From an uncultured Ignavibacteria bacterium (lineage in GTDB: Bacteria; Bacteroidota; Ignavibacteria; Kapaibacteriales; Kapaibacteriaceae), in NCBI GenBank assembly GCA_903939735.1, contig CAJAIA010000030.1, forward strand, positions 1-64,000: DNA of 64,000 bases, in the 5' to 3' direction. Positions 1 to 64,000 of this stretch are shown one piece after another. Position 1 is the stretch's first letter. Each line of letters starts with the position of its first letter. Under the pieces are notes generated by a model. That model searched no databases, was not told the origin of the DNA, and saw nothing but the letters and a program-made list of their open reading frames with translations. Position numbers and translations under genes: made by a program.

Positions 1-1057
1 CATCGCCCGATATGGCGTGTTTGCGAGCACATTTCAGGATCGTATCGGTGATGTTCGACTCGACTCAAACTATTCACGCGCTCTTGCACATAATCTGGAC
101 GTCCAGATCACATCAATGATTACGTCGAGCATTGTTGTAACCGGTGGCGTAACGGGCAGACTCAACACAGTCACCAGTGATGTGTATGGCTCATCAAACC
201 AGGGCATCATCAGTGGATACGCGCAGGGCGAATTCACATTTGGATCGCTCATTGCAACAGTAGGCGCGCGTGTTGATCGCGAAAAGATGGATACACTTTC
301 TGATCAACTCGAGGTTTCACCAAAGCTCGGCGTCACGTGGGAACTTGATCCTGATGTAGCACTACGCATGAGTGTGGGCAAGGGCTTCCGCGCGCCGTCG
401 ATTGCCGAACGCTATGCTCAGATTCGTTACGGTCCGTTTATCATCATCCGCAATCCCAATGTTCTCTCGGAACGCTCATGGTCGACAGAAATTGGTGGAC
501 GCTGGCAATCACGATCGACACCGATTCCCTTTGAGCTTGATGCTGCCGTGTTCGGCAACGAGCTCTACGATCTCATCGAGCCCACATTTGTGCTTGATGA
601 TCCGGCCGTACCAATCAAGTTTCAAAACATTACGCGCGCACGCATTCTGGGCGCTGAAGTTAATCTCCGCTTCATGCTAGCATCAACGCTTGGACTTGAA
701 ACGGGGCTTACGGTGATGTCGCCAACAGACCTCACGACCAACACGCAGCTCAAGTATCGCAATACGTTTCTCTCCTACTCGCGAGCATCATGGAAAGCCC
801 TACCATGGCTTGAAGGTCAACTCGAGTATCGCTATCAGGACCGTATCGGTGCTATTGACGACAGGCTCGCGCTATTTGTACCGAATGCTGATGCTCGGGT
901 TGCCACGCATATCGTCGATGCTCGTGTGTTCGTGACGCCAACACAACATGTACGCGTGGGGCTTCTTGGACGGAACCTGATGAATTATGCCTATACGGAG
1001 ATCGTCGGCAACCTTGGTCCTACACGGTCCTTCATTCTACAGCTGGAGTACCGTTAA
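1..1057 (+). CDS. TonB-dependent outer-membrane receptor, C-terminal part (5' truncated by window edge)
   Basis: This is the C-terminal ~350 residues of an outer-membrane beta-barrel that takes up a bound ligand (metal chelate, cobalamin-like cofactor or similar) using energy from TonB. The reading frame is open from base 2, so the gene starts before the window; an internal GTG at 17 is not the real start. The motif [13 protein letters not shown] followed by a conserved N-P-N segment is typical of the BtuB/siderophore receptor barrel. The last residues LQLEYR look like the terminal aromatic strand recognised by the BAM machinery. The ligand cannot be told from this part. Its TAA stop at 1055-1057 overlaps the stop codon of the convergent lptB gene. 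Confidence 0.88.
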
Positions 1058-1803
1058 TAAGGTCGGAGTTCAAACGACTCGCCAAGGTATCTCGAACGCA
1101 CTTCCGCATTCTGGGCGATCTCGGATGCTGTACCGCTCACGAAGATTGTGCCATCGATCAGGATGTACGCACGATCGGTAATACTGAGCGTCTCATGGAC
1201 ATTGTGGTCGGTAATCAACACACCGATACCCTTGTGCTTAAGCTTCGTGACAATCTTCATGATGTCCTCGACAGCTATCGGATCGATTCCGGCAAACGGT
1301 TCATCGAGCAGCACAAACTTCGGGTCCGTCGCCAGAGCTCGTGCGATCTCACAGCGACGTCGTTCCCCGCCTGATAACACCATACCGAGACTCGAACGAA
1401 TGTGTCCGATGCCAAACTCATCCAACAGCGTTTCGAGTCGATCCTTCCGTTCGGCGCTTGTGAGCTTCTGCAACTGCAGAACAGCTAGGATGTTCTGCTC
1501 AACAGTCAATCGACGAAAGATACTGGGCTCTTGTGGGAGGTATGCGACACCGGAGCGCGCACGTTGATACATCGGCGTGGTGGTAATGTTGTTCTGGTCA
1601 AGGTAGACCGACCCTGCATCAGGCCGAATCATGCCGGTGATCATGTAGAACGTGGTGGTCTTTCCCGCCCCATTCGGACCGAGCAATCCAACACACTCAC
1701 CCTGCCGCACTTCGAGCGTGCTGCCCTTGACAACCACACGCTGCTTATACGCCTTACGAAGGCCTTCGGCACGGAGGATGCTCTTGTTATCAGTTTCGGA
1801 CAC
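1054..1803 (-). CDS. lptB: LptB, ATPase of the lipopolysaccharide export ABC transporter
   Basis: LptB is the cytoplasmic ATPase that powers the LptFG transporter, which pulls LPS out of the inner membrane. The protein has Walker A GPNGAGKT (residues 42-49), the signature LSGGERRR (143-150), Walker B FVLLDE (163-168) and the LptB-typical D-H-N-V-H-E-T-L switch region around residue 200. Three GTG codons stand in a row at 1809, 1806 and 1803. I chose 1803 because the AAGGAG ribosome site then lies 5 bases upstream. The gene starts inside the 3' end of htrA (14-base overlap), so the two are translationally coupled. LptF and LptG are not in the window. Confidence 0.93.
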
Positions 1804-2950
1804 CACCACTCCTTGGACGAGCTTTGAGAGTCATTGTCGCGGTCGATGTTTGTCCGCCCCGACGAAACTCAACAGAAATCCGTTGATTCACCTCGCCATC
1901 AAGAATGGCAATGTTGATGTCGTCTTCACGAAGCGTCGGCTGACCGTCGACTGCAATGATAACGTCTCCAGGCTCTATTCCCGCCTCATCCGCCGGACCG
2001 TTCGAAGCCACTTCTGTGACAAGTACGCCATCTGCGGCGTTCAATCGGTAATAGGCAGCGATCTCAGCATTGACAGGCGTGACGGTCATTCCAGTCCAAA
2101 AGTCCCGTCGAATGGTACCTTGATCCCTCAGCCGATCGACTATAGCTTTTACGCGGTTGATGGGTATCGCAAACCCGATGCCGATGCTCCCTGCTCCATT
2201 GGCACCCTGTGAGGTGGAGTAGATGACGGTATTCACACCGATCACCTCACCAAGTCCGTTTATGAGCGGTCCCCCGGAATTACCTGATGAGATAGCTGCA
2301 TCGGTCTGAATCATGTTGCGATATACGCGCCGACCGCCCGTGCCGTTCGGTTGGGTAAAACTTACGCCAACGTTAGAGACAACACCTACAGTCACAGTTG
2401 GTTTGGCGTTGTTATCGAAGAGTCCAAACGGATTACCGAATGCTATGGCCCATTCGCCGACTTCGACATCCTCACTGCTGGCAAGCTTCACGAATGGGAA
2501 CTTCTTACCCTCGATCTTCAACAATGCGACGTCGGTCACGGGGTCGGTACCAACGATTTTCGCGTCATGTTTGGATCCATCGGTCATCGTCACCACAATT
2601 TTCGTTGCATTCCCAGCGACGTGATCGTTGGTGAGAATGTAACCGTCCTCACTGATGAGGAATCCAGACCCGAGGGAACGCACCTCGTAATCCTTACGGT
2701 ACGTCCGTGGTCGGTCACCCCAGTAGTTTCGAAAGAACGGATCCCCAAAGAAATCAGCGAACGGGTCGGAGTAGTATTGCTGACGTGTCTCCGTTACGTT
2801 AATCCCAACAATAGCTGGTGAACACCGTGCAACAGCTCGCGTAATGGCATTCTTGCGACTGCTGGCGATATCATTCTGCGCAGCCAGGGGATGCGCAGCT
2901 ATGGCTGCCATGATGGCCGCCAATATGGCTGTGAGTGCTTGCTTCTTCAT
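1790..2950 (-). CDS. HtrA/DegP-family periplasmic serine protease with one PDZ domain
   Basis: This periplasmic protease/chaperone degrades or refolds damaged envelope proteins. A signal peptide covers residues 1-24 (ending LAAQ). The trypsin-like domain carries the catalytic triad His110 (TNDHV), Asp140 (DVALLK) and Ser225 (GNSGGP). A single PDZ domain occupies about 290-380. The aromatic segment [12 protein letters not shown] near residue 65 is the LA-loop-like insert common in DegP proteins of this phylum. At 386 residues it is a one-PDZ form, shorter than two-PDZ DegP. It is the first gene of an operon with lptB. Pairing LPS export with envelope quality control makes sense for an envelope stress unit, but regulation by sigma-E is not shown. 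Confidence 0.92.
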
Positions 2951-2973
2951 GCGATTTCAGGTCGAATAACACG

Positions 2974-2981
2974 CAAAATTA
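2974..2981 (-). promoter_or_regulatory. -7 box TAATTTTG of the htrA promoter
   Basis: On the minus strand TAATTTTG matches the Bacteroidota -7 consensus TAnnTTTG. It ends 23 bases before the htrA ATG. No clear TTTG is seen at the -33 position. Confidence 0.5.
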
Positions 2982-2991
2982 TTGCGCTCGG

Positions 2992-2999
2992 TATCTTCG
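2992..2999 (+). promoter_or_regulatory. -7-like box TATCTTCG next to the priA start
   Basis: TATCTTCG matches TAnnTTTG except for one base and ends 6 bases before the priA ATG. The identical octamer at the same distance precedes holB (56315-56322). It predicts a nearly leaderless priA mRNA. Confidence 0.45.
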
Positions 3000-3005
3000 T
3001 CCAGC

Positions 3006-5519
3006 ATGAACATCCGCGTCGCCCTCCCACTCCCACGTCTTGAGCCCCTTACATACCGTTGTCAGGATGCGTCAGTCCAGCGTGGATGTCGGGTACTCGT
3101 GCCGCTCGGTACGCGGATTATCACAGGGATGGTGGTCGACATCGACGTTCCAGATGTACCGAAGATCCGGGATATCGCCGAGATCCTCGACGACCGTCCG
3201 TCGTGCACAGAACATGTTCTGCTCCTGACGCGACGTGTTGCTGATTACTACATGTGCTCGTGGGGAGAGGCCCTACAGGCAGCAATGCCAAGTGGGTTTC
3301 GCGCAACGAGTATTGTACGCGTTACGCTGCAGCGGCACCCAAGCGATGCCGATCTGGACGCACTGCGCACCCGCGCCCCACGGCGAGCAGAACTTCTTCG
3401 AGCCGTCCGCGATCATCAGGGCGAGCTCACCGTAAGTTATCTGCAGCGTAAGCTCAAGAGCACGACGATAGCCGACCAGCTCGATGCACTACAACGTGAT
3501 GGATGGGTTGATGTTCAGCAGGATATTACGTCCGCAGCTACTGCACGAACGCAAAAGGCCGTTTCGGTCGACGACGCACTCCTGCGCGATGAACATGCTC
3601 TCCGGTCGGCCTTCGACCTCCTCGATGCGCGAGCGCCAAAGCAATCGCTCGCATTAGGCCATGTATACCTCGAGCAACAGCGCAGTGGGAAAGCCGTTGC
3701 TGTGCAACACTGCACCAGTGCACTGTCTATCTCATCATCAACGATCACATCACTCATCGAGCGTAGGTATCTCGTGGCAAGCACGATTCCCTATCGGCGT
3801 TCCGATGAGGGCGTTGGATCACTCAGCGAGCGTGATGAGCGCGAGGTGACGCTAACCGAGGAACAACAGGTCAGCCTGGCACAGATCATCACTGCTGTTG
3901 AAACTGCATCATTCCGTCCGTTCGTATTGCATGGTGTGACTGGAAGCGGCAAGACGATTGTTTACCAACGCGCCATTGCACACGTTCTTGAGCGGAAACA
4001 GCAGGCACTGCTATTGGTACCTGAAATCGCTCTCACTCCGCAGCTCGCCGATCGCTTTCGAACCGTTTTCGGAGACGCCGTAGCGGTGCTTCACTCACGT
4101 CTCGCACCAGGTGAGCGTGTTACCCTATGGAAGCGCATCCAGGACGGTGAGATACCTATTGTGATCGGCGCACGATCTGCCGTGTTTGCTCCGCTTGATC
4201 GGTTGGGACTGCTCATTGTTGACGAGGAGCACGAACCATCCTACAAGCAAGAAGATCCGTCCCCACGCTACCAGGGTCGCGATGTGGCCATCCTTAGGGC
4301 ACAACTGGCGCAATGCACAGTTCTTCTCGGCAGTGCGACACCATCACTTGAATCGCTGGCACTCGTGCAGGCAGGACGAGCGGAATTGAGTACGCTTACA
4401 CACCGGGCAGACCATGCCGTGCTACCGTCGGTGCATGTCGTGGATATCCGGACGGAACGTCGTGCAAAACGTATGGACGGCGTTCTTTCGCATAGCGTCC
4501 TTGATGCAATATCCGAGCGAGTCCAGCGCGGCGAGGGTACACTCGTCTTTCTCAATCGTCGTGGATATGCTGCAAGTATGCAGTGTGAAGACTGCGGCGA
4601 CGTGCCCATGTGTATGAACTGTGACGTAGCACTCACCTATCACAAAACGTCGTCACAGCTTCGCTGTCATTACTGCGGCTACGCAGAGCAAGCCCGTACC
4701 GCCTGCCATGTATGCGGTTCAGTGGAGCTTACCGAATCAGGATCAGGAACGCAGCAAATCGAAGAACATGTTCGCAGTGCCATCGAACAGCGAATCGGCA
4801 GAATCCCACGCGTCGATCGCCTTGATGCAGATCGCACATCCCGCAAGGGTGAGCATCGAGCCATTCTCGAGCGCTTTCAACGGGGCGATCTTGATGTGCT
4901 TATCGGGACGCAGATGATTGCGAAAGGACTCGACATCGCACGCGTGTCGCTCGTGGTCGTCGTCAATGCAGATCAAACACTCCATCGTCCTGACTTCCGG
5001 GCTACAGAGCGAACGGTGCAGCTCCTTACGCAGCTTGCAGGCCGTGCTGGACGCTCCGCCGCTGCCCATGGTGAAATGTTCATCCAAACGTCAAGTCCGG
5101 ATCATCCCGCAATCATTGCCGCAGTACACGGCGAGCGTTCACCGGCGGAACTCCGCGCATGGGAATCTGCCGAGCTTGTGCTACGACGTGAAGCTGGGTA
5201 CCCACCCTACTCCCGCTTCATCCGTCTCGAAGTATCCTCCATGGACGAGCGCATGGCCCATGAACATGCACACATCCTCGCAGCACTTCTCCCAGCTACC
5301 TCGACTGTTCATTCACGACTCGACCCCGTTGTGCCTCCTATCGCACGAATACGGAATACCTATCGGATGGTGATCATCATCAAGAATGACAAACAGCACG
5401 ATCCCTCTGGTAGCACCCTGCGCTCTGTTCTCAGAGGCTCACTCGATGCGTATTATCGCGACTATGCAAGCTCACTCGTTCATGTCACGGTCGACATTGA
5501 CGCACACGGAACGTTCTAA
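3006..5519 (+). CDS. priA: Primosomal protein N' (PriA), replication-restart helicase
   Basis: PriA is a 3'-5' superfamily 2 helicase that recognises stalled forks and reloads the replicative helicase. The 837-residue protein shows the N-terminal 3'-DNA-binding domain (about 1-100), Walker A GVTGSGKT (310-317), the DEEH box (406-409) and an eight-cysteine double zinc ribbon starting CEDCGDVPMC at about 527. The motif GTQMIAKGLD is the family helicase motif V. I chose the ATG at 3006 rather than an in-frame TTG at 2982, because it precedes the conserved N-terminus and sits 6 bases after a -7-like box. purT follows after 12 bases. Confidence 0.95.
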   Translation: MNIRVALPLPRLEPLTYRCQDASVQRGCRVLVPLGTRIITGMVVDIDVPDVPKIRDIAEILDDRPSCTEHVLLLTRRVADYYMCSWGEALQAAMPSGFRATSIVRVTLQRHPSDADLDALRTRAPRRAELLRAVRDHQGELTVSYLQRKLKSTTIADQLDALQRDGWVDVQQDITSAATARTQKAVSVDDALLRDEHALRSAFDLLDARAPKQSLALGHVYLEQQRSGKAVAVQHCTSALSISSSTITSLIERRYLVASTIPYRRSDEGVGSLSERDEREVTLTEEQQVSLAQIITAVETASFRPFVLHGVTGSGKTIVYQRAIAHVLERKQQALLLVPEIALTPQLADRFRTVFGDAVAVLHSRLAPGERVTLWKRIQDGEIPIVIGARSAVFAPLDRLGLLIVDEEHEPSYKQEDPSPRYQGRDVAILRAQLAQCTVLLGSATPSLESLALVQAGRAELSTLTHRADHAVLPSVHVVDIRTERRAKRMDGVLSHSVLDAISERVQRGEGTLVFLNRRGYAASMQCEDCGDVPMCMNCDVALTYHKTSSQLRCHYCGYAEQARTACHVCGSVELTESGSGTQQIEEHVRSAIEQRIGRIPRVDRLDADRTSRKGEHRAILERFQRGDLDVLIGTQMIAKGLDIARVSLVVVVNADQTLHRPDFRATERTVQLLTQLAGRAGRSAAAHGEMFIQTSSPDHPAIIAAVHGERSPAELRAWESAELVLRREAGYPPYSRFIRLEVSSMDERMAHEHAHILAALLPATSTVHSRLDPVVPPIARIRNTYRMVIIIKNDKQHDPSGSTLRSVLRGSLDAYYRDYASSLVHVTVDIDAHGTF

Positions 5520-5531
5520 CAGCATCACACT

Positions 5532-6701
5532 ATGAAAACACTCGTTCTCCTCGGATCTGGTGAACTCGGCAAGGAATTCGTTATTGCCGTAAAGCGACTT
5601 GGACATCGCGTCGTTGCGATTGACTCCTACGAGAATGCACCGGCCATGCAGGTCGCTGATGACTATCGTGTAGTGAACATGTTGGATGGCGTGGCACTCG
5701 ACGCAGCAATCCATGAGATCAATCCCCACATCATCGTACCCGAAGTTGAAGCACTTCGCACCGAACGTCTCTTCGCGTATGAGGCAGCGGGCATGACCGT
5801 CATCCCGAGTGCAAGAGCGGCTAACATGACAATGAATCGCAAGGCTATTCGAGATCTTGCTGCGAAGGACCTTGGGCTCCGCACGGCTGATTACCGCTAT
5901 GCAACAACTGAGGACGAGTTCCGTGCTGCGATCGATGCCATTGGCATTCCGTGCGTGGTCAAGCCTCTGATGTCATCTAGTGGCAAGGGGCAGAGCACTG
6001 TGCGGCATAGTGATGACGTCGCAACCGCGTGGAGTTACGCCATGGAAGGCAGCCGTGGTGATTTGCGCGAGGTTATCGTCGAGCAGTTTATCCCGTTTGA
6101 AAGCGAGATCACACTTCTCACCGTCACACAGACCGACGGACCAACATTGTTCTGTCCGCCAATTGGTCATCGCCAGGAGCGCGGCGACTATCAAGAATCA
6201 TGGATGCCACATGCAGTTTCACCTGCTCTCTTAGAAAAAGCGCAAGACATGGCCCGTGTCGTAACGACGGCTCTCGGTGGACCTGGCATCTGGGGTGTGG
6301 AGTTCTTTCTTACGAATACTGAAGTGTATTTCAGCGAACTCTCACCAAGACCACACGATACAGGCATGGTGACACTTGGTGGGACAACAACATTCAATGA
6401 GTTTGAACTGCATGCTCGAGCAGTTCTTGGTTATCCGATCCCGTCTGTTGTGCTTGAGCGTGCCGGCGCCTCAGCCGTTATTCTCGCTGATCGCACGTCG
6501 CCTCGAGAACCTGCGTATCATGGCATAGATCAAGCTTGCCGTGAGGTAGGGATAGATGTCCGCATCTTCGGGAAGCCAACATGTCGTCCATATCGGCGCA
6601 TGGGTGTTACACTTGCCTCTGGAACAGTGGATACGTCGATTGATGAACTGCGGGAACGCGCCCGAAGTGCTGCTGCATGCATCACGCTGGAGTATCCTTA
6701 G
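5532..6701 (+). CDS. purT: Formate-dependent glycinamide ribonucleotide transformylase (PurT)
   Basis: PurT uses formate and ATP to formylate GAR in step three of purine synthesis, independently of folate. The 389-residue length equals the usual PurT length. The N-terminal domain starts [10 protein letters not shown], as in PurT/PurK proteins. The ATP-grasp core follows (about 110-310) with the segment [12 protein letters not shown] and the metal-binding stretch [10 protein letters not shown]. This ending separates PurT from PurK. It lies 12 bases after priA and probably shares its transcript. Its TAG overlaps the stop codon of the convergent DUF5686 gene by four bases (TTAG). Confidence 0.94.
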
Positions 6702-9118
6702 AACGTTGCGCCCGACAACGTCACGCGAAACTCCGGTCGGTCACGCTGTGAAATGCGCGCATTGACATCAATGCGGAAGAAGAGCAACAGACGATTCACG
6801 CCTACGCCAACCTCGTAGTACACTCCTTCGCGCGTGGCCATTGTTGATGGAAGCGTTGTTGCCGTGAGGGCCTGGGTCTGCTCGCTAAACGACGTCCATC
6901 CAACACCGCCGAACGCAAGGAACTCTATACCGAACGAGGCGATCCCCGGAATCCGGAGAATGCCGGGAATAACTTCTCCGAAGTTTTGTGTGAGTGAGAG
7001 CGTAGCATAGCGATCACCATAGAACTCTTTTACGCGCATTCCTCGGAATGCTCCCGTTACGGCGAGTCCGTTTAGGCTCGACTCAAGACTTCCAAAACGC
7101 TGTGGGGGCACTCCGCCGTCGGACCATCCGAATGTTGCAACCAGGTCCGTTGTCCATACAGAAAGCGGCTTCAAGCGCACCATTCCCTCTGCCTGAAGAA
7201 CAGTGTAGGAGAATGCAGACGGCAGCAATGCAGGATTCGAATGCTCCATCATCATTGCAAAGCCTGTACGCGATATCATGCGAAGGGGCGAGTAGTCGAC
7301 ACGCAGCGTTGCACCCATTGAGCGCAGCGTTCCGGGCATGATCTCTGGATTCAGTCGCTCAGGAGTCTGCGGACGGAAGAGCGACCATACATCGCGAGAC
7401 TCAGCGCTTGCATGATCTTCACTACGAACAAACACACGCACTGAGGAAGGACGCTGCCAGACATCATTTCGGATAAATGCAAACTGTCCCCAACTGTAGC
7501 TCACGCCAACTTCTCCACCTTCACGATGATAGTAGTCGCCGTAGTCATTACCGAACAACAGCGACGTTGCCGTAATCAGCGGTGAGCGCACCACGTTGGG
7601 ATTGTCGCGACGTTGCAGAATGCGGTAGATCGATGCATCGACAGACCATCGCTGCTGAGTTCCAAGAAACACCGCAGGATGAAGCCAGCCGTAGAATTGT
7701 CGATCTGCAGTTCCGTACCCAACGCCCGACTCAAGTTCGATCACGGTGTCGGGTCTGAACCGGGTGCCAACACCGAGATACAACCCGTGAATCCGGTTGT
7801 ATCTCATCACATCTTCAAAGCCACTAAATGGTCTTCGTCCCAAGCGCGCTATGCCACGCGCAATTGGTCCAAAGATCCTATTAATCAGCGTCGACTGCAG
7901 ACTATCCGGATTATCGATCGCACTGCGTATCTCGACATATGCGCGCTCTTCGTCTGCACTCAATGTGCCAACTGCATTCTGTTGCCAAAACACAGAGTCA
8001 TACGTCAGCGCCGAAGGTGTAAGCTCCACCCGCCACTGATCGAAAACATCGTCGTCTATCTCAGTGTTGATCTGATACGCTGAACAGCGTGTCTCCAGCT
8101 CCACGTCCAATCGTGGCTGAAACAGGAACAGAATATCGGCAGTCAAGCTACTGGCGATGCGGAGGTACTCTGGAACAACGAACCCATCGACAACCGCAAA
8201 CGTCTGGCTGTAGGACAACGATGCATCAAATGGGAGGTTCACAACACGATTCGGCTCGAACTCCACATTGAGCGGTGTAAACGTTCGTGTATCGATGAAG
8301 AGAACACCATGGAACCCCTTCCGCACGGGACTATTTGATCGCACATCAATGATGGCGATGGAGTCGTCTACATCATTCCGCAGCGTAAACTCTGCATGAT
8401 CAAGAGCATCATCGGCAAAGGGCGTCTCAATCTCCTCACCGAGAAGCGTTACCGTATTTGCGTACGAGGAGAGATTCGTGCCTAACGATACAAGGTTTGC
8501 TTGGGGAGGAATGTTTGCAGTCTGGCGCCGCTGCAGGATCTTGTTCGAGTATTGGTCGGGTGCTTTGAAGTAACCATCCGAGAACGACTCGAGAATACTG
8601 AAGACAGCAGTGTCTCCCCTTCCCGAAGAACGCGTCGCTGTTACGGTATCGGTATTGACGACAATCTTCGAGTACAGTCGATATCGATACGAGCGGATCG
8701 TTTCGGTCTGACGTCTACGTCGTGCAATCACTTCGCGCATAATCCTCTGAGCGGGATCCTCGGCACGAACAATCACGACAGCTCCCTCTATTCCGCGTTC
8801 CTGCAGACGGACAACGAGCAAGGAATCCACACTCTGGATAACGAGCGTATCGGAACGATACCCAACACAGGAAACGATGACACGGGCGCTATCTACAGAC
8901 GCGCGTTCGGATGCGTTGAGACGTATCGAAAAGGCTCCAGAGCGATCTGAAATCGCAGCGCGTCGAATCGATGTCAATCTCACAGAGGCATACGGAACAG
9001 GCTCGCCAGTCTGTGCATTGAGCACAACACCTTGGATTGCCGGTGAACGTTGAGCGACCAACACCAATGCCGACGTGCACATCAGCACGGCAATCAGCAT
9101 GGGACGCATCAGCATCAT
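6698..9118 (-). CDS. DUF5686 family outer-membrane protein with N-terminal carboxypeptidase-regulatory-like domain
   Basis: This 806-residue protein has a signal peptide (1-22), a carboxypeptidase-D regulatory-like beta-sandwich (about 27-105, beginning [19 protein letters not shown]) and a long C-terminal region matching DUF5686, a predicted outer-membrane barrel restricted largely to Bacteroidota. The chain ends in a beta-strand finishing with phenylalanine (TLSGATF), the usual barrel-insertion signal. No biochemical function is established for the family, and I do not assign one. The ATG overlaps the stop of the upstream solute-binding lipoprotein (ATGA), so the two are made together. That pairing suggests a joint role in handling an extracellular compound, but this is inference only. 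Confidence 0.85.
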
Positions 9119-10353
9119 TTTACCCCAAGCAACGATTCCGCATCAGATTGCGCACGCGCGAGGGATTCCGTTGGATTTGCCTCACCGAGCAAAACGCGCT
9201 CAACAGCATCTTCCAGAATCTCCTCAAGATCCAACCATCTTGGGTGAACAGGGGTCATGCGCGCGTGTGCGAGCTGCTGTGCAAAGACAGCCTTCATAGG
9301 ATCAGCTATCAACGTGGCATCTCGCGCATACGCAGAGTCAGCAGGGAATCCTGCTTCCGGAACGGAGCGACAGAAACGCACCGCATTGGTGCCATCTACG
9401 AGGAACTGCACAAGTTCACGAGCCATCTGCGTGTTTGTTGCTCCGGCGCTTACCGCCAGATACTCGCCCCCTGCAAACGAAACACCCTGCGCTGCTCCGA
9501 ACTTCGGTTGCAGCACCGGTACGATGCGCTTACCCGGAGATGCGGCGATCTTCTTCAGAAGCCAGGAGCCGGAATTCCACATACCAATCTTGCCCTGAAC
9601 GAAGGCAGCATCAAGCTGTCGCTGTGTCTCGATCATACCGGCACGCGCCAGACGCGCGTACGTCTCAAGAGCTGCCACGTTTGGTGGAGAATAGAACGTC
9701 GGACGTCCCTGCTTATCGAGAACATCGCCACCATAGGACCACATCAATGGGAGGATCTTCTTGTAGAGTCTGTGTGCGTCGGCACCGTTAGCACCCCATC
9801 CCATCATACCAGCGTCGTGAAGCTTTTCCGCCGTAGCGACTACATCGTCAAGTGTTACTGGAGGAGTCGAGACACCGATCGACGCAAGCATATCCATGTT
9901 CACATACAGAACACGCGTATCGATCGTCCACGGATAGGCGTACATGCGGCTATTCCACGTTCCCGGTGCGAGCGAATACGGCACGAACCGTCCAACAGAC
10001 GCCGCATCGCCAGGAAGCTGAAGAAGAACTCCGGAACTGGAGAATTGCGCAACCCAGTCTGATCCAAGCTCGATTACATCAGGAGGTGCGCCCGAATTGA
10101 AGGCTGCCTGCAGCTTTACCTTCCCGTCGTTCCAGGAAAGCTCTGTGAGCTCAACCCGCACGTTCCGTGTCTTCTCAAACTCATGTACGAGGTCGAGAAG
10201 CGCTTGTTTTTGGCCTGGCTCACTCCAGAAATGCCAAAAACGGATCACGTGAGCATCACGCTCGGATGTGCCACCCCCCCCACATCCATTGAGCATAAGG
10301 CTGAGGGCCACGATGGAGGCCGCGAGGGGGACGAACGAGAGAGAACGTTTCAT
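9115..10353 (-). CDS. Sugar-type ABC transporter solute-binding lipoprotein (orphan)
   Basis: This 412-residue protein resembles family 1 extracellular solute-binding proteins such as those for maltose or glycerol-3-phosphate. The N-terminus is a lipoprotein signal with lipobox LNGC, followed by a glycine-rich linker. The mature protein begins [12 protein letters not shown], the W-H-F-W motif typical of this family, and continues with the [11 protein letters not shown] segment. The start at 10353 gives a proper signal peptide; longer in-frame starts reach 10395 but would extend into the promoter region. No permease or ATPase gene is nearby. Instead the gene is coupled to a DUF5686 outer-membrane protein, which is unusual. 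The ligand is unknown. Confidence 0.88.
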
Positions 10354-10358
10354 ATACG

Positions 10359-10366
10359 CGAAGCTA
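10359..10366 (-). promoter_or_regulatory. -7-like box TAGCTTCG before the solute-binding lipoprotein gene
   Basis: On the minus strand TAGCTTCG lies 5 bases before the ATG at 10353. It differs from TAnnTTTG at one base and fits the close-spaced boxes seen before several other genes here. Confidence 0.35.
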
Positions 10367-10375
10367 CGCATGCCA

Positions 10376-10406
10376 TTGTCCATTCGGAACAACATCCGTA
10401 GATTTG
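10376..10406 (+). promoter_or_regulatory. pyrG promoter: TTG (-33), 20-base spacer, TAGATTTG (-7)
   Basis: TTG at 10376-10378 is followed, after exactly 20 bases, by TAGATTTG at 10399-10406. This matches the Bacteroidota promoter consensus in both sequence and spacing. It predicts a pyrG leader of roughly 65 bases. Confidence 0.65.
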
Positions 10407-10478
10407 AGCCCGTCCAGGCTGTTGCGCAAGCGCAGAACTACGACACCTTCACTCTTCCGATCATTTATCAGGTGTCCT

Positions 10479-12092
10479 GTGCCGAAGACGTCAAAGTACA
10501 TCTTCATTACGGGCGGAGTGCTTTCTTCCTTAGGGAAGGGCATCGCTTCTTCATCCATCGGTCTCTTGCTCCGTCAGCGTGGCTTCTCGGTCACGATTCA
10601 GAAGCTTGACCCCTATATCAACGTCGACCCCGGCACGATGAATCCCTACCAGCATGGTGAGGTATTCGTTACCGATGATGGTGCCGAAACAGACCTTGAT
10701 CTTGGCCATTACGAGCGCTTCCTCGACGTCAACATGTCGCGTGCAAATACGGCGACAGCGGGCCAAGTCTATTACGACGTAATCATGCGTGAGCGTCAGG
10801 GTGAATACCTTGGCAAGACAGTCCAAGTTGTACCGCACATCACCGACGAAATCAAACGTCGGATGCGTGCACTTGATGGCAAGTACGACATCATCATCAG
10901 TGAGATTGGCGGCACGGTTGGCGATATCGAGTCGCTTCCCTTCCTTGAGGCATGTCGGCAGCTTCGCCATGAGGTTGGTCGAGGCAATGCACTCGACGTA
11001 CATCTCACATATGTACCGTACATCAAGTCGGCCGGTGAACTCAAGACGAAGCCCACGCAGCATTCAGTGAAGACACTCATGGAGTTCGGTATTACTCCGG
11101 ACATCCTCCTGTGTCGCTCCGAGATGAAGCTTGACAACGATATCCGTGCGAAGATCGCATTGTTCTGCAATGTCGAACAACGAAGCGTCATCGAGGCACT
11201 CGACGCTGAGACGATCTACGAAGTTCCGATGATGTTCGCAAAGCATGAGCTCGATCAGATTGTATGCGAAAAGCTTCATCTCAAGCGCTCAAAGCTTTCG
11301 ATGGAAACTTGGACGCGCTTTGTCCATCGCATCAAGGCACCGAAGCATTCCGTGACGATCGGTTTTGTTGGCAAGTACAACAAGTATCCTGACTCGTACA
11401 AGAGTATCATTGAAGCGTTGATTCATGCCGGTGCAATCAACAATGCACGCGTGAACATCCGCTGGATTGACTCTGAGGACGTAACCAACGACAACGCGGC
11501 AGAAATGCTTGATGGTGTTGATGGGATTTTGGTAGCGCCAGGATTCGGACATCGTGGGATCGAGGGTAAGATCGCAGCGATCAAGCACGTTCGTACGCAC
11601 GACATTCCATTCTTCGGCATCTGCCTTGGTATGCAATGTGCCGTGATCGAGTATGCGCGTAATGTTGCTGGCCTACCACTGGCCAACTCATCGGAATTCA
11701 AGAAGAACAAGTTCAGCGTCATCGACCTCCTTCCTGAACAACGAAACATTACCACCAAGGGTGGTACGATGCGCCTGGGGGCATACCCTTGCAAACTCGA
11801 ACCAAAGACAAAGGCGTTCGCTGCGTACAAGAGCGAGCACATCAGCGAGCGTCACCGACATCGCTATGAGTTCAACAATGAGTTCCGCGAGTTACTCACG
11901 GGTACCGGCCTGCGTATCAGTGGCTCTTCGCCTAACGGAGAGTTGGTCGAAGTTGTCGAGGTACCGCAACACCCATGGTTTGTGGGCGTGCAGTTTCACC
12001 CAGAGCTGAAGTCTCGCGCGGTTACCGGACACCCTCTCTTTGTTGCCTTCATCAAGGCTACTGTGCGCCATGCTGCGGAGGCAGCCGAGTGA
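10479..12092 (+). CDS. pyrG: CTP synthase
   Basis: PyrG converts UTP to CTP using ATP and glutamine. The 537-residue protein has the synthetase domain (about 1-270) with [12 protein letters not shown] at its start, and the class I glutaminase domain (about 300-537) with nucleophile motif GICLGMQ and FHPE. The oxyanion segment reads [13 protein letters not shown], the variant I know from Bacteroidota rather than the common PGGFG. No ATG fits the conserved N-terminus; GTG at 10479 (then [10 protein letters not shown]) does, with AGGTG just upstream. A consensus promoter lies 73 bases ahead. The stop overlaps the next start (GTGA), heading a four-gene operon. Confidence 0.96.
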
Positions 12093-13246
12093 GTGCAGGC
12101 TTGCACATCGTTCTCGTAGAGCCTGTTGATGTCGACGGACTCTACCCGTTTAGCGAAATGCACTGTGCGTGGGAACTTCGCGTGGGATACCACACGATTG
12201 CTGAGCGTTGGTCAGTATCAGTACCCTCCTGTACTGTCTGTGTTTACACCCATCGCGAGGCACATCTAGCCTCGTATTTGGAGCGTCACCACAACACACC
12301 TACGATCAGCACTGCCGCGAAACTCGTAATCCGTGCGAACGTTATTCTCTCGCCATCGGTCATGCAGCAGATTGCAGATGCCTGTGCAGCAGCCACCGCT
12401 CCGATTGTGATTGCATGCAATGGACAGATCGTTGGCGCGTATAGCAATGACGTAACGCTTTCAGTTGATGATGTCGTCAGCATGATTTCGCAGACCACAG
12501 TGTCGGAAGCTCAACAGATTGTTGTGCATGGTCATGTGATTCACAGGATTTGGCAGGCACTCGACCATATCAATGAAGCAATCACATGGGATGCTGGCTT
12601 GGTTGGTCAGCGTCATCACTCCAATGCATCAATTCATCTATCTTCTGTGATCGATGAATCAAAGGGACCGGTCATTATCGGTGACAGCGCTCATATCGAC
12701 GCCATGAGTGTTATCGTCGGCCCCACCAGCATCGGACCGAATGCAGTGATACGTCCGCATTCGTTGATCGAGCACAGCGTTCTTGGACCTGGTTGTCAAG
12801 CCGGCGGTGAAGTCGAGGGCAGCATCATGCATGGTTGGAGCAACAAGAAGCATGCTGGGTTCCTAGGTCACTCCTATGTATGCGAATGGGTAAACCTTGG
12901 AGCAGGATGCACCACATCAGACCTGAAGAACACGTACGGTCATGTCCACGTAACCATGCCATGGGGCAACGAGGATACACAGCGCATGTTCGTTGGCCTG
13001 TTTATCGGTGATCATTCGAAGGCGGCCATCGGCACCAATTTCCTCACGGGTACGATCTGCGGTGTAAGCTCGAATGTTGTTGCAGATGGATTCCCTCCGC
13101 GTGCCATATCATCGTTTGCATGGCGTGATGAAGCCTACGAAGTTGAGAAAGCGCTGGCTGTAGCACGCATCGTGATGGCACGACGATCCCAGACACTTGG
13201 TCCAGCTACAGAACAACTCCTTAGAAACTGTGCTGGCAGCGTATGA
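12089..13246 (+). CDS. Bacteroidota-type GlmU-like protein (putative UDP-GlcNAc pyrophosphorylase/acetyltransferase)
   Basis: The 385-residue protein resembles the alternative GlmU family of Bacteroidota, thought to make UDP-N-acetylglucosamine for cell wall and LPS. The N-terminal part begins [19 protein letters not shown] and lacks the classic nucleotidyltransferase loop, as is usual for this family. The C-terminal half (about 195-340) shows left-handed beta-helix hexapeptides such as [17 protein letters not shown] and [12 protein letters not shown]. The start GTG at 12089 overlaps the pyrG stop by four bases (GTGA). CTP and UDP-sugar supply therefore sit in one operon. Exact substrate is inferred from the family only. 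Confidence 0.8.
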
Positions 13247-13953
13247 GCGCACCTCTCCACATCTGGATCACGGGGGCAAGTCGCGGTATTGGGGCTGCTG
13301 TCGCGCGTGAAGTAGCGAAGGGCAATCGCTGTACACTCTCTGGGCGTGATCGTGATGCGCTCGAATTGGTTGCCAGCGAGTTTGCTTCCGACGCGGTGAA
13401 CGTTGTTCCCTGCGATGTAGCGCATCATGAGTCTGTTCTCGAAGCGCATGCCTCAGCCGTAGCATCCTTCGGTCCTGTTGATGTCTTAATCAACAACGCT
13501 GGCGTAGCATCCTTCCAGCCGTTTACGGAAACATCTATTGAGGAGTTTGATCGCCAGATCGCGACGAATCTCCGAGGAGTGTTTTCGTGTTGCGGCGTAG
13601 TTACTCCCTCGATGATTGATCGCAAGTCTGGGATGATCATCACCATCAATTCTATCGCAGCCCGAACAACCTTCGCGTCCTGCTCAGCGTATGGTGCTTC
13701 CAAAGCAGGTGCGCTCGCGCTTACGCAGGTTCTTCGCACAGAGCTTCGTCAGCACGGAGTGAAGGTATGTGACGTTCTGGTCGGTGCCACTGACACCGAC
13801 ATTTGGGATCCATCGATGCGCGATCAACATGCACATCGTATGCTTCAAGGACGTGACGTCGCGCAGACTGTGGCAATGCTCGTTTCAACATTTTGGAATC
13901 CCCGTTTACTTCTCGAAGAAGTCCTCGTACGACCTCAACATGGAGATTTGTAA
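13243..13953 (+). CDS. Short-chain dehydrogenase/reductase (SDR)
   Basis: This is a classical SDR of 236 residues with a Rossmann fold. Visible motifs are the cofactor-binding TGASRGIG near residue 11, NNAG near residue 85, the active-site serine in INSIAARTT and the catalytic YGASK pair. Its length and motif order resemble sepiapterin-reductase-like and 3-oxoacyl-reductase-like SDRs; the substrate cannot be stated. Its ATG overlaps the stop of the GlmU-like gene (ATGA) and its TAA overlaps the ATG of the CAP-domain gene (TAATG). It is thus the third gene of the pyrG operon. Confidence 0.88.
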   Translation: MSAPLHIWITGASRGIGAAVAREVAKGNRCTLSGRDRDALELVASEFASDAVNVVPCDVAHHESVLEAHASAVASFGPVDVLINNAGVASFQPFTETSIEEFDRQIATNLRGVFSCCGVVTPSMIDRKSGMIITINSIAARTTFASCSAYGASKAGALALTQVLRTELRQHGVKVCDVLVGATDTDIWDPSMRDQHAHRMLQGRDVAQTVAMLVSTFWNPRLLLEEVLVRPQHGDL

Positions 13954-15737
13954 TGAAGCACATTCTTATACTCGCCGTTGTCCTGTCCGCATGCATGATC
14001 GATGCGACTGCACAAGCCAATCAGCTCTACAGCCACGGCGACCCTACACCTGAAGAGCAACAGATGCTCGAAATGGTGAATCGCGCACGCGCAAATCCAA
14101 CAGAAGAAGGTATCCGTCTCATGGATACTGATGATGCGCGTGTTCAGGGTGCCTATAGCTACTTCAACATTAACAAGACTGCAACGAAGGCAGCATTTAC
14201 TGCCTATCCGCAACGTCCGCCACTTGCATTCCATCCAGACCTTATCACAGCGGCTCGCAACCATTCGAAGGATATGGATGCGAATAATTTCCAGGGTCAT
14301 ACCAGCTCAAATGGTGATGATCTCAGCAGACGCTATGCAAAGGTGGGCTATGCATCCCAAGGCATGTACGGTGAGAATGTTGCTGCGTATAGCGAAAGCG
14401 TGTGGCATGGTCACTGCGGACTGAACGTTGACTGGGGTGAGCAGAACCAGATCGATCTCGGCCACCGCGAAAACATCATGAACTTTAAGAGTGCTGTCTA
14501 CACCGAAATCGGTGTCGGCATTCTCTTCAATGGCAAAGGCCTCATGCATGGGTCTGTTGGCCCATACGTCGTAACGCAGACATTTGGAACGCGCATGCAG
14601 CGTTACATAACCGGTGTTGTCTTTGCGGATAAAAACAATAACGGCTTCTATGACCTCGGTGAAGGCCTCGAAGGTGTTACAATCAAGCCAAGCCGTGGAA
14701 CGTACTATGCTGTTTCCAGCGCTTCTGGTGGCTATGCGATCCCCTTCACTGGTTCTGGTTCAGTGACAATCACAGCAAGCGGTGGTAATCTCAACGCACC
14801 AGTCACAAAGACCGTTGATTTTTCTGGTGAGAACACAAAGGTCGACTTCGTTCCCGCATCTGCAGGACCGGGTGCAGTTACACTTCAGGCTCCAGCCAAC
14901 AATGCAACAGGTCGCACGCTTGAGCTCCCACTCACCTGGGGCAAGGCTTCCCTCGCCGACGCCTACCAATGGCAGGTTTCGACGATGCAGTCGTTCGCAG
15001 CCAACTCTATCGTTGACTCTGGAACTGTGAATGGCACAACGACTACTGTTACGCTGTCAGCCTGCAATACACGCTATTTCTGGCGTGTCCGTGCTATCAA
15101 TAGCGTCGGACCTGGCGCTTGGTCGAATGTCTTCGGTTTCACCACTGGTGGTAAGAACCCAGCGTCGTGCTCAGGTAGCGCTCCACGTGGTCCGGTATCT
15201 GCCGATGCTGCGGCAACAGTTCCCTTTGCTTGGTCTACCTCGGCCGATGCTACCTCGTATCATCTGCGGATCAAGCTTGCAGCAAGTCCGTATACAATCG
15301 TGTTTGAGGATTCGACGATCACTAGTAATTCAGCAACAATTGCGGCTTCGAACGTCGGCAACAGTGGTTCGTACACATGGGAGGTTCGTGGCGTTAACAC
15401 ATGTGGCAAAGGTGGATGGTCTACACCTCAGGCCTTCCAACTTACTGTGACGAGTGTCGACGAACGTAACGAGCCAGGTTGGAGCATCACGGCAGCTCCA
15501 AATCCCCTTTCCGCTACATCGACGTTCATTGTTATGTCACAATCAGCCGGTACGGTGAACGCCGCACTCGTGGATATGCTTGGACGTCGCAGCAGCATTG
15601 GGACATGGGAACTCGGTGCAGGACGTACATCGCTCCTCTGCAACCTGCCATCCGACATCGCGTCTGGTCAATACGTCTTGCTTCTTGAACAAGGCAATCA
15701 GGTGCTTTGTCGCACAGCTGTTATCGTGCAACCGTAA
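13953..15737 (+). CDS. Secreted CAP-domain protein with fibronectin-type repeats and type IX secretion sorting tail
   Basis: The 594-residue product has a signal peptide (1-21, ending ATAQA). A CAP/SCP domain follows (about 32-215; TPEEQQMLEMVNRARANP, GENVA, GHRENIMN). Next comes a short SdrD-B-like segment (DKNNNGFYDLGEGLEGV, about 230-290), two fibronectin III-like domains (about 310-400 and 415-505) and a C-terminal type A sorting domain (about 515-594; APNPLSATSTF then VDMLGRR and SGQYVLLL). The tail means export through SprA and release or anchoring by the type IX system. It is the last gene of the pyrG operon and is followed by a strong terminator. The role of bacterial CAP proteins is poorly known. 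Confidence 0.88.
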   Translation: MKHILILAVVLSACMIDATAQANQLYSHGDPTPEEQQMLEMVNRARANPTEEGIRLMDTDDARVQGAYSYFNINKTATKAAFTAYPQRPPLAFHPDLITAARNHSKDMDANNFQGHTSSNGDDLSRRYAKVGYASQGMYGENVAAYSESVWHGHCGLNVDWGEQNQIDLGHRENIMNFKSAVYTEIGVGILFNGKGLMHGSVGPYVVTQTFGTRMQRYITGVVFADKNNNGFYDLGEGLEGVTIKPSRGTYYAVSSASGGYAIPFTGSGSVTITASGGNLNAPVTKTVDFSGENTKVDFVPASAGPGAVTLQAPANNATGRTLELPLTWGKASLADAYQWQVSTMQSFAANSIVDSGTVNGTTTTVTLSACNTRYFWRVRAINSVGPGAWSNVFGFTTGGKNPASCSGSAPRGPVSADAAATVPFAWSTSADATSYHLRIKLAASPYTIVFEDSTITSNSATIAASNVGNSGSYTWEVRGVNTCGKGGWSTPQAFQLTVTSVDERNEPGWSITAAPNPLSATSTFIVMSQSAGTVNAALVDMLGRRSSIGTWELGAGRTSLLCNLPSDIASGQYVLLLEQGNQVLCRTAVIVQP

Positions 15738-15779
15738 CGTAGCTGACGGCGTTAATCGTACGAACGACGTTATATACCA

Positions 15780-15812
15780 CAGCCGCTGATCCTCCGTGAG
15801 AATCAGCGGCTG
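15780..15812 (+). terminator. Intrinsic terminator of the pyrG operon
   Basis: An 11-bp perfect stem, CAGCCGCTGAT at 15780-15790 with ATCAGCGGCTG at 15802-15812, closes an 11-base loop. The following bases are only moderately T-rich. It lies 42 bases after the CAP-gene stop. Confidence 0.8.
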
Positions 15813-16099
15813 TTGCGTATTCACTCTACCCTACTACTCGAATCAACAACGCGTAGTGCTTGTTTTCCCATTGTAAGACCTTCTCACAGCCCCAAACGTT
15901 CATGATATAGTAGCTCCTCATCCACTCCGATAGATCGTGTGGATGTAAGAACAAGTGACAGTTTTTGATTCGCTACAAATAGTGACATATTGTTACGTGA
16001 GATAAATGGCTGTTCGGATAATTTGCTAATGTGTCTTTTGACAACTGTCGACATTTTGTATATTGTCCACACTTGGTAGCACATACTGTGGATAGCATC
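15813..16099 (+). promoter_or_regulatory. Control region of the SOS-type cassette (gene-free stretch)
   Basis: The stretch 15738-16099 holds no gene. After the terminator it is AT-rich and carries two copies of a repeated element: GACATATTGTTA at 15984-15995 and GACATTTTGTA at 16050-16060. A third copy lies before imuB (16891-16901). Around the second copy are TTGACA at 16038-16043 and the palindrome TGTCGACA at 16046-16053. I read this as promoter plus operator of the repressor gene that follows. No exact TAnnTTTG box is present. Confidence 0.5.
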
Positions 16100-16852
16100 A
16101 TGCAAACAAAGACCCAACTTGGTACTCGTCATCGACAAGTACGAGAGAGCATACTCCGCCTATCGGTTGCTGACTATGCTGCAACGATTGGCGTTAAGGT
16201 CCCAACGGTGTACTCGTGGGAATCAGGTCGCACTGGCGTGCCCCAGGAGATTCTTGCCCTGTTGGAGCGCCGATACGGCGTATCGTCTGGGTGGTTGCTC
16301 ACAGGTTCTGGGTCGCCTACGACCATGCGTGATGACACTTCACCCTCACAGCCCAAGGGTGCAATTGAGCGCTTAGAAGAGCAGATCCAGGCAATGAAGA
16401 GTGTAATCGCAGAGCTCCGTGCCCAAGCTCCGCTCGTAGTCGCTCCAGCCCTACCTGGGCGCAGCGGTCCACGAATCCCCATGCTTTCACTGGGAGTCAG
16501 CGCGGGCTTGCCAGCAGCAGCCGACGACACAATCGAGCGTGAGATTGACCTAGCGGATATGCTCCTGGAGCATCCAGAGAGTACGTACTTCATCCGTGTT
16601 GTAGGTGATTCAATGACGGATGCCGGCATCAGCGATGGGGATACCCTCATTGTCGACTGTGCTATTCAGCCACGATCAGGTCAGATCGTCATAGCTAAGG
16701 TCTATGGCGAACTCACCGTGAAGCGTTACCTCAAGGTCGAAGGCCGTCCTATTCTACGGGCTGAAAATCGTCGCTACAAGGACATTGAAATCACAGCTGA
16801 TATGGACTTCACCATCGTAGGCGTGGTTCGGAGCTGCATCAAGAAGCTCTAG
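16100..16852 (+). CDS. XRE-type self-cleaving repressor of the LexA/UmuD (S24) family
   Basis: The 250-residue protein combines an N-terminal Cro/CI-type helix-turn-helix (about 10-65; VADYAATIGVKVPTVYSWE), a short coiled-coil (about 86-110) and a C-terminal S24 peptidase domain. The expected cleavage site is Ala135-Gly136 in SAGLP, the nucleophile is Ser171 (GDSM) and the general base is Lys208 (LTVKRY). Such proteins are inactivated by RecA-stimulated self-cleavage after DNA damage. It precedes imuB and dnaE2, so it probably controls them and itself. The start at 16100 leaves the operator-like repeats upstream; a longer in-frame start at 16031 would include them in the coding region. It is not a canonical winged-helix LexA. 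Confidence 0.9.
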   Translation: MQTKTQLGTRHRQVRESILRLSVADYAATIGVKVPTVYSWESGRTGVPQEILALLERRYGVSSGWLLTGSGSPTTMRDDTSPSQPKGAIERLEEQIQAMKSVIAELRAQAPLVVAPALPGRSGPRIPMLSLGVSAGLPAAADDTIEREIDLADMLLEHPESTYFIRVVGDSMTDAGISDGDTLIVDCAIQPRSGQIVIAKVYGELTVKRYLKVEGRPILRAENRRYKDIEITADMDFTIVGVVRSCIKKL

Positions 16853-16877
16853 GTTATCAACACACCGATTCTCGTTT

Positions 16878-16901
16878 TGTCAATGTTCTTGACATTTTGT
16901 A
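16878..16901 (+). promoter_or_regulatory. Candidate operator before imuB
   Basis: The inverted repeat TGTCAA (16878-16883), 5 bases, TTGACA (16889-16894) is perfect. It overlaps GACATTTTGTA (16891-16901), an 11-base copy of the element before the repressor gene. It lies 10-33 bases before the imuB ATG, where a bound repressor would block transcription. Confidence 0.55.
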
Positions 16902-16911
16902 GAATCGCGTA

Positions 16912-17850
16912 ATGATTATCACTCTCGCCCTTGACCCCGCAATATCCCCTGCCTCGTGGGATGCCCTAGTTGAGGTGGTGCACAGTTCAACACCACTACT
17001 GCTCGTACGAGACCATGGCATCCTACATGCGGGCACAGACAACATCGATGAGATTCGAACGAACGTTCGTCGTTGGTCTGCACGGGCTGCAATGGCTCCG
17101 GACCGAACGAGCTCAATGCTTTGTGCCTTCGAGGCAGTACCTGGCAGGCTCGATGCTCATGCATCTGCCGAGCATGTAAGCATCAATGTACTTCGTGACG
17201 TACCGGAACTTCAGATCGACGAGATATTCCTTGAGCGTCTACGATTATTCGGACTATCGAGCATTGGTACACTTCGAGGACTTTCAGAGCGACATCTACG
17301 AGCGCAGTTTGGCGATCTGGGTGTGCGACTCTATCGTCTCCTGCATACAACGTCGACGACGTTACCATTATTCCAGCCCCCTGACGAGATCCAAGTACGT
17401 GTGGCTTTCGATGATGCTACATGTGAGCCTGGACCTATCTACGAGGCACGTCAGCAGGCGTGTACAGAGATCATTACCCAGTTATCTGGTCGAGAAGCAT
17501 GGCGCGTTGATGTGGGAGTTCTAGATCGCTCAGGTGAGATCAGCGCACGACGTGGACGGATCATGCGGGTAGCAATAGCGACGCTACGACATCTAGAGAC
17601 GCATGTCGATGCGCTGATTCGACAGCTTCTGACGTCTGCACGACGGTGGTGGGGCCTTCGCATACGACTGACATCACTTCGGCTTCCCATTGGCGAGCAG
17701 ATAGCTCTGTTTGATCAGTCCAACTCCCTGCAGGATCTCAGAGTTTCGTTAGTACCCAAGTATGGCTCGGTGATTAAGGAGATCCGTATTCATAATCCGT
17801 GGTCGATTATTCCCGAGGACTACGCACGGATCATCGGACAACAGCAATGA
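16912..17850 (+). CDS. imuB: ImuB-like Y-family polymerase paralogue, N-terminally reduced
   Basis: ImuB is a catalytically dead Y-family protein that bridges the beta clamp and DnaE2 in damage-induced mutagenesis. Here it has only 312 residues; family members usually have about 450-550. Residues 1-75 align with the second half of the palm. The thumb-like helix-hairpin-helix is at about 104-145 (LRLFGLSSIGTLRGLSERHL) and the little-finger region at about 158-250. A clamp-binding motif QIALF lies at 263-267. The first ~100 residues of a normal palm are absent, and the 59-base gap upstream is too short to hold them. The stop overlaps the next start (ATGA). Confidence 0.8.
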   Translation: MIITLALDPAISPASWDALVEVVHSSTPLLLVRDHGILHAGTDNIDEIRTNVRRWSARAAMAPDRTSSMLCAFEAVPGRLDAHASAEHVSINVLRDVPELQIDEIFLERLRLFGLSSIGTLRGLSERHLRAQFGDLGVRLYRLLHTTSTTLPLFQPPDEIQVRVAFDDATCEPGPIYEARQQACTEIITQLSGREAWRVDVGVLDRSGEISARRGRIMRVAIATLRHLETHVDALIRQLLTSARRWWGLRIRLTSLRLPIGEQIALFDQSNSLQDLRVSLVPKYGSVIKEIRIHNPWSIIPEDYARIIGQQQ

Positions 17851-18083
17851 AGCTCGTGCTCGAATCTATTGATGTGGGATGCCAGTCTAGCATCCCCTAT
17901 GTGATCTGCTGGCGAAGCGGCACGTACAACATTGAGACGGTCATAGATAGTTGGTCAACACGGGGTCCGTGGTGGACGTCTGATGAACAACGCGAATACC
18001 TTCTCGTAAGTACGTCCTGCGGTGTGATGGAGATCTACCACAGTACCATTCAGGGATGGATGATTTCACGTTTGTACGATTAA
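17847..18083 (+). CDS. Small DUF6504-like protein of the mutasome operon
   Basis: This 78-residue protein starts at the ATG that overlaps the imuB stop by four bases and ends three bases before dnaE2. It resembles DUF6504, a small family found next to imuB or dnaE2 in other bacteria: shared features are the core CWRSGTYNIETVIDSW, the segment GPWWTSDEQRE, and the end GWMISRLYD. It has no signal peptide or membrane segment, so it should be cytoplasmic. No function is known. Its position suggests a stoichiometric partner of ImuB or DnaE2. The family match is from memory of the pattern and needs an HMM search. Confidence 0.7.
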   Translation: MKLVLESIDVGCQSSIPYVICWRSGTYNIETVIDSWSTRGPWWTSDEQREYLLVSTSCGVMEIYHSTIQGWMISRLYD

Positions 18084-18086
18084 CCG

Positions 18087-21000
18087 ATGTTCGGATCTCT
18101 CCATACGCGAAGTCACTTCTCATTTCTTGACGGAGCATCTTCTCCTGAAGAACTCGTTCTGGCTGCGTCACAACGCGGTCATACTGCACTTGTTCTCACA
18201 GACCTGTATGGTGTATACGGAGCCGTCCGCGTAGAACGTGCATGTAGTAGACACAACATCAAGTCGATTATGGGCTGCGACATTATCCTCGACGGTATAG
18301 CTGTGTCGCTCATCGCACGTTCTCACGTGGGATATCAACAGATCTGCTGTGTGCTAACACATCATCATCAGCAGGATGATGTACAGATGTTACTCGATGA
18401 GTCTAACTGCAATGATTGCATCATTATTGTTCACGGGACCGGACACGATCTTCTGCACGTTCGTGGTGTTGTTGATACGATTCACCATCCGCATGTCTAT
18501 ATCGGCATAGCGCATGATGCGCGTCCGTGGTCGAGACGAAGAACGGCACGGTTGGTCGACCTTGCGCATGACATGCAACGTCCGATTGTCGTCGCGCAAG
18601 ATGTACGATATGCTACACCGGATGCCTATGCAGTGCATGATCTTATGGTATGCATTCGGGAAGGGATCACGATGTTCGATCCACATCCTGAGCGCGCGGT
18701 GCACGACAAACACGCGCTATGGTCAGAGGACGACCTTCGCAAGGTTATCCCCTACGACGAGGCATTCAGCAATCTGTCATCTATTCTTGCGCAGTGTACA
18801 TTCTCGATCCTGCCGGAGCATATCACGCCTCCGAGAGCACGGATTCCGGAAGGGACCACGGCGATTGCGGTGCTGCACCAACTATGCGCAGAAATGATTC
18901 TTCGTCGTTATCAGGGTGTGAGACTTACACAAGCGCAGGCTCAAGTTGCCCATGAACTCGATGTTATTGAACGCTTAGAGCTTGCAGATTTTTTTCTAGT
19001 GGTTCATGAGGTCGTTTGTGAAGCGCGCGCGCGTGGCATTCGATGCTCCGGACGTGGCTCTGCAGCGAACTCTATCGTGTCCTATCTCCTGGGTATCACC
19101 GCGGTCTGCCCCCTAGAGCACAACCTTCTTTTCGAGCGATTCCTCCATACCGGACGTAAGGGAACACCAGACATTGACGTGGATTTCGATAGTGATCGTC
19201 GCAGTGAAGTGATTACTTGGATGGAGCATCGATTCGGAATTGATCATACCGCGATGACAGCTACGCTAATCACCTATCGCATGCGTATGGCGATTCGCGA
19301 TGCCGCAAAGGCGCTTGGATGGCCTGAAGATATCGTTCGAGCACTTTCAAAGAGTGTGCCTGGATGGACATCGAAAGATGTCTACAGCTATCGCAACGAT
19401 CTTGCACGTGTGTGTGGGGATGTTCCAATGCTGGATCTGCTTCTGCGCTGTGTGGATGCACTGCTTGGTCATCCACGCCACCTCGGTCTGCATTCAGGAG
19501 GGATGATCCTCTCTTCTCGACCACTATCACATTACACGCCAGTTCAGCGTTCAGCCAATGGCGTTGCCGTTGTGCAGTTCGATAAAGACGATGTCGAAGC
19601 TATGGGGCTAGTGAAGTTTGATGTACTCGGACTTCGTATGCTGGCGTGTATTAGTGAGTGCATTGAGTTGATACGAACACATCACGGTTCGACAATTGAT
19701 CTTGATACCATCCCACTTGACGACCAAGCGACGTTCGAACGGATACGCCGAGGTGAGACACTTGGAGTATTTCAGATCGAATCGCAGGGTCAGATGCATT
19801 TATTAGCGAAACACCAGCCGGAGACCTTCAACGATCTGATTATCGAAGTCGCACTGTTTCGTCCAGGTCCCTTACAAGGTGGCATGGTACACCCCTATAT
19901 CGCTCGACGTCGGGGTACTGAGCCAATCACCTATATGCATCCGGATCTTGAGCCAATACTCAAGGATACCCTCGGCATCATCCTCTTTCAAGAACAGGTG
20001 CTGGAGATCGCGCATCGCTTTGCAGGAATGCCCCTTGATCAAGCAGATGACTTTCGTGCGCTTGTGTCGAAGAATCGCGATCGTGAAATGATGGAACATA
20101 TGCGCAGCTCGTTCATCAACGGTGCTGTTGCACGAGGCGTGGACCCTGTAACTGCGGAGATAGTCTACGAGAAGGTATCGCACTTTGTGGGGTATGGCTT
20201 CTGTCGTTCGCATGCTGCTGCATTTGCCAAGACCGTCTATCAGAGTGCATGGCTGAAGACGCATCACCCAGCTGCCTACATGGCTGCATTCATGCAGCAT
20301 CGACCTGGGATGTATAATCTGATGACGCTCGAAGAGGAGGCCCGGCGCTGCGGTGTCGCTGTGCTCATGCCATGCATGCAGAACTCATCATTTCGCTATG
20401 GACTTACCGTTGACAGCGAGGGTGTGGTAGCAATCCAAAAACCGCTCACGGCTATTCGTGGCGTTGAACCTGATACAGCCCGAGCTATCATCTGGGAGCG
20501 ATCGCTACGTCCATTTGCTGATGTGAATGACATCGTCGATCGGCTGTCCTTTCTCCCACGTGATATTCTCGATACAATTGCTTTGAGTGGTGCACTTGAC
20601 CGTTGGGAACCAGATACTCGGCGAGCGCTGTGGATGGTTGGTGTTATCAAACAACGTATAACCTCGAGCGTACCGACACTGCTTGATATTCCTCATGTTC
20701 ATGAAGACGACATACCTGCGTTACCCAAGGTACGCGCCCAAGAACGCCTTGCATATGACTATATCTCGCATGGTGCTGCGCGAGTTCATCCTATGACGCT
20801 CTATCGTCGGACGCTGATAGATCTTGAGGTACGTACAATCGAAGTGCTATGTCGCTTACCACAGTCCAGTAGCGGAACGGTCACCACAGCCGGCATCGTC
20901 ATTCTGCGTCAAGCTCCACCAACTGCGCGTGGGATGTTGTTTGTGACCCTCGAGGACGAGACGGGGTTTCTTCAGTGTGCTGTCCCTCCGCAAGTACGGC

Positions 21001-21218
21001 AGCACTTTCGTGAGGAGCTGCGAAATGCGTCACTGGTTGTTCGGGGGAAGCTGCATGCTATCGGTGCATGGCGCTCGATCATGGTCGAGGAAGTACGCGT
21101 ATTGAACAACATGATTGGAGGATATCACGGTCATCTCTCCTATGCTGGTGGACGAGATACGCAGGAACTGGGTGTTCTGCCCGTACCTGATGAGTCGCTT
21201 TTCACGAACAACGGATAG
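18087..21218 (+). CDS. dnaE2: Error-prone DNA polymerase III alpha subunit DnaE2 (ImuC)
   Basis: DnaE2 is the translesion C-family polymerase of the mutasome. The 1043-residue length and the start LHTRSHFSFLDGASSPEELV fit DnaE2 rather than replicative DnaE1. Catalytic aspartates are visible at 362 and 364 (PDIDVDF) and 512 (VKFDVLG). A helix-hairpin-helix region and an OB-fold end (about 925-995) follow. The N-terminal PHP domain has lost metal ligands: the second histidine of HxH is Arg8, and the TDH motif reads TDLYG. It should therefore lack PHP exonuclease activity. It starts three bases after the DUF6504-like gene and ends eight bases before truA. Confidence 0.93.
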   Translation: MFGSLHTRSHFSFLDGASSPEELVLAASQRGHTALVLTDLYGVYGAVRVERACSRHNIKSIMGCDIILDGIAVSLIARSHVGYQQICCVLTHHHQQDDVQMLLDESNCNDCIIIVHGTGHDLLHVRGVVDTIHHPHVYIGIAHDARPWSRRRTARLVDLAHDMQRPIVVAQDVRYATPDAYAVHDLMVCIREGITMFDPHPERAVHDKHALWSEDDLRKVIPYDEAFSNLSSILAQCTFSILPEHITPPRARIPEGTTAIAVLHQLCAEMILRRYQGVRLTQAQAQVAHELDVIERLELADFFLVVHEVVCEARARGIRCSGRGSAANSIVSYLLGITAVCPLEHNLLFERFLHTGRKGTPDIDVDFDSDRRSEVITWMEHRFGIDHTAMTATLITYRMRMAIRDAAKALGWPEDIVRALSKSVPGWTSKDVYSYRNDLARVCGDVPMLDLLLRCVDALLGHPRHLGLHSGGMILSSRPLSHYTPVQRSANGVAVVQFDKDDVEAMGLVKFDVLGLRMLACISECIELIRTHHGSTIDLDTIPLDDQATFERIRRGETLGVFQIESQGQMHLLAKHQPETFNDLIIEVALFRPGPLQGGMVHPYIARRRGTEPITYMHPDLEPILKDTLGIILFQEQVLEIAHRFAGMPLDQADDFRALVSKNRDREMMEHMRSSFINGAVARGVDPVTAEIVYEKVSHFVGYGFCRSHAAAFAKTVYQSAWLKTHHPAAYMAAFMQHRPGMYNLMTLEEEARRCGVAVLMPCMQNSSFRYGLTVDSEGVVAIQKPLTAIRGVEPDTARAIIWERSLRPFADVNDIVDRLSFLPRDILDTIALSGALDRWEPDTRRALWMVGVIKQRITSSVPTLLDIPHVHEDDIPALPKVRAQERLAYDYISHGAARVHPMTLYRRTLIDLEVRTIEVLCRLPQSSSGTVTTAGIVILRQAPPTARGMLFVTLEDETGFLQCAVPPQVRQHFREELRNASLVVRGKLHAIGAWRSIMVEEVRVLNNMIGGYHGHLSYAGGRDTQELGVLPVPDESLFTNNG

Positions 21219-21223
21219 ATTTG
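21216..21223 (+). promoter_or_regulatory. -7 box TAGATTTG abutting truA
   Basis: TAGATTTG is an exact TAnnTTTG match. Its TAG is the stop codon of dnaE2, and it ends 3 bases before the truA ATG. It would make a leaderless truA mRNA independent of the SOS cassette. Confidence 0.5.
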
Positions 21224-21226
21224 CGT

Positions 21227-21997
21227 ATGCAACACATTGCTCTTTGCGTCGAATACGACGGTACGACATATGCAGGGTGGCAGAGACAGAACAATGCACT
21301 CAGCATTCAGGAATGCGTCGAGGATGCACTCAGTCTGTGCTACGGCGTTCCTCTTCCAATCATAGGCTCCGGTCGCACTGATGCGGGAGTGCATGCCCGA
21401 GGCCAAGTCGCCCATCTTGCCATCCCCGAGACTGCACCCGCTATTCCCATAGAGAAGATTCCGATTGCCCTCAACACACGGCTGCCAGCAGCTATCCGTA
21501 TTCGTGCTGCAGAGCATGTCGAAGCAGACTTCCACGCTCGCTATGGAGCAACACAGCGTGAGTATGTCTATCGCATCAACACCAACCACTCAGTATTCAC
21601 TCGGAGCTACGTCTGGACGCCGGATTTGGCCTTTGACGAGGACCGTCTTCAGGATGCGTTAGCCTGTGTGATCGGCACACATGATTTCACACCTCTGTCG
21701 AAGCACAATCCCGACACACCATCGTACCTCTGCAACGTATCGATGTGTGCGCTCGAACACCATGAGAATGAACTACGGATTCGCATCCGCGCGAATCGCT
21801 TCGTTTACGGAATGTGCCGCGCTATCGTTGGTGCAGCCTATACGGTTGCTCGAGGTAAGTCTACGATAGATCAACTTCGTACCACACTGGCATCGGGCGA
21901 GCGCGGCAGTCAGACGCCTCTGGCCCCACCACAAGGATTGTTCTTAAATCGGATCACGTATCCAACACCCGTGTTCGATAATCTTGAGATGTACTAA
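21227..21997 (+). CDS. truA: tRNA pseudouridine(38-40) synthase TruA
   Basis: TruA isomerises uridines 38-40 in the anticodon arm of many tRNAs. The 256-residue protein has the family start CVEYDGTTYAGWQRQ and the catalytic aspartate Asp52 in GSGRTDAGVHA. The second half keeps RFVYGMCRAIVGA, a typical TruA segment. I chose ATG 21227 over an upstream TTG because it sits 3 bases after a consensus -7 box and matches the family N-terminus. It may also be read through from dnaE2. Confidence 0.95.
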   Translation: MQHIALCVEYDGTTYAGWQRQNNALSIQECVEDALSLCYGVPLPIIGSGRTDAGVHARGQVAHLAIPETAPAIPIEKIPIALNTRLPAAIRIRAAEHVEADFHARYGATQREYVYRINTNHSVFTRSYVWTPDLAFDEDRLQDALACVIGTHDFTPLSKHNPDTPSYLCNVSMCALEHHENELRIRIRANRFVYGMCRAIVGAAYTVARGKSTIDQLRTTLASGERGSQTPLAPPQGLFLNRITYPTPVFDNLEMY

Positions 21998-22006
21998 GCG
22001 ACAGCC

Positions 22007-22807
22007 ATGAACACCCATCATCTTCTTCGGCTATGTACAAGCCTCGTTCTGGTGCTTACGCTCACAAACTGCGGAGCAATAAACCTGTTCCCTGTGAGCG
22101 AAGATCAACGTCTTGGTGCTTCATTCGATCAGCAGATCAAGTCTAACAAGCGCGAGTATCCACTCTATGCCGATCCATCTGCGACACGTTATGTGCAGAC
22201 TATCGTCGACAGTATTGTGCGTGCTCCAGAAGTTCAGTTTCGCGGCACGTTTCCGTATCGCGTACAACTCCTGCATGATGATGCAACAATCAACGCCTTC
22301 TGTACGCCTGGCGGATACATCTATGTGTATACCGGATTGCTAAAAGCGATCGATAATGAAGCAACGCTCGCTGGTGTCCTGGGACATGAAATCGCACACG
22401 CTGAGCGACGTCACTCGACAAATCGTATGACAACGCAGCTTGGCTTGCAAACGCTAACGAGCATCGCTCTGGGTTCATCATCCGGACGCGAAGTCCAGCT
22501 TGCTGCAAATGCCTTCACCGGACTCGGTCTGCTGCAGAATAGCAGAAGCGATGAAGAAGAAGCTGATGCGTATTCATTCCGCTACCTACGCCATACACAC
22601 TGGTATCCAGGTGGCATTCTGTATTTCTTCGAGCAAGTCAAGGGGCGCTCAGGAACCTCGCTGGATCGACTCCTGAGCACACATCCACTACCAGAAGATC
22701 GTATCAGGCAAACGGAAGAACGTCTCAAGGAAGCTAACTTGCCGGCACCCTCAGAAGATGCACTCGGCGCGATTCCTTATGCAGCATTCAAGCGGATGCT
22801 GAAGTAA
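22007..22807 (+). CDS. M48-family metalloprotease lipoprotein
   Basis: This 266-residue protein resembles the periplasmic M48 proteases (BepA/LoiP type) that clear misassembled outer-membrane proteins. The N-terminus is a lipoprotein signal with lipobox LTNC (Cys22). The zinc motif HEIAH is at 127-131, and the third ligand lies in the SDEEEADAYS segment near 185. No tetratricopeptide domain follows, unlike BepA. It starts 9 bases after truA on the same strand, so they probably share a transcript. It converges on the M55 peptidase gene with a 7-base gap. Confidence 0.9.
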   Translation: MNTHHLLRLCTSLVLVLTLTNCGAINLFPVSEDQRLGASFDQQIKSNKREYPLYADPSATRYVQTIVDSIVRAPEVQFRGTFPYRVQLLHDDATINAFCTPGGYIYVYTGLLKAIDNEATLAGVLGHEIAHAERRHSTNRMTTQLGLQTLTSIALGSSSGREVQLAANAFTGLGLLQNSRSDEEEADAYSFRYLRHTHWYPGGILYFFEQVKGRSGTSLDRLLSTHPLPEDRIRQTEERLKEANLPAPSEDALGAIPYAAFKRMLK

Positions 22808-22814
22808 CTCACGA

Positions 22815-23663
22815 TCACTGCAGCCACACTGGCATCTCATCGAGCGCCATGGTACATGCATGCCAGATGCGACGATACGCATCGTGAACATTACTCGCTG
22901 TTACGCGCATGCGTGAGTCGCCAACGAGCTCAACGCCATGCAGACGAGAACCACGATGTGCTTGCTCACGGCGATACGTCTCAATCTCAATCGTTGTCTC
23001 GCGCTCAATCACCGCAGAACGTATCCACGAACGACGCAATGCAGTCTCAACACCGTCAGCAATTAGCTTCTTGGTACGTGATGGTGGAACGCAGATCGCA
23101 GCTGTTGGACCCAGTACTGACTTTGTTGCGACGAAGACAGGCGCTGGTTCAAGTGCACGGATTTCATCGTCGAGATCGCTATTCCCACTAACAAACACCA
23201 TAGGCACGCCAAATCCTTCTGCCAATGCCGCATTCATCGTTATCTCGCCTACTTCGCGACCGTTGAGACTCCATGACTTGACAAGGCTTCCGATATAGGT
23301 GTGCGCTAACAACCCACCAGACGTTCCAGCCTTACTGTGATATCCGACCTGCATCATCATCGAAAACGACTCGTCGAGTCCTTCTAATTGGCACAGCGGC
23401 TTGTTGTCAGGTCGAGCAGAACCAACAACGACCTCGACATTCGATGGCAACTCATCCAGAATCACATTACGCATCGTAGCATGGCCATCACCAACACGAA
23501 TGCAAGCATTAGGATGCACGCGCATAATGCCCTCGATTGTAGCGTGGAGATCACTCATCAGCAATCGCTGAGCCGCTACATAGCCACGACCTTCTGCCAT
23601 CAGCTGATCGCCATGTACAACTCCCGTGAGTCCCTCCATATCGAGAGCGATAAAGATCTTCAT
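22815..23663 (-). CDS. M55-family D-aminopeptidase (DppA-like)
   Basis: M55 enzymes are self-compartmentalising zinc peptidases that release D-amino acids, for example D-Ala from cell-wall peptides. The 282-residue protein keeps the zinc ligands of DppA: D8 and E10 in ALDMEG, His61 (GDGHATM) and His109 (VGYHSKAGT), plus the GEITMNA segment. Its length is normal for the family. The ATG overlaps the stop of mtaB (ATGA). It has no signal peptide, so it acts in the cytoplasm. The true substrate is not shown by sequence; no dipeptide transporter is nearby. Confidence 0.88.
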   Translation of the reverse strand: MKIFIALDMEGLTGVVHGDQLMAEGRGYVAAQRLLMSDLHATIEGIMRVHPNACIRVGDGHATMRNVILDELPSNVEVVVGSARPDNKPLCQLEGLDESFSMMMQVGYHSKAGTSGGLLAHTYIGSLVKSWSLNGREVGEITMNAALAEGFGVPMVFVSGNSDLDDEIRALEPAPVFVATKSVLGPTAAICVPPSRTKKLIADGVETALRRSWIRSAVIERETTIEIETYRREQAHRGSRLHGVELVGDSRMRVTASNVHDAYRRIWHACTMALDEMPVWLQ

Positions 23664-24964
23664 TCATCATCTCCTATGCGAATGCCACGTGCTTCCTGAT
23701 CGATGCGTTCGGTGAGGCGAACATTGTAGGTCATCTTTACTTGGTCCGGTTCTCCAGCAAACGACACCGCCACATGATGCTCAGACCATCCGCGCCACAT
23801 CTGCGTGAGCGGATCGTAGGACTCAGGCAATACCTGTGCAATGCTTCCAATCTTTGCATCGATAAACCGGGCATGCTTCCATTCCGACAACGTGCGAAGT
23901 CGCTGTGTCCGCATGCGACGCACACCACGATCAACCTGCTGCTCCATGGTGGCAGCGACGGTATCATCTCGCTCGGAATACGTAAACACATGCAGATACG
24001 ACCACTGAGCGTCCTCAAGGAACGCGTAGGTTTCTTCAAACTCTTGTTCCGTCTCACCCGGAAACCCAACAATCACATCAATCCCAAGTGCAAGTCCGGG
24101 AAGACGTTCATGAAGAACATTCACCAGTGATCGGTAGTAATCAACTGTATACCGACGTCGCATACGGCGAAGCACACCTGCGCTCCCACTTTGCAGAGGT
24201 ATATGTAGATGAGGAACAATCGACGACGACGCTGCTATAACGTCAATAAGTTCAGATGTCACAGTGTTCGGCTCGATCGACGATATCCGAAGACGGAACG
24301 GTGGCACATCCTCGTCAATCATGCGGAGGACATCGACGAAGCGCGTATCCTCTGCATCGCGATACTCACCAAGATTCACTCCAGAAAGTATCACTTCTCG
24401 ATATCCATCGGCAACAATGCGATCGACTTCACGACGGACATCATCACGCATCATCGATCGTGCGCTGCCACGGGCCTTAGGGATAGTGCAGAACGAACAG
24501 GAATAATCGCATCCATCCTGAATCTTGAAGAATGTTCGCGTTCGTGATGCCGTACGATGAGTCCTAGACGGCTGAAAGAGCACATCATCAGCAATCTCAT
24601 CTGCATCGACCACTACCTCTTCTGCCGTCACGAGCGATTCTATTCGATCTGCGATGCTGAACTTATGAGCCGTTCCGATCACAGCCCTCACTCCATCGAT
24701 GGCTGAAATCTCATCTGGCTTCAGCTGAGCGTAACAACCGGTAACAATCACAGCTGCGTCTGGTGACGTGCGACGTCCCCTTCGAACGAGCTTCCGACAT
24801 TCAACATCTGCTTGCTCAGTAACGCTACATGTATTGAGGATGATCGCATCGGCTTCGCTATCGAATGGCACGATGGTATGACCATGCGATAAAAGGTCAG
24901 CGCATAGTCGTGATGTCTCGCTATAATTGAGCTTGCACCCGAGGGTGTGAACAGCAATTCGCAT
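23660..24964 (-). CDS. mtaB: tRNA t6A37 methylthiotransferase MtaB
   Basis: MtaB adds a methylthio group to t6A at position 37 of tRNAs, using two iron-sulfur clusters and radical SAM chemistry. The 434-residue protein has the N-terminal UPF0004 domain with cysteines in TLGCKLN, NTCSVTEQ and TGCYAQ, the radical SAM motif CDYSCSFC (about 146-153) and a C-terminal TRAM-like end. The CKLNYSE and CSVTEQAD motifs favour MtaB over MiaB and RimO; RimO is separately present at 47 kb. The ATG at 24964 is 3 bases from a consensus -7 box, so the mRNA should be leaderless. Confidence 0.93.
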   Translation of the reverse strand: MRIAVHTLGCKLNYSETSRLCADLLSHGHTIVPFDSEADAIILNTCSVTEQADVECRKLVRRGRRTSPDAAVIVTGCYAQLKPDEISAIDGVRAVIGTAHKFSIADRIESLVTAEEVVVDADEIADDVLFQPSRTHRTASRTRTFFKIQDGCDYSCSFCTIPKARGSARSMMRDDVRREVDRIVADGYREVILSGVNLGEYRDAEDTRFVDVLRMIDEDVPPFRLRISSIEPNTVTSELIDVIAASSSIVPHLHIPLQSGSAGVLRRMRRRYTVDYYRSLVNVLHERLPGLALGIDVIVGFPGETEQEFEETYAFLEDAQWSYLHVFTYSERDDTVAATMEQQVDRGVRRMRTQRLRTLSEWKHARFIDAKIGSIAQVLPESYDPLTQMWRGWSEHHVAVSFAGEPDQVKMTYNVRLTERIDQEARGIRIGDDE

Positions 24965-24967
24965 GTG

Positions 24968-24975
24968 CAAAGTTA
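24968..24975 (-). promoter_or_regulatory. -7 box TAACTTTG abutting mtaB
   Basis: On the minus strand TAACTTTG ends 3 bases before the mtaB ATG, with no ribosome-binding site between. It predicts transcription starting at or within the start codon. Confidence 0.55.
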
Positions 24976-25019
24976 GGCGATTGCGGTGACGCTCGTACTA
25001 CGCTTCCAACGGATGATCT

Positions 25020-25421
25020 ATGAATGCCAACGTGCAGAACAGTACTGGAGAAGTTGAAGTTGTCGTTACGGCAGAGATGACGGCCGCGTTAGATGGAGTA
25101 GAGATCCATCCTGTGTATTCGACATTCTGGCTCGCCTATCACGCAGAAGTAGCTGCACGCCGCGCGATTGCCACGTTTTTCGAGGGCGATGAAAATGCTG
25201 TCGGGAGCGGTCTTCAACTAACGCATCTTGCCATGGCTGGGATTGGAGCTCGGGTACGGATCGTCGCCCGTGTTGAGACAGTTGAAGGTCGTCGTATTCG
25301 ATGCAGCATAGAGGCTCGAGTTCTTCCCTCTGGCACGCTCTTGGCGACAGGCACACAAGATCAGGTGGTTCTACCACAGCACGTACTAACTGAGAAGGTC
25401 CGCCAAGCTGCAATCATTTGA
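25020..25421 (+). CDS. Hot-dog fold thioesterase-like protein (fluoroacetyl-CoA thioesterase-like)
   Basis: The 133-residue cytoplasmic protein resembles the FlK-like thioesterase group. Support comes from the pattern GSGLQLTHLAMAGIGARVRI (normally GTxVxIxHLAAxPxG), a following strand-rich VETVEGRRIRCSIEARV, and the final LATGTQDQVVL. The acyl-CoA substrate is unknown. It is divergent from mtaB across 55 bases. Its last 8 bases overlap the convergent ogg gene. FlK-like active-site assignment is uncertain because the catalytic Thr/Glu/His set is not clear by eye. Confidence 0.7.
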   Translation: MNANVQNSTGEVEVVVTAEMTAALDGVEIHPVYSTFWLAYHAEVAARRAIATFFEGDENAVGSGLQLTHLAMAGIGARVRIVARVETVEGRRIRCSIEARVLPSGTLLATGTQDQVVLPQHVLTEKVRQAAII

Positions 25422-26046
25422 GGATATGTCCTGTCATGGCGCACCAAAACAGGAGATCGAGCTCGTCCATATCGATGCCGACTTCTTGGGCATAGGAGAT
25501 AAAGGACTGCTCGACACGAAGGTAGGCTGATCGTGAACTGACGGAAGGTATCTCGGGGTAGACGTCGCATTGAACCAGGAGCCTGAGCAGGTGTCGATCG
25601 AGAATTGCGACACCACGAAAACCGATGTTACGCATGGCATGACTCGCTTCTTTGAGTCCGTAACCATTGACAAGATCCGCCAACATCGTGCGACGCTCGA
25701 TCGAAGGGATTCCCTCTTGCTCCAGCAGACCTCGAACGGCATCCCACTGGTCTCGCAAAAGGTGTAGGCGAGAATGTTTGGTTCGATGAAAGCGAATGTA
25801 CGCCGCAGGGTTGCGCAATACATGCTCAACGTCCTGTCCCTTCTCGAAAAAGTCGATCTCTTGTAGTTCTCGCACAACTGCATCTGCATGAACAGCTGAC
25901 GACTGTGGCGTCAGGATGCAAAAGCAACATTCGTAAAACCACTGAGAAGGCTGTACGGCAGCGAATTCAGACAGCCTGCGTCGTATCTCATCACGACGTT
26001 GGTCATACAAGACCGCGATGTCGTCTGGCAACCTCACAGGCGTCAC
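25414..26046 (-). CDS. ogg: 8-oxoguanine DNA glycosylase/AP lyase of the archaeal-type Ogg2 family
   Basis: This enzyme excises 8-oxoguanine from DNA and nicks the strand. The 210-residue protein resembles MjOgg-type glycosylases: the helix-hairpin-helix segment LVNGYGLKEASHAMRNIGF carries the catalytic Lys132, and AILDRHLL carries the activating Asp150. There is no iron-sulfur cluster motif. I chose GTG 26046 because it overlaps the stop of the upstream VWA gene by four bases (GTGA), the rule in this operon; GTG 26076 is an alternative. It is the last gene of the parA operon, an unusual neighbourhood for a repair enzyme. Confidence 0.87.
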   Translation of the reverse strand: MTPVRLPDDIAVLYDQRRDEIRRRLSEFAAVQPSQWFYECCFCILTPQSSAVHADAVVRELQEIDFFEKGQDVEHVLRNPAAYIRFHRTKHSRLHLLRDQWDAVRGLLEQEGIPSIERRTMLADLVNGYGLKEASHAMRNIGFRGVAILDRHLLRLLVQCDVYPEIPSVSSRSAYLRVEQSFISYAQEVGIDMDELDLLFWCAMTGHILK

Positions 26047-28214
26047 ACGAGACCTCGACGCTTGCGAAGCGTCCACTCAGCTGCGAAACATCCGATAGCA
26101 AGAACGACGAGCCAGGGAAGATGATACACCGGATACTCTCGATCTCTGGTCTGCACAACGTCGCGAAGACGTGGATCACGCTTGAGCATCTCACGAAGAG
26201 CATCGAGCTTATCGATGCTGATAGCAAGACCACCGGTACGTTGAGCCATAGAGTTCAACAGAGGAGCATTGCGGATCAGCGCCACATCTTCAACCTGCAG
26301 ATCCCCTACCGTAAAACGTCCGCGCCGAGTCGCAAGTTGGACACTACCACGAGTTGCCGTGCCGACGAAGCTGTAATCACCGGGTGGTAACGAACCCACG
26401 GTAGTGGCATAGCGTCCATTCCCCTGTAGAGCAAGCACCACTGAACGTGGACCTGTTGAAGTCGTGAGTACGACACGTACCTCCGCATCATTTACCGCCG
26501 CAAATGACTCGTCTTGAACTGAGGCTACAAATCCTACCGGCTCGCCTGTGGCGTAGAACTTCTGCGTCGGAGCGATAACAATGCGACGCTCCGAATCTCG
26601 CACACGCAGCCATGAAACAGCATTGCCAAGAAATGCATCGAGGACATCAACCTGAGTACCACCCCGAGCTTGTTGCGGAGCTGTACCGAGCAAGCGCCAA
26701 CGATACACCCCATAGCCCAGAACAGCAATGCTTCGCGTCCTACCATCATCACGCTTCATAATAAGCGGTTCTTCGAGCGCTGCATTACCTACACGGATCG
26801 TTGCTAGGACCTGCGCACCGGGTGCTGACTCAACGAAGGTCTCGGTACGGAACATAGGAGGCAGTGATTTCCATGTCGATGCATCTCGCACATCACCGGA
26901 CAAACGCATGATTGGATCAGACGCGCTACCGTCAGTAACATCTGGCGTTACGAGGAACTCCTGTGGTCTACTTCCAGTGACGCGAAACGGCAGTATACTC
27001 TCGAGGGAGCCGAGCTTACGGTAGTCAAGCTGCACCGACGGCATGAAGAACAACGCTGTTCCCGATGAGCATGCCTTGGCGATTGTCTCCACGACGGCCG
27101 CACTCGATTGCGTCGTAGGGAACCCTACGAGAACGAGAGCCTCGATATCTGCGAGATCGTTAAGCGACGGGGTTCCTTCGTAGAACTCTGCCCCTTGTTT
27201 CTGCACGAATGTCGACACAACAACAGACGGGTCGCGCGTGAGCGAGGTTTTGATAAACGCAACATCCGGACTAGGCGCACCTGCGATTAGCACCACCTTG
27301 CGCTTATACGAACGAACATCCACAAACGCCTGAACGCGATTGTTTGCCGTTGTTGCCTCTCCATCAACCGGCCGAAGAGCAACAACAAGCTTTCGCACAC
27401 CCTCTTGGGCAGGCTTCCAATCCATAGTTACAGTCTGGCGCGGAACATTCGATCGCACCGCCACGCGCTGTGAACTCACCCGTGCCCCATTATCCTCGAT
27501 CACCATCTCATAGTCACCATCAGGCACGCGATATGATTCGATATCGACAGTAACAGGCATCGGTTCGCGAACAACGCCGATACCAGCAACGAGGATACGT
27601 GTTACCGCTAAATCCTTCGGCATTACAGTGTCGCCGAAGCCAACACTATACACGCCGAGCCCAAGGTTGTCAGCCAGCATCACCGGATTATCAGATCCAT
27701 TGTGCTGACCATCTGTTACGAGGACAATTGCGCCGATGCGACGGTCGATCGAACGATTAGCGATAGCGGAGAGGCCCGATGCGATGTCAGTACGATACCC
27801 ACGGAATGTCAGCGAATCGATGTCTTGAACTTCACGCAGAACATCCGAGAACCCATACAATTCAACATCGATGTCCGCTCCAAGAGTCGATTGCAACGTC
27901 GCCACTGTTGCACGTAGCGCAGTTGTATCCATCTTGGCTAGACGCGGCAACGAGCGCGATTCATCGATCAGCAGGGCTACTCGGGGACGGACAGTTTCAC
28001 TCTGTACAATGCGTAGGATTGGCTCAAAGAGCAGCAAGAGTAAACTCGCAAGTCCAAGCGCACGTAGTATGCGCAGCGTTGCAAGGGTGAATGGTGTTTG
28101 CTGCGGATCAACTCGCGTGTATGTGTACCATGACGCCGCAGATCCTAGAATGACGCTGAGTGCATAGATCCACCACGTTGACGCGGCAAGATCGAAGTGT
28201 ACATGCTCCATCAT
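26043..28214 (-). CDS. Membrane-anchored von Willebrand factor A domain protein
   Basis: The 723-residue protein has two N-terminal transmembrane helices (about 10-30 and 45-65), a VWA domain (about 75-240; ALLIDESRSLP, then VLVTDGQHNGSD), then beta-rich domains and a flavodoxin/amidotransferase-like region (about 300-420; KVVLIAGAPSPD). The last helix is near the C-terminus (LPWLVVLAIGCFAAEW). The bulk should face the periplasm. The layout matches Bacteroidota BatA-related VWA proteins of unknown function. The MIDAS serine positions read DESRS, so metal binding is plausible. Its ATG overlaps the lycopene cyclase stop (ATGA). Function is not assigned. Confidence 0.82.
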   Translation of the reverse strand: MMEHVHFDLAASTWWIYALSVILGSAASWYTYTRVDPQQTPFTLATLRILRALGLASLLLLLFEPILRIVQSETVRPRVALLIDESRSLPRLAKMDTTALRATVATLQSTLGADIDVELYGFSDVLREVQDIDSLTFRGYRTDIASGLSAIANRSIDRRIGAIVLVTDGQHNGSDNPVMLADNLGLGVYSVGFGDTVMPKDLAVTRILVAGIGVVREPMPVTVDIESYRVPDGDYEMVIEDNGARVSSQRVAVRSNVPRQTVTMDWKPAQEGVRKLVVALRPVDGEATTANNRVQAFVDVRSYKRKVVLIAGAPSPDVAFIKTSLTRDPSVVVSTFVQKQGAEFYEGTPSLNDLADIEALVLVGFPTTQSSAAVVETIAKACSSGTALFFMPSVQLDYRKLGSLESILPFRVTGSRPQEFLVTPDVTDGSASDPIMRLSGDVRDASTWKSLPPMFRTETFVESAPGAQVLATIRVGNAALEEPLIMKRDDGRTRSIAVLGYGVYRWRLLGTAPQQARGGTQVDVLDAFLGNAVSWLRVRDSERRIVIAPTQKFYATGEPVGFVASVQDESFAAVNDAEVRVVLTTSTGPRSVVLALQGNGRYATTVGSLPPGDYSFVGTATRGSVQLATRRGRFTVGDLQVEDVALIRNAPLLNSMAQRTGGLAISIDKLDALREMLKRDPRLRDVVQTRDREYPVYHLPWLVVLAIGCFAAEWTLRKRRGLV

Positions 28215-28951
28215 GGGTGCGCAGCCGGTACAAGGAGAATAGCACTCTGAGCCACCAACAAACTCGTCATGTAGAAGAACGCAACCTCTTCCCAGGGTAG
28301 GATCGTTGCGATGCGATGTCCCGTTGTCTGCGCGTGGTCGAAGAACCAAATTCCACGACGCACTGCCCAAACATCAGCAACCGATAGATAGGTGCCGATG
28401 ATGAGCGTTGCATAGATGATGACGTCCAAACGTGGCATCAACATTCCCGCACCGAAGAGCCACTGCAACACAATGATGGGAAGGAACCAGTAACCGAGGT
28501 GCCAGGCATACCGGAACGAACGGTGCGCTACTCGCCACGTACGTGTCATGCGTCCGAGGATAAGCCAGAGCCCTAACGTTACACCAATACGAATGCCAAC
28601 ATCTGACGTAAACGACACTGGTGATAGCTGCTGTGACGGCAGCAAACGACAAAGGATCGCAGTTGCAAAGGCTACTTGTAGCGTCTGAATGACGAAGAAC
28701 GAAATCTCCTCTATCGGCAGACTGCGAATCCGGAACAACAAACGGCCTTCTGGAAAGTCCCATATGCCCTGTTCGACCGCCCAGTTATCCCACGGGAAGG
28801 TAAACCCGATGACAACAACACATAATGCTGCAAGGATTCCAAGGGTGAGCACGTCTCCATCAATCTGATACCATGCTACACCGAGGGCGGCAAGCACTGG
28901 TAGCGTCCAGCGGTAGTGAAACCCCCGATATGTCATCCCTTGCTCAGTCAT
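28211..28951 (-). CDS. Lycopene cyclase, fused CrtYc/CrtYd type
   Basis: This 246-residue integral membrane protein matches the carotenoid cyclase family in which two homologous three-helix halves are fused. Each half carries the signature: first SLPIEEISFFVIQTLQVA (about 77-94), then ILPWEEVAFFYMTSLLVAQS (about 215-234), with W-D-F and W-F-F aromatic motifs just before. The enzyme would cyclise the ends of lycopene to give beta-carotene. No other carotenoid gene (crtE, crtB, crtI) is in the window. The ATG overlaps the end of the porQ-like gene by 8 bases. Its place between a type IX protein and a VWA protein is unexplained. Confidence 0.88.
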   Translation of the reverse strand: MTEQGMTYRGFHYRWTLPVLAALGVAWYQIDGDVLTLGILAALCVVVIGFTFPWDNWAVEQGIWDFPEGRLLFRIRSLPIEEISFFVIQTLQVAFATAILCRLLPSQQLSPVSFTSDVGIRIGVTLGLWLILGRMTRTWRVAHRSFRYAWHLGYWFLPIIVLQWLFGAGMLMPRLDVIIYATLIIGTYLSVADVWAVRRGIWFFDHAQTTGHRIATILPWEEVAFFYMTSLLVAQSAILLVPAAHP

Positions 28952-29900
28952 CTAGACGCATCGCAACACTTACACGATGAACGACGCTTGCAGCGCCGAG
29001 CGAACTCAGAGCATAATCGAAATCAAGCGACGGCAAATGAACTCCGATACCACCCGAGAGTCCTGTGAGCTGACCCGGCACGTTAACCGCACTGGTATTG
29101 CGAACAGCATTTGTATACCCAATGCGTGCCTGAATAACCTTGCCGAGATACAACTCACCACCCACCGAGAAATTCAGCAAACGGTCGACAAGAGATCCGA
29201 CATCATCTGTGAGGTGATTAAGGGAAGCATTCACCAGCAACGGCAGCCCACGGAGGCGATGATTAACGCCTATGCGAAGATCCATCGGAAGCCGATCGCG
29301 AGTACCATCATAGGTCGATAGTTGCGTGCCGAGATTAAGGATACTAATCCCAATGTTGGTTCGCTGCTTCGGGAACTGAAAAATCATCCCTGCATCGATG
29401 GCAAGCGCTGTCGACGACATGTTGTCGAGTGTCGAATGCAGCACCTTCGCAGTAACGCCGTACGAGATCAACGTATCAAGCTCACGAGCGAGCGACACAC
29501 CGACGACGACATCACTGGATTGAAACGTGCCAGTCACAGTGCCCTGCGCATCAGCACGATCAAATGCGCCATAGGTTGTGTAGCTCACTGTTGCCGCGAG
29601 TGTACCAACGTTGTCTACATCACGATTGTACGTCGCATAGCCAGCACCGATATCAAGCACATGCTTGATAAATGTTCCACCAACGCTATTGCTCTGCAGC
29701 GTAGCGAGTCCGGCAGGATTCATCACAACGTTGTGTCCATCATTCGTCATCGCCACGGTTGAGCCCGCAAGAGCTGCCATCCGTGCGCTCATCATGCTGT
29801 ACATGAAGGGAAAGATCGTAGCCTGCTGCGACCAACCGATGTGTACCGAGCTAAGCAATGAGATAGCGAGAACGATGACGCGTAGATTCATAGTGCTCAT
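28944..29900 (-). CDS. PorV/PorQ-family outer-membrane protein of the type IX secretion system
   Basis: The 318-residue protein has a signal peptide (1-24, ending GWSQ) and a beta-barrel of the FadL-like PorV/PorQ family. The diagnostic N-terminal stretch is MSARMAALAGSTVAMTNDGHN followed by NPAGLA. PorV shuttles cargo from the SprA translocon to the attachment complex and PorQ works beside PorU/PorZ. Size (318) fits PorQ slightly better than PorV (about 390), but I cannot separate them firmly. The ATG overlaps the ybgC stop (ATGA). Together with SprA and the CAP protein it shows that the organism has a type IX system. Confidence 0.8.
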   Translation of the reverse strand: MSTMNLRVIVLAISLLSSVHIGWSQQATIFPFMYSMMSARMAALAGSTVAMTNDGHNVVMNPAGLATLQSNSVGGTFIKHVLDIGAGYATYNRDVDNVGTLAATVSYTTYGAFDRADAQGTVTGTFQSSDVVVGVSLARELDTLISYGVTAKVLHSTLDNMSSTALAIDAGMIFQFPKQRTNIGISILNLGTQLSTYDGTRDRLPMDLRIGVNHRLRGLPLLVNASLNHLTDDVGSLVDRLLNFSVGGELYLGKVIQARIGYTNAVRNTSAVNVPGQLTGLSGGIGVHLPSLDFDYALSSLGAASVVHRVSVAMRLDD

Positions 29901-30313
29901 GTCTGGTGGAGAAACTTCTCTATCCCCTCAACGAATCGTCGCGGTTGTCTCACCGGACGAAATGTGGCGGCAGATACGAATGTGTGACGCGTCCAGCCCG
30001 TGACAAGTGTAACACCGTCACGATGCACGCGATAATGGAGTTCAAGCACTACCGAGAGCGATGGAGTATAGGTTGTGGTAATCACAATCTCATCGTCGTA
30101 CCGCGCTGGCGCATGGTACTGCGCATGCGCTTCGAGCACTGGTAGGTAGAGTCCTTCAGCCTCAAAGGTGGCGTACGCGATACCCGCTGCTCGTAGAAGC
30201 TCCGTCCGACCGATTTCAAACAACCGCATGTAATTGCCGTAGTAGACAACACCCATCGTGTCGGTATCACTGTATCTGATACGATACGTTGTGTCGTGTG
30301 TCACTGTACCCAT
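29897..30313 (-). CDS. YbgC/FadM-family acyl-CoA thioesterase
   Basis: This hot-dog thioesterase of 138 residues hydrolyses acyl-CoA or acyl-ACP. It has the family motif RYSDTDTMGVVYYGNYMRLFE near the N-terminus, with the catalytic aspartate in SDTD, and the typical later segment YHAPARYDDE. YbgC proteins often sit with Tol-Pal genes; here the gene follows parB by 4 bases and overlaps porQ-like. Substrate is unknown, though a short-chain or phospholipid-related acyl thioester is likely from the family. Confidence 0.87.
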   Translation of the reverse strand: MGTVTHDTTYRIRYSDTDTMGVVYYGNYMRLFEIGRTELLRAAGIAYATFEAEGLYLPVLEAHAQYHAPARYDDEIVITTTYTPSLSVVLELHYRVHRDGVTLVTGWTRHTFVSAATFRPVRQPRRFVEGIEKFLHQT

Positions 30314-30317
30314 GACA

Positions 30318-31289
30318 TTACTGTTGATCTGGTGATTGCATCGTCAGCATGACTTCAAGGAGACGTTCGAGTTCTTCCATCGAGTAAAACTCCACCTCGA
30401 TCGTACCCGCATCGTCGTTCTTCAACTTGACACGCACCTGCGTAGCGAAGATGTGACGCAGACTGTCTTCGATATCACCAAGCGTCGACGAACGGTTCGC
30501 CTTCGCTGGTGATGTGCCTCGCGGACTTGCAGCACCAGACGCTACTGTATGAATGTCTCCATTACGTTCGATGTATTTGCGCCCAAGCTCAAGGTCCTTG
30601 ACCAATGCTTCCGTCTTACGAACGCTTAGCTCTTTCTTAATCACTTCGCGGAGAACAACCAGCTGCGACGACTCGGATGACAACGCCAAGAGAGCCCGAG
30701 CATGTCCCATCGAGATACGTCGTACGCGTAATGCCGACTGAGCATCTGCCGGCAGCTTGAGCAATCGGAGAAAGTTTGCGACAGTGCTTCGGTCTTTGCC
30801 GACCTTCACAGCAACCTCTTCCTGCTTCATCCCGCATTCGTCGATAAGACGCTGATAACCAATGCCAACTTCCAGAGGATTCAAATCCTCTCGCTGGAGG
30901 TTCTCAACCAGTGCTATCTCGAGCATCTGAGCATCAGATCCGACCGCGATCACATAGGCGGGTATCGCCGTGAGTCCGGCAATCTTCGATGCGCGAAGGC
31001 GACGTTCGCCACTGATGAGTTCGTATTGATCAAAGTGCCTACGAACCGTGATAGGAGTAATGACACCATGCACGGCAATTGACTGGGCAAGTTCTTGCAG
31101 CGCACCTTCGTCAAAGTGGTGGCGCGGCTGCACGGGATTCGTCGAGATCTGTTCGATGTCGATGAGTGCTACGCCCGTAACTTCATCCAGCGTATCGGAG
31201 ATCGGCTGTTGGGCCGACGCATCCTGACGGATGAGCTCTTTCGGAATCAATGCGCCAATACCCTTGCCTAGGCCTAGTCCTTGTTTCAC
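30318..31289 (-). CDS. parB: Chromosome partitioning protein ParB
   Basis: ParB is a CTPase clamp that loads on parS sites and is segregated by ParA. The 323-residue protein starts KQGLGLGKGIGALIP, as many Bacteroidota ParB proteins do. The ParB/Srx domain has PVQPRHHF and GERRLRAS; a helix-turn-helix domain follows (about 150-210, QEEVAVKVGKDRSTVANFL). A C-terminal dimerisation segment closes it. The start is GTG at 31289, 8 bases after the parA stop. Chromosomal parAB usually lies near oriC, but no origin is in the window. Confidence 0.94.
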   Translation of the reverse strand: MKQGLGLGKGIGALIPKELIRQDASAQQPISDTLDEVTGVALIDIEQISTNPVQPRHHFDEGALQELAQSIAVHGVITPITVRRHFDQYELISGERRLRASKIAGLTAIPAYVIAVGSDAQMLEIALVENLQREDLNPLEVGIGYQRLIDECGMKQEEVAVKVGKDRSTVANFLRLLKLPADAQSALRVRRISMGHARALLALSSESSQLVVLREVIKKELSVRKTEALVKDLELGRKYIERNGDIHTVASGAASPRGTSPAKANRSSTLGDIEDSLRHIFATQVRVKLKNDDAGTIEVEFYSMEELERLLEVMLTMQSPDQQ

Positions 31290-31297
31290 GCAACCTC

Positions 31298-32086
31298 CTA
31301 CTGTACAACAGCGCCTGGGAGGACGCCGTTACGAGTGAGGATTTCAGTGGCAAGTTCGAGATAGTTCTGCGCACCAATGCTTGATGCATCATAGAGCAAT
31401 GCTGGCTTACCGTGGCTCGGAGCTTCCGATAAGCGGACGTTACGCGAGATGACGGTGCGACAAGCCTTATCCTCAAAGTGACGACGAACCTCATCGACAA
31501 CTTGATTGGACAAACGAAGACGTGAGTCGTACATCGTTAAGAGGACGCCCTCGATATCAAGACGCGGATTGGTCGTGCGACGGACGATCGAAATTGTATT
31601 GAGCAGCTGACCGAGACCCTCCAATGCATAGAACTCGCATTGTACTGGAATCAGAACCGCATCGGCGGCCGTGAGTGAGTTCAACGTGAGAAGCCCGAGC
31701 GAAGGCGGACAGTCAATCACGATGAAGTCGTAGTTCTCGCGCACGCTGTCGAGAACTTTGCGGAGTAGATGCTCTCGCTGCGGAACATCAACGAGCTCGA
31801 TCTCTGCACCGACAAGATTGATATGCGATGGCACGAGATCTAGAAACGGCATCTGGGTATGGACAATCACATCATTGATGGGGAGATTGTTCACCAGAAC
31901 CTCGTACACCGTCCGGTCGAGTTGCGCTGTCTCAACGCCATAACCATGTGATGCATTCGCCTGAGGGTCGATGTCGACCAGCAGCGTCCTCTGCTCTGCG
32001 GCAGCAAGTGACGCAGCCAAATTGACAGCCGTCGTTGTCTTTCCGACGCCACCCTTTTGATTGGCGACCGCTATAATCTTACCCAT
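31298..32086 (-). CDS. parA: Chromosome partitioning ATPase ParA (Soj)
   Basis: ParA forms an ATP-dependent gradient on the nucleoid that pulls ParB-parS complexes apart. The 262-residue protein begins [20 protein letters not shown], the deviant Walker A of the family, and has DIDPQANAS and the Walker B segment VIDCPPSLG. Lacking an N-terminal helix-turn-helix, it is a chromosomal Soj type rather than a plasmid P1 type. I chose ATG 32086 since upstream residues are not conserved, and AAGGAG precedes it. It heads a minus-strand operon reaching to ogg. Confidence 0.95.
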
Positions 32087-32142
32087 GGGGATGGAGCTCC
32101 TTGTACTACGGTGAATGTGGCGGGTTGACCCCTGCACATGTG

Positions 32143-32158
32143 CTACGAAACTACGAAA
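32143..32158 (-). promoter_or_regulatory. Tandem 8-base repeat before parA with a -7-like box
   Basis: Read on the minus strand, TTTCGTAG occurs twice in direct succession. The junction forms TAGTTTCG (32153-32146), one base from TAnnTTTG. It would give a leader of about 55 bases before parA. Confidence 0.35.
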
Positions 32159-32199
32159 GTCCAACCAGCGGGAGCCCACTGTTTCATGGGCGTTCCACG

Positions 32200-35100
32200 C
32201 TATCGGCCACCAGAAATCGACAGACGTATGTCAATGCCAACTTGCGAGGTCGAAAATCCTGGATTAGCTGCACCCTCGCTGAAGTTTCCTTCATACCGGA
32301 AGAATGCTGACGCCGTTACGCGATTGCTGATCGTATATCGAGCACGAGGCTCGATGGTGATCTGCGTTGTACCGTCAACCAGCGATCCATCGGGACCCTT
32401 GTAGTCTAGCACATCGTATTGTGCACGGAGATTTCGACGAACCTGCGTATTGAAGCTGAACTCCATGTCATTCTGAAGGTCCAACCCGAGGAACTTGAGT
32501 GACACACCGCGACGGAGGTACGACGCTTGAATCTGAAGCTCGTGAGCGGTTTCGCGCGAAATCGTGCTTCGAGCTGACGCATTTAGTCCGTGTGTGGTGG
32601 TAACGTTATACCTAGCTGTAGCGGTCAGCAATCCGTTGAGACGTCGTTCATCAAACGACATATTGACACCAATCATTGGTGTAAAACCAGCCCGTATCTG
32701 CTGTACTTCCACAACACGACCATTATCGTTGATCCGCGCATTCTCGGTATATGTGCCCTGGTATGCGTGTTCAATGAAGATGCGCTGTGCAAGCCCCTTG
32801 AACGGACCAATCTTTTCAATGCCGTCCCAGCGCAATGTCCAGTTCAGCGCTGGCAGAACACGTCCGAGCTCTCCGTTGAAGAGCGACAGTGCGCTAAATC
32901 CATCGCGGAACGATTCTCCAAGAGCATCGAGGAGTCGCAAGCTGCGACCGATCGTGTCGGCATCTGCTTCAATCACTGCCTTGCGCTCGTTGTACAGACG
33001 AATCACCGATTCGACGTTGTTGCCGAAGAGTCCAAACGGCATGTCGGGGAAGCTGATAAAGCTCCGCTCGAGTGTTTGCCGCTTGTTAACATTTGTGAAC
33101 GTAGGCAATCCATTCACGTCGGTTACAACACGCTGGTTGCGCGTATAGCCAATATCCGTGCGCATGTTGAGGTCCAGTGTTGCGCCAGGCCACAATGGAC
33201 GATTCGTTTGGAATTGGAATGTCGAGCGCTGACTGTAGTCATCCTGCATCACAGCGTTAGCCGGACGAATACCAGGAGTTGTCTCGAAACGGAAGAATGG
33301 GAACACAGGGCTCCCCACCATCGAGATACCGCCATGCGGATTCGAAACCAAACCAAGCTGATACGCCGTGCTTGGGCCCCACAACGAATTGTTATCTCGG
33401 AACGTTAAGGTCCGCGCCCAAAGGTTCGTAAAACCAGTGCCACCCAATACGCCGTTGTTCACAGCTGTGTTTGCTTGATTAAACGTGAATGTCAGATTGT
33501 CGAATCCGAAGAGGATTTCTTGAATCACCGACAACACATCAGCACTTCCCTTCTTTGCTGTGCCGAAGATTTCCGATCCGATCTGACGCCAGCGGAACAC
33601 CGGACTGAGACGGAACGTCGATGTGTAACGAGCAGTCCGTACAACATCACGCTGCGCGGGATCTGGTTGAAGTGGATCCATCAGACCGTAGTTGACGTTG
33701 TACGATCCTGTTGTCTCGAGGAGTCGATTCAAACCAAGGACGTCCGGAAGACGTGGTCGGAAGGACAAGGTCACCGTTTGATTGAACATATTGTTCATGC
33801 CGAGGTCAAGCACGCGACCATTTGCAAAGAACATCTGACTTGCCAACTGACTGCCACTGCGCTGACGTCCATTCACATCAAGTTCGAGTGGGACAAGTGT
33901 TGATCCGGATACGGCCTTATAGTCGAGGATTGGGCTAAGGAATCCGTTCTCAACAATACGCCAGTTGAAGCCGAATGTCTGTTCCGAGAGGAACTCGCGC
34001 ACGATCGGACTTGGCTGCAGCAGGAAGCGCGACTGCTCGGTAGTGCGCGCACGCGTCATGCCAATGTTGGCTGTGATCGTCTGTGGAAGGAAGTTGATCT
34101 TCGTGTCTTTATACGCCTTAAGTCCCCATACGTCACCAAGGAACTTCAGCGGTGAAGCATGATACTTCGCCGGAAGAGTTACGGCATAGTCAACACGCAG
34201 CCTCCAACGCCAATCAAACCGTTGTTGGACAACCTGCGAGCGCTCAAACTCTTGTGCGTAGGCAAAGTTGAACGTAAGCTTGTTGAAGATGTCATCGACA
34301 TACCACGCCTTCGATGGAATGCCAAGCCGCAGTCCGGTGAGTGCCCACTGATCCTGCACACGCACGCGCTGCGAGCGCATCCGTACTTCCTGCGCTGCGC
34401 GATCTGCGGCCTCTTGTGTTCCGCCGGTAGCAAGCGTATCTCGTGCAGTGGCAAGTGCCGCTGCCTCAAGATTGACATCGTTCTGTGCTTGGAATAGCGG
34501 AGTTTCAGCTAACTCATTGTGGGTATAGGTAATCGGAATCTTCGTCTCTCGCATCTCCTGTGGGAGGAACTTCTCGAGTCCGACCTGCAGTGTTGCATTC
34601 CAGTTCGTCGTTTGAAGACGATTACCGAATCGTTCTTCAAGTCGGTGGAAGTTCGGTGTTGAATGATTGATCGACGCCGTAAAATCCCCAATGTCTGCAA
34701 GCTTCAAGGTCGTGCTTGCCACACCTGCCCAATCATTATCATCAATCGGCTCAACAACGCGGAGTTCGTCTACCCACATTGTCGTGGACAACTCATTAGG
34801 ATATCGTTCTGCTGGATTTGCGACACCAAAGCCAAAGAACGATACGCGTGTCATGATTGGGTTACCCTTAATGGCGAATATCCCTTGCTGATCACCCGGT
34901 ACAGGAAACTCCTGACGATCATTCGTTCGCATTTGATCACGCTGCTGCTTCACCGCTGTCATATCAGCAACGTTAATGCGCAAGTCTTGCCATCCACGAA
35001 GCAATGGGCGCCGATACTCGTAGTAGTTCGCCGAGTCCACACCAAATCGCACAAATGCATAGGCAGGGGGCGAGGAGCCAGGCACGACTGAGCTTGGCAT

Positions 35101-38100
35101 GGTATTGTCGCCATGCACGAAGAACGCGAGCTGGCGATAATAGAAGAGATCCCACGGGCGGAAGATGCGTGCAGCGAATCGCTCCTCTCCATACCGGAGA
35201 TTTCTGGCACGTACAACCAGCGACTGTTCATTGAGATAGATCTGCTGATACGGATCCGGATTCTGCAATTGCTGCGGAGGCTGGACACCCGGTGGCATCG
35301 TATAGAAGTCCGGTGCTGAGTTATTCTCTTCCCGATTGACGTAGGCAACCTGCAGAACCGAGTCATTGCGGTCGACGTTGGCCTGAAACTGGTGATTGCG
35401 GAGCCAGTAGGATCCAACAACTCCCCAATCTGCAATTGCTACACGAACGACACCACCTTGGAAGTGGATGCGGACATACTGGATGTTCGTGAAGAGCGGA
35501 TTGCCTACAATTGAATCCGGCTGACGGACAGGGATGCGGAATTGATACCACCCAGCCGCAGGATTACCACCCACGATTTGAGGATTGGTCGACGGATTCG
35601 GATTCAGATTGACTTCATACCGGAAGTAGCTGTTATCAAGCGAGATCGTCTGACCGTTATTCTTGTTGAGGATTTCCGTGTCGGGAAACTGACCGTTCTC
35701 CGACTGTGTAGCGTTGCCTTCGAAGTTGTTGTACTTCTCGAACTGCGACTCATTCTGATTTTGACGATCCGCGGCAAAGTCAAAGAAGTAGTCATCACGT
35801 GCAGGATCATCTTCGCGATTCAAAGGATCGGGATACACGGAGCGCTCTGATGCATTGATGAGCGTATCAATGCCTCGGTCTTCACCAACATCAATCAGGT
35901 TGTTTGGCGGAGGATTATCCTCCGTATTGAGGCGTTGGTTCGGGATAACATCTTCACTCACCTGTCCAAGATCAACAAACATGCGCGAACCCGGTTCGTA
36001 GCTGTCAATGCGCATCATGATTTCGATGTAGTCGATGTTGTCGTTGTCGAAGTTCGTGTTGAACGGCGACAGCAAACGCATCATGCCACCCCAAATCTGC
36101 GGCTTATGCTCAGCGATGTACGCCTGCGTTCGCGCACGCACATCGAGCGAATCAGGATCATTCCAGCGTGGGTTCTTCGCGTCGAGAAACTCGGGATTCG
36201 GATTGTAGATACCGCGCTCGAGGGGATCGAACGTGATACGAATAGGATTGATGTTGTTCCTACCCTGAATGCGAGCACGGTTCGGATAAACGTCCGCCTG
36301 AGCTACGTCAGGGACGAACTTCTGGTACCAGAACGTCTTGCCCTTAAACTTCACGGCCGTCGTATCGGAGTCCCAAAGCGTCCGATCCTGCGATGCAGAT
36401 GCATGCTGCCACAGCGTAGGCGTCATACCGAACGATAGATATCGTCGTGCGCTCTCGAAATCGTCGACATACGCTACAGCCTTCCCCAGATCGCTTGCGA
36501 CCGTAGAGACACGCTTGTTTGGCGTTGGGGACACCATGGCCCATTCACCGTTGAAGGTGATTGTCGACTTCTCCTTCGTGTCGAGTCCTGGCAATGCATC
36601 AAGAGCGCGCGTCAACCATGGAAGCTCAGCATTGAATTTCGCATCAACACCAAACATCATATTGGCATTTGGCTCTTGTCCGGGAAGCACTCGGTCGATG
36701 ATCGCTGCCTGGTCATAGTTCATGAGGGTCATACCAATCGAACCACTCATGCGACGCTTGTTGAACAGGATCATGTCTGCCCGCATACCAAGCAACGTAC
36801 GTGTCGTCAGATTGAACACATCGTTCTTCTCGTACTCGATGTTCAGATTCGCATTTGGAAGCAATGCTCGAGCATTGAGGATCGAGAGCGTACCCGTGTA
36901 GTAATCAATCGTGAAGTCTGTGCCTTCGCGCAGCGGCGCACCGTCGAGTGTAACTCGCACTGAGCCCGGGGCTAGCTGATATGTCAACGGAATCCGATTG
37001 CCACTCGCCTGTCCTGCAGCCTCACCAACGATCAAGAAACGATCCTTCGCCGTGACGAGTCGAGCGGCTAGGTCCGTCGTGTCGTACACTTCATTAAACA
37101 CATACTCTTCGGCAAGCTGTGCATTCCCTTGCTTTCGGAAGTAATCACGGAGGCCTTCCCGGAACGGCTCCAAGCTTGGGAATGTGATCTCGCCGCGTTG
37201 TGCATTAAACACCGGTGGACGAGCGTCGAACACTCCATCCGGGGGCTGCGCACCAGTTCCGTTGTTCACTTGGTCGATGCGGAAGATTGTCGGGATCTTA
37301 TCGGGAGCACCCGCGAGAACATCGGCCGAATCGTTGGTGGAGCGATAGTACCACATGCCAATCTTGGCATCCTGCGGATTGACGTTCGCGATACCGATGT
37401 TGTAGATGTTCTTCATGAAGCGCTTCCACAGCGTCCGGAAACCCGGTTGCATCTGTGGACGTGCAATCAGCTTGAGGATCAATGTGTCGCGCTCGTTCAC
37501 ACCGTCCGACGAGCTCAGCATCCCGTATGTCAAATCGTCGTCACGCGATGTCGTCGGACCAGCAATACGGTACGAGACCGCGTAATAGCGATCGGAACGG
37601 AGATTGAGGACTGTGATCGTGCCGAGGTTGAGATCGACCTCGTAGCGCCGAGGCTCGAGACGTGCGAAACGTCCACGTTCGACTTCCCCTGCCTTGATTT
37701 CTGCAGCCTTGAGGCTCGCCGGGTACCGCTCGCCCTGTCGATCACGAATCGGCTGAAGGTCAGCAAACGCAATGGCCTCGTTCGCCTGTACTTCCCGGAG
37801 ATCAGTCGTGGATTCCCATACTTCGACTTCCGCAACAACGAGAGAAGCACCTTCAGGGGGCAATACGGGCGTGGCAGATCGGAAGTAGGTGTTCCAAATG
37901 GCGAAGTACGCCGTGTCGAGGAAGAAGTGATTCCGCGCGTAATCGTATGCTCGGACGGTGATGTTTTGTCGTGATGACCCGCCTCGGGCGTTGATAAACT
38001 GACGTTCGCCGCGGCGCTGTGACGCAATGGTCTTGAGGAACAATGGACCAAACTGGAAGTCGGCGCGCACACCAAACAGGGTTTGTCCGCCCCCAATAAG

Positions 38101-38979
38101 CGTGCTTTGCGTCTCAAGATTTACGTTGCCGAACTCGACGCGCTTGATGATATCATCATCATACCCTTCGTATCCGACCTTAAAGCGATTGTTGAACTCA
38201 AACTGGTTAAGTGTATTCCAGTCAACGTTCATACGGAACTTATCGCCAATCCGACCGCTGACATTCACCTGGATGTTCTGGTTAAAGATTGGGGCAGACT
38301 GTGTCTGACCGAGAACCGAGGCGGTTCCGAGGCGCTGGGTATCCCATCGCCAACCAGCCTGGACGTTTACCTCGCCGTTGACGTTGATCGACACCTCTGG
38401 CTTGCCAAAGATGCCGAAGATGGGACTCTGCGGCAGCGGAATGGTAATGTTCGTCGCCTGATCGATAAGGACGCCAAGTTCTGCTGCCGACATCGGCTTC
38501 TTCATCTCGTACGTAAACAGCGATGAATCTCGTAGGCGGCGAAGCAAGGACTCGCGCTGTTCGGTGAGGTATGTCGCCATCTCAATGGGGACCATTGGAG
38601 TGACATCTATCCCCTCGAGAGCTTCGCGCATAATGATCTGGGACATCAGCGAGTCGACCACACGTGACGACTGATAGCCCTTTGGAATTGGTAGCGTTCG
38701 GTCACGTCGTTGTGCTTCCGTCGTCCCAAAACGGCGAATGCGGGTCGGAGGGAAAAACGACGGGAGATCGGTATTCGTAGGGTCACCAGTGGTGTATACG
38801 CTATCACGCCGAGCGGTATCAGCCAGCACAGTGTGAACCATCGACGACAGCACCCAAGCCGCTTGTTGCACACATGCGTCATGAAGGGGCTCTGAAGCAC
38901 GTCTCGAAGGCGTTCGGGTGCGCCCAAACGCCGAAACGGTGATCATGCACATGCATGTCACCGCAATTACTGCCGTCAT
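32200..38979 (-). CDS. sprA: SprA, type IX secretion outer-membrane translocon (gliding motility SprA/Sov)
   Basis: SprA forms the very large 36-stranded barrel through which type IX cargo crosses the outer membrane. The 2259-residue length is right for the family (about 2300-2500). A signal peptide opens the protein ([18 protein letters not shown]). N-terminal residues about 130-300 have the SprA signature with [13 protein letters not shown] and the long [17 protein letters not shown]-type strand. Many amphipathic strands rich in aromatic and asparagine residues follow. I chose ATG 38979 over GTG 39006 because it begins the signal peptide. It stands alone, upstream of parA by 113 bases on the same strand. 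PorV/PorQ-like cargo shuttle and a cargo protein are elsewhere in the window. Confidence 0.93.
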
Positions 38980-39138
38980 AGAGCTTCGTGTTGACCCGTC
39001 AATCACGCCAGGCAGCTCACCAAATGGTTGTTAGAGATCGTACTGCGCATACCAAAACACGGCATGCAAGCATTGTACCAAACGGTGAGTATAGGCCCCC
39101 GCGCCGAATGTTGATGATGAACAATATACGTCGTAACG

Positions 39139-39146
39139 TACTTTTG
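39139..39146 (+). promoter_or_regulatory. -7 box TACTTTTG before the GH2-like gene
   Basis: TACTTTTG is an exact TAnnTTTG match, 42 bases before the ATG at 39189. It lies in the 209-base divergent region shared with sprA. I saw no clear sprA promoter on the other strand. Confidence 0.45.
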
Positions 39147-39188
39147 CAGTCTGCACGAAGTACTCGCATTCCTATTGCATTAGGCGTC

Positions 39189-41777
39189 ATGATCCGTTGT
39201 CTTTCCCTCCTGCTCTGCACCGTTTTGGCCACGTCATCGATTCTGATGGCTGGCGATGGTGATTACGTCCAGCTCGGACCCGAGCAGATTTCGACCTTTA
39301 TTCCAAGCGAAACGCGCACCGTTATCAATTTGAGCGGCACGTGGCAGCGCGTTATCGATGATGCTACGGAGCCAGTTCAGGTTCCCGGATCTGTTGAACG
39401 GGGCTCTGTAGTGACACTGCGTCGCACCATCAACGTCCCGGCATCGATGGTCAATCGGCACGCATGGAACATCTACTTCCTCGGCATTGTCGATGAATTC
39501 GAACTCCGTGTTAACGGACGGTACATCATGCGCTATCCAGGCGGTATGACGCCGTTCACGGTGGCAATTCCCGACCGAGCCATTCAGGCTGGCAACAACA
39601 CAATTGAGCTCACAATTGCCCCAACAAGTGAGTTGACATCGCTGGTCGAGCGGTTTACGCGTTCGGCTCGCACACGCAGCATGGGCATCCTGCGCGAAGC
39701 ATTCCTTATCGGAACTCCCCATGTCTGGACAAGCGACGTCCATGTCCGCACATCGGTTTCGAATGGATATGGCTCTATCCGTGTAAAGGCCACAGTAAAC
39801 GGAGGAATGGTTGAGCGCTTGATGGGCGGCCAGCTCCCGGGTAATGCATTGGCTCAAGGCAAGGCTACAGTTGCCGTCGAAGCCCTGCTCCGCTCGAAGC
39901 GCGATGGCATTGTTGTGGCTCGCTCAGGAGCCGTCCTTACGACGATTGAGCGATCACGTCAGCAGAGCGTTGCACTTAACCTGGGTATCGGGCAACCACA
40001 ACGCTGGAGCGTTGCGCACCCAGACTTGTACGATCTCGTCATTCAAATCACACGTGAAGGCCAACAGGTCGATGTGTACAATACTCCCGTTGGATTCCGT
40101 ACGGTCGGCATTGCGAGCACAGCATCTGGTCGTGTGATTACGATCAACGACACGACCACAGCCATACATGCAATCGACTACGTTGAGCATTTCCCGCAGC
40201 TTGGTACGTCGATGTCCTGGAAGCAGATGGAGCGCGACGTGTCGCTGTTGAAGACGCTCGGCGTGAATGTGGTCCGCCTCCGCGGTGCGAGCCCTCACCC
40301 GTACTTCCTTTACCTGTGCGATAAGTATGGTCTGATGGTAATGGCCGAGTTACCAGCGACCGATGTGCCCTCCCCATTGATGCAGCAAGCGGAGATTCTC
40401 GCTCGACTTCGCAATGGAGCTGAGCGCCTGGCCACCTATGCCGACACTCATCCGTCGGTGATTGCGCTTGGCGTAAGCGATGGACTTGAAGAGGGTGCCG
40501 ATGCGGTGTCTTCCTACCACGCTGATTTGGTTCAGTTCTTCCGCAAAGCCACGTCGAAGTTGCTCTACAAGGTTGTTCAGGCTGGGATGTACGAAAAGAC
40601 CAGCGAAGGTGGATTTGATATCGTGGTGATGAGTTTCCGAGCAACACGTGATCGTGATCGATTCAATCAACTCATGGCACCGATCGCGCAGCAATTCCGT
40701 GCGGCAGCCGTCTTTACTGAGTTTGGATCCCGCATCTCCCCTGCCAATACCAATGGTTACGACGATCCGTTGTCGAATGAGGCACAAGCTCGCGTTATCC
40801 GGGACTGCTACAGGTCAACGTTCGCTGCTGGATTAGCAGGTGTAGTCGTATGGGGATTCGCCGACTACTCCCTTGAGCGCCCAACGATGCTAGCCGATCA
40901 TTTTGACGCATATCTGTCAACCTCCGGTCTCCTCGACGAATGGCGACAACCTCGAGTAGCGTATGCAATGCTTAAGTCGCTGATCAACGACGAGAAAGAA
41001 CCACTGATCCAAGCAGACGAAGAGATCTTCAGCACTCCTATCGTCTTCATCATTGGGGGTATTCTTCTTGCGTTGATCATGGCCTTCCTCATCAATCGGT
41101 CACGCCGCTTCCGTGAGTATCTCATTCGCGCAATCGCACGTCCGTACAACTTCTACGCAGACATCAGAGACCAACGCATTCTGTCCATTCCACAGACAAC
41201 GTTCTTGGGTATTGTGATTGCGAGTTGTGCCGGACTCGTCGTAGCATCGGTGTTGTTCTACGCGCGTGTCGATTCAAATCTCGAGTACATTCTGCACCTC
41301 ATCGTACCATCGGACTTCGCATACGAGGTCGTACGCTTTGTATCGTGGCGCCCGACACTCGCAGTGCCGTTGTGGTCGGCAATTGTGTTCAGCCTTTTCG
41401 TCCTTGCAGCCTCGATGCTGCGCATCGGTGCGATGTTTGTCAAGGCTCGCATCTACTTCCGCGACACCATGACAATCGTCGTCTGGTCGTCCCTTCCATT
41501 GGTCGTACTGCTTCCAATTGGCGTCGCGCTCTACCAAGCATTGAGCACCGATGCGCTTTCACTTTGGGTTCCAGTGTTGATTCTCGCTCTCATTGTGTGG
41601 TCACTTCTACGAACGCTTCGTGCTACGTCGGTGGTCTTCGACGTACCGTCGAGCATTGTCTACTCAATCGGTCTTGGTCTTGTCATTGCACTGGCTGTTA
41701 TCCTTCTGATTACGTGGAATGCATCGTACGAAGCATTTGACTTCGTCCGGTATTATTTCACTGTGGTTAGTGCGTAG
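39189..41777 (+). CDS. GH2-like (beta-galactosidase-type) ectodomain fused to a C-terminal multi-helix membrane domain
   Basis: The 862-residue protein has a signal peptide (ending SSILMA), a jelly-roll sugar-binding domain (about 30-150; WNIYFLGIVDEFELRVNG), an immunoglobulin-like domain (about 170-300) and a TIM barrel (about 330-590; SWKQMERDVSLLKTLGVNVVR). The acid/base site that reads N-E in active GH2 enzymes is Ser430-Asp431 here, while the nucleophile position keeps Glu511 (FTEFG). From about 612 on, five or six transmembrane helices follow with a Yip1-like look. The catalytic half should lie in the periplasm. It may be a weak or dead glycosidase used for binding. ATG 39189 starts the signal peptide. 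Confidence 0.78.
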   Translation: MIRCLSLLLCTVLATSSILMAGDGDYVQLGPEQISTFIPSETRTVINLSGTWQRVIDDATEPVQVPGSVERGSVVTLRRTINVPASMVNRHAWNIYFLGIVDEFELRVNGRYIMRYPGGMTPFTVAIPDRAIQAGNNTIELTIAPTSELTSLVERFTRSARTRSMGILREAFLIGTPHVWTSDVHVRTSVSNGYGSIRVKATVNGGMVERLMGGQLPGNALAQGKATVAVEALLRSKRDGIVVARSGAVLTTIERSRQQSVALNLGIGQPQRWSVAHPDLYDLVIQITREGQQVDVYNTPVGFRTVGIASTASGRVITINDTTTAIHAIDYVEHFPQLGTSMSWKQMERDVSLLKTLGVNVVRLRGASPHPYFLYLCDKYGLMVMAELPATDVPSPLMQQAEILARLRNGAERLATYADTHPSVIALGVSDGLEEGADAVSSYHADLVQFFRKATSKLLYKVVQAGMYEKTSEGGFDIVVMSFRATRDRDRFNQLMAPIAQQFRAAAVFTEFGSRISPANTNGYDDPLSNEAQARVIRDCYRSTFAAGLAGVVVWGFADYSLERPTMLADHFDAYLSTSGLLDEWRQPRVAYAMLKSLINDEKEPLIQADEEIFSTPIVFIIGGILLALIMAFLINRSRRFREYLIRAIARPYNFYADIRDQRILSIPQTTFLGIVIASCAGLVVASVLFYARVDSNLEYILHLIVPSDFAYEVVRFVSWRPTLAVPLWSAIVFSLFVLAASMLRIGAMFVKARIYFRDTMTIVVWSSLPLVVLLPIGVALYQALSTDALSLWVPVLILALIVWSLLRTLRATSVVFDVPSSIVYSIGLGLVIALAVILLITWNASYEAFDFVRYYFTVVSA

Positions 41778-41786
41778 GATCTCGTG

Positions 41787-42845
41787 ATGCCGGTTCTGAT
41801 TCCATCGGATCATCGCGATCTCAACGAACGTGAACGCGCTATTCTTCAGGCTATCGTCCAGCTCTTTGTGTTGCACGCCACGCCAGTGGGCTCGCGCGTG
41901 GTTTCGAAGTTTCTCGAACGCACCCTGCCTCTGAGTCCGGCAACGATTCGCAATACGATGTCCGACCTCGAGGCAATGGGATACATCACGCATCCCCATA
42001 CGTCCGCAGGTCGAATGCCCACCGATCGAGGCTATCGATTCTATGTTGACTCGCTTGCCGACTTCTCACGCCTCACAAACGAGGAACTGAGCGCGGTTGA
42101 ACACGATCTCTTAACGGTGCCGCGTGAGAGTGTTACGCGAGACGCCTCTCGCCTTCTTGGATCACTCAGTCGACACCTCGCGATGGTGCAGCTGCCACAG
42201 GTTACCGAGGCGCGCGTTCAGCATGTAGAGATCATCTCGCTTTCGTCAGACCGGCTCCTCGTGATCATAGCTCTCGACAGCGACATCGTCAAGACACTTA
42301 CGCTTGAATCGAACGATGTTGTTGATCCCACAACACTTCGTGCTGTTACACAGCAGCTCAACGAGCGCCTTGCTGGTCGTCCATTGAGTACAGTGACTGA
42401 TGCGCTGCCAGACCTTCTTCATACGTCGTCAAGTTCGTCTCCCGGCCTCCTGCGCTTGTTTGTCGATCAGGTGTCGCACCTACTGCGGTCGCCATCGTCA
42501 GGTTCCGTGCACATCAGCGGCGCACAGAACCTTATCACACAGCCCGAATTCGATGCTCCAGACCGACTCAAAAGTGTGATCGAACTGGTTGAGAATGAAG
42601 ATGTTGTGGTCCACCTTCTTGGATCATCAACCGAGGCAGGACGGATCTCCGTGCGCATCGGCCATGAGCTCTCTGATCCGGCCATGCATGACTACAGCCT
42701 CATCGCCACGACATATCGTGCAGGCAACGCAACTGGTTCTCTCGGCATCATTGGTCCGCGCCGGATGGATTATGGTCGCATGATCTCAATTGTTCAACTC
42801 ATGTCATCGGTGCTCACTCGAACTCTTGGTGAACACACACCATAG
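41787..42845 (+). CDS. hrcA: Heat-inducible transcription repressor HrcA
   Basis: HrcA represses heat-shock operons by binding CIRCE elements, and is kept active by GroEL. The 352-residue protein has the N-terminal winged helix (about 10-85; LSPATIRNTMSDLEAMGYI) with the HTSAGRMPTDRGYRFYVD motif, a GAF-like middle and the C-terminal segment GSLGIIGPRRMDYGRMI. AGGA lies 7 bases before ATG 41787; a GTG just upstream is less likely. grpE and dnaJ follow, the classical order. I found no CIRCE inverted repeat near it. Confidence 0.95.
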   Translation: MPVLIPSDHRDLNERERAILQAIVQLFVLHATPVGSRVVSKFLERTLPLSPATIRNTMSDLEAMGYITHPHTSAGRMPTDRGYRFYVDSLADFSRLTNEELSAVEHDLLTVPRESVTRDASRLLGSLSRHLAMVQLPQVTEARVQHVEIISLSSDRLLVIIALDSDIVKTLTLESNDVVDPTTLRAVTQQLNERLAGRPLSTVTDALPDLLHTSSSSSPGLLRLFVDQVSHLLRSPSSGSVHISGAQNLITQPEFDAPDRLKSVIELVENEDVVVHLLGSSTEAGRISVRIGHELSDPAMHDYSLIATTYRAGNATGSLGIIGPRRMDYGRMISIVQLMSSVLTRTLGEHTP

Positions 42846-42903
42846 GCCGAGGTCGTTCGTCCTTTGCCCCCTTCACATTGTCTAACTTCATTGCACTTCT
42901 CAC

Positions 42904-43437
42904 ATGTCAACAGTTTCGCCATCAGACGAGCCCCTTCGCACAGAGCATGACGCCAATCCATCTGATGAGTCTTCCGGTTCCGAACACGATCGCCTTCTTG
43001 CGGAGTTAGAGGAGTGGAAGGACCTCGCGCATCGGCGTACGGCTGAGATCGCGAACATGCAGCGGCGCGCCATACAGGAGCGCGTCGATCTAGAGCACCA
43101 TGCTGCCGAGAGAATGATTCAAAAACTCCTGCCAATTTTCGACGACTTGCACGCCGCGGTTGATGCCAGCACGAAGACAACCGACATCACAGCACTTCAG
43201 CAGGGTCTGGAGATGATCTACACCAAAACCGTGAAGATCTTCGAGGACGCGGGTGTATCGATTATCGAAGCCACGTCCGGTCAGCCATTCAACGTTGATG
43301 TCCACGAGGCGCTGATGATTTCACCGTCTGAGTTTCCTGAAGGCCATGTCATTCAGACCGTACAACGTGGCTACTCGCTGCATGAGCGTGTTCTGCGTCA
43401 TGCAAAGGTGATTACATCGTCAGGCTCAGACCAATAA
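42904..43437 (+). CDS. grpE: Nucleotide exchange factor GrpE
   Basis: GrpE drives ADP release from DnaK. The 177-residue protein has a polar N-terminal tail (1-35), a long helix for dimerisation (about 36-90; [20 protein letters not shown]) and the C-terminal beta domain ([25 protein letters not shown]). It lies 58 bases after hrcA and 22 bases before dnaJ. A weak -7-like TAACTTCA stands 19 bases before its ATG, but co-transcription with hrcA is more likely. dnaK is not in the window. Confidence 0.95.
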
Positions 43438-43459
43438 CCCCCAATCGGATTACTACGAC

Positions 43460-44608
43460 ATGTCACAACGCGACTACTACGAAATTCTAGGTGTTTCCCG
43501 TTCTGCATCTGCCGACGAGATTAAGTCGGCATATCGCAAGCTCGCCATGCAGTATCATCCCGATCGCAATCCGGATAATGCTGAGGCCGAATCGATGTTT
43601 AAGGAGGCGGCAGAGGCCTATGAGGTTCTGTCGAATCCCGAAAAGCGATCGCGGTACGACCAGTTCGGACATGCAGGGATGCGTGGCGGACAAGACTATC
43701 ATCAGTACAGCAACATCAACGACATCTTCAGCGCGTTTGGCGACATCTTTGGTCAGTCCATCTTCGGCGACATGTTCGGACAACAACGTTCGGGCGGCCG
43801 ACGTCGCACACATAAGGAGCCGGGGGCCGATCTCAAGGTGCGCATGCCGTTATCCCTCGAAGATATCGCTGCAGGCATCGAGCGGACGATCAAACTCCGT
43901 CATTGGAAGTCATGCTCGACATGCTCTGGTGCAGGCACCAAAGAAGGCAGCGGTATGTCAACGTGCCAAACATGTCAGGGCACCGGCGAACTTCGCCAGG
44001 TGTCGCGTAGCGTGTTCGGTCAGTTCATCAATGTAGCACCGTGCGCGCAGTGCAGTGGCACGGGAGAAATCCTCAAGGACCCCTGCGACACATGTCATGG
44101 TGAAGGCCGTGTAGAAGGCGAAACGACTGTAAAGGTCACGATTCCCGCCGGCGTACACACTGGCAACTATCTCACCGTAACAGGCAAGGGGCATGCAGGA
44201 CGTCGTGGCGGCGAAGCTGGCGATGCAATCGTTGTCATCGAAGAACAAGAACACGATGTCTTTGAGCGCGAGGATGACGACGTCTACATCGATGTGATGT
44301 CAGATTTCGTCACGGCTTCTCTCGGTGGCGACATAACAGTGCGGACGCTCTTTGGTGAATCCGTACTGACCATTGAACCTGGTACGCAACCTGGGGCGAC
44401 GCTGCGCATGAAGGGCAAAGGAATTCCACACCTGAACAGCAAGGGTAGCGGCGATCAGTACGTTCGATTTAACATCTACGTACCAACAAAGCTCTCAAGC
44501 AAAGAGAAGGAAACACTGAAGGAACTTGGAAAGAGCGAGCATTTTTCTCCGAAAGACCAACGTCGTCGATCGGATGTGTTCGAAAAGATCAAGGGCGCGT
44601 TTTCCTAA
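43460..44608 (+). CDS. dnaJ: Chaperone DnaJ
   Basis: DnaJ delivers clients to DnaK and triggers its ATPase. The 382-residue protein is a complete type I DnaJ: J domain (1-70) with the HPD motif in YHPDRN, a short G/F region (about 75-115), and four zinc-binding repeats [24 protein letters not shown] and CDTCHGEG (about 152-220). Two client-binding beta domains and the dimerisation end follow. It completes the hrcA-grpE-dnaJ heat-shock unit. Confidence 0.97.
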
Positions 44609-44653
44609 GATTCCTGGAGCAACACGCCTTCGTAAACCAGTCCAGAGGGACGT

Positions 44654-45130
44654 ATGAAGCGTGTTGTTACTACCCTACGCGAAACACTATCGGTCACTGC
44701 CCTCGAGGCTCGTGCCGTGCTCCTCGTTGCACTCGTGTTCTCTGTTGGCACTGCTGCGACATTCCTCGAGACCGAGTCAGATCTTCATGCTCATGCAACA
44801 GCAACACGTATCGACGAGATGCTCGACTCGCTTGAGCGTCGAGAGGACGCTACGTCTGGTCCGGTGAGCACAGATCAACAGAATGTGGAGATCACCCAGA
44901 CGTCGCCTCAGGAGGCGCGCGCGCCGACACATCCTCGACGCCCGATCAACCTGAATACCGCCACGGCAGCAGAGCTTGATGCGCTTCCAGGTGTCGGACC
45001 AGCCACGGCACAGGCAATCGTTGCGTCACGTGCGCGTAGCCGGTTTACCTCCACCGACGATCTGCTGGATATTCGAGGCATCGGTGAGAAGAAACTAGAA
45101 CGCATTCGACCGTATGTGACGGCGCCGTAA
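44654..45130 (+). CDS. ComEA-like helix-hairpin-helix protein with membrane anchor
   Basis: The 158-residue protein has one N-terminal transmembrane helix (about 18-38; AVLLVALVFSVGTAATFL), a polar linker and a C-terminal ComEA domain (about 95-155; INLNTATAAELDALPGVGPATAQAIVASR, then LLDIRGIGEKKLERIRPYV). ComEA domains bind double-stranded DNA without sequence preference, and act in DNA uptake when periplasmic. No other competence gene is nearby. The linker is long for ComEA, so a general DNA-binding role is also possible. Confidence 0.83.
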   Translation: MKRVVTTLRETLSVTALEARAVLLVALVFSVGTAATFLETESDLHAHATATRIDEMLDSLERREDATSGPVSTDQQNVEITQTSPQEARAPTHPRRPINLNTATAAELDALPGVGPATAQAIVASRARSRFTSTDDLLDIRGIGEKKLERIRPYVTAP

Positions 45131-45140
45131 TTTGCCGCCG

Positions 45141-45992
45141 ATGCAAACCACCGTCTATCTCCACCCCGAACGTACGATCATCGCGCATTGGAGCACGTAC
45201 GATCAAGCTCCCGTGCTTGACTCGTACATCGAACTCCAACCGCAGGACGATATCCGGTCGAACCTTCTTCCCGACGCGCAGTGCACGGTGTCTGTACATG
45301 CATCAGCGACACGCTGGCATCATTTCCCTATCGATCCCGAAGAAGACGTAATTCTGCGTCGCGGTTTCGAACTTGCAACCTGCATGCCCGATGTTGACCC
45401 AGACATTGATCTGGTAAGCGTTGTGAATGACAAGCTTGAGAGTAACGGCCGAATCTGGTGCGGTATGTGCATCGTGCCACGACATATCTCCGACGACATT
45501 GTCCGCCGTATCGGACCTGAGGTCCGCATCGTTCCCGATGTTGTCAGCGACATTCACGCCGCACGGATGACGATCACTCCACAACAGCATACATGGGCGC
45601 TCGTCGGACTCCGAGGTGAACGCTGGGTTTGCGCGCTCATTAGTCCCGAACATGTGATTACGCAGTGCGTGGCATTTCCACGAGATGCTACGCAGTCGTT
45701 CCTCGAGGGGGCACTTGAGAGCTTCTATGGGATCCGCAGCACGACACACGATGCAGTTGACCATGTACTGTTCTACGGTGATGCGCTCACGAAGACGACC
45801 TATGATGAACTCGCCAGCGAGCTTGCCAAGCAGTCAGTACGTATCGGTCGACTCCAACCATTCCGCCGCGTGGCTGCTGCGGTTGACGACTCGGTGAAGC
45901 GTTCGCTACTTGCCGTGGCCCACATTCTTAGTCCGATCGTTGCACCCGTCCTGCCCCAGTTTGAGGAGATCGAATCCGGTGCGAATCCATAG
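45141..45992 (+). CDS. DUF3822-like protein of the rsmD-coaD cluster
   Basis: This 283-residue protein of unknown function looks like DUF3822, a Bacteroidota family usually placed directly before rsmD and coaD, as here. The predicted fold is an actin-like ATPase related to the PilM/GspL group; strands such as HTWALVGLRGERWVCALIS and VDHVLFYGDAL fit this. The match rests mostly on gene order and overall pattern. ATG 45141 is preferred over TTG 45132. A TAATTTG heptamer, one base short of a -7 box, overlaps the comEA stop. Its 3' end contains the rsmD start. Confidence 0.62.
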   Translation: MQTTVYLHPERTIIAHWSTYDQAPVLDSYIELQPQDDIRSNLLPDAQCTVSVHASATRWHHFPIDPEEDVILRRGFELATCMPDVDPDIDLVSVVNDKLESNGRIWCGMCIVPRHISDDIVRRIGPEVRIVPDVVSDIHAARMTITPQQHTWALVGLRGERWVCALISPEHVITQCVAFPRDATQSFLEGALESFYGIRSTTHDAVDHVLFYGDALTKTTYDELASELAKQSVRIGRLQPFRRVAAAVDDSVKRSLLAVAHILSPIVAPVLPQFEEIESGANP

Positions 45993-46539
45993 CGGACGTC
46001 TCAAGGGTAGAGATATCCCTCCACCACCGGGTACACAGACGCGGCCAACAACCGATGTCGTAAAAGAATCGATGTTCTCGGTGATCGACCACACAGCAAC
46101 ACTTACCGATGCTGTCGTGCTTGACATCTTTGCAGGGAGTGGTCAGTTGTCATGGGAAGCACTCAGCCGTGGCGCACGATCGGCTACACTCATCGATGCA
46201 TCCGCCGCCGTCTGCCGTCATCTCCGATCCGTTGCAGTGGATCTTGGCGTGTCTGATGTCGTCACCATCATTCGCACTGATGCGCTCGAATACGTTCGTC
46301 ACGGGGAGCTTGTGCCCCCTTCCATTGTCTTTATCGACCCACCCTATCAGCTGCGATGTTGCAACATGATCGTTGGTGCGCTGGTAGCCCGTGACATCCT
46401 GCCTGCAGGCGCCTTGTTGGCGGTGGAACACGGAGATCAAGAGGCGCTTCTTCCTCAGCCGGGATATAGGTCGGCGTGGCATCGCGAACGAAGCACTACC
46501 GTTGTCGATATTCTCGTTCGTGAGTCCATAGAGCCGTAA
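45979..46539 (+). CDS. rsmD: 16S rRNA (guanine966-N2)-methyltransferase RsmD
   Basis: RsmD methylates G966 of 16S rRNA during 30S assembly. The 186-residue protein has RIHSGRLKGRDIPPPPG at the start, the SAM-binding motif VVLDIFAGSGQLSWEALSRGA and the catalytic FIDPPYQ. GTG 45979 was chosen because the conserved RxIxGxxKG motif follows at once and GAGGAG lies 10 bases ahead. This places the start 14 bases inside the preceding gene, so translation is coupled. Confidence 0.93.
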   Translation: MRIHSGRLKGRDIPPPPGTQTRPTTDVVKESMFSVIDHTATLTDAVVLDIFAGSGQLSWEALSRGARSATLIDASAAVCRHLRSVAVDLGVSDVVTIIRTDALEYVRHGELVPPSIVFIDPPYQLRCCNMIVGALVARDILPAGALLAVEHGDQEALLPQPGYRSAWHRERSTTVVDILVRESIEP

Positions 46540-46544
46540 CTTTG
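46537..46544 (+). promoter_or_regulatory. -7 box TAACTTTG abutting coaD
   Basis: TAACTTTG overlaps the rsmD stop (TAA) and ends 4 bases before the coaD ATG. The same octamer precedes mtaB at a 3-base distance. A leaderless coaD-rimO transcript is predicted. Confidence 0.55.
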
Positions 46545-46548
46545 CTGC

Positions 46549-47028
46549 ATGTCGAAACATGCTATGTACCCAGGGTCGTTCGACCCCATCACACTCGGAC
46601 ACGTCGATGTCATTGAGCGTGCTGCACAAATGTTTGAAACCGTCACAGTCGTGATTGCAAAGAACAGCAAGAAGACTCCACTGTTCGATGAGCACGAGCG
46701 TCTCGCGATGGCAACAGCTTCGCTTGTGCATCTTCCCAACGTGTCTGTCACGGTCCATGCTGGACTCGTTGTTGACTTCGCACAGGAACACGGTGTAGAC
46801 GTCATCGTTCGTGGTCTGCGCGCCGTGAGCGACTTCGAGTATGAATTCCAGATTGCCCTGATGAACCGCAAGCTTCATCCTGATGTGTCAACGATCTTCC
46901 TCATGCCGCACGAGCGGTATACCTACCTCAACTCGAGCATCATTCGCGAGCTCGGTCGGTACCGTCAGGATATCTCAGACTTTGTGCCGCTCGCTGTGAT
47001 CGAAGCCATGCAAAGGAAGTTTGCATGA
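46549..47028 (+). CDS. coaD: Phosphopantetheine adenylyltransferase
   Basis: CoaD transfers AMP from ATP to 4'-phosphopantetheine, the penultimate step of coenzyme A synthesis. The 159-residue protein has the family start MYPGSFDPITLGHVDVIERA with the TxGH nucleotidyl-transfer motif, the RGLRAVSDFEYE loop and the LNSSIIRELGRY motif near the end. Length is standard. The stop overlaps the rimO start (ATGA). Confidence 0.97.
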   Translation: MSKHAMYPGSFDPITLGHVDVIERAAQMFETVTVVIAKNSKKTPLFDEHERLAMATASLVHLPNVSVTVHAGLVVDFAQEHGVDVIVRGLRAVSDFEYEFQIALMNRKLHPDVSTIFLMPHERYTYLNSSIIRELGRYRQDISDFVPLAVIEAMQRKFA

Positions 47029-48305
47029 AGGTCCACATCGTAACACTTGGCTGCAGCAAGAATACCGTCGATAGCGAGGTGCTTGCCGGACAGATGCATG
47101 CAAATCAGCTTGAGCTTGCCGCAACGGTCGAAGAAGCCGACACACTGGTGATCAACACCTGTGGGTTTATTGATGCAGCAAAGGAAGAAAGCATCCAGGC
47201 AATTCTGGAAGCAGCCGAGTTGAAGCGTCAAGGCTCGTTGCAGCGCCTTGTTGTAGCAGGGTGTCTATCCGAGCGCTATGGAAGCGACCTACGCTTGGAG
47301 ATTCCCGAAGTTGACCATGTGTTTGGAACGGAAGCGTACGAGCAGATCATCAAGGCACTCTCACCTGATCTGAAGTACTCGTTGCTTGGAGAGCGCATAC
47401 TTTCGACGCCGCAGCATTACGCCTACATGAAGATCTCGGAAGGCTGCGATCATCCGTGTGCGTTTTGCGCAATTCCTATCATGCGCGGTACGCACCGGTC
47501 TACACCAATTCCGAAACTCGTAGCTCAGGCACAGTCTCTCGTCCGACAAGGTGTGCAGGAGCTCGTGCTGGTTGCACAGGACTCTACCTATTACGGCATG
47601 GATTCCGACGGTCGACGAATGCTCCCGGATCTGCTCCGTGCATTATCTGACGAAAGTGGAGCCGCATGGATTCGACTGATGTATGCCTATCCTGCGAAAT
47701 TCCCTACAGAGATTCTTGAGGTCATTCGAGACCGCTCAAACATCGCGACGTATCTCGACATGCCCTTGCAGCATGCCTCTACCGAGGTGCTCCGCAACAT
47801 GCGCCGTGGAATCACTCGTCGCACAACAGAAGAGCTGCTCGATCAGATACGCAACGATGTACCTGACATCACGCTCCGTAGCACCTTCATCGTTGGCTAT
47901 CCAAACGAGACGGAGGCCGATGTAGATGAGCTTGCGGAGTTCGTCACAGCTCAGCAGTTTGATCGTCTCGGCGTCTTCCAGTACTCACAGGAAGACGATA
48001 CCTACGCGTACATTCTTGGCGATCCGATTCCTGCCGAGGTCAAGCAAGAGCGTATGCAGCGTATCATGGAGATCCAGCGAGACATCTCCCTTGGTAAGAA
48101 CCAACGGAAGATTGGCAGCATACAGCGCGTACTCATTGAAGAAGTAGTCGGTGATGAGTACCGCGGTCGCACCGAAGCAGATGCTCCTGAAGTAGACAAC
48201 GACGTTTACGTCCGCGCAGCAGGCACTCTCCAACCGGGGACATTTGTCGACGTACTCATCGACGACGCAGCGGAGTTCGACCTCTTTGGCCACGTTCAAT
48301 CCTAA
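47025..48305 (+). CDS. rimO: Ribosomal protein S12 methylthiotransferase RimO
   Basis: RimO adds a methylthio group to an aspartate of ribosomal protein S12 by radical SAM chemistry. The 426-residue protein has TLGCSKNTVDSE (the C-S-K-N-x-V-D motif is RimO-specific), NTCGFIDAAKEES, the radical SAM motif CDHPCAFC (about 142-149) and a C-terminal TRAM domain. It is translationally coupled to coaD by a four-base overlap. A second family member, mtaB, is at 24 kb. Confidence 0.96.
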   Translation: MKVHIVTLGCSKNTVDSEVLAGQMHANQLELAATVEEADTLVINTCGFIDAAKEESIQAILEAAELKRQGSLQRLVVAGCLSERYGSDLRLEIPEVDHVFGTEAYEQIIKALSPDLKYSLLGERILSTPQHYAYMKISEGCDHPCAFCAIPIMRGTHRSTPIPKLVAQAQSLVRQGVQELVLVAQDSTYYGMDSDGRRMLPDLLRALSDESGAAWIRLMYAYPAKFPTEILEVIRDRSNIATYLDMPLQHASTEVLRNMRRGITRRTTEELLDQIRNDVPDITLRSTFIVGYPNETEADVDELAEFVTAQQFDRLGVFQYSQEDDTYAYILGDPIPAEVKQERMQRIMEIQRDISLGKNQRKIGSIQRVLIEEVVGDEYRGRTEADAPEVDNDVYVRAAGTLQPGTFVDVLIDDAAEFDLFGHVQS

Positions 48306-48309
48306 CACT

Positions 48310-48945
48310 ATGAAGCATCAGTTCGGACGTATCGTTCTTGCACTCGCCGTAATCGTAGGGGCACATTCCGCATCGGCGCAACGTGTCGAGATGAATGCCT
48401 TATCTGCATACATGTTTGGCACATCAACGGATTACATCTACTCGAGCGGCGCACGCTATGGTGAGATCTGGATCGCACCGAGCGCGGTGTACGGCGGTGC
48501 TGTTGATGTGATTCTTCGCAACAATATCATGTTCGAAGTGCAATACATGGTGCAACCGACGCGCGCTGAAGAGCGAGGCCTCGGTGGACTTGTGGCGCAT
48601 TCAACAGATCTTACGAACCACTTCATACAGGCCGGCGGACTCTACACACGGTCACTCAGTCGTGCTGCGGACGTGTTCGGTGGTGTTATGTTCGGACTTG
48701 AGGTATTCGATCCCTCAAAGCCCCAGTACGAATCTGTAGTCCGGTTTCTTGGTACGCTCACAGGTGGCACCAAGGTATGGCTTACCGACGCAATTGGCCT
48801 GCGATTTCAAGCTGCACTCAACATGCCGATGGTGCTCTCCGGTGTAGGATTCTACTTCGGTACTGGTGGTCCAGACTACGGTGCATCGACCTTCGTGCAA
48901 CTGCTACAGTTCAACCTCGGCGGCGGCGTGGTTGTGCGCCTCTGA
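48310..48945 (+). CDS. Small predicted outer-membrane beta-barrel protein
   Basis: The 211-residue protein has a clear signal peptide (about 1-21, ending AHSASAQ) and alternating hydrophobic strands ending in VQLLQFNLGGGVVVRL, as in eight-stranded outer-membrane barrels. I do not recognise a family. It lies 4 bases after rimO and is the last gene of that transcript. It converges on the small membrane-protein gene with a 7-base gap and no terminator. Confidence 0.7.
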   Translation: MKHQFGRIVLALAVIVGAHSASAQRVEMNALSAYMFGTSTDYIYSSGARYGEIWIAPSAVYGGAVDVILRNNIMFEVQYMVQPTRAEERGLGGLVAHSTDLTNHFIQAGGLYTRSLSRAADVFGGVMFGLEVFDPSKPQYESVVRFLGTLTGGTKVWLTDAIGLRFQAALNMPMVLSGVGFYFGTGGPDYGASTFVQLLQFNLGGGVVVRL

Positions 48946-48952
48946 CGCACTT

Positions 48953-49312
48953 TCAGTGACGATAATGTCGGAAGAGAATAGCGACCACGACGGCGCTAAC
49001 AGCACTCATGACAGCAAGCAACACGGCAATCGGAATAACCTCATTGGCACCAAGCGCAACAGCATGCCACTTCACAAACGCGCGCCATACGAACGTCAGA
49101 AGGAAGATAGCCGACGCTGACAACGCAGCAGGATGCGTCCACATGCGTCCCTGCCGATGAAGCATGCCAAGGATGATCACGAAGGTGCCGAAAAGACCTC
49201 CGTTAAGAATTGAACTCGCGCTCGTTTCGCCGGTTAGTTCAAAGCCAATAACGCCGCTGAGAACAAGAAACGTACCATACGCGATCAGAAGAGCTCCAAG
49301 CTGCTTAGCCAC
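48953..49312 (-). CDS. Small four-helix membrane protein (TMEM14-like pattern)
   Basis: This 119-residue protein has four predicted transmembrane helices: about 5-22, 32-50, 62-80 and 90-112. The glycine-rich spacing (SGVIGFELTGETSASSILNGG) loosely recalls the TMEM14/UPF0136 family, but the match is weak. The GTG start at 49312 is supported by GAGGA 5 bases upstream and by overlap with the lolD 3' end. Co-translation with lolD suggests it acts in the cell envelope; no function is assigned. Confidence 0.62.
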   Translation of the reverse strand: MAKQLGALLIAYGTFLVLSGVIGFELTGETSASSILNGGLFGTFVIILGMLHRQGRMWTHPAALSASAIFLLTFVWRAFVKWHAVALGANEVIPIAVLLAVMSAVSAVVVAILFRHYRH

Positions 49313-50009
49313 GCTCGTCCTCGAGGCATAGGCCGTCGACCATGCGGATAACACGGTGGGCACGCTGAGCAAGTTCACTACTGTGTGTTGCGATAACACA
49401 GGCCGTTCCCATCGTTGCACTCATTGTGAGCAACACATCGGTGATAGCATGCGCGTGATCACTATCGAGATTGCCCGTTGGTTCATCAGCAAAGAGGATC
49501 TGCGGTTGGTTGACGAGAGCACGTGCGATAGCAACGCGCTGTTGTTCCCCACCGGAAAGCTCACGCGGCATGTGCGTTAGTCGATGTTCCATACCCACCG
49601 ATTGCAATAGCTCCTTGGCGCGATGCAGGACATCAGCTTCCGCGTCACCACGAATCAGACCTGGCATCATCACATTCTCCAACGCCGTGAATTCCGGCAG
49701 GAGGTGGTGAAACTGAAACACGATTCCGATCGACGAATGACGCAGGGTGGTAATCGTTGATTGTTGAGCTCGAACGACATCGTAGCGCTGCCCCTTGCAG
49801 ACATATTCAATTGTGCCAGCATCAGCCGTATCGAGTGTTGCGAGAATGTGCAGGAACGTACTCTTTCCGGCACCACTTGGTCCCATTAGAGCAACTACTT
49901 CGCCTGGAAGTACAGATATTGACGCACCACGCAAAACCGTTGTGGCTACATCAGCCCCCGCCGTATGAAACGACTTTGTAACATGCTGGGCATGAACGAT
50001 CGGTGTCAT
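49305..50009 (-). CDS. lolD: LolD-type ABC transporter ATPase
   Basis: LolD energises LolCE, which releases lipoproteins from the inner membrane. The 234-residue protein has Walker A GPSGAGKS (43-50), the Q-loop region [20 protein letters not shown], the signature [15 protein letters not shown] and Walker B ILFADEP. The [16 protein letters not shown] segment is the LolD-type variant of this subfamily, which also includes MacB and FtsE-like ATPases. LolC/E are absent from the window, so the assignment is family-level. Start overlaps the pheS stop (ATGA). Confidence 0.85.
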
Positions 50010-51031
50010 TGGAACTGACCCAACACCCGGAGATCGTTATCGTAGAGCATTCGGATATCGTCAATACCTGTCATCATAAGAACGACACGTTCAACGCCAA
50101 AACCGAACGCGAATCCCGAATACTCTTCGGGATCAATGCCACATGCACGGAGTACATTTGGATGAACCATTCCAGCGCCACAGATCTCAAGCCAGCCTGA
50201 ATGCTTGCAAATGCGACAACCATCGCCCTTGCAGAGGAAGCATGACATGTCGATCTCACAGCTCGGTTCTGTGAACGGGAAGTACGATGTGCGGAATCGG
50301 AACTCGGCATGCGCATCATAAAACTGACGTGCAAACTCCATGATCGTGCCTTTGAGGTCAGCCATGCTCACGCCCTTGGCGATGTAGAGTCCCTCAATCT
50401 GATGAAACTCCGCAAGCGATCGTGCGCTAACAGCTTCATTCCGATAGACACGACCAGGCATGATGCAGCGGATCGGCGGCTTCATCGACTCCATCACGCG
50501 TACCTGAACCGACGACGTGTGTGTCCGAAGCAAGACATCTGCTCGCTCACGATTCTCGACAAAGAAGGTATCCTGCATATCACGTGCAGGATGATCATCA
50601 GCGAAGTTGAGCTTTCCAAAGTTATGGGCGTCGTCTTCAACATCCGGACCCTCGGCAACCTCGAATCCCATCGAGCCAAAGATCTCAACGAGTTTCTGTA
50701 TCGATTGGGTAATTGGATGGATTGCACCGCTACGAGCCCCACGTGCTGGCAGCGTCGTATCAATCGATGGAATCGGGGCAGGAGCACCATATGTATCAAG
50801 GGCCTCTTGATAGCCGGCTTCTGCGAGTGCACGAAGCTCATTAAGAGCCTTCCCTACAACTGGCTTGTCTTCCTTCGGAACAGACCGCAGGCCGTCAACG
50901 CACGACTGAAGCGTACCCTTTTTGACGAGGTGTGTTAGACGGAAGCGTTCTGCATCCTCTCGCGAGGTCAGACCCGAAATGTCGGCCTCGATCTGAGTGC
51001 GAAGCAATGAGATTGTTTCGAGGAGTGTCAT
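50006..51031 (-). CDS. pheS: Phenylalanine-tRNA ligase alpha subunit
   Basis: PheS is the catalytic subunit of the alpha2-beta2 enzyme that charges tRNA-Phe. The 341-residue protein has an N-terminal coiled-coil (1-85), and class II motifs: HPITQSIQKLVEIFGSMGFEVAEGP, motif 2 (GRVYRNEAVSARSLAEFHQIEG) and motif 3 (GFAFGFGVERVVLMM). pheT is not next to it, which is common outside the Firmicutes. It has its own promoter just past the rplT terminator and heads a pheS-lolD-membrane-protein operon. Confidence 0.96.
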   Translation of the reverse strand: MTLLETISLLRTQIEADISGLTSREDAERFRLTHLVKKGTLQSCVDGLRSVPKEDKPVVGKALNELRALAEAGYQEALDTYGAPAPIPSIDTTLPARGARSGAIHPITQSIQKLVEIFGSMGFEVAEGPDVEDDAHNFGKLNFADDHPARDMQDTFFVENRERADVLLRTHTSSVQVRVMESMKPPIRCIMPGRVYRNEAVSARSLAEFHQIEGLYIAKGVSMADLKGTIMEFARQFYDAHAEFRFRTSYFPFTEPSCEIDMSCFLCKGDGCRICKHSGWLEICGAGMVHPNVLRACGIDPEEYSGFAFGFGVERVVLMMTGIDDIRMLYDNDLRVLGQFQ

Positions 51032-51036
51032 ACCTG

Positions 51037-51044
51037 CAAATGTA
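51037..51044 (-). promoter_or_regulatory. -7 box TACATTTG abutting pheS
   Basis: On the minus strand TACATTTG ends 5 bases before the pheS ATG. It begins right after the T-tract of the rplT terminator, so it must drive pheS on its own. Confidence 0.55.
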
Positions 51045-51050
51045 CGTATA

Positions 51051-51084
51051 GAAAAACGGCGGTGATGACATTGTCACCACCGCC
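51051..51084 (-). terminator. Intrinsic terminator after rplT
   Basis: On the minus strand a 13-bp stem with one mismatch (GGCGGTGGTGACA with TGTCATCACCGCC; 51084-51072 with 51070-51058) is followed by GTTTTTC. It ends the infC-rpmI-rplT transcript. Confidence 0.88.
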
Positions 51085-51089
51085 GCGTA

Positions 51090-51101
51090 CTTCACGTGAA
51101 G
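51090..51101. other. 12-bp palindrome CTTCACGTGAAG, parS-like
   Basis: The 12-bp perfect palindrome contains the central ten bases TTCACGTGAA of the parS consensus. Over 16 bases, 12 match. It lies between the rplT stop and its terminator. ParB is encoded 20 kb away. Chance or a weak parS are both possible. Confidence 0.3.
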
Positions 51102-51108
51102 CTATTTC

Positions 51109-51450
51109 TTAGACAGACTTTGCAATCGTTGCAAACACCTGTGGATGGTTCATCGCGATGTCAGCAAGGACCTTGCGGTTGATCGCGATGTTGCTCTTCT
51201 TCAAGCCGTGCATCAGCTTCGAATACGTTGTTCCGTTAAGACGGGCCGCTGCATTGATGCGAACGATCCAGAGCGAACGGAATGTACGCTTCTTGTTACG
51301 ACGGTCACGGTATGCATACTGCAGACCCTTCTCGACGTGGTGCTTGGCAACTGTCCAAACCTTTGAACGTGCGCCCCAGTAGCCCTTTGCGAGCTTGAAG
51401 TATTTCTTCTTCCGCTGGTGCGCCGCTACTTTATTGACACTACGTGGCAT
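51109..51450 (-). CDS. rplT: 50S ribosomal protein L20
   Basis: L20 binds 23S rRNA early in assembly and often represses its own operon. The 113-residue basic protein starts [15 protein letters not shown] and contains [17 protein letters not shown] and [17 protein letters not shown], both standard. GGAG stands 7 bases before the ATG. It is third in infC-rpmI-rplT, the universal order, and is followed by a strong terminator. Confidence 0.98.
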
Positions 51451-51506
51451 GTCAACTCTCCACTATGTTGTCGTCAGGAGAACGGCTGTCCCTGATCGAC
51501 GTGAAT

Positions 51507-51539
51507 AAAAAAAGTCCTTAGCGCATTGCCAAGCAATGC
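51507..51539 (-). promoter_or_regulatory. Hairpin at the end of rpmI followed by a T7 tract
   Basis: On the minus strand GCATTGC (51539-51533), loop TTG, GCAATGC (51529-51523) forms a perfect stem at the rpmI stop codon. Nine bases later a run of seven T follows (51513-51507). The gap is too long for a standard terminator. It could attenuate rplT or mark an RNA-processing site. Confidence 0.4.
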
Positions 51540-51715
51540 AGGACATTGTTCATGTTCGATGGATCAACGAGCGTATCCTGGCGAAGATTGCGCTTGCGCT
51601 TACGATTCTTGCTCGTCAAAATGTGGCTGCGATTGGCCTTCTGGCGCTTAATTGCACCAGATCCGGTGATCTTGTATCGCTTCTTTGCACCGGAGTTCGT
51701 CTTCATCTTCGGCAT
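51518..51715 (-). CDS. rpmI: 50S ribosomal protein L35
   Basis: L35 is a small ribosomal protein of 65 residues. The start [19 protein letters not shown] and the middle [19 protein letters not shown] are the family pattern. Its ribosome site GAGGAG lies within the last codons of infC, whose stop is 2 bases away. A hairpin overlaps its own 3' end. Confidence 0.97.
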
Positions 51716-51717
51716 TA

Positions 51718-52356
51718 CTACTCCTCTACGGATTGTTGTGCTTCTTGTGGTGTTGATCCTTCGCCCGCTTCCGCTGGCTTAGGTTCCTTCTTCTTTACTG
51801 GCTTCTTGATATCAGGCGCGAGCATGACACCAAGGAATCGTCCTTCCATTCGCATCGGCTGGTCAATCTTCGCAACGTCGGCTAGAGCATCAATGAATCG
51901 CTGAAGCAATTCTTCGCCGAGTTCCTTGTGAAGGATCTCACGCCCCTTGAACATTACCGTCGCCTTGACCTTGTGACCTTCTTCAAGAAACTCACGAGCA
52001 TGACGCGTTTTGAAATCAAAATCGTGTGTGTCAGTTCCCGCCTTGAATCGAACTTCCTTGAGCGTTGAATGCGTCTGCGCTTTCTTTTGCTGCTTCTCCC
52101 GCTTGGTCTGTTCATAAATGAACTTACCATAGTCGATGATCTTGCATACAGGTGGATTCGCCTGCGGAGCAATCTCAACAAGGTCAACTTCGCGTTCAAG
52201 AGCAATGCTCAAAGCTTCACGACGTGGGAGTACGCCAAGCGGACTACCCTGTGCATCAACAACGCGTACCTCAGGGGCACTGATTTCGTCGTTGATTTTA
52301 TGTTTTCGTTGTGGTTCCTGACGCGGACCTTGCGGCGGGATGTACGGACGCCTCAA
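51718..52356 (-). CDS. infC: Translation initiation factor IF-3
   Basis: IF-3 binds the 30S subunit and checks start-codon pairing. The protein has the N-domain start [33 protein letters not shown] at the linker and the C-domain [22 protein letters not shown]. It has an acidic tail. No ATG is available. A TTG at 52401 overlaps the -7 promoter box and cannot be transcribed as a start. TTG 52356 has AAGG 5 bases upstream and gives 212 residues; ATC 52341 is the other candidate. A non-AUG start is known from enterobacterial infC, where IF-3 represses itself. Confidence 0.9.
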
Positions 52357-52398
52357 ACGGACCTTCGAGTAAAATGGATGAACTGCACGGAAAGAACG

Positions 52399-52431
52399 CA
52401 AAGATAAGACTCAAAAGGGGTTACGTCCAAA
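52399..52431 (-). promoter_or_regulatory. infC operon promoter: TTTG, 21-base spacer, TATCTTTG
   Basis: On the minus strand TTTG (52431-52428) and TATCTTTG (52406-52399) are 21 bases apart and match the -33 and -7 elements. The predicted start of transcription lies about 35-40 bases before the TTG start of infC. Confidence 0.6.
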
Positions 52432-52495
52432 CGGTGCGATGTTCGTGTTACACAACCTTCGTAATTTTACCGCCTTATCTACGTCTACCACCCCC

Positions 52496-54940
52496 ATGAT
52501 TGACAAATCCGACGTTCTCGATTCTATTGAACAGGCCGACCGACGCACCCCGGCCTTCCCTACCAGCATGCCTGTGCTCCCCTTGCGGGACATCGTCATC
52601 TACCCACACATGATCTTCCCAGTCCTGATTGGGCGCTCTTCGTCCCTCAAGGCTGTGGCCGAGGCTCTGGAGCGCGACAAGTTTATCCTTGTCGTAGCCC
52701 AAAAGCAGGCTTCTACGGAAGATGCCGGGTTCGATGACATCTATACGGTTGGCACGGTAGCAAAGATCCTGCAGGTGATGCGCCTGCCGAACAACCTGCT
52801 CAAAGTGCTAGTTGAGGGCACCGTTACGGCTAAGGTCCTAGGCCCTGTACGCACGGAACCGTACCTCGAGGCAAATGTCGAGGTCATTGCACCTATCGTC
52901 AACGAAAAGGATAGGAGTCTCAAGGCTCTGATTCGTCATGCGACAGAGCTCTTTGAAGAGTACGTCAAGGATAATCGCAACCTGCCTCCCGAGGTCTTGG
53001 GTGCATTCCAGAATCTTGAAGATCCTGTTCGAAAGCTCTATTACGCCGCGGCAAATGTGACGCAAAAGGTGGATGTCAAGCAGCGGATTCTCGATGCAGA
53101 AGACGTCAAAGCACAATACTACGAGCTCGTGCAGTTGCTCTCGAACGAACTCGAGCTGCTACGCCTTGAGGTGGAGATTGACTCAAAAGTTCAGGATCAA
53201 ATTCAGAAGTCGCAGCGCAAGTATTTCATCCAAGAACAGATTCGCGCGTTGCAGACAGAGCTGGGCGAAGAAGACGAGGGTGCGCCCGAGTTAGGTCAGC
53301 TTCGCGAACTGCTTGATAAGGCGCAACTGCCTGATGGTATTCGTGCGAAGATCGGCGAAGAGTTCGATCGACTCAAGCGCACGCCGTCTATGTCTCCAGA
53401 GTTTAGCGTTAACCGCACGTGGCTCGAGTGGGTCGGCAACGTCCCATGGACAGCAAAGACCGATGATGATCTTGACATTGCGAATGCACGAGGCATTCTC
53501 GACGCAGATCACTACGATCTGGAAAAGCCGAAGGAACGCATCCTCGAGTACATTTCTGTGCTCAACCTTGTTGGTGCACTGCGCGGACAGATTCTCTGTT
53601 TCGTTGGACCTCCGGGTGTTGGTAAAACCTCGCTAGCAAAGTCGATCGCGCGTGCTCTCGGACGAAAATTCGTGCGCCTGTCACTGGGTGGTGTGCGTGA
53701 TGAAGCAGAGATACGCGGACATCGACGCACGTACATTGGCGCGATGCCCGGCAAGATCATCCAGTCGATGAAAAAGGCTGGCTCGGTGAATCCCGTCATT
53801 CTCCTTGATGAGATCGACAAGATGTCGATGGACTTCCGCGGTGATCCAAGCGCAGCCCTTCTTGAAGTGCTGGATCCTGAGCAGAACACGACCTTCAGCG
53901 ATCACTACCTTGAGGTCGATTACGATCTCTCGAATGTACTGTTCATTGCAACAGCAAATGTGATGTACGACATTCCGGGTCCACTCCTCGACCGCCTCGA
54001 AGTAATCGAACTCTCGAGTTACCTCGAGCCGGATAAGGTTGAGATCGCAAAGCAGTATATCGTTCCCAAGCAACTCGAGCGTCACGGATTGGCCAACTTC
54101 GATGTAGCGTTTACCGATGCTGCATTGCTCAAGATTGTTCGTGAGTATACACGCGAAGCCGGTGTTCGATCGCTCGAGCGTGAGATCGCCAGCATCCTGC
54201 GCAAGCTTGCTATGGAGATCGTAAGCGCAGCAACAAAGAAGTCGACATCCAAGGCATCAACGACAAAGGCGATCGAGAAACTCTCCAAGCAACGGTCGTG
54301 GGTGGTTGACGAGAAGGCGGTCGAACGGCATCTCCGCGCTCCGAAGTACAAGGTCAAGACCGAGGAACTCAGCGACAAGATTGGCGTTGCCACAGGGCTA
54401 GCATGGACATCCATGGGCGGCGACACTCTTCCTGTCGAAGTCACGATTATGCCTGGTCCGGAACGCCTAACCCTCACGGGAAAACTCGGCGAGGTTATGA
54501 AGGAGTCTGCCATGGCGGCTCTTTCCTATCTGCGTAGCACAGCAGCATCCTACCAGCTTGATCCAGACTTTGCCAAGGGCAAGGAACTTCATATCCACGT
54601 TCCAGAGGGAGCAATCCCTAAGGATGGACCATCGGCGGGCATCACGATGACTCTGGCAATCTTGTCTGCGGCCAGCGGGCGACCTCTCCGTGGTGATGTC
54701 GCGATGACCGGTGAAGTAACGCTCCGGGGGAATGTACTGCCGATCGGTGGCCTAAACGAAAAGCTTCTGGCAGCTCGCAGAGCTGGCATGACAACAGTGT
54801 TGGTCCCGAAGGACAACAAGAAAGATGTCCTGGAGCTCTCCCCACAGGTTACCGAGGACCTTGCGATTGTCTATGTCGGACATATCTCGGAGGCGATCAA
54901 GGTTGCCTTCCGCGATCAGAAACCTGCACGTAAGCGGTAA
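52496..54940 (+). CDS. lon: ATP-dependent protease Lon
   Basis: Lon degrades misfolded and regulatory proteins in the cytoplasm. The 814-residue protein has the N-terminal LON substrate domain (about 25-225; [20 protein letters not shown]), a AAA+ module with Walker A GPPGVGKT (371-378) and ILLDEIDK, and a C-terminal protease domain with the Ser713-Lys756 dyad (DGPSAG and [11 protein letters not shown]). The Walker A site and catalytic dyad are intact. ATG 52496 was chosen over an in-frame ATG at 52439 because the extra residues are not conserved. An imperfect -7 box TAATTTTA lies 28 bases ahead. Confidence 0.96.
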
Positions 54941-54945
54941 GGATA

Positions 54946-54977
54946 TTTGGAGGTTCCAGACTTTTCCACTACTTTTG
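54946..54977 (+). promoter_or_regulatory. rpmG promoter: TTTG, 20-base spacer, TACTTTTG
   Basis: TTTG (54946-54949) and TACTTTTG (54970-54977) are 20 bases apart, a textbook Bacteroidota promoter. The ATG of rpmG follows 43 bases later. Confidence 0.7.
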
Positions 54978-55020
54978 TTGTTCGCAGCATCACAATCGAG
55001 ACTACACGGAGTACACAGTC

Positions 55021-55200
55021 ATGGCCAAGAAGGGCGCACGCGTCATCATCACGCTCGAATGCACGGAAGCCAAAGGCGAAGGCAAGCCGGCATCGCGTTA
55101 CACGACGATGAAGAACAAGCAAAACACAACGGAACGTCTTGAAATCAAGAAGTACAATCCGTTCCTGAAGCGCCACACGGTGCATAAGGAAATCCGCTAA
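55021..55200 (+). CDS. rpmG: 50S ribosomal protein L33
   Basis: L33 is a small 50S subunit protein. This 59-residue version reads [16 protein letters not shown] and ends [11 protein letters not shown]. It has one cysteine and no CxxC pairs, so it is the zinc-free (C-minus) form. It stands alone after lon, with its own promoter and terminator. Confidence 0.96.
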
Positions 55201-55229
55201 CCCGGAAAACCCTACAGGTAAGTAAGCTC

Positions 55230-55264
55230 AACAACCTCGGCATTGCCGGGGTTGTTTCGTTTTA
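55230..55264 (+). terminator. Intrinsic terminator after rpmG
   Basis: A 12-bp stem with one T-G pair (AACAACCTCGGC at 55230-55241 with GCCGGGGTTGTT at 55245-55256... loop ATT) is followed by TCGTTTT. It sits between convergent genes and should stop rpmG transcription. Confidence 0.88.
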
Positions 55265-55588
55265 GGGGGCTTGGAGCGATGTAGGAATCCGTGGGAGTTT
55301 CGCTGCAACTGCTGCTGAGAGGTCAATCCCTCTGGCATTACAGAAGTTCATCAATGAGATGAGCACATCTGCAGCTTCATCAGCAACATGCGCTTCGTCG
55401 ACGGGCGTCCCCCGCCAGCGCTTCTTCTCGAGATTTGCTAGCTCACCTGTTTCGCCACTAAGTTCAAGCGCGAAGAACTCGGGAGGCCGTGCGATGAAGC
55501 AGGCCGACTGATACGCATCAAACGCACGCTGGATGGGAGCAAGGCATTGCTCCACTTGATGAATAAGATCGTCACACAGTGGATGCAT
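55262..55588 (-). CDS. MazG-like nucleotide pyrophosphohydrolase
   Basis: Proteins of this all-alpha group cleave NTPs or dNTPs to monophosphates, cleaning the nucleotide pool. The 108-residue protein shows the EExxE-type metal motif split as LELSGETGELANLEKK (about 40-57) and VADEAADVLISLMNF (about 68-82), followed by the helix GIDLSAAVAAKL. It is a single-domain form, half the size of MazG. The ATG overlaps the stop of the response regulator (TAATG), so both are co-expressed. Confidence 0.85.
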   Translation of the reverse strand: MHPLCDDLIHQVEQCLAPIQRAFDAYQSACFIARPPEFFALELSGETGELANLEKKRWRGTPVDEAHVADEAADVLISLMNFCNARGIDLSAAVAAKLPRIPTSLQAP

Positions 55589-56292
55589 TACTCTTCCCCC
55601 TCCTCATCGCCATCTGCTGGTCCACCATCGCGCATGCGATAGCCGACACCTCGGACACTAGTTACGAGTTGCGACTGTCCGGGCTTTTCAATCTTCTGAC
55701 GGATGCGTTTGATATAGACGTCAATGATGTTCGACTCGGGATCGAAGTTGTGCTTCCAGACGTGTTGCATAATCATCGATCGCGATAGAATGCGATCCTT
55801 GTTACGCATGAGGTACTCGAGCAAGGCATATTCCTTGGTGGTAAGCTCGATCTCCTTCTCGTCGCGATAAGCAAAGTGCGTTACCAGATCCAACGTGAGA
55901 TCCCCACACTGCAGCTTCGTCGTCTTCTCAGGTGTAGACCGACGCAGGATCGATCGCAGGCGCGCCGCAAGCTCTTCGAAGTGAAACGGCTTTGAGAGGT
56001 AGTCGTCGGCTCCAAGATCCAAGCCTTGCACCCGATCCTCCATAGATCCCCGTGCCGTGAGCATCAAGACAGGCGTCACGTTGCCTTCGGCGCGCAGTGC
56101 GCGAAGCACGCTGTATCCGTCAAGTTTGGGTAGCATGACGTCGAGAACAATGGCATCAAACACATTGTGCAATGCAAGATCGAGTCCAGCCTGTCCATCG
56201 GCAGCCGTCTCCACAACATACCGCTCTTCCTCTAGGCCTCGCTGTATGAAGCTTGCAACTTTCCGTTCGTCTTCGATCACGAGAATACGCAT
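55588..56292 (-). CDS. OmpR-family response regulator (orphan)
   Basis: The 234-residue regulator has a receiver domain (1-118) with acidic pocket IEDER, phospho-acceptor Asp51 (VLDVMLPKLDG), the threonine in LTARG and Lys101 (LSKPF). An OmpR winged helix (about 130-222; LTTKEYALLEYLMRNKDRILSR, VRGVGYRMR) follows. The tail GPADGDEEGEE is unusually acidic. It resembles CusR/MprA regulators. No histidine kinase gene is adjacent. ATG 56292 fits the family start (RILVIEDE). Confidence 0.92.
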   Translation of the reverse strand: MRILVIEDERKVASFIQRGLEEERYVVETAADGQAGLDLALHNVFDAIVLDVMLPKLDGYSVLRALRAEGNVTPVLMLTARGSMEDRVQGLDLGADDYLSKPFHFEELAARLRSILRRSTPEKTTKLQCGDLTLDLVTHFAYRDEKEIELTTKEYALLEYLMRNKDRILSRSMIMQHVWKHNFDPESNIIDVYIKRIRQKIEKPGQSQLVTSVRGVGYRMRDGGPADGDEEGEE

Positions 56293-56314
56293 GCTGGCAA
56301 GATACAACGGACCG

Positions 56315-56322
56315 TATCTTCG
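56315..56322 (+). promoter_or_regulatory. -7-like box TATCTTCG before holB
   Basis: TATCTTCG ends 6 bases before the holB ATG, identical in sequence and spacing to the box before priA (2992-2999). Confidence 0.45.
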
Positions 56323-56328
56323 TGACGT

Positions 56329-57471
56329 ATGCGATGGTCATCCATTCTTGGTCAGGAACGCGTGGCGCAAATGCTCCAACGGTGCATTGTTGACCACCGA
56401 GTTCCACAAGCTCTCCTTCTTACAGGCCGTGAGGGGGCTGGCACGATTGCGCTTGCCTTAGCCTTTGCGCGAACGGTCAACTGTCGCAATCCGCTGGTCT
56501 CGCACCATAACGTCGCTCCCTGTGAAGCGTGCTCATCATGCTTACAATCTGCGACCTTGCAGCATACGAACATCAAGCTCATCATGGCGCTCCCCGCCGG
56601 CAAAGCGGATACGGAAGAAGATGTGGCTGATGACGTCCTCGAATCTCTGCGAGATATCATCGGAGCAGTCGCTGAGGACCCGTACACGCGCGTTCGCCTG
56701 CCTAATGCATCGATGATACGCATAGGTCAGATCCGCGAGGTGAAACGCATGCTGTCACTTTCTGCAGCACAGGAAGGACGTCGCGTTGTCATCATCGTCA
56801 ATGCTGAAGAGATGAACGTTGAGGCATCCAATGCGTTTCTCAAGACACTCGAAGAGCCACATGACGATGTAACAATCATCATGACGACTTCCCGTCCCGA
56901 ACGTCTCCTGCAGACGATCGTATCACGCTGTCAGGAGCTGATCGTACCACCACTATCTGACGAGATCGTCATCAAGACACTCGTTGCACGTGGCCTCTGT
57001 TCGGAAGATGAAGCATCACTCGTTGCCCCCTTTGCCGAAGGTGATATTCAACGTGCGGCAGACTTTGTGTCCGAAGATGTGCGGACGCTGCGAACATCAG
57101 CACTTGCACTTCTTCGCTCAGCGCTTCGAGGTAAGGATTATCGCAATGCGCTGTCCGACGCAGCAGCTGAGATTGGTGATGAGCGTAGCAAGGCGAAAGC
57201 CGAAGCGACACTATCACTCTTGGCCGTGTGGTTGCGCGACGCGTATGCGCTGGCGCTGGGCGGACCCGACGTGCGCCTTGTCAATGCCGACGATCGGTCA
57301 GCACTGGAGAAGTTCGCTGCTGCCTTTGGTTCAGCTGATTTGTTGTCTGTTATCACGGTGATCGAGCGTGCAGCACGGGACATCCAACGCAACACGTCAA
57401 TCACGCTCACGCTCCTGACTGCGATGATGGACATTCGCGTAATCATCGCCCGCACGCGCGTCAGCGCGTGA
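56329..57471 (+). CDS. holB: DNA polymerase III delta-prime subunit
   Basis: Delta-prime is the stator of the clamp loader. The 380-residue protein has the family start ILGQERVAQML, an incomplete Walker A (GREGAGTIAL, no lysine) as expected of delta-prime, a zinc-binding group CEACSSC with a further cysteine and histidine downstream, and IRQ-type AAA+ sensor segments (LLQTIVSRCQEL). The arginine finger SRC is present. It is divergent from the response regulator. It converges on uvrC across 32 bases. Confidence 0.92.
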   Translation: MRWSSILGQERVAQMLQRCIVDHRVPQALLLTGREGAGTIALALAFARTVNCRNPLVSHHNVAPCEACSSCLQSATLQHTNIKLIMALPAGKADTEEDVADDVLESLRDIIGAVAEDPYTRVRLPNASMIRIGQIREVKRMLSLSAAQEGRRVVIIVNAEEMNVEASNAFLKTLEEPHDDVTIIMTTSRPERLLQTIVSRCQELIVPPLSDEIVIKTLVARGLCSEDEASLVAPFAEGDIQRAADFVSEDVRTLRTSALALLRSALRGKDYRNALSDAAAEIGDERSKAKAEATLSLLAVWLRDAYALALGGPDVRLVNADDRSALEKFAAAFGSADLLSVITVIERAARDIQRNTSITLTLLTAMMDIRVIIARTRVSA

Positions 57472-57503
57472 CATTCAGTAGACGTCTCGTGGCACGCGTC
57501 AGC

Positions 57504-59363
57504 CTACTCGTTCTCAGCACCCGGACTGTCGAAGTGTCGTCGAATCGCCGAAGCAACTGCTTCACCGACGATAGCGGCAAGCTGCTCGTGGGTAGCCAGC
57601 CGCACCTGTTCGACTGAACCTAGTGCAGAAAGGAGCTTCTTCGCGCGTGCATCACCAACACCAGCAATTCCCGTAAGTGCAGTCTGAAGTGTGCGCTTTG
57701 AACGCAACATTCGATGATACGTAATCGCAAAGCGGTGCGCTTCATCACGTGCCTGTTGCAGCAGTCGTAGGCTGGGCGATGTTTTTGCAAGATAGAGCGG
57801 TGTTGAGGAGTTGGGCGTAAACACTTCCTCGAGGCGCTTGGCAAGACCTATAACAGTGAACCGTCCAACGAGGTTGAGTGATTCGAGCACTTCCATCGCA
57901 TGGGACAATTGCCCCTTCCCACCGTCGATGATTAGCAAATCTGGAAGCGCTTGTTCTTCATCGAGCGCTCGCGAAAAGCGCCGCGTGAGCACCTCTTTCA
58001 TCGCCTCGAAGTCGTCATTCCCCTCAACTGTGCGCAGCTTGTAGTGCCGGTACTCAGATTTTTTCGGCTTTCCGTCAGCAAACACCACCATCGACGATAC
58101 ATAGTCAGTCCCTTGCATGTGCGAGTTATCGAAGCACTCGATTCTGCGCGGCATCCGTTCCATGCGCAGATCTGCTTGCAGCGACAATACCGCCTTCGGC
58201 AGTGATTGATCCAACTGCGCCTGCTGCAGGAGGCGTTCTCGCAGGAGCACGTCGGCATTCATCTCGGCCATCTGAAGAACCTTCTTTTTGTCGCCGATCT
58301 TGGGGACATGCAAATGCACTGCTCGCCCCTTGACCTGTGCAAGGTATGCCTCCATGACATCGGCGTCATCGATATCACAGGGAAGCAGGACCTCCTCTGG
58401 CAATTGCTCTGCATCGATGTACCACCGTTCGAGAGCCTGACGCACGATTTCGGCGTCTGAACTATCTCGGGCTGATGCGACAAAGACATGTCGCTTTCCG
58501 ATGAGTTTACCATCGCGGATCAGCAAGAGAACAACACATGCTTGCGTATCTGCACGAGCGAGTGCGAGCACGTCTCTATCAACCTCGTCCGTGCTCACCA
58601 CTTTTTGCTTGCCCGTATACTCGCGCAGAAGAAGAAGCCGACGGCGGACATCTGCGGCATCTTCAAAACGTAGAAGTTCAGCGAGTTCATGCATCCGTGT
58701 TTCAAGCTCGCGTTCGAGGTCACGGGTCTTGCCCTGGAGAACGCGATGCACGTCGCGTATGTGCTGTCCGTAGTCTTCACGTCCTACATGCGCCTCACAA
58801 GGGCCTTCGCACTTGCGGATATGATAGTCGAGGCACACACGATACTTCCCCGTCGCTACACTTGCTTCCGTGAGTGGAAGATCGCAGGAGCGGAGTGGGA
58901 AGACTGACCGCAAGGTTTTCATCAAACCGTAGAGATACGTTCCATCCGTGTATGGCCCGTAATAGGTGCTACCATCACGAATGACGCGACGCGTTGGGAA
59001 CACGCGAGGGAACTCCTCACGGGTAACACGGATATACGGATACGACTTATCGTCCTTCAGGAGGATGTTATACTTCGGCTTATGTTCCTTGATAAGCGTG
59101 TTTTCAAGTATCAACGCTTCAACTTCGGTGTCCGTGACGATTGTCTCGAAATCTGCAATACGCAGCATCAACGCCCGCGTCTTGGCATCAACGGGACGTC
59201 CTTCCTGGAAATACGACTTCACGCGGGCGCGCAGGTTCTTTGCCTTGCCCACATAAATAATCGTGCCCCCGGTATCACGATGGAGGTACACTCCTGGGCG
59301 AGTCGGCAATCCGGCTACTTTTTGGAGGAGTTCGTCCGAATGTCGTGAGGATGAATCTGACAT
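57504..59363 (-). CDS. uvrC: Excinuclease ABC subunit C
   Basis: UvrC makes both incisions around a DNA lesion marked by UvrAB. The 619-residue protein has the N-terminal GIY-YIG nuclease (about 15-95; GVYLHRDTGGTIIYVGKAKNL), a cysteine cluster with CLDYHIRKCEGPC, the UVR motif (about 205-240), the RNase H-like nuclease (IECFDNSHMQGTD; LIIDGGKGQL) and tandem helix-hairpin-helix motifs at the end. The motifs look intact. The ATG is 4 bases after a consensus -7 box. Confidence 0.97.
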   Translation of the reverse strand: MSDSSSRHSDELLQKVAGLPTRPGVYLHRDTGGTIIYVGKAKNLRARVKSYFQEGRPVDAKTRALMLRIADFETIVTDTEVEALILENTLIKEHKPKYNILLKDDKSYPYIRVTREEFPRVFPTRRVIRDGSTYYGPYTDGTYLYGLMKTLRSVFPLRSCDLPLTEASVATGKYRVCLDYHIRKCEGPCEAHVGREDYGQHIRDVHRVLQGKTRDLERELETRMHELAELLRFEDAADVRRRLLLLREYTGKQKVVSTDEVDRDVLALARADTQACVVLLLIRDGKLIGKRHVFVASARDSSDAEIVRQALERWYIDAEQLPEEVLLPCDIDDADVMEAYLAQVKGRAVHLHVPKIGDKKKVLQMAEMNADVLLRERLLQQAQLDQSLPKAVLSLQADLRMERMPRRIECFDNSHMQGTDYVSSMVVFADGKPKKSEYRHYKLRTVEGNDDFEAMKEVLTRRFSRALDEEQALPDLLIIDGGKGQLSHAMEVLESLNLVGRFTVIGLAKRLEEVFTPNSSTPLYLAKTSPSLRLLQQARDEAHRFAITYHRMLRSKRTLQTALTGIAGVGDARAKKLLSALGSVEQVRLATHEQLAAIVGEAVASAIRRHFDSPGAENE

Positions 59364-59367
59364 GTCA

Positions 59368-59375
59368 CAAAACTA
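59368..59375 (-). promoter_or_regulatory. -7 box TAGTTTTG abutting uvrC
   Basis: On the minus strand TAGTTTTG ends 4 bases before the uvrC ATG. No ribosome site fits between them. Confidence 0.55.
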
Positions 59376-59436
59376 TGGGCTACGCACTGTCCTGAAACGG
59401 CAAAACGTATATTGACGCAGGCTTTTTTGTTGGAGT

Positions 59437-60756
59437 ATGTCGATGAATCACACAACCGACGGCATCGTCTCTATTGAGGAGATCGCCAAGGAACTGAAAG
59501 ACGCTGCCACGTTTATCGGACAGCGTGTCATAAATCGCGAAGAAGTGATCGAGCAGGCGTTCTGTGCGCTCCTCACCGCCGAACATATGCTTCTGCAAAG
59601 TCGCACGGGTGTTGGCAAATCCCTCCTAGCCGAACAGATCTTCCGCATGTTCGATGGTGCGCGCATGTTCCGTGTTCAAGCGAGCAAGGAGCAACAGCCC
59701 GACACCTTCTTCGGTGGACTGGATCTTGAGGAACTCAAGGCGGGCCGGATCATCCACAACACCAAGGGCTCGCTTGTAGAAAGTGATTTCGGCTTTATCG
59801 ACGAGATCTTTGATGCGAACGATTTTACGCTTCGCGCACTGCTATCTCTCCTGAATGAGCGTCGACTTCTTCGAGGCGTTCAGGATGTTGCCTCTCCCCT
59901 GCATACAGTGCTTGCTGCGACAAATTACCTGCGCGTAAGTGAGGTCACCGAGGCGCTCCTCGACCGTTTCCTATTCAAGGCGGTCATTCTGCCGGATAAG
60001 GACCCGTTCATCCAGTATCGCATCGCTCAACGATACCTTGAGCACGGAGGGCGTGTCGCGGAACCTCCACGCACCATTCCTCTGGAACGCCTTCAGCACA
60101 TGCATCGCATCATTGTCGGCCGTTCCGAAGATGTCCAGATCTCGATCACGAACGAACTGCTCTACTTCACCAACATCGTGATCCGTCACTACGAGTTCCT
60201 CCAAAATCGTCAGCGTGGCGAAACCGCGCGGCATGGCGATGGAACAGACTTCTACATCTCTCCACGGACGCAGGCGAAGTCCTTGGATCTCCTGCGCGCA
60301 CTTGCGTTGCTCAAGGGACGCAGCCATGTGATCCACGACGACGTCAGCCGCCTGTACTTCATCTTCGCGACAGTGGGCATTCCCGAAGAAATCTCGCTCT
60401 TCAAGAAGGCCTACACCACAGTCCTTAACTCACTCACTGCGTCGCGAGGATTTGATCAGATCACGATTCTGCTCGACTTCACAGACCTTCTGCGAGAGCT
60501 GCGTGCATCGCCACGCATGATGCTCGAGCCTCTCACAAACTTCGCTGATACGCCAGTTCGCCGAACCTTCATGGATTGGATTCGGGAGCGGTTTGGTCAG
60601 GACCTGCCGCAGGATCAAAACAAGAAGATGCTCGAGCAGTTTATCACTGACTTCGTTCCGGTGTGTGACGAAGTGCGCGAACTTCGCCATTCCGTTGAAC
60701 GCACGTTGCAACAGACATTGATTGCTGTGGAACGTGAGCTACAGCGAGGGGCATAA
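59437..60756 (+). CDS. MoxR-family AAA+ ATPase
   Basis: MoxR ATPases act as chaperones that insert cofactors or remodel complexes, usually with a VWA partner. The 439-residue protein has Walker A TGVGKS (about 57-62), Walker B FGFIDEIFDAN (about 113-123), a sensor 1 asparagine in AATNYLR and the arginine finger in LLDRFLFKA. A longer C-terminal helical region (about 330-439) follows, recalling the RavA type. The VWA gene starts 6 bases downstream, supporting a MoxR-VWA pair. Target unknown. Confidence 0.9.
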   Translation: MSMNHTTDGIVSIEEIAKELKDAATFIGQRVINREEVIEQAFCALLTAEHMLLQSRTGVGKSLLAEQIFRMFDGARMFRVQASKEQQPDTFFGGLDLEELKAGRIIHNTKGSLVESDFGFIDEIFDANDFTLRALLSLLNERRLLRGVQDVASPLHTVLAATNYLRVSEVTEALLDRFLFKAVILPDKDPFIQYRIAQRYLEHGGRVAEPPRTIPLERLQHMHRIIVGRSEDVQISITNELLYFTNIVIRHYEFLQNRQRGETARHGDGTDFYISPRTQAKSLDLLRALALLKGRSHVIHDDVSRLYFIFATVGIPEEISLFKKAYTTVLNSLTASRGFDQITILLDFTDLLRELRASPRMMLEPLTNFADTPVRRTFMDWIRERFGQDLPQDQNKKMLEQFITDFVPVCDEVRELRHSVERTLQQTLIAVERELQRGA

Positions 60757-60762
60757 GCGGTC

Positions 60763-62325
60763 ATGTCACGGAACGCCATCGAGACATCGCGGTTCTTTTC
60801 CAGCATGGAGCAGTTCGGCTTCTTCGATGCTGTTGAAGAACACCTTCCCGATGAGTTCACGATCATTTATGAAATCGCGCGAGTCCTCGAAGATCAAACG
60901 CATGCCATTTCGCGTGCCCTCGCACCAGTGTTGGAACTCGAACAAGCATCGTCCGATTCTACATCACCTGAGCTGATCACTATTCCCATCATCTCGGAAG
61001 CAAAAGAGTACGAAGCAGATTTGATCCGAAGTGTCACCGAAGTACGATCTATCTATTCTGCACAGCATCTCTTGCCCGAAATGGTCTTCCTGCGGCGCCT
61101 CGCGGAACGGTCGCTCTGGATGCCTCGCCCACGTGCTCCAAAGAACTTTCGATACCAGACCGAGAGTAACCGCTTCTCACCCGACGATCGCAAGCAGAAG
61201 GTCTACATCCTCTTCGACACATCGTCGTCGATGCAACAGCACTACCGCATACATCTGGCCAAAGCCATCGTGTATCTGTTTCTTACACAGAACCAACGTG
61301 AGCTTGGCACGGTGTTCTTTCGCACCTTCGACCTTACCGTTGGCGAACGATATGTAGCTCGGGACATACCGAGTTACGATCGTCTCATAAGCGACGTCAT
61401 GCATCTGTCTGCGCAAGGCAATGGGACAGTATTGCAGAAAGCACTCGTAACAGCGATTGAAGACATCTCGCATGAAAGCCAACTCAGCAGTGCTCACATT
61501 CTCGTTGTCACCGACGGTGTAGCCCACATCGATCTTGATCTCGTGCGCCCTATGATGGGTTCTACTATCACGGTCAACACCGTGAAGATTGGCGACGCGA
61601 AGATGTTCGTCGATGCGAAGATGATCGAGGATCAACTCATGACGTCGTCGAGCGAGGATGCAGTTCGTATCCGCGAGCTCATTGCGCAGCGGCGTGATCT
61701 CGAACGTCAAATCGCCAGCGCATCAGGCCAACATCGCACCTTGGCGTTGAAGTCCCAGTTGCAGCTCGTACAACGTCACATTGACACGCTGATGCAGAGA
61801 ACATCTGCGTGGGCTGCAGAGACCTATGGCACTGAGATCAGAGAGCTCAGTTCTATCTACGTGAACGTCGATGACATTCGACCAGACGAGATGTTTTCTC
61901 TTCCGGAGGATCAGGTGCGTGAGCTCGAAGAGCTTGCCGACTCTCTCCTACAGGCACTACGCGATGAACGCCAGGTAGAAGACATCAAGCGCGCAGCAAT
62001 TCTGTATGACCACCTCATGCTGCTGATGCGCTACAACAAGATCGATGCGTCACGTTTCCAGCAGTCAGCGAAAGAACTTGAGGAAATGCTTGACTCGATC
62101 CTGAACAAACCTGCAGGAACAAGTGAAGACCTCTCGATCAACGAGCTTGAACGCATGCAGCTTCGCAACATGCTCGACATCGCAAGCTTCAAGCAGAAGC
62201 TCTCGCTCGCTACCTTACTGAGGATTCTCTTCTTAAAGGCTAAGCGTTGGTGGCTAGCCCGCAGACAATTCCGCGCCTTCCGGGCGCTTACAGGACGCAG
62301 TGCGCGTCAACGCTCATCGCGTTAG
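60763..62325 (+). CDS. VWA-domain protein, partner of MoxR ATPase (CoxE/ViaA-like)
   Basis: The 520-residue cytoplasmic protein has a helical N-terminus (1-140) and a VWA domain (about 145-280) with MIDAS sequence FDTSSSM, a threonine in GNGTVLQKAL and VVTDG. Helical and coiled-coil segments follow (about 300-480), ending in a basic tail. The domain order resembles ViaA, partner of RavA, and CoxE proteins. There is no signal peptide or membrane helix. Its TAG overlaps the ugd stop by four bases (TTAG). Confidence 0.86.
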   Translation: MSRNAIETSRFFSSMEQFGFFDAVEEHLPDEFTIIYEIARVLEDQTHAISRALAPVLELEQASSDSTSPELITIPIISEAKEYEADLIRSVTEVRSIYSAQHLLPEMVFLRRLAERSLWMPRPRAPKNFRYQTESNRFSPDDRKQKVYILFDTSSSMQQHYRIHLAKAIVYLFLTQNQRELGTVFFRTFDLTVGERYVARDIPSYDRLISDVMHLSAQGNGTVLQKALVTAIEDISHESQLSSAHILVVTDGVAHIDLDLVRPMMGSTITVNTVKIGDAKMFVDAKMIEDQLMTSSSEDAVRIRELIAQRRDLERQIASASGQHRTLALKSQLQLVQRHIDTLMQRTSAWAAETYGTEIRELSSIYVNVDDIRPDEMFSLPEDQVRELEELADSLLQALRDERQVEDIKRAAILYDHLMLLMRYNKIDASRFQQSAKELEEMLDSILNKPAGTSEDLSINELERMQLRNMLDIASFKQKLSLATLLRILFLKAKRWWLARRQFRAFRALTGRSARQRSSR

Positions 62326-63668
62326 AGTTCTTGCGGTGGGACGGACGCCCGTCCAACAGAGTGGTACTCAAATCCGTCAGCTGCCATGTCTTCAGGTTCG
62401 TACATGTTCCGTCCATCGAAGATCAACGGTCGAATCAGAAGAGACTTCATGCGCAGCATATCAGGCTTACGGAACTCGTTCCACTCAGTGGCAATAACCA
62501 ATGCGTCTGCACCTGCGAGAGCATCGTAGCTCGTCTCACAGTATGTGACGCGATTGCCGAGGATTCGACGTGCCGTTTCAATTGCCTCAGGGTCGTACAC
62601 CTGCACCGTTGCTCCAGCCTCAAGCAACGCATTAACAATCACGAGTGCCGGAGCTTCGCGGACGTCATCAGTGTTCGGCTTGAATGACAAGCCCCACAAT
62701 GCAACAACACGCCCACGCATCATACCGTCGAAACGACGGAGTATCCGGTCGATAAACCGGCGCACTTGACGGTCGTTGACGTGCTTGGTTGCTTCAACAA
62801 TTTCAAGGGGTGAGCCCACTTCGTTTGCCGCATGGATGATGGCCTTGACGTCCTTCGGGAAGCAAGAACCACCATAACCGATACCAGAGAACAAGAACCG
62901 CTTTCCAATGCGTCCGTCAGTACCGATACCGAGACGAATCTTTTCAATGTCTGCACCCACATGCTCGCAGTATTCCGACAGATCGTTCATGAACGAGATC
63001 TTCACGGCGAGAAAGGCATTGGCTGCATACTTCGTGACTTCAGCACTCTTTTCGTCGAACACAAGAATTGGAGCGCCCGTCTGCACAAACGGCTCGTATA
63101 CATCGCGTAGCACTTCTGCAGCATACTGGCTCGAGGTACCAACAACGACGCGATCAGGCTTCATGAAGTCATCAACAGCAAATCCTTCGCGCAAGAACTC
63201 AGGATTGCTCACGACATCGACGCGACGCGTGGGAGCATACTCAGCAAAAATTGACGCAACACGCGCAGCCGTTCCCACAGGAACGGTACTCTTATTGATC
63301 ACAATACGGGGCTCTGTGATGTCGAGCTCATTCAGAAGCTGAGCGACACGCACGGCAGTTGTCATCACCATTTCAAGGTCGGCCTGCCCATCCTTACCAG
63401 GGGGCGTCGGCAGACAGAACATCAGGAGTTCACACGTTGCAACGGCTTCGGCAAGATCCAGAGAAAAGCGAATGCGCTTCTCACGAACGTTCCGCTCAAG
63501 TACGTGATCGAGCCCTGGTTCATAGATCGGAACCTCACCGCGTTGGAGGAGGGCAACCTTTTCCGGATCAACGTCGATACACAGAACGTCATTGCCCACA
63601 TCGGCAAGGCACGTTCCCGTAACGAGACCAACATATCCAGTTCCGATGACAGCGATTCTGTACGACAT
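62322..63668 (-). CDS. ugd: UDP-glucose 6-dehydrogenase
   Basis: Ugd oxidises UDP-glucose to UDP-glucuronate with two NAD+, feeding capsule, exopolysaccharide or LPS sugars. The 448-residue protein starts RIAVIGTGYVGLVTGTCLAD (NAD site). The catalytic cysteine lies in GIGYGGSCFPKD (about 260). LWGLSFKPNTDDVREAP marks the UDP-binding domain. A GDP-mannose or UDP-GlcNAc dehydrogenase is less likely given these motifs. It follows the small membrane-protein gene by 37 bases. Confidence 0.94.
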   Translation of the reverse strand: MSYRIAVIGTGYVGLVTGTCLADVGNDVLCIDVDPEKVALLQRGEVPIYEPGLDHVLERNVREKRIRFSLDLAEAVATCELLMFCLPTPPGKDGQADLEMVMTTAVRVAQLLNELDITEPRIVINKSTVPVGTAARVASIFAEYAPTRRVDVVSNPEFLREGFAVDDFMKPDRVVVGTSSQYAAEVLRDVYEPFVQTGAPILVFDEKSAEVTKYAANAFLAVKISFMNDLSEYCEHVGADIEKIRLGIGTDGRIGKRFLFSGIGYGGSCFPKDVKAIIHAANEVGSPLEIVEATKHVNDRQVRRFIDRILRRFDGMMRGRVVALWGLSFKPNTDDVREAPALVIVNALLEAGATVQVYDPEAIETARRILGNRVTYCETSYDALAGADALVIATEWNEFRKPDMLRMKSLLIRPLIFDGRNMYEPEDMAADGFEYHSVGRASVPPQEL

Positions 63669-63705
63669 TGGGTGATTCTGAGATGAGAAAAGACCGGACG
63701 GTACC

Positions 63706-63885
63706 CTAGAGGGTCTGGGCCATCAGCGCCCGGACCACAAAGATGAGCACGAGAAGGATCGCGACCAAAATACCCAGCTTAACAAGACGCTTTATCAAGG
63801 AGAGCGCAAGAAGCACCACGAGAGCTACAACGCCCCACTGAACCAATGGCGGGAGCCCTGCTATGAACGGCAACGCATCGAACAT
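63706..63885 (-). CDS. 59-residue predicted membrane protein
   Basis: This short frame reads from ATG 63885 to TAG 63706. It encodes two hydrophobic segments (about 15-31 and 37-54; QWGVVALVVLLALSLI and KLGILVAILLVLIFVV) with a basic loop IKRLVK between them. The ATG overlaps the stop of the TonB-like gene (TAATG), which is strong support that it is real. No family is recognised. Two short helices with a basic turn suggest an inner-membrane hairpin. It may help the TonB-like protein. Confidence 0.65.
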   Translation of the reverse strand: MFDALPFIAGLPPLVQWGVVALVVLLALSLIKRLVKLGILVAILLVLIFVVRALMAQTL

Positions 63886-64000
63886 TAGACGTTCCGGAAC
63901 GTGATTGTAATGACCCCTTCCATGATACGTGCGTCACCCGGGGGCAGCTCCTTGAACCGCCAGAGCTTGAGCGCACGTTCTACCGCTGAATTTACCGCAG
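63885..64000 (-). CDS. TonB C-terminal domain protein, 3' end only
   Basis: The last 37 codons of a minus-strand gene that begins beyond the window. They read ALKLWRFKELPPGDAR followed by GVITITFRNV and a TAA at 63887-63885. The pattern W-R-F-x-P-x-P-x-G, a short loop and a final T-I-T-F-R strand is that of the TonB family C-terminal domain, which contacts TonB boxes of receptors. Whether the gene is a full TonB energy transducer cannot be told. Confidence 0.7.
   Translation of the reverse strand, partial: AVNSAVERALKLWRFKELPPGDARIMEGVITITFRNV

Follow-up and report, generated by a model that had tools for sequence, protein, structure and literature searches.

Does a four-gene cassette that couples a shortened ImuB to the error-prone polymerase DnaE2 under an S24-type repressor, with no ImuA, constitute a mutasome, and if so of which kind? 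The locus that raises this question lies within the window, the stretch of 64,000 nucleotides from an uncultured Ignavibacteria bacterium that was analysed here. A preliminary description had listed an S24 repressor, a reduced ImuB, a DUF6504-like protein and DnaE2. Each of the four is found as an intact gene between 16,100 and 21,218, with a catalytically inactive Y-family protein (ImuY, or iPolY) in the place of ImuB, and the proposed coupling of imuY, imuB-C and dnaE2 is borne out by an overlap followed by a short gap (Table 1). The neighbouring genes encode an SDR oxidoreductase and a CAP/fn3 secreted protein upstream, and TruA and an M48 peptidase downstream.

Comparison with Ignavibacteria and Candidatus Kapaibacterium MAGs recovered the order repressor, imuY, imuB-C, dnaE2 in all 10 further members of the genus and in 9 of 12 genomes from the rest of the family, a recurrence that places the arrangement beyond chance. 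The order iPolY–ImuB-C–DnaE2 also occurs in two genomes of another family, in MAGs of Rhodothermales, Latescibacterota and Gemmatimonadota, and on one Abditibacteriota plasmid. Among about 80 loci compared, those with a standalone ImuB-C lack ImuA, and most of those with a fused ImuB have it. Unrelated genes separate imuB-C from dnaE2 in two relatives (G002 and G007), so tight coupling of these two genes is not essential.

Table 1. Genes and predicted regulatory elements of the cassette (positions in the window).
Feature	Position	Strand	Remarks
Predicted sigma-70 promoter of repressor	16038..16066	+	TTGACA-17-TATTGT; consensus scan 10/12, weak evidence alone
Predicted operator copy 1	16047..16063	+	GTCGACATTTTGTATAT; overlaps repressor promoter; consensus TTCTACA-TTT-TGTAGAA
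Repressor gene	16100..16852	+	ATG start; intact
Predicted sigma-70 promoter of imuY	16877..16905	+	TTGTCA-17-TAGAAT; consensus scan
Predicted operator copy 2	16888..16904	+	CTTGACATTTTGTAGAA; covers -10 box of imuY
imuY (ImuY/iPolY)	16912..17850	+	312 aa; intact
imuB-C (DUF6504-like)	17847..18083	+	78 aa; overlaps imuY stop as ATGA
dnaE2 (DnaE2)	18087..21218	+	1043 aa; 3-base gap (18084-18086) after imuB-C

The regulator joins an XRE-type HTH (residues 13–66; Pfam HTH_3) to an S24 domain (Pfam Peptidase_S24). No winged-helix LexA domain (PF01726) was found in it, elsewhere in its genome or in any of 14 family genomes searched, which agrees with the earlier view of a CI/XRE-type protein in place of winged-helix LexA. 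Its cleavage site (A135-G136), Ser171 and Lys208 are invariant in an alignment across the family. Against NCBIfam models it scores 128.5 bits as UmuD (S24 domain range 122–128; cut-off 110) and 82.9 bits as LexA, below the cut-off of 110.95; in sister families, free UmuDs reach 131–137 bits with the UmuD model and CI-like S24 proteins 47–74. An S24 tree places the repressor inside a UmuD group to which E. coli UmuD also belongs (support 99/92); the placement beside free UmuDs persists, though with only moderate support, in a tree that includes CI-like rows, validated Bacteroidetes CI-type LexA proteins being left out of both trees. On the basis of these scores and trees, we therefore class the protein as an XRE repressor of UmuD type and as a probable analogue of Acinetobacter UmuDAb.

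The predicted operator is conserved well beyond expectation. Upstream of the repressor, matches at 13 or more of 17 positions occur in 14 of 20 family upstream regions, compared with 0.09 expected from dinucleotide shuffles; between repressor and imuY, the operator is found in 10 of the 11 genomes of the genus, compared with 0.04 in dinucleotide shuffles (maximum 1). The repressor starts at 16,100; a longer reading frame from 16,031 crosses the gene's own predicted promoter and operator. A pattern-matching search of the genome returned perfect matches only at the repressor and imuY promoters, and a single-mismatch site only at C12:55078, the start of the sole active Y-family polymerase gene. 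Allowing two mismatches added five further matches, compared with two for a reversed control, and no matching operator was seen at recA. The Y-polymerase operator also appears in relatives G003, G005, G007 and G013 (one of them from another genus) and is missing from several genus members whose upstream regions were compared. Wider sites across the family, for instance in G020 ahead of an UppP-like gene, were discarded as unconserved two-mismatch matches about as numerous as in the reversed control. Since close matches are confined to the cassette and the active Y-family polymerase, the predicted regulon is limited to translesion synthesis, apparently comprising translesion polymerases and the repressor itself.

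These results bear on a different reading, in which the repressor is an ordinary non-canonical LexA of the Bacteroidetes CI type that governs a full SOS regulon through a diverged box (PMC8565304). Such proteins come from the same phylum and carry the same CI/XRE-type HTH, and their boxes have a similar geometry (CTAA-N5-TTAG, with TTAC-N5-GTAA also reported, against CTAC-N5-GTAG here; PMC8565304). We consider this reading possible but unlikely, given UmuD-model scores far from those of CI-like S24 proteins in sister families, the placement beside free UmuDs, and close operator matches at polymerase genes and the repressor but not at recA.

A dual role can also be envisaged for the UmuD-type repressor, with the uncleaved protein substituting for LexA and its self-cleaved, UmuD'-like fragment joining the active Y-family polymerase or the fingerless ImuY. 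Derepression and polymerase activation would then follow from one and the same cut. The reading is favoured by the conservation of the S24 domain within the genus (92%, compared with 51% for the linker and 43–46% for most ImuYs) and by a search with PF00717, which identified the repressor as the only S24 protein of the genome and thus no free UmuD. It is opposed by the nearest precedent, UmuDAb, which is reported to lack UmuD function (PMC4807011), and we regard it as doubtful.

The second gene encodes the putative scaffold. Alignments, AlphaFold2, Foldseek and a PDB profile search underlie its assignment. ImuY gives no match to the IMS domain in domain searches and a mere trace match to Pol IV in the thumb region; its AlphaFold2 model (pLDDT 88.5) retrieves Y-family polymerases from the PDB with Foldseek (E 1e-13, low global TM-score). 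Alignment and model both lack the SxDE motif in the palm hairpin and the conserved carboxylate at the Dpo4 D7 position, and they identify ImuY as a catalytically inactive Y-family protein. Outside the genus ImuY measures about 370–430 aa and has a full palm-fingers start, compared with 312 aa in the window. In the alignment, the fingers positions hold almost no residues in any of the 11 genus genomes and are occupied in all 11 others; the fingers module has been lost from ImuY in this genus only. The models agree with this: strand 2–6 leads directly to palm helix 13–26 in the window protein, whereas in the fingers-bearing L051 protein strand 2–6 is followed by helix 10–19, strands 25–29 and 32–35, helix 44–50 and strand 55–58 before palm helix 61–78 is reached.

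ImuY retains palm strand 1 (MIITLALD), the thumb, the little finger and the clamp motif QIALF. The preliminary description was thus right that ImuB is reduced but not that its N-terminal part is gone, as the first strand is kept and the deletion is internal. A frameshifted imuB with its N-terminal part encoded upstream was also rejected, since the repressor gene and imuY lie only 59 bases apart and the short form is genus-wide. ImuBs often carry deletions but always retain thumb, little finger and ImuB-C (PMC12926913), and ImuY fits this rule within a split system. Beyond the clamp motif the model contains a helix-strand element (residues 273–293), and the 29-residue tail scores a non-significant 8.0 against a RecA-NT profile, a value reached by 8 of 100 column shuffles.

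The loss of a domain, together with the rapid divergence of ImuY (43–46% relative to most of the genus), could indicate a decaying, non-functional mutasome from which imuA and part of imuB have drifted away. We find this very improbable: nearly all 20 genomes keep the four reading frames intact, the loss of the fingers is common to the whole genus with no further decay, and both operators are maintained. DnaE2, moreover, is 53–96% identical across relatives and has its catalytic aspartates (D362, D364 and D512) in place.

The remaining two genes connect the cassette to split mutasomes. The 78-aa protein matches Pfam DUF6504 barely above the cut-off, yet a profile built from its kin alone detects full-length ImuBs at their C-terminal ends (E about 5e-4), and profile-profile comparison by hhalign with 40-odd fused ImuB C-termini gives 94% probability (86% end to end). 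DUF6504 is also found on residues 437–512 of a 518-aa Sphingobium ImuB, recorded as a 'DUF6504 family protein'. These matches identify the gene as a standalone ImuB-C, a separate ORF unfused to ImuB in all kin. The small protein between ImuB and DnaE2 therefore has the position and coupling first proposed for it but is ImuB's own C-terminal domain, and its candidacy as a new mutasome part was dropped after profile-profile comparison. Standalone ImuB-C proteins have already been reported in Deinococcus and elsewhere (PMC8072749); our literature search on DUF6504 and on the SOS response of Kapabacteria found nothing relevant. DnaE2 itself matches the NCBIfam error-prone polymerase model at 1.5e-259, with Pfam matches also. 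A quick-method tree that left out the DnaE2X rows of PMC12926913 puts split-system DnaE2s on their own branch (SH-aLRT 100), outside the ImuA-ImuB (DnaE2A) clade, with a Bacillota pair as a second split branch.

The reported absence of ImuA extends from the operon to the genome. In this genome, which is 100% complete, a profile of 11 diverse ImuAs matches nothing but RecA and RadA, the second RecA-like match (C35) being RadA and not ImuA, and the same two kinds of match are the only ones in relatives. Although some bacteria have the cassette genes scattered among several loci (PMC8072749), a canonical ImuA-ImuB-DnaE2 mutasome with imuA elsewhere or overlooked is scarcely credible given these searches, the unfused ImuB-C and the position of DnaE2 outside the ImuA-ImuB branch.

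Taken together, the cassette is probably a split mutasome that responds to DNA damage and belongs to the type combining iPolY, a standalone ImuB-C and DnaE2. The steps we infer, from DNA binding and cleavage to complex assembly and mutagenesis, would run as follows. The XRE/UmuD-type repressor would bind the palindromes that lie over three promoters: its own, that of imuY and that of the active Y-family polymerase (C12). DNA damage would lead to RecA filaments and these to repressor self-cleavage at A135-G136 via Ser171/Lys208, derepressing the three units. ImuY would act as a non-polymerising, fingerless scaffold that grips the beta clamp via QIALF and holds DnaE2 with its thumb; its RecA-NT-like tail would probably hold RecA, in place of ImuA's role. 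ImuB-C, from the overlapping gene, would bind the PHP end of DnaE2, and DnaE2 would carry out synthesis itself. The preliminary description raised the possibility of altered contacts between the parts. Published models put the DnaE2 contacts on thumb and ImuB-C, and as both are kept here these contacts probably follow the usual pattern; what would be expected to differ is a contact with RecA instead of ImuA.

The finding stands: the cassette is well conserved, and most of it conforms to a type already published. ImuA-less operons of iPolY, ImuB-C and DnaE2 are already known (PMC8072749, PMC6511836, PMC12926913), and UV mutagenesis in D. deserti requires imuY and dnaE2 (PMC8072749). We did not find in the published accounts consulted the fingers-less iPolY, the replacement of LexA by a UmuD-type XRE repressor or the predicted translesion-only regulon. 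The genus as a whole offers a natural deletion experiment, with a mutasome scaffold that lacks fingers and operates without ImuA, and it narrows what ImuB may need to the palm core, thumb, little finger, clamp motif and ImuB-C. The repressor is a candidate for a LexA substitute derived from UmuD; its predicted operator is defined, and the regulon predicted for it is small.

A comparison with known systems places the locus closest to split mutasomes. The Deinococcus lexA-imuY-imuB-C-dnaE2 operon has the same order of repressor, inactive Y-family protein, ImuB-C of about 80 aa and DnaE2, and likewise no ImuA, but it belongs to a different phylum, has LexA where the window has an XRE-UmuD type, and lacks the fingers deletion. 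The DnaE2X-iPolY-ImuB-C-RecA type (PMC12926913) and the Kyrpidia-type operon (PMC6511836) share a standalone ImuB-C, an inactive PolY, the absence of ImuA and a DnaE2 outside the ImuA-ImuB clade. They differ in that the window iPolY is fingers-less, its regulator is not LexA, and the RecA-NT resemblance of its tail is not statistically significant. With the canonical ImuA-ImuB-DnaE2 mutasome the locus shares the division of labour between scaffold, ImuB-C and DnaE2 and a clamp motif on the scaffold, whereas ImuA is absent here, ImuB is split over two genes and without fingers, and DnaE2 sits on another branch.

For the repressor, two precedents are informative. Bacteroidetes CI-type LexA (PMC8565304) likewise combines a CI/XRE-type HTH with S24, stands in for LexA within the same phylum and has a palindromic box of similar geometry, but the window protein has a UmuD-type S24 domain, a predicted box CTAC-N5-GTAG and a regulon apparently restricted to translesion polymerases; the same study reported no DNA-binding domain on UmuD homologues. 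UmuDAb (PMC4807011) resembles the window repressor in its UmuD-type autoproteolytic domain and N-terminal DNA-binding part, and in its control of error-prone polymerases where the genome has no LexA; autoproteolysis and this control are predicted for the window repressor. Domain searches detect no HTH in UmuDAb, whose target is umuDC, whereas the window repressor has an XRE HTH and would control DnaE2 and PolY, so the two probably arose independently.

The sole active Y-family polymerase encoded by the genome carrying the window (G000) is a DinB-like protein with a RecA-NT-like tail, IDAINHKYGKNTLYVG. An operator copy immediately precedes its gene, which looks as if it were leaderless, with its start abutting the operator copy; the site at this gene is also kept in four relatives (G003, G005, G007 and G013). 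An operator-like palindrome in another relative, G020, lies ahead of an UppP/BacA-like gene; no counterpart was seen in relatives, and it is perhaps a chance occurrence.

Features noted outside the window cassette
Feature	Location	Loci or context
Active Y-family polymerase, DinB-like	G000 C12:55075-56308	L001, L173
Operator-like palindrome TTCTACATTCTGTAGAT	G020 C146:6443 (L198)	~60 bases upstream of UppP/BacA-like gene
Unrelated genes between imuB-C and dnaE2	L050 2557-5896	
Unrelated genes between imuB-C and dnaE2	L032 (G002)	
Winged-helix LexA-like proteins, S24 catalytic residues apparently altered	Sister families of order	L249-L260, L265, L267

imuB-C and dnaE2 lie 3-4 kb apart in two species of the genus, with unrelated genes in between; in G002 these encode a tandem family of secreted-looking proteins (~310 aa each). 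An XRE-UmuD repressor of the same type occurs in a genome of another family (G030; L238 / L284) without an adjoining iPolY-dnaE2 cassette, and is adjoined by a large secreted-looking protein.

The winged-helix LexA-like proteins of the sister families, whose S24 domains seemingly have substitutions at the catalytic Ser and Lys, form a single clade. One of them (L251), for example, carries PDDAL in place of GMSM and VRHY in place of VKRL. The members of the clade may be non-cleavable LexA paralogues.
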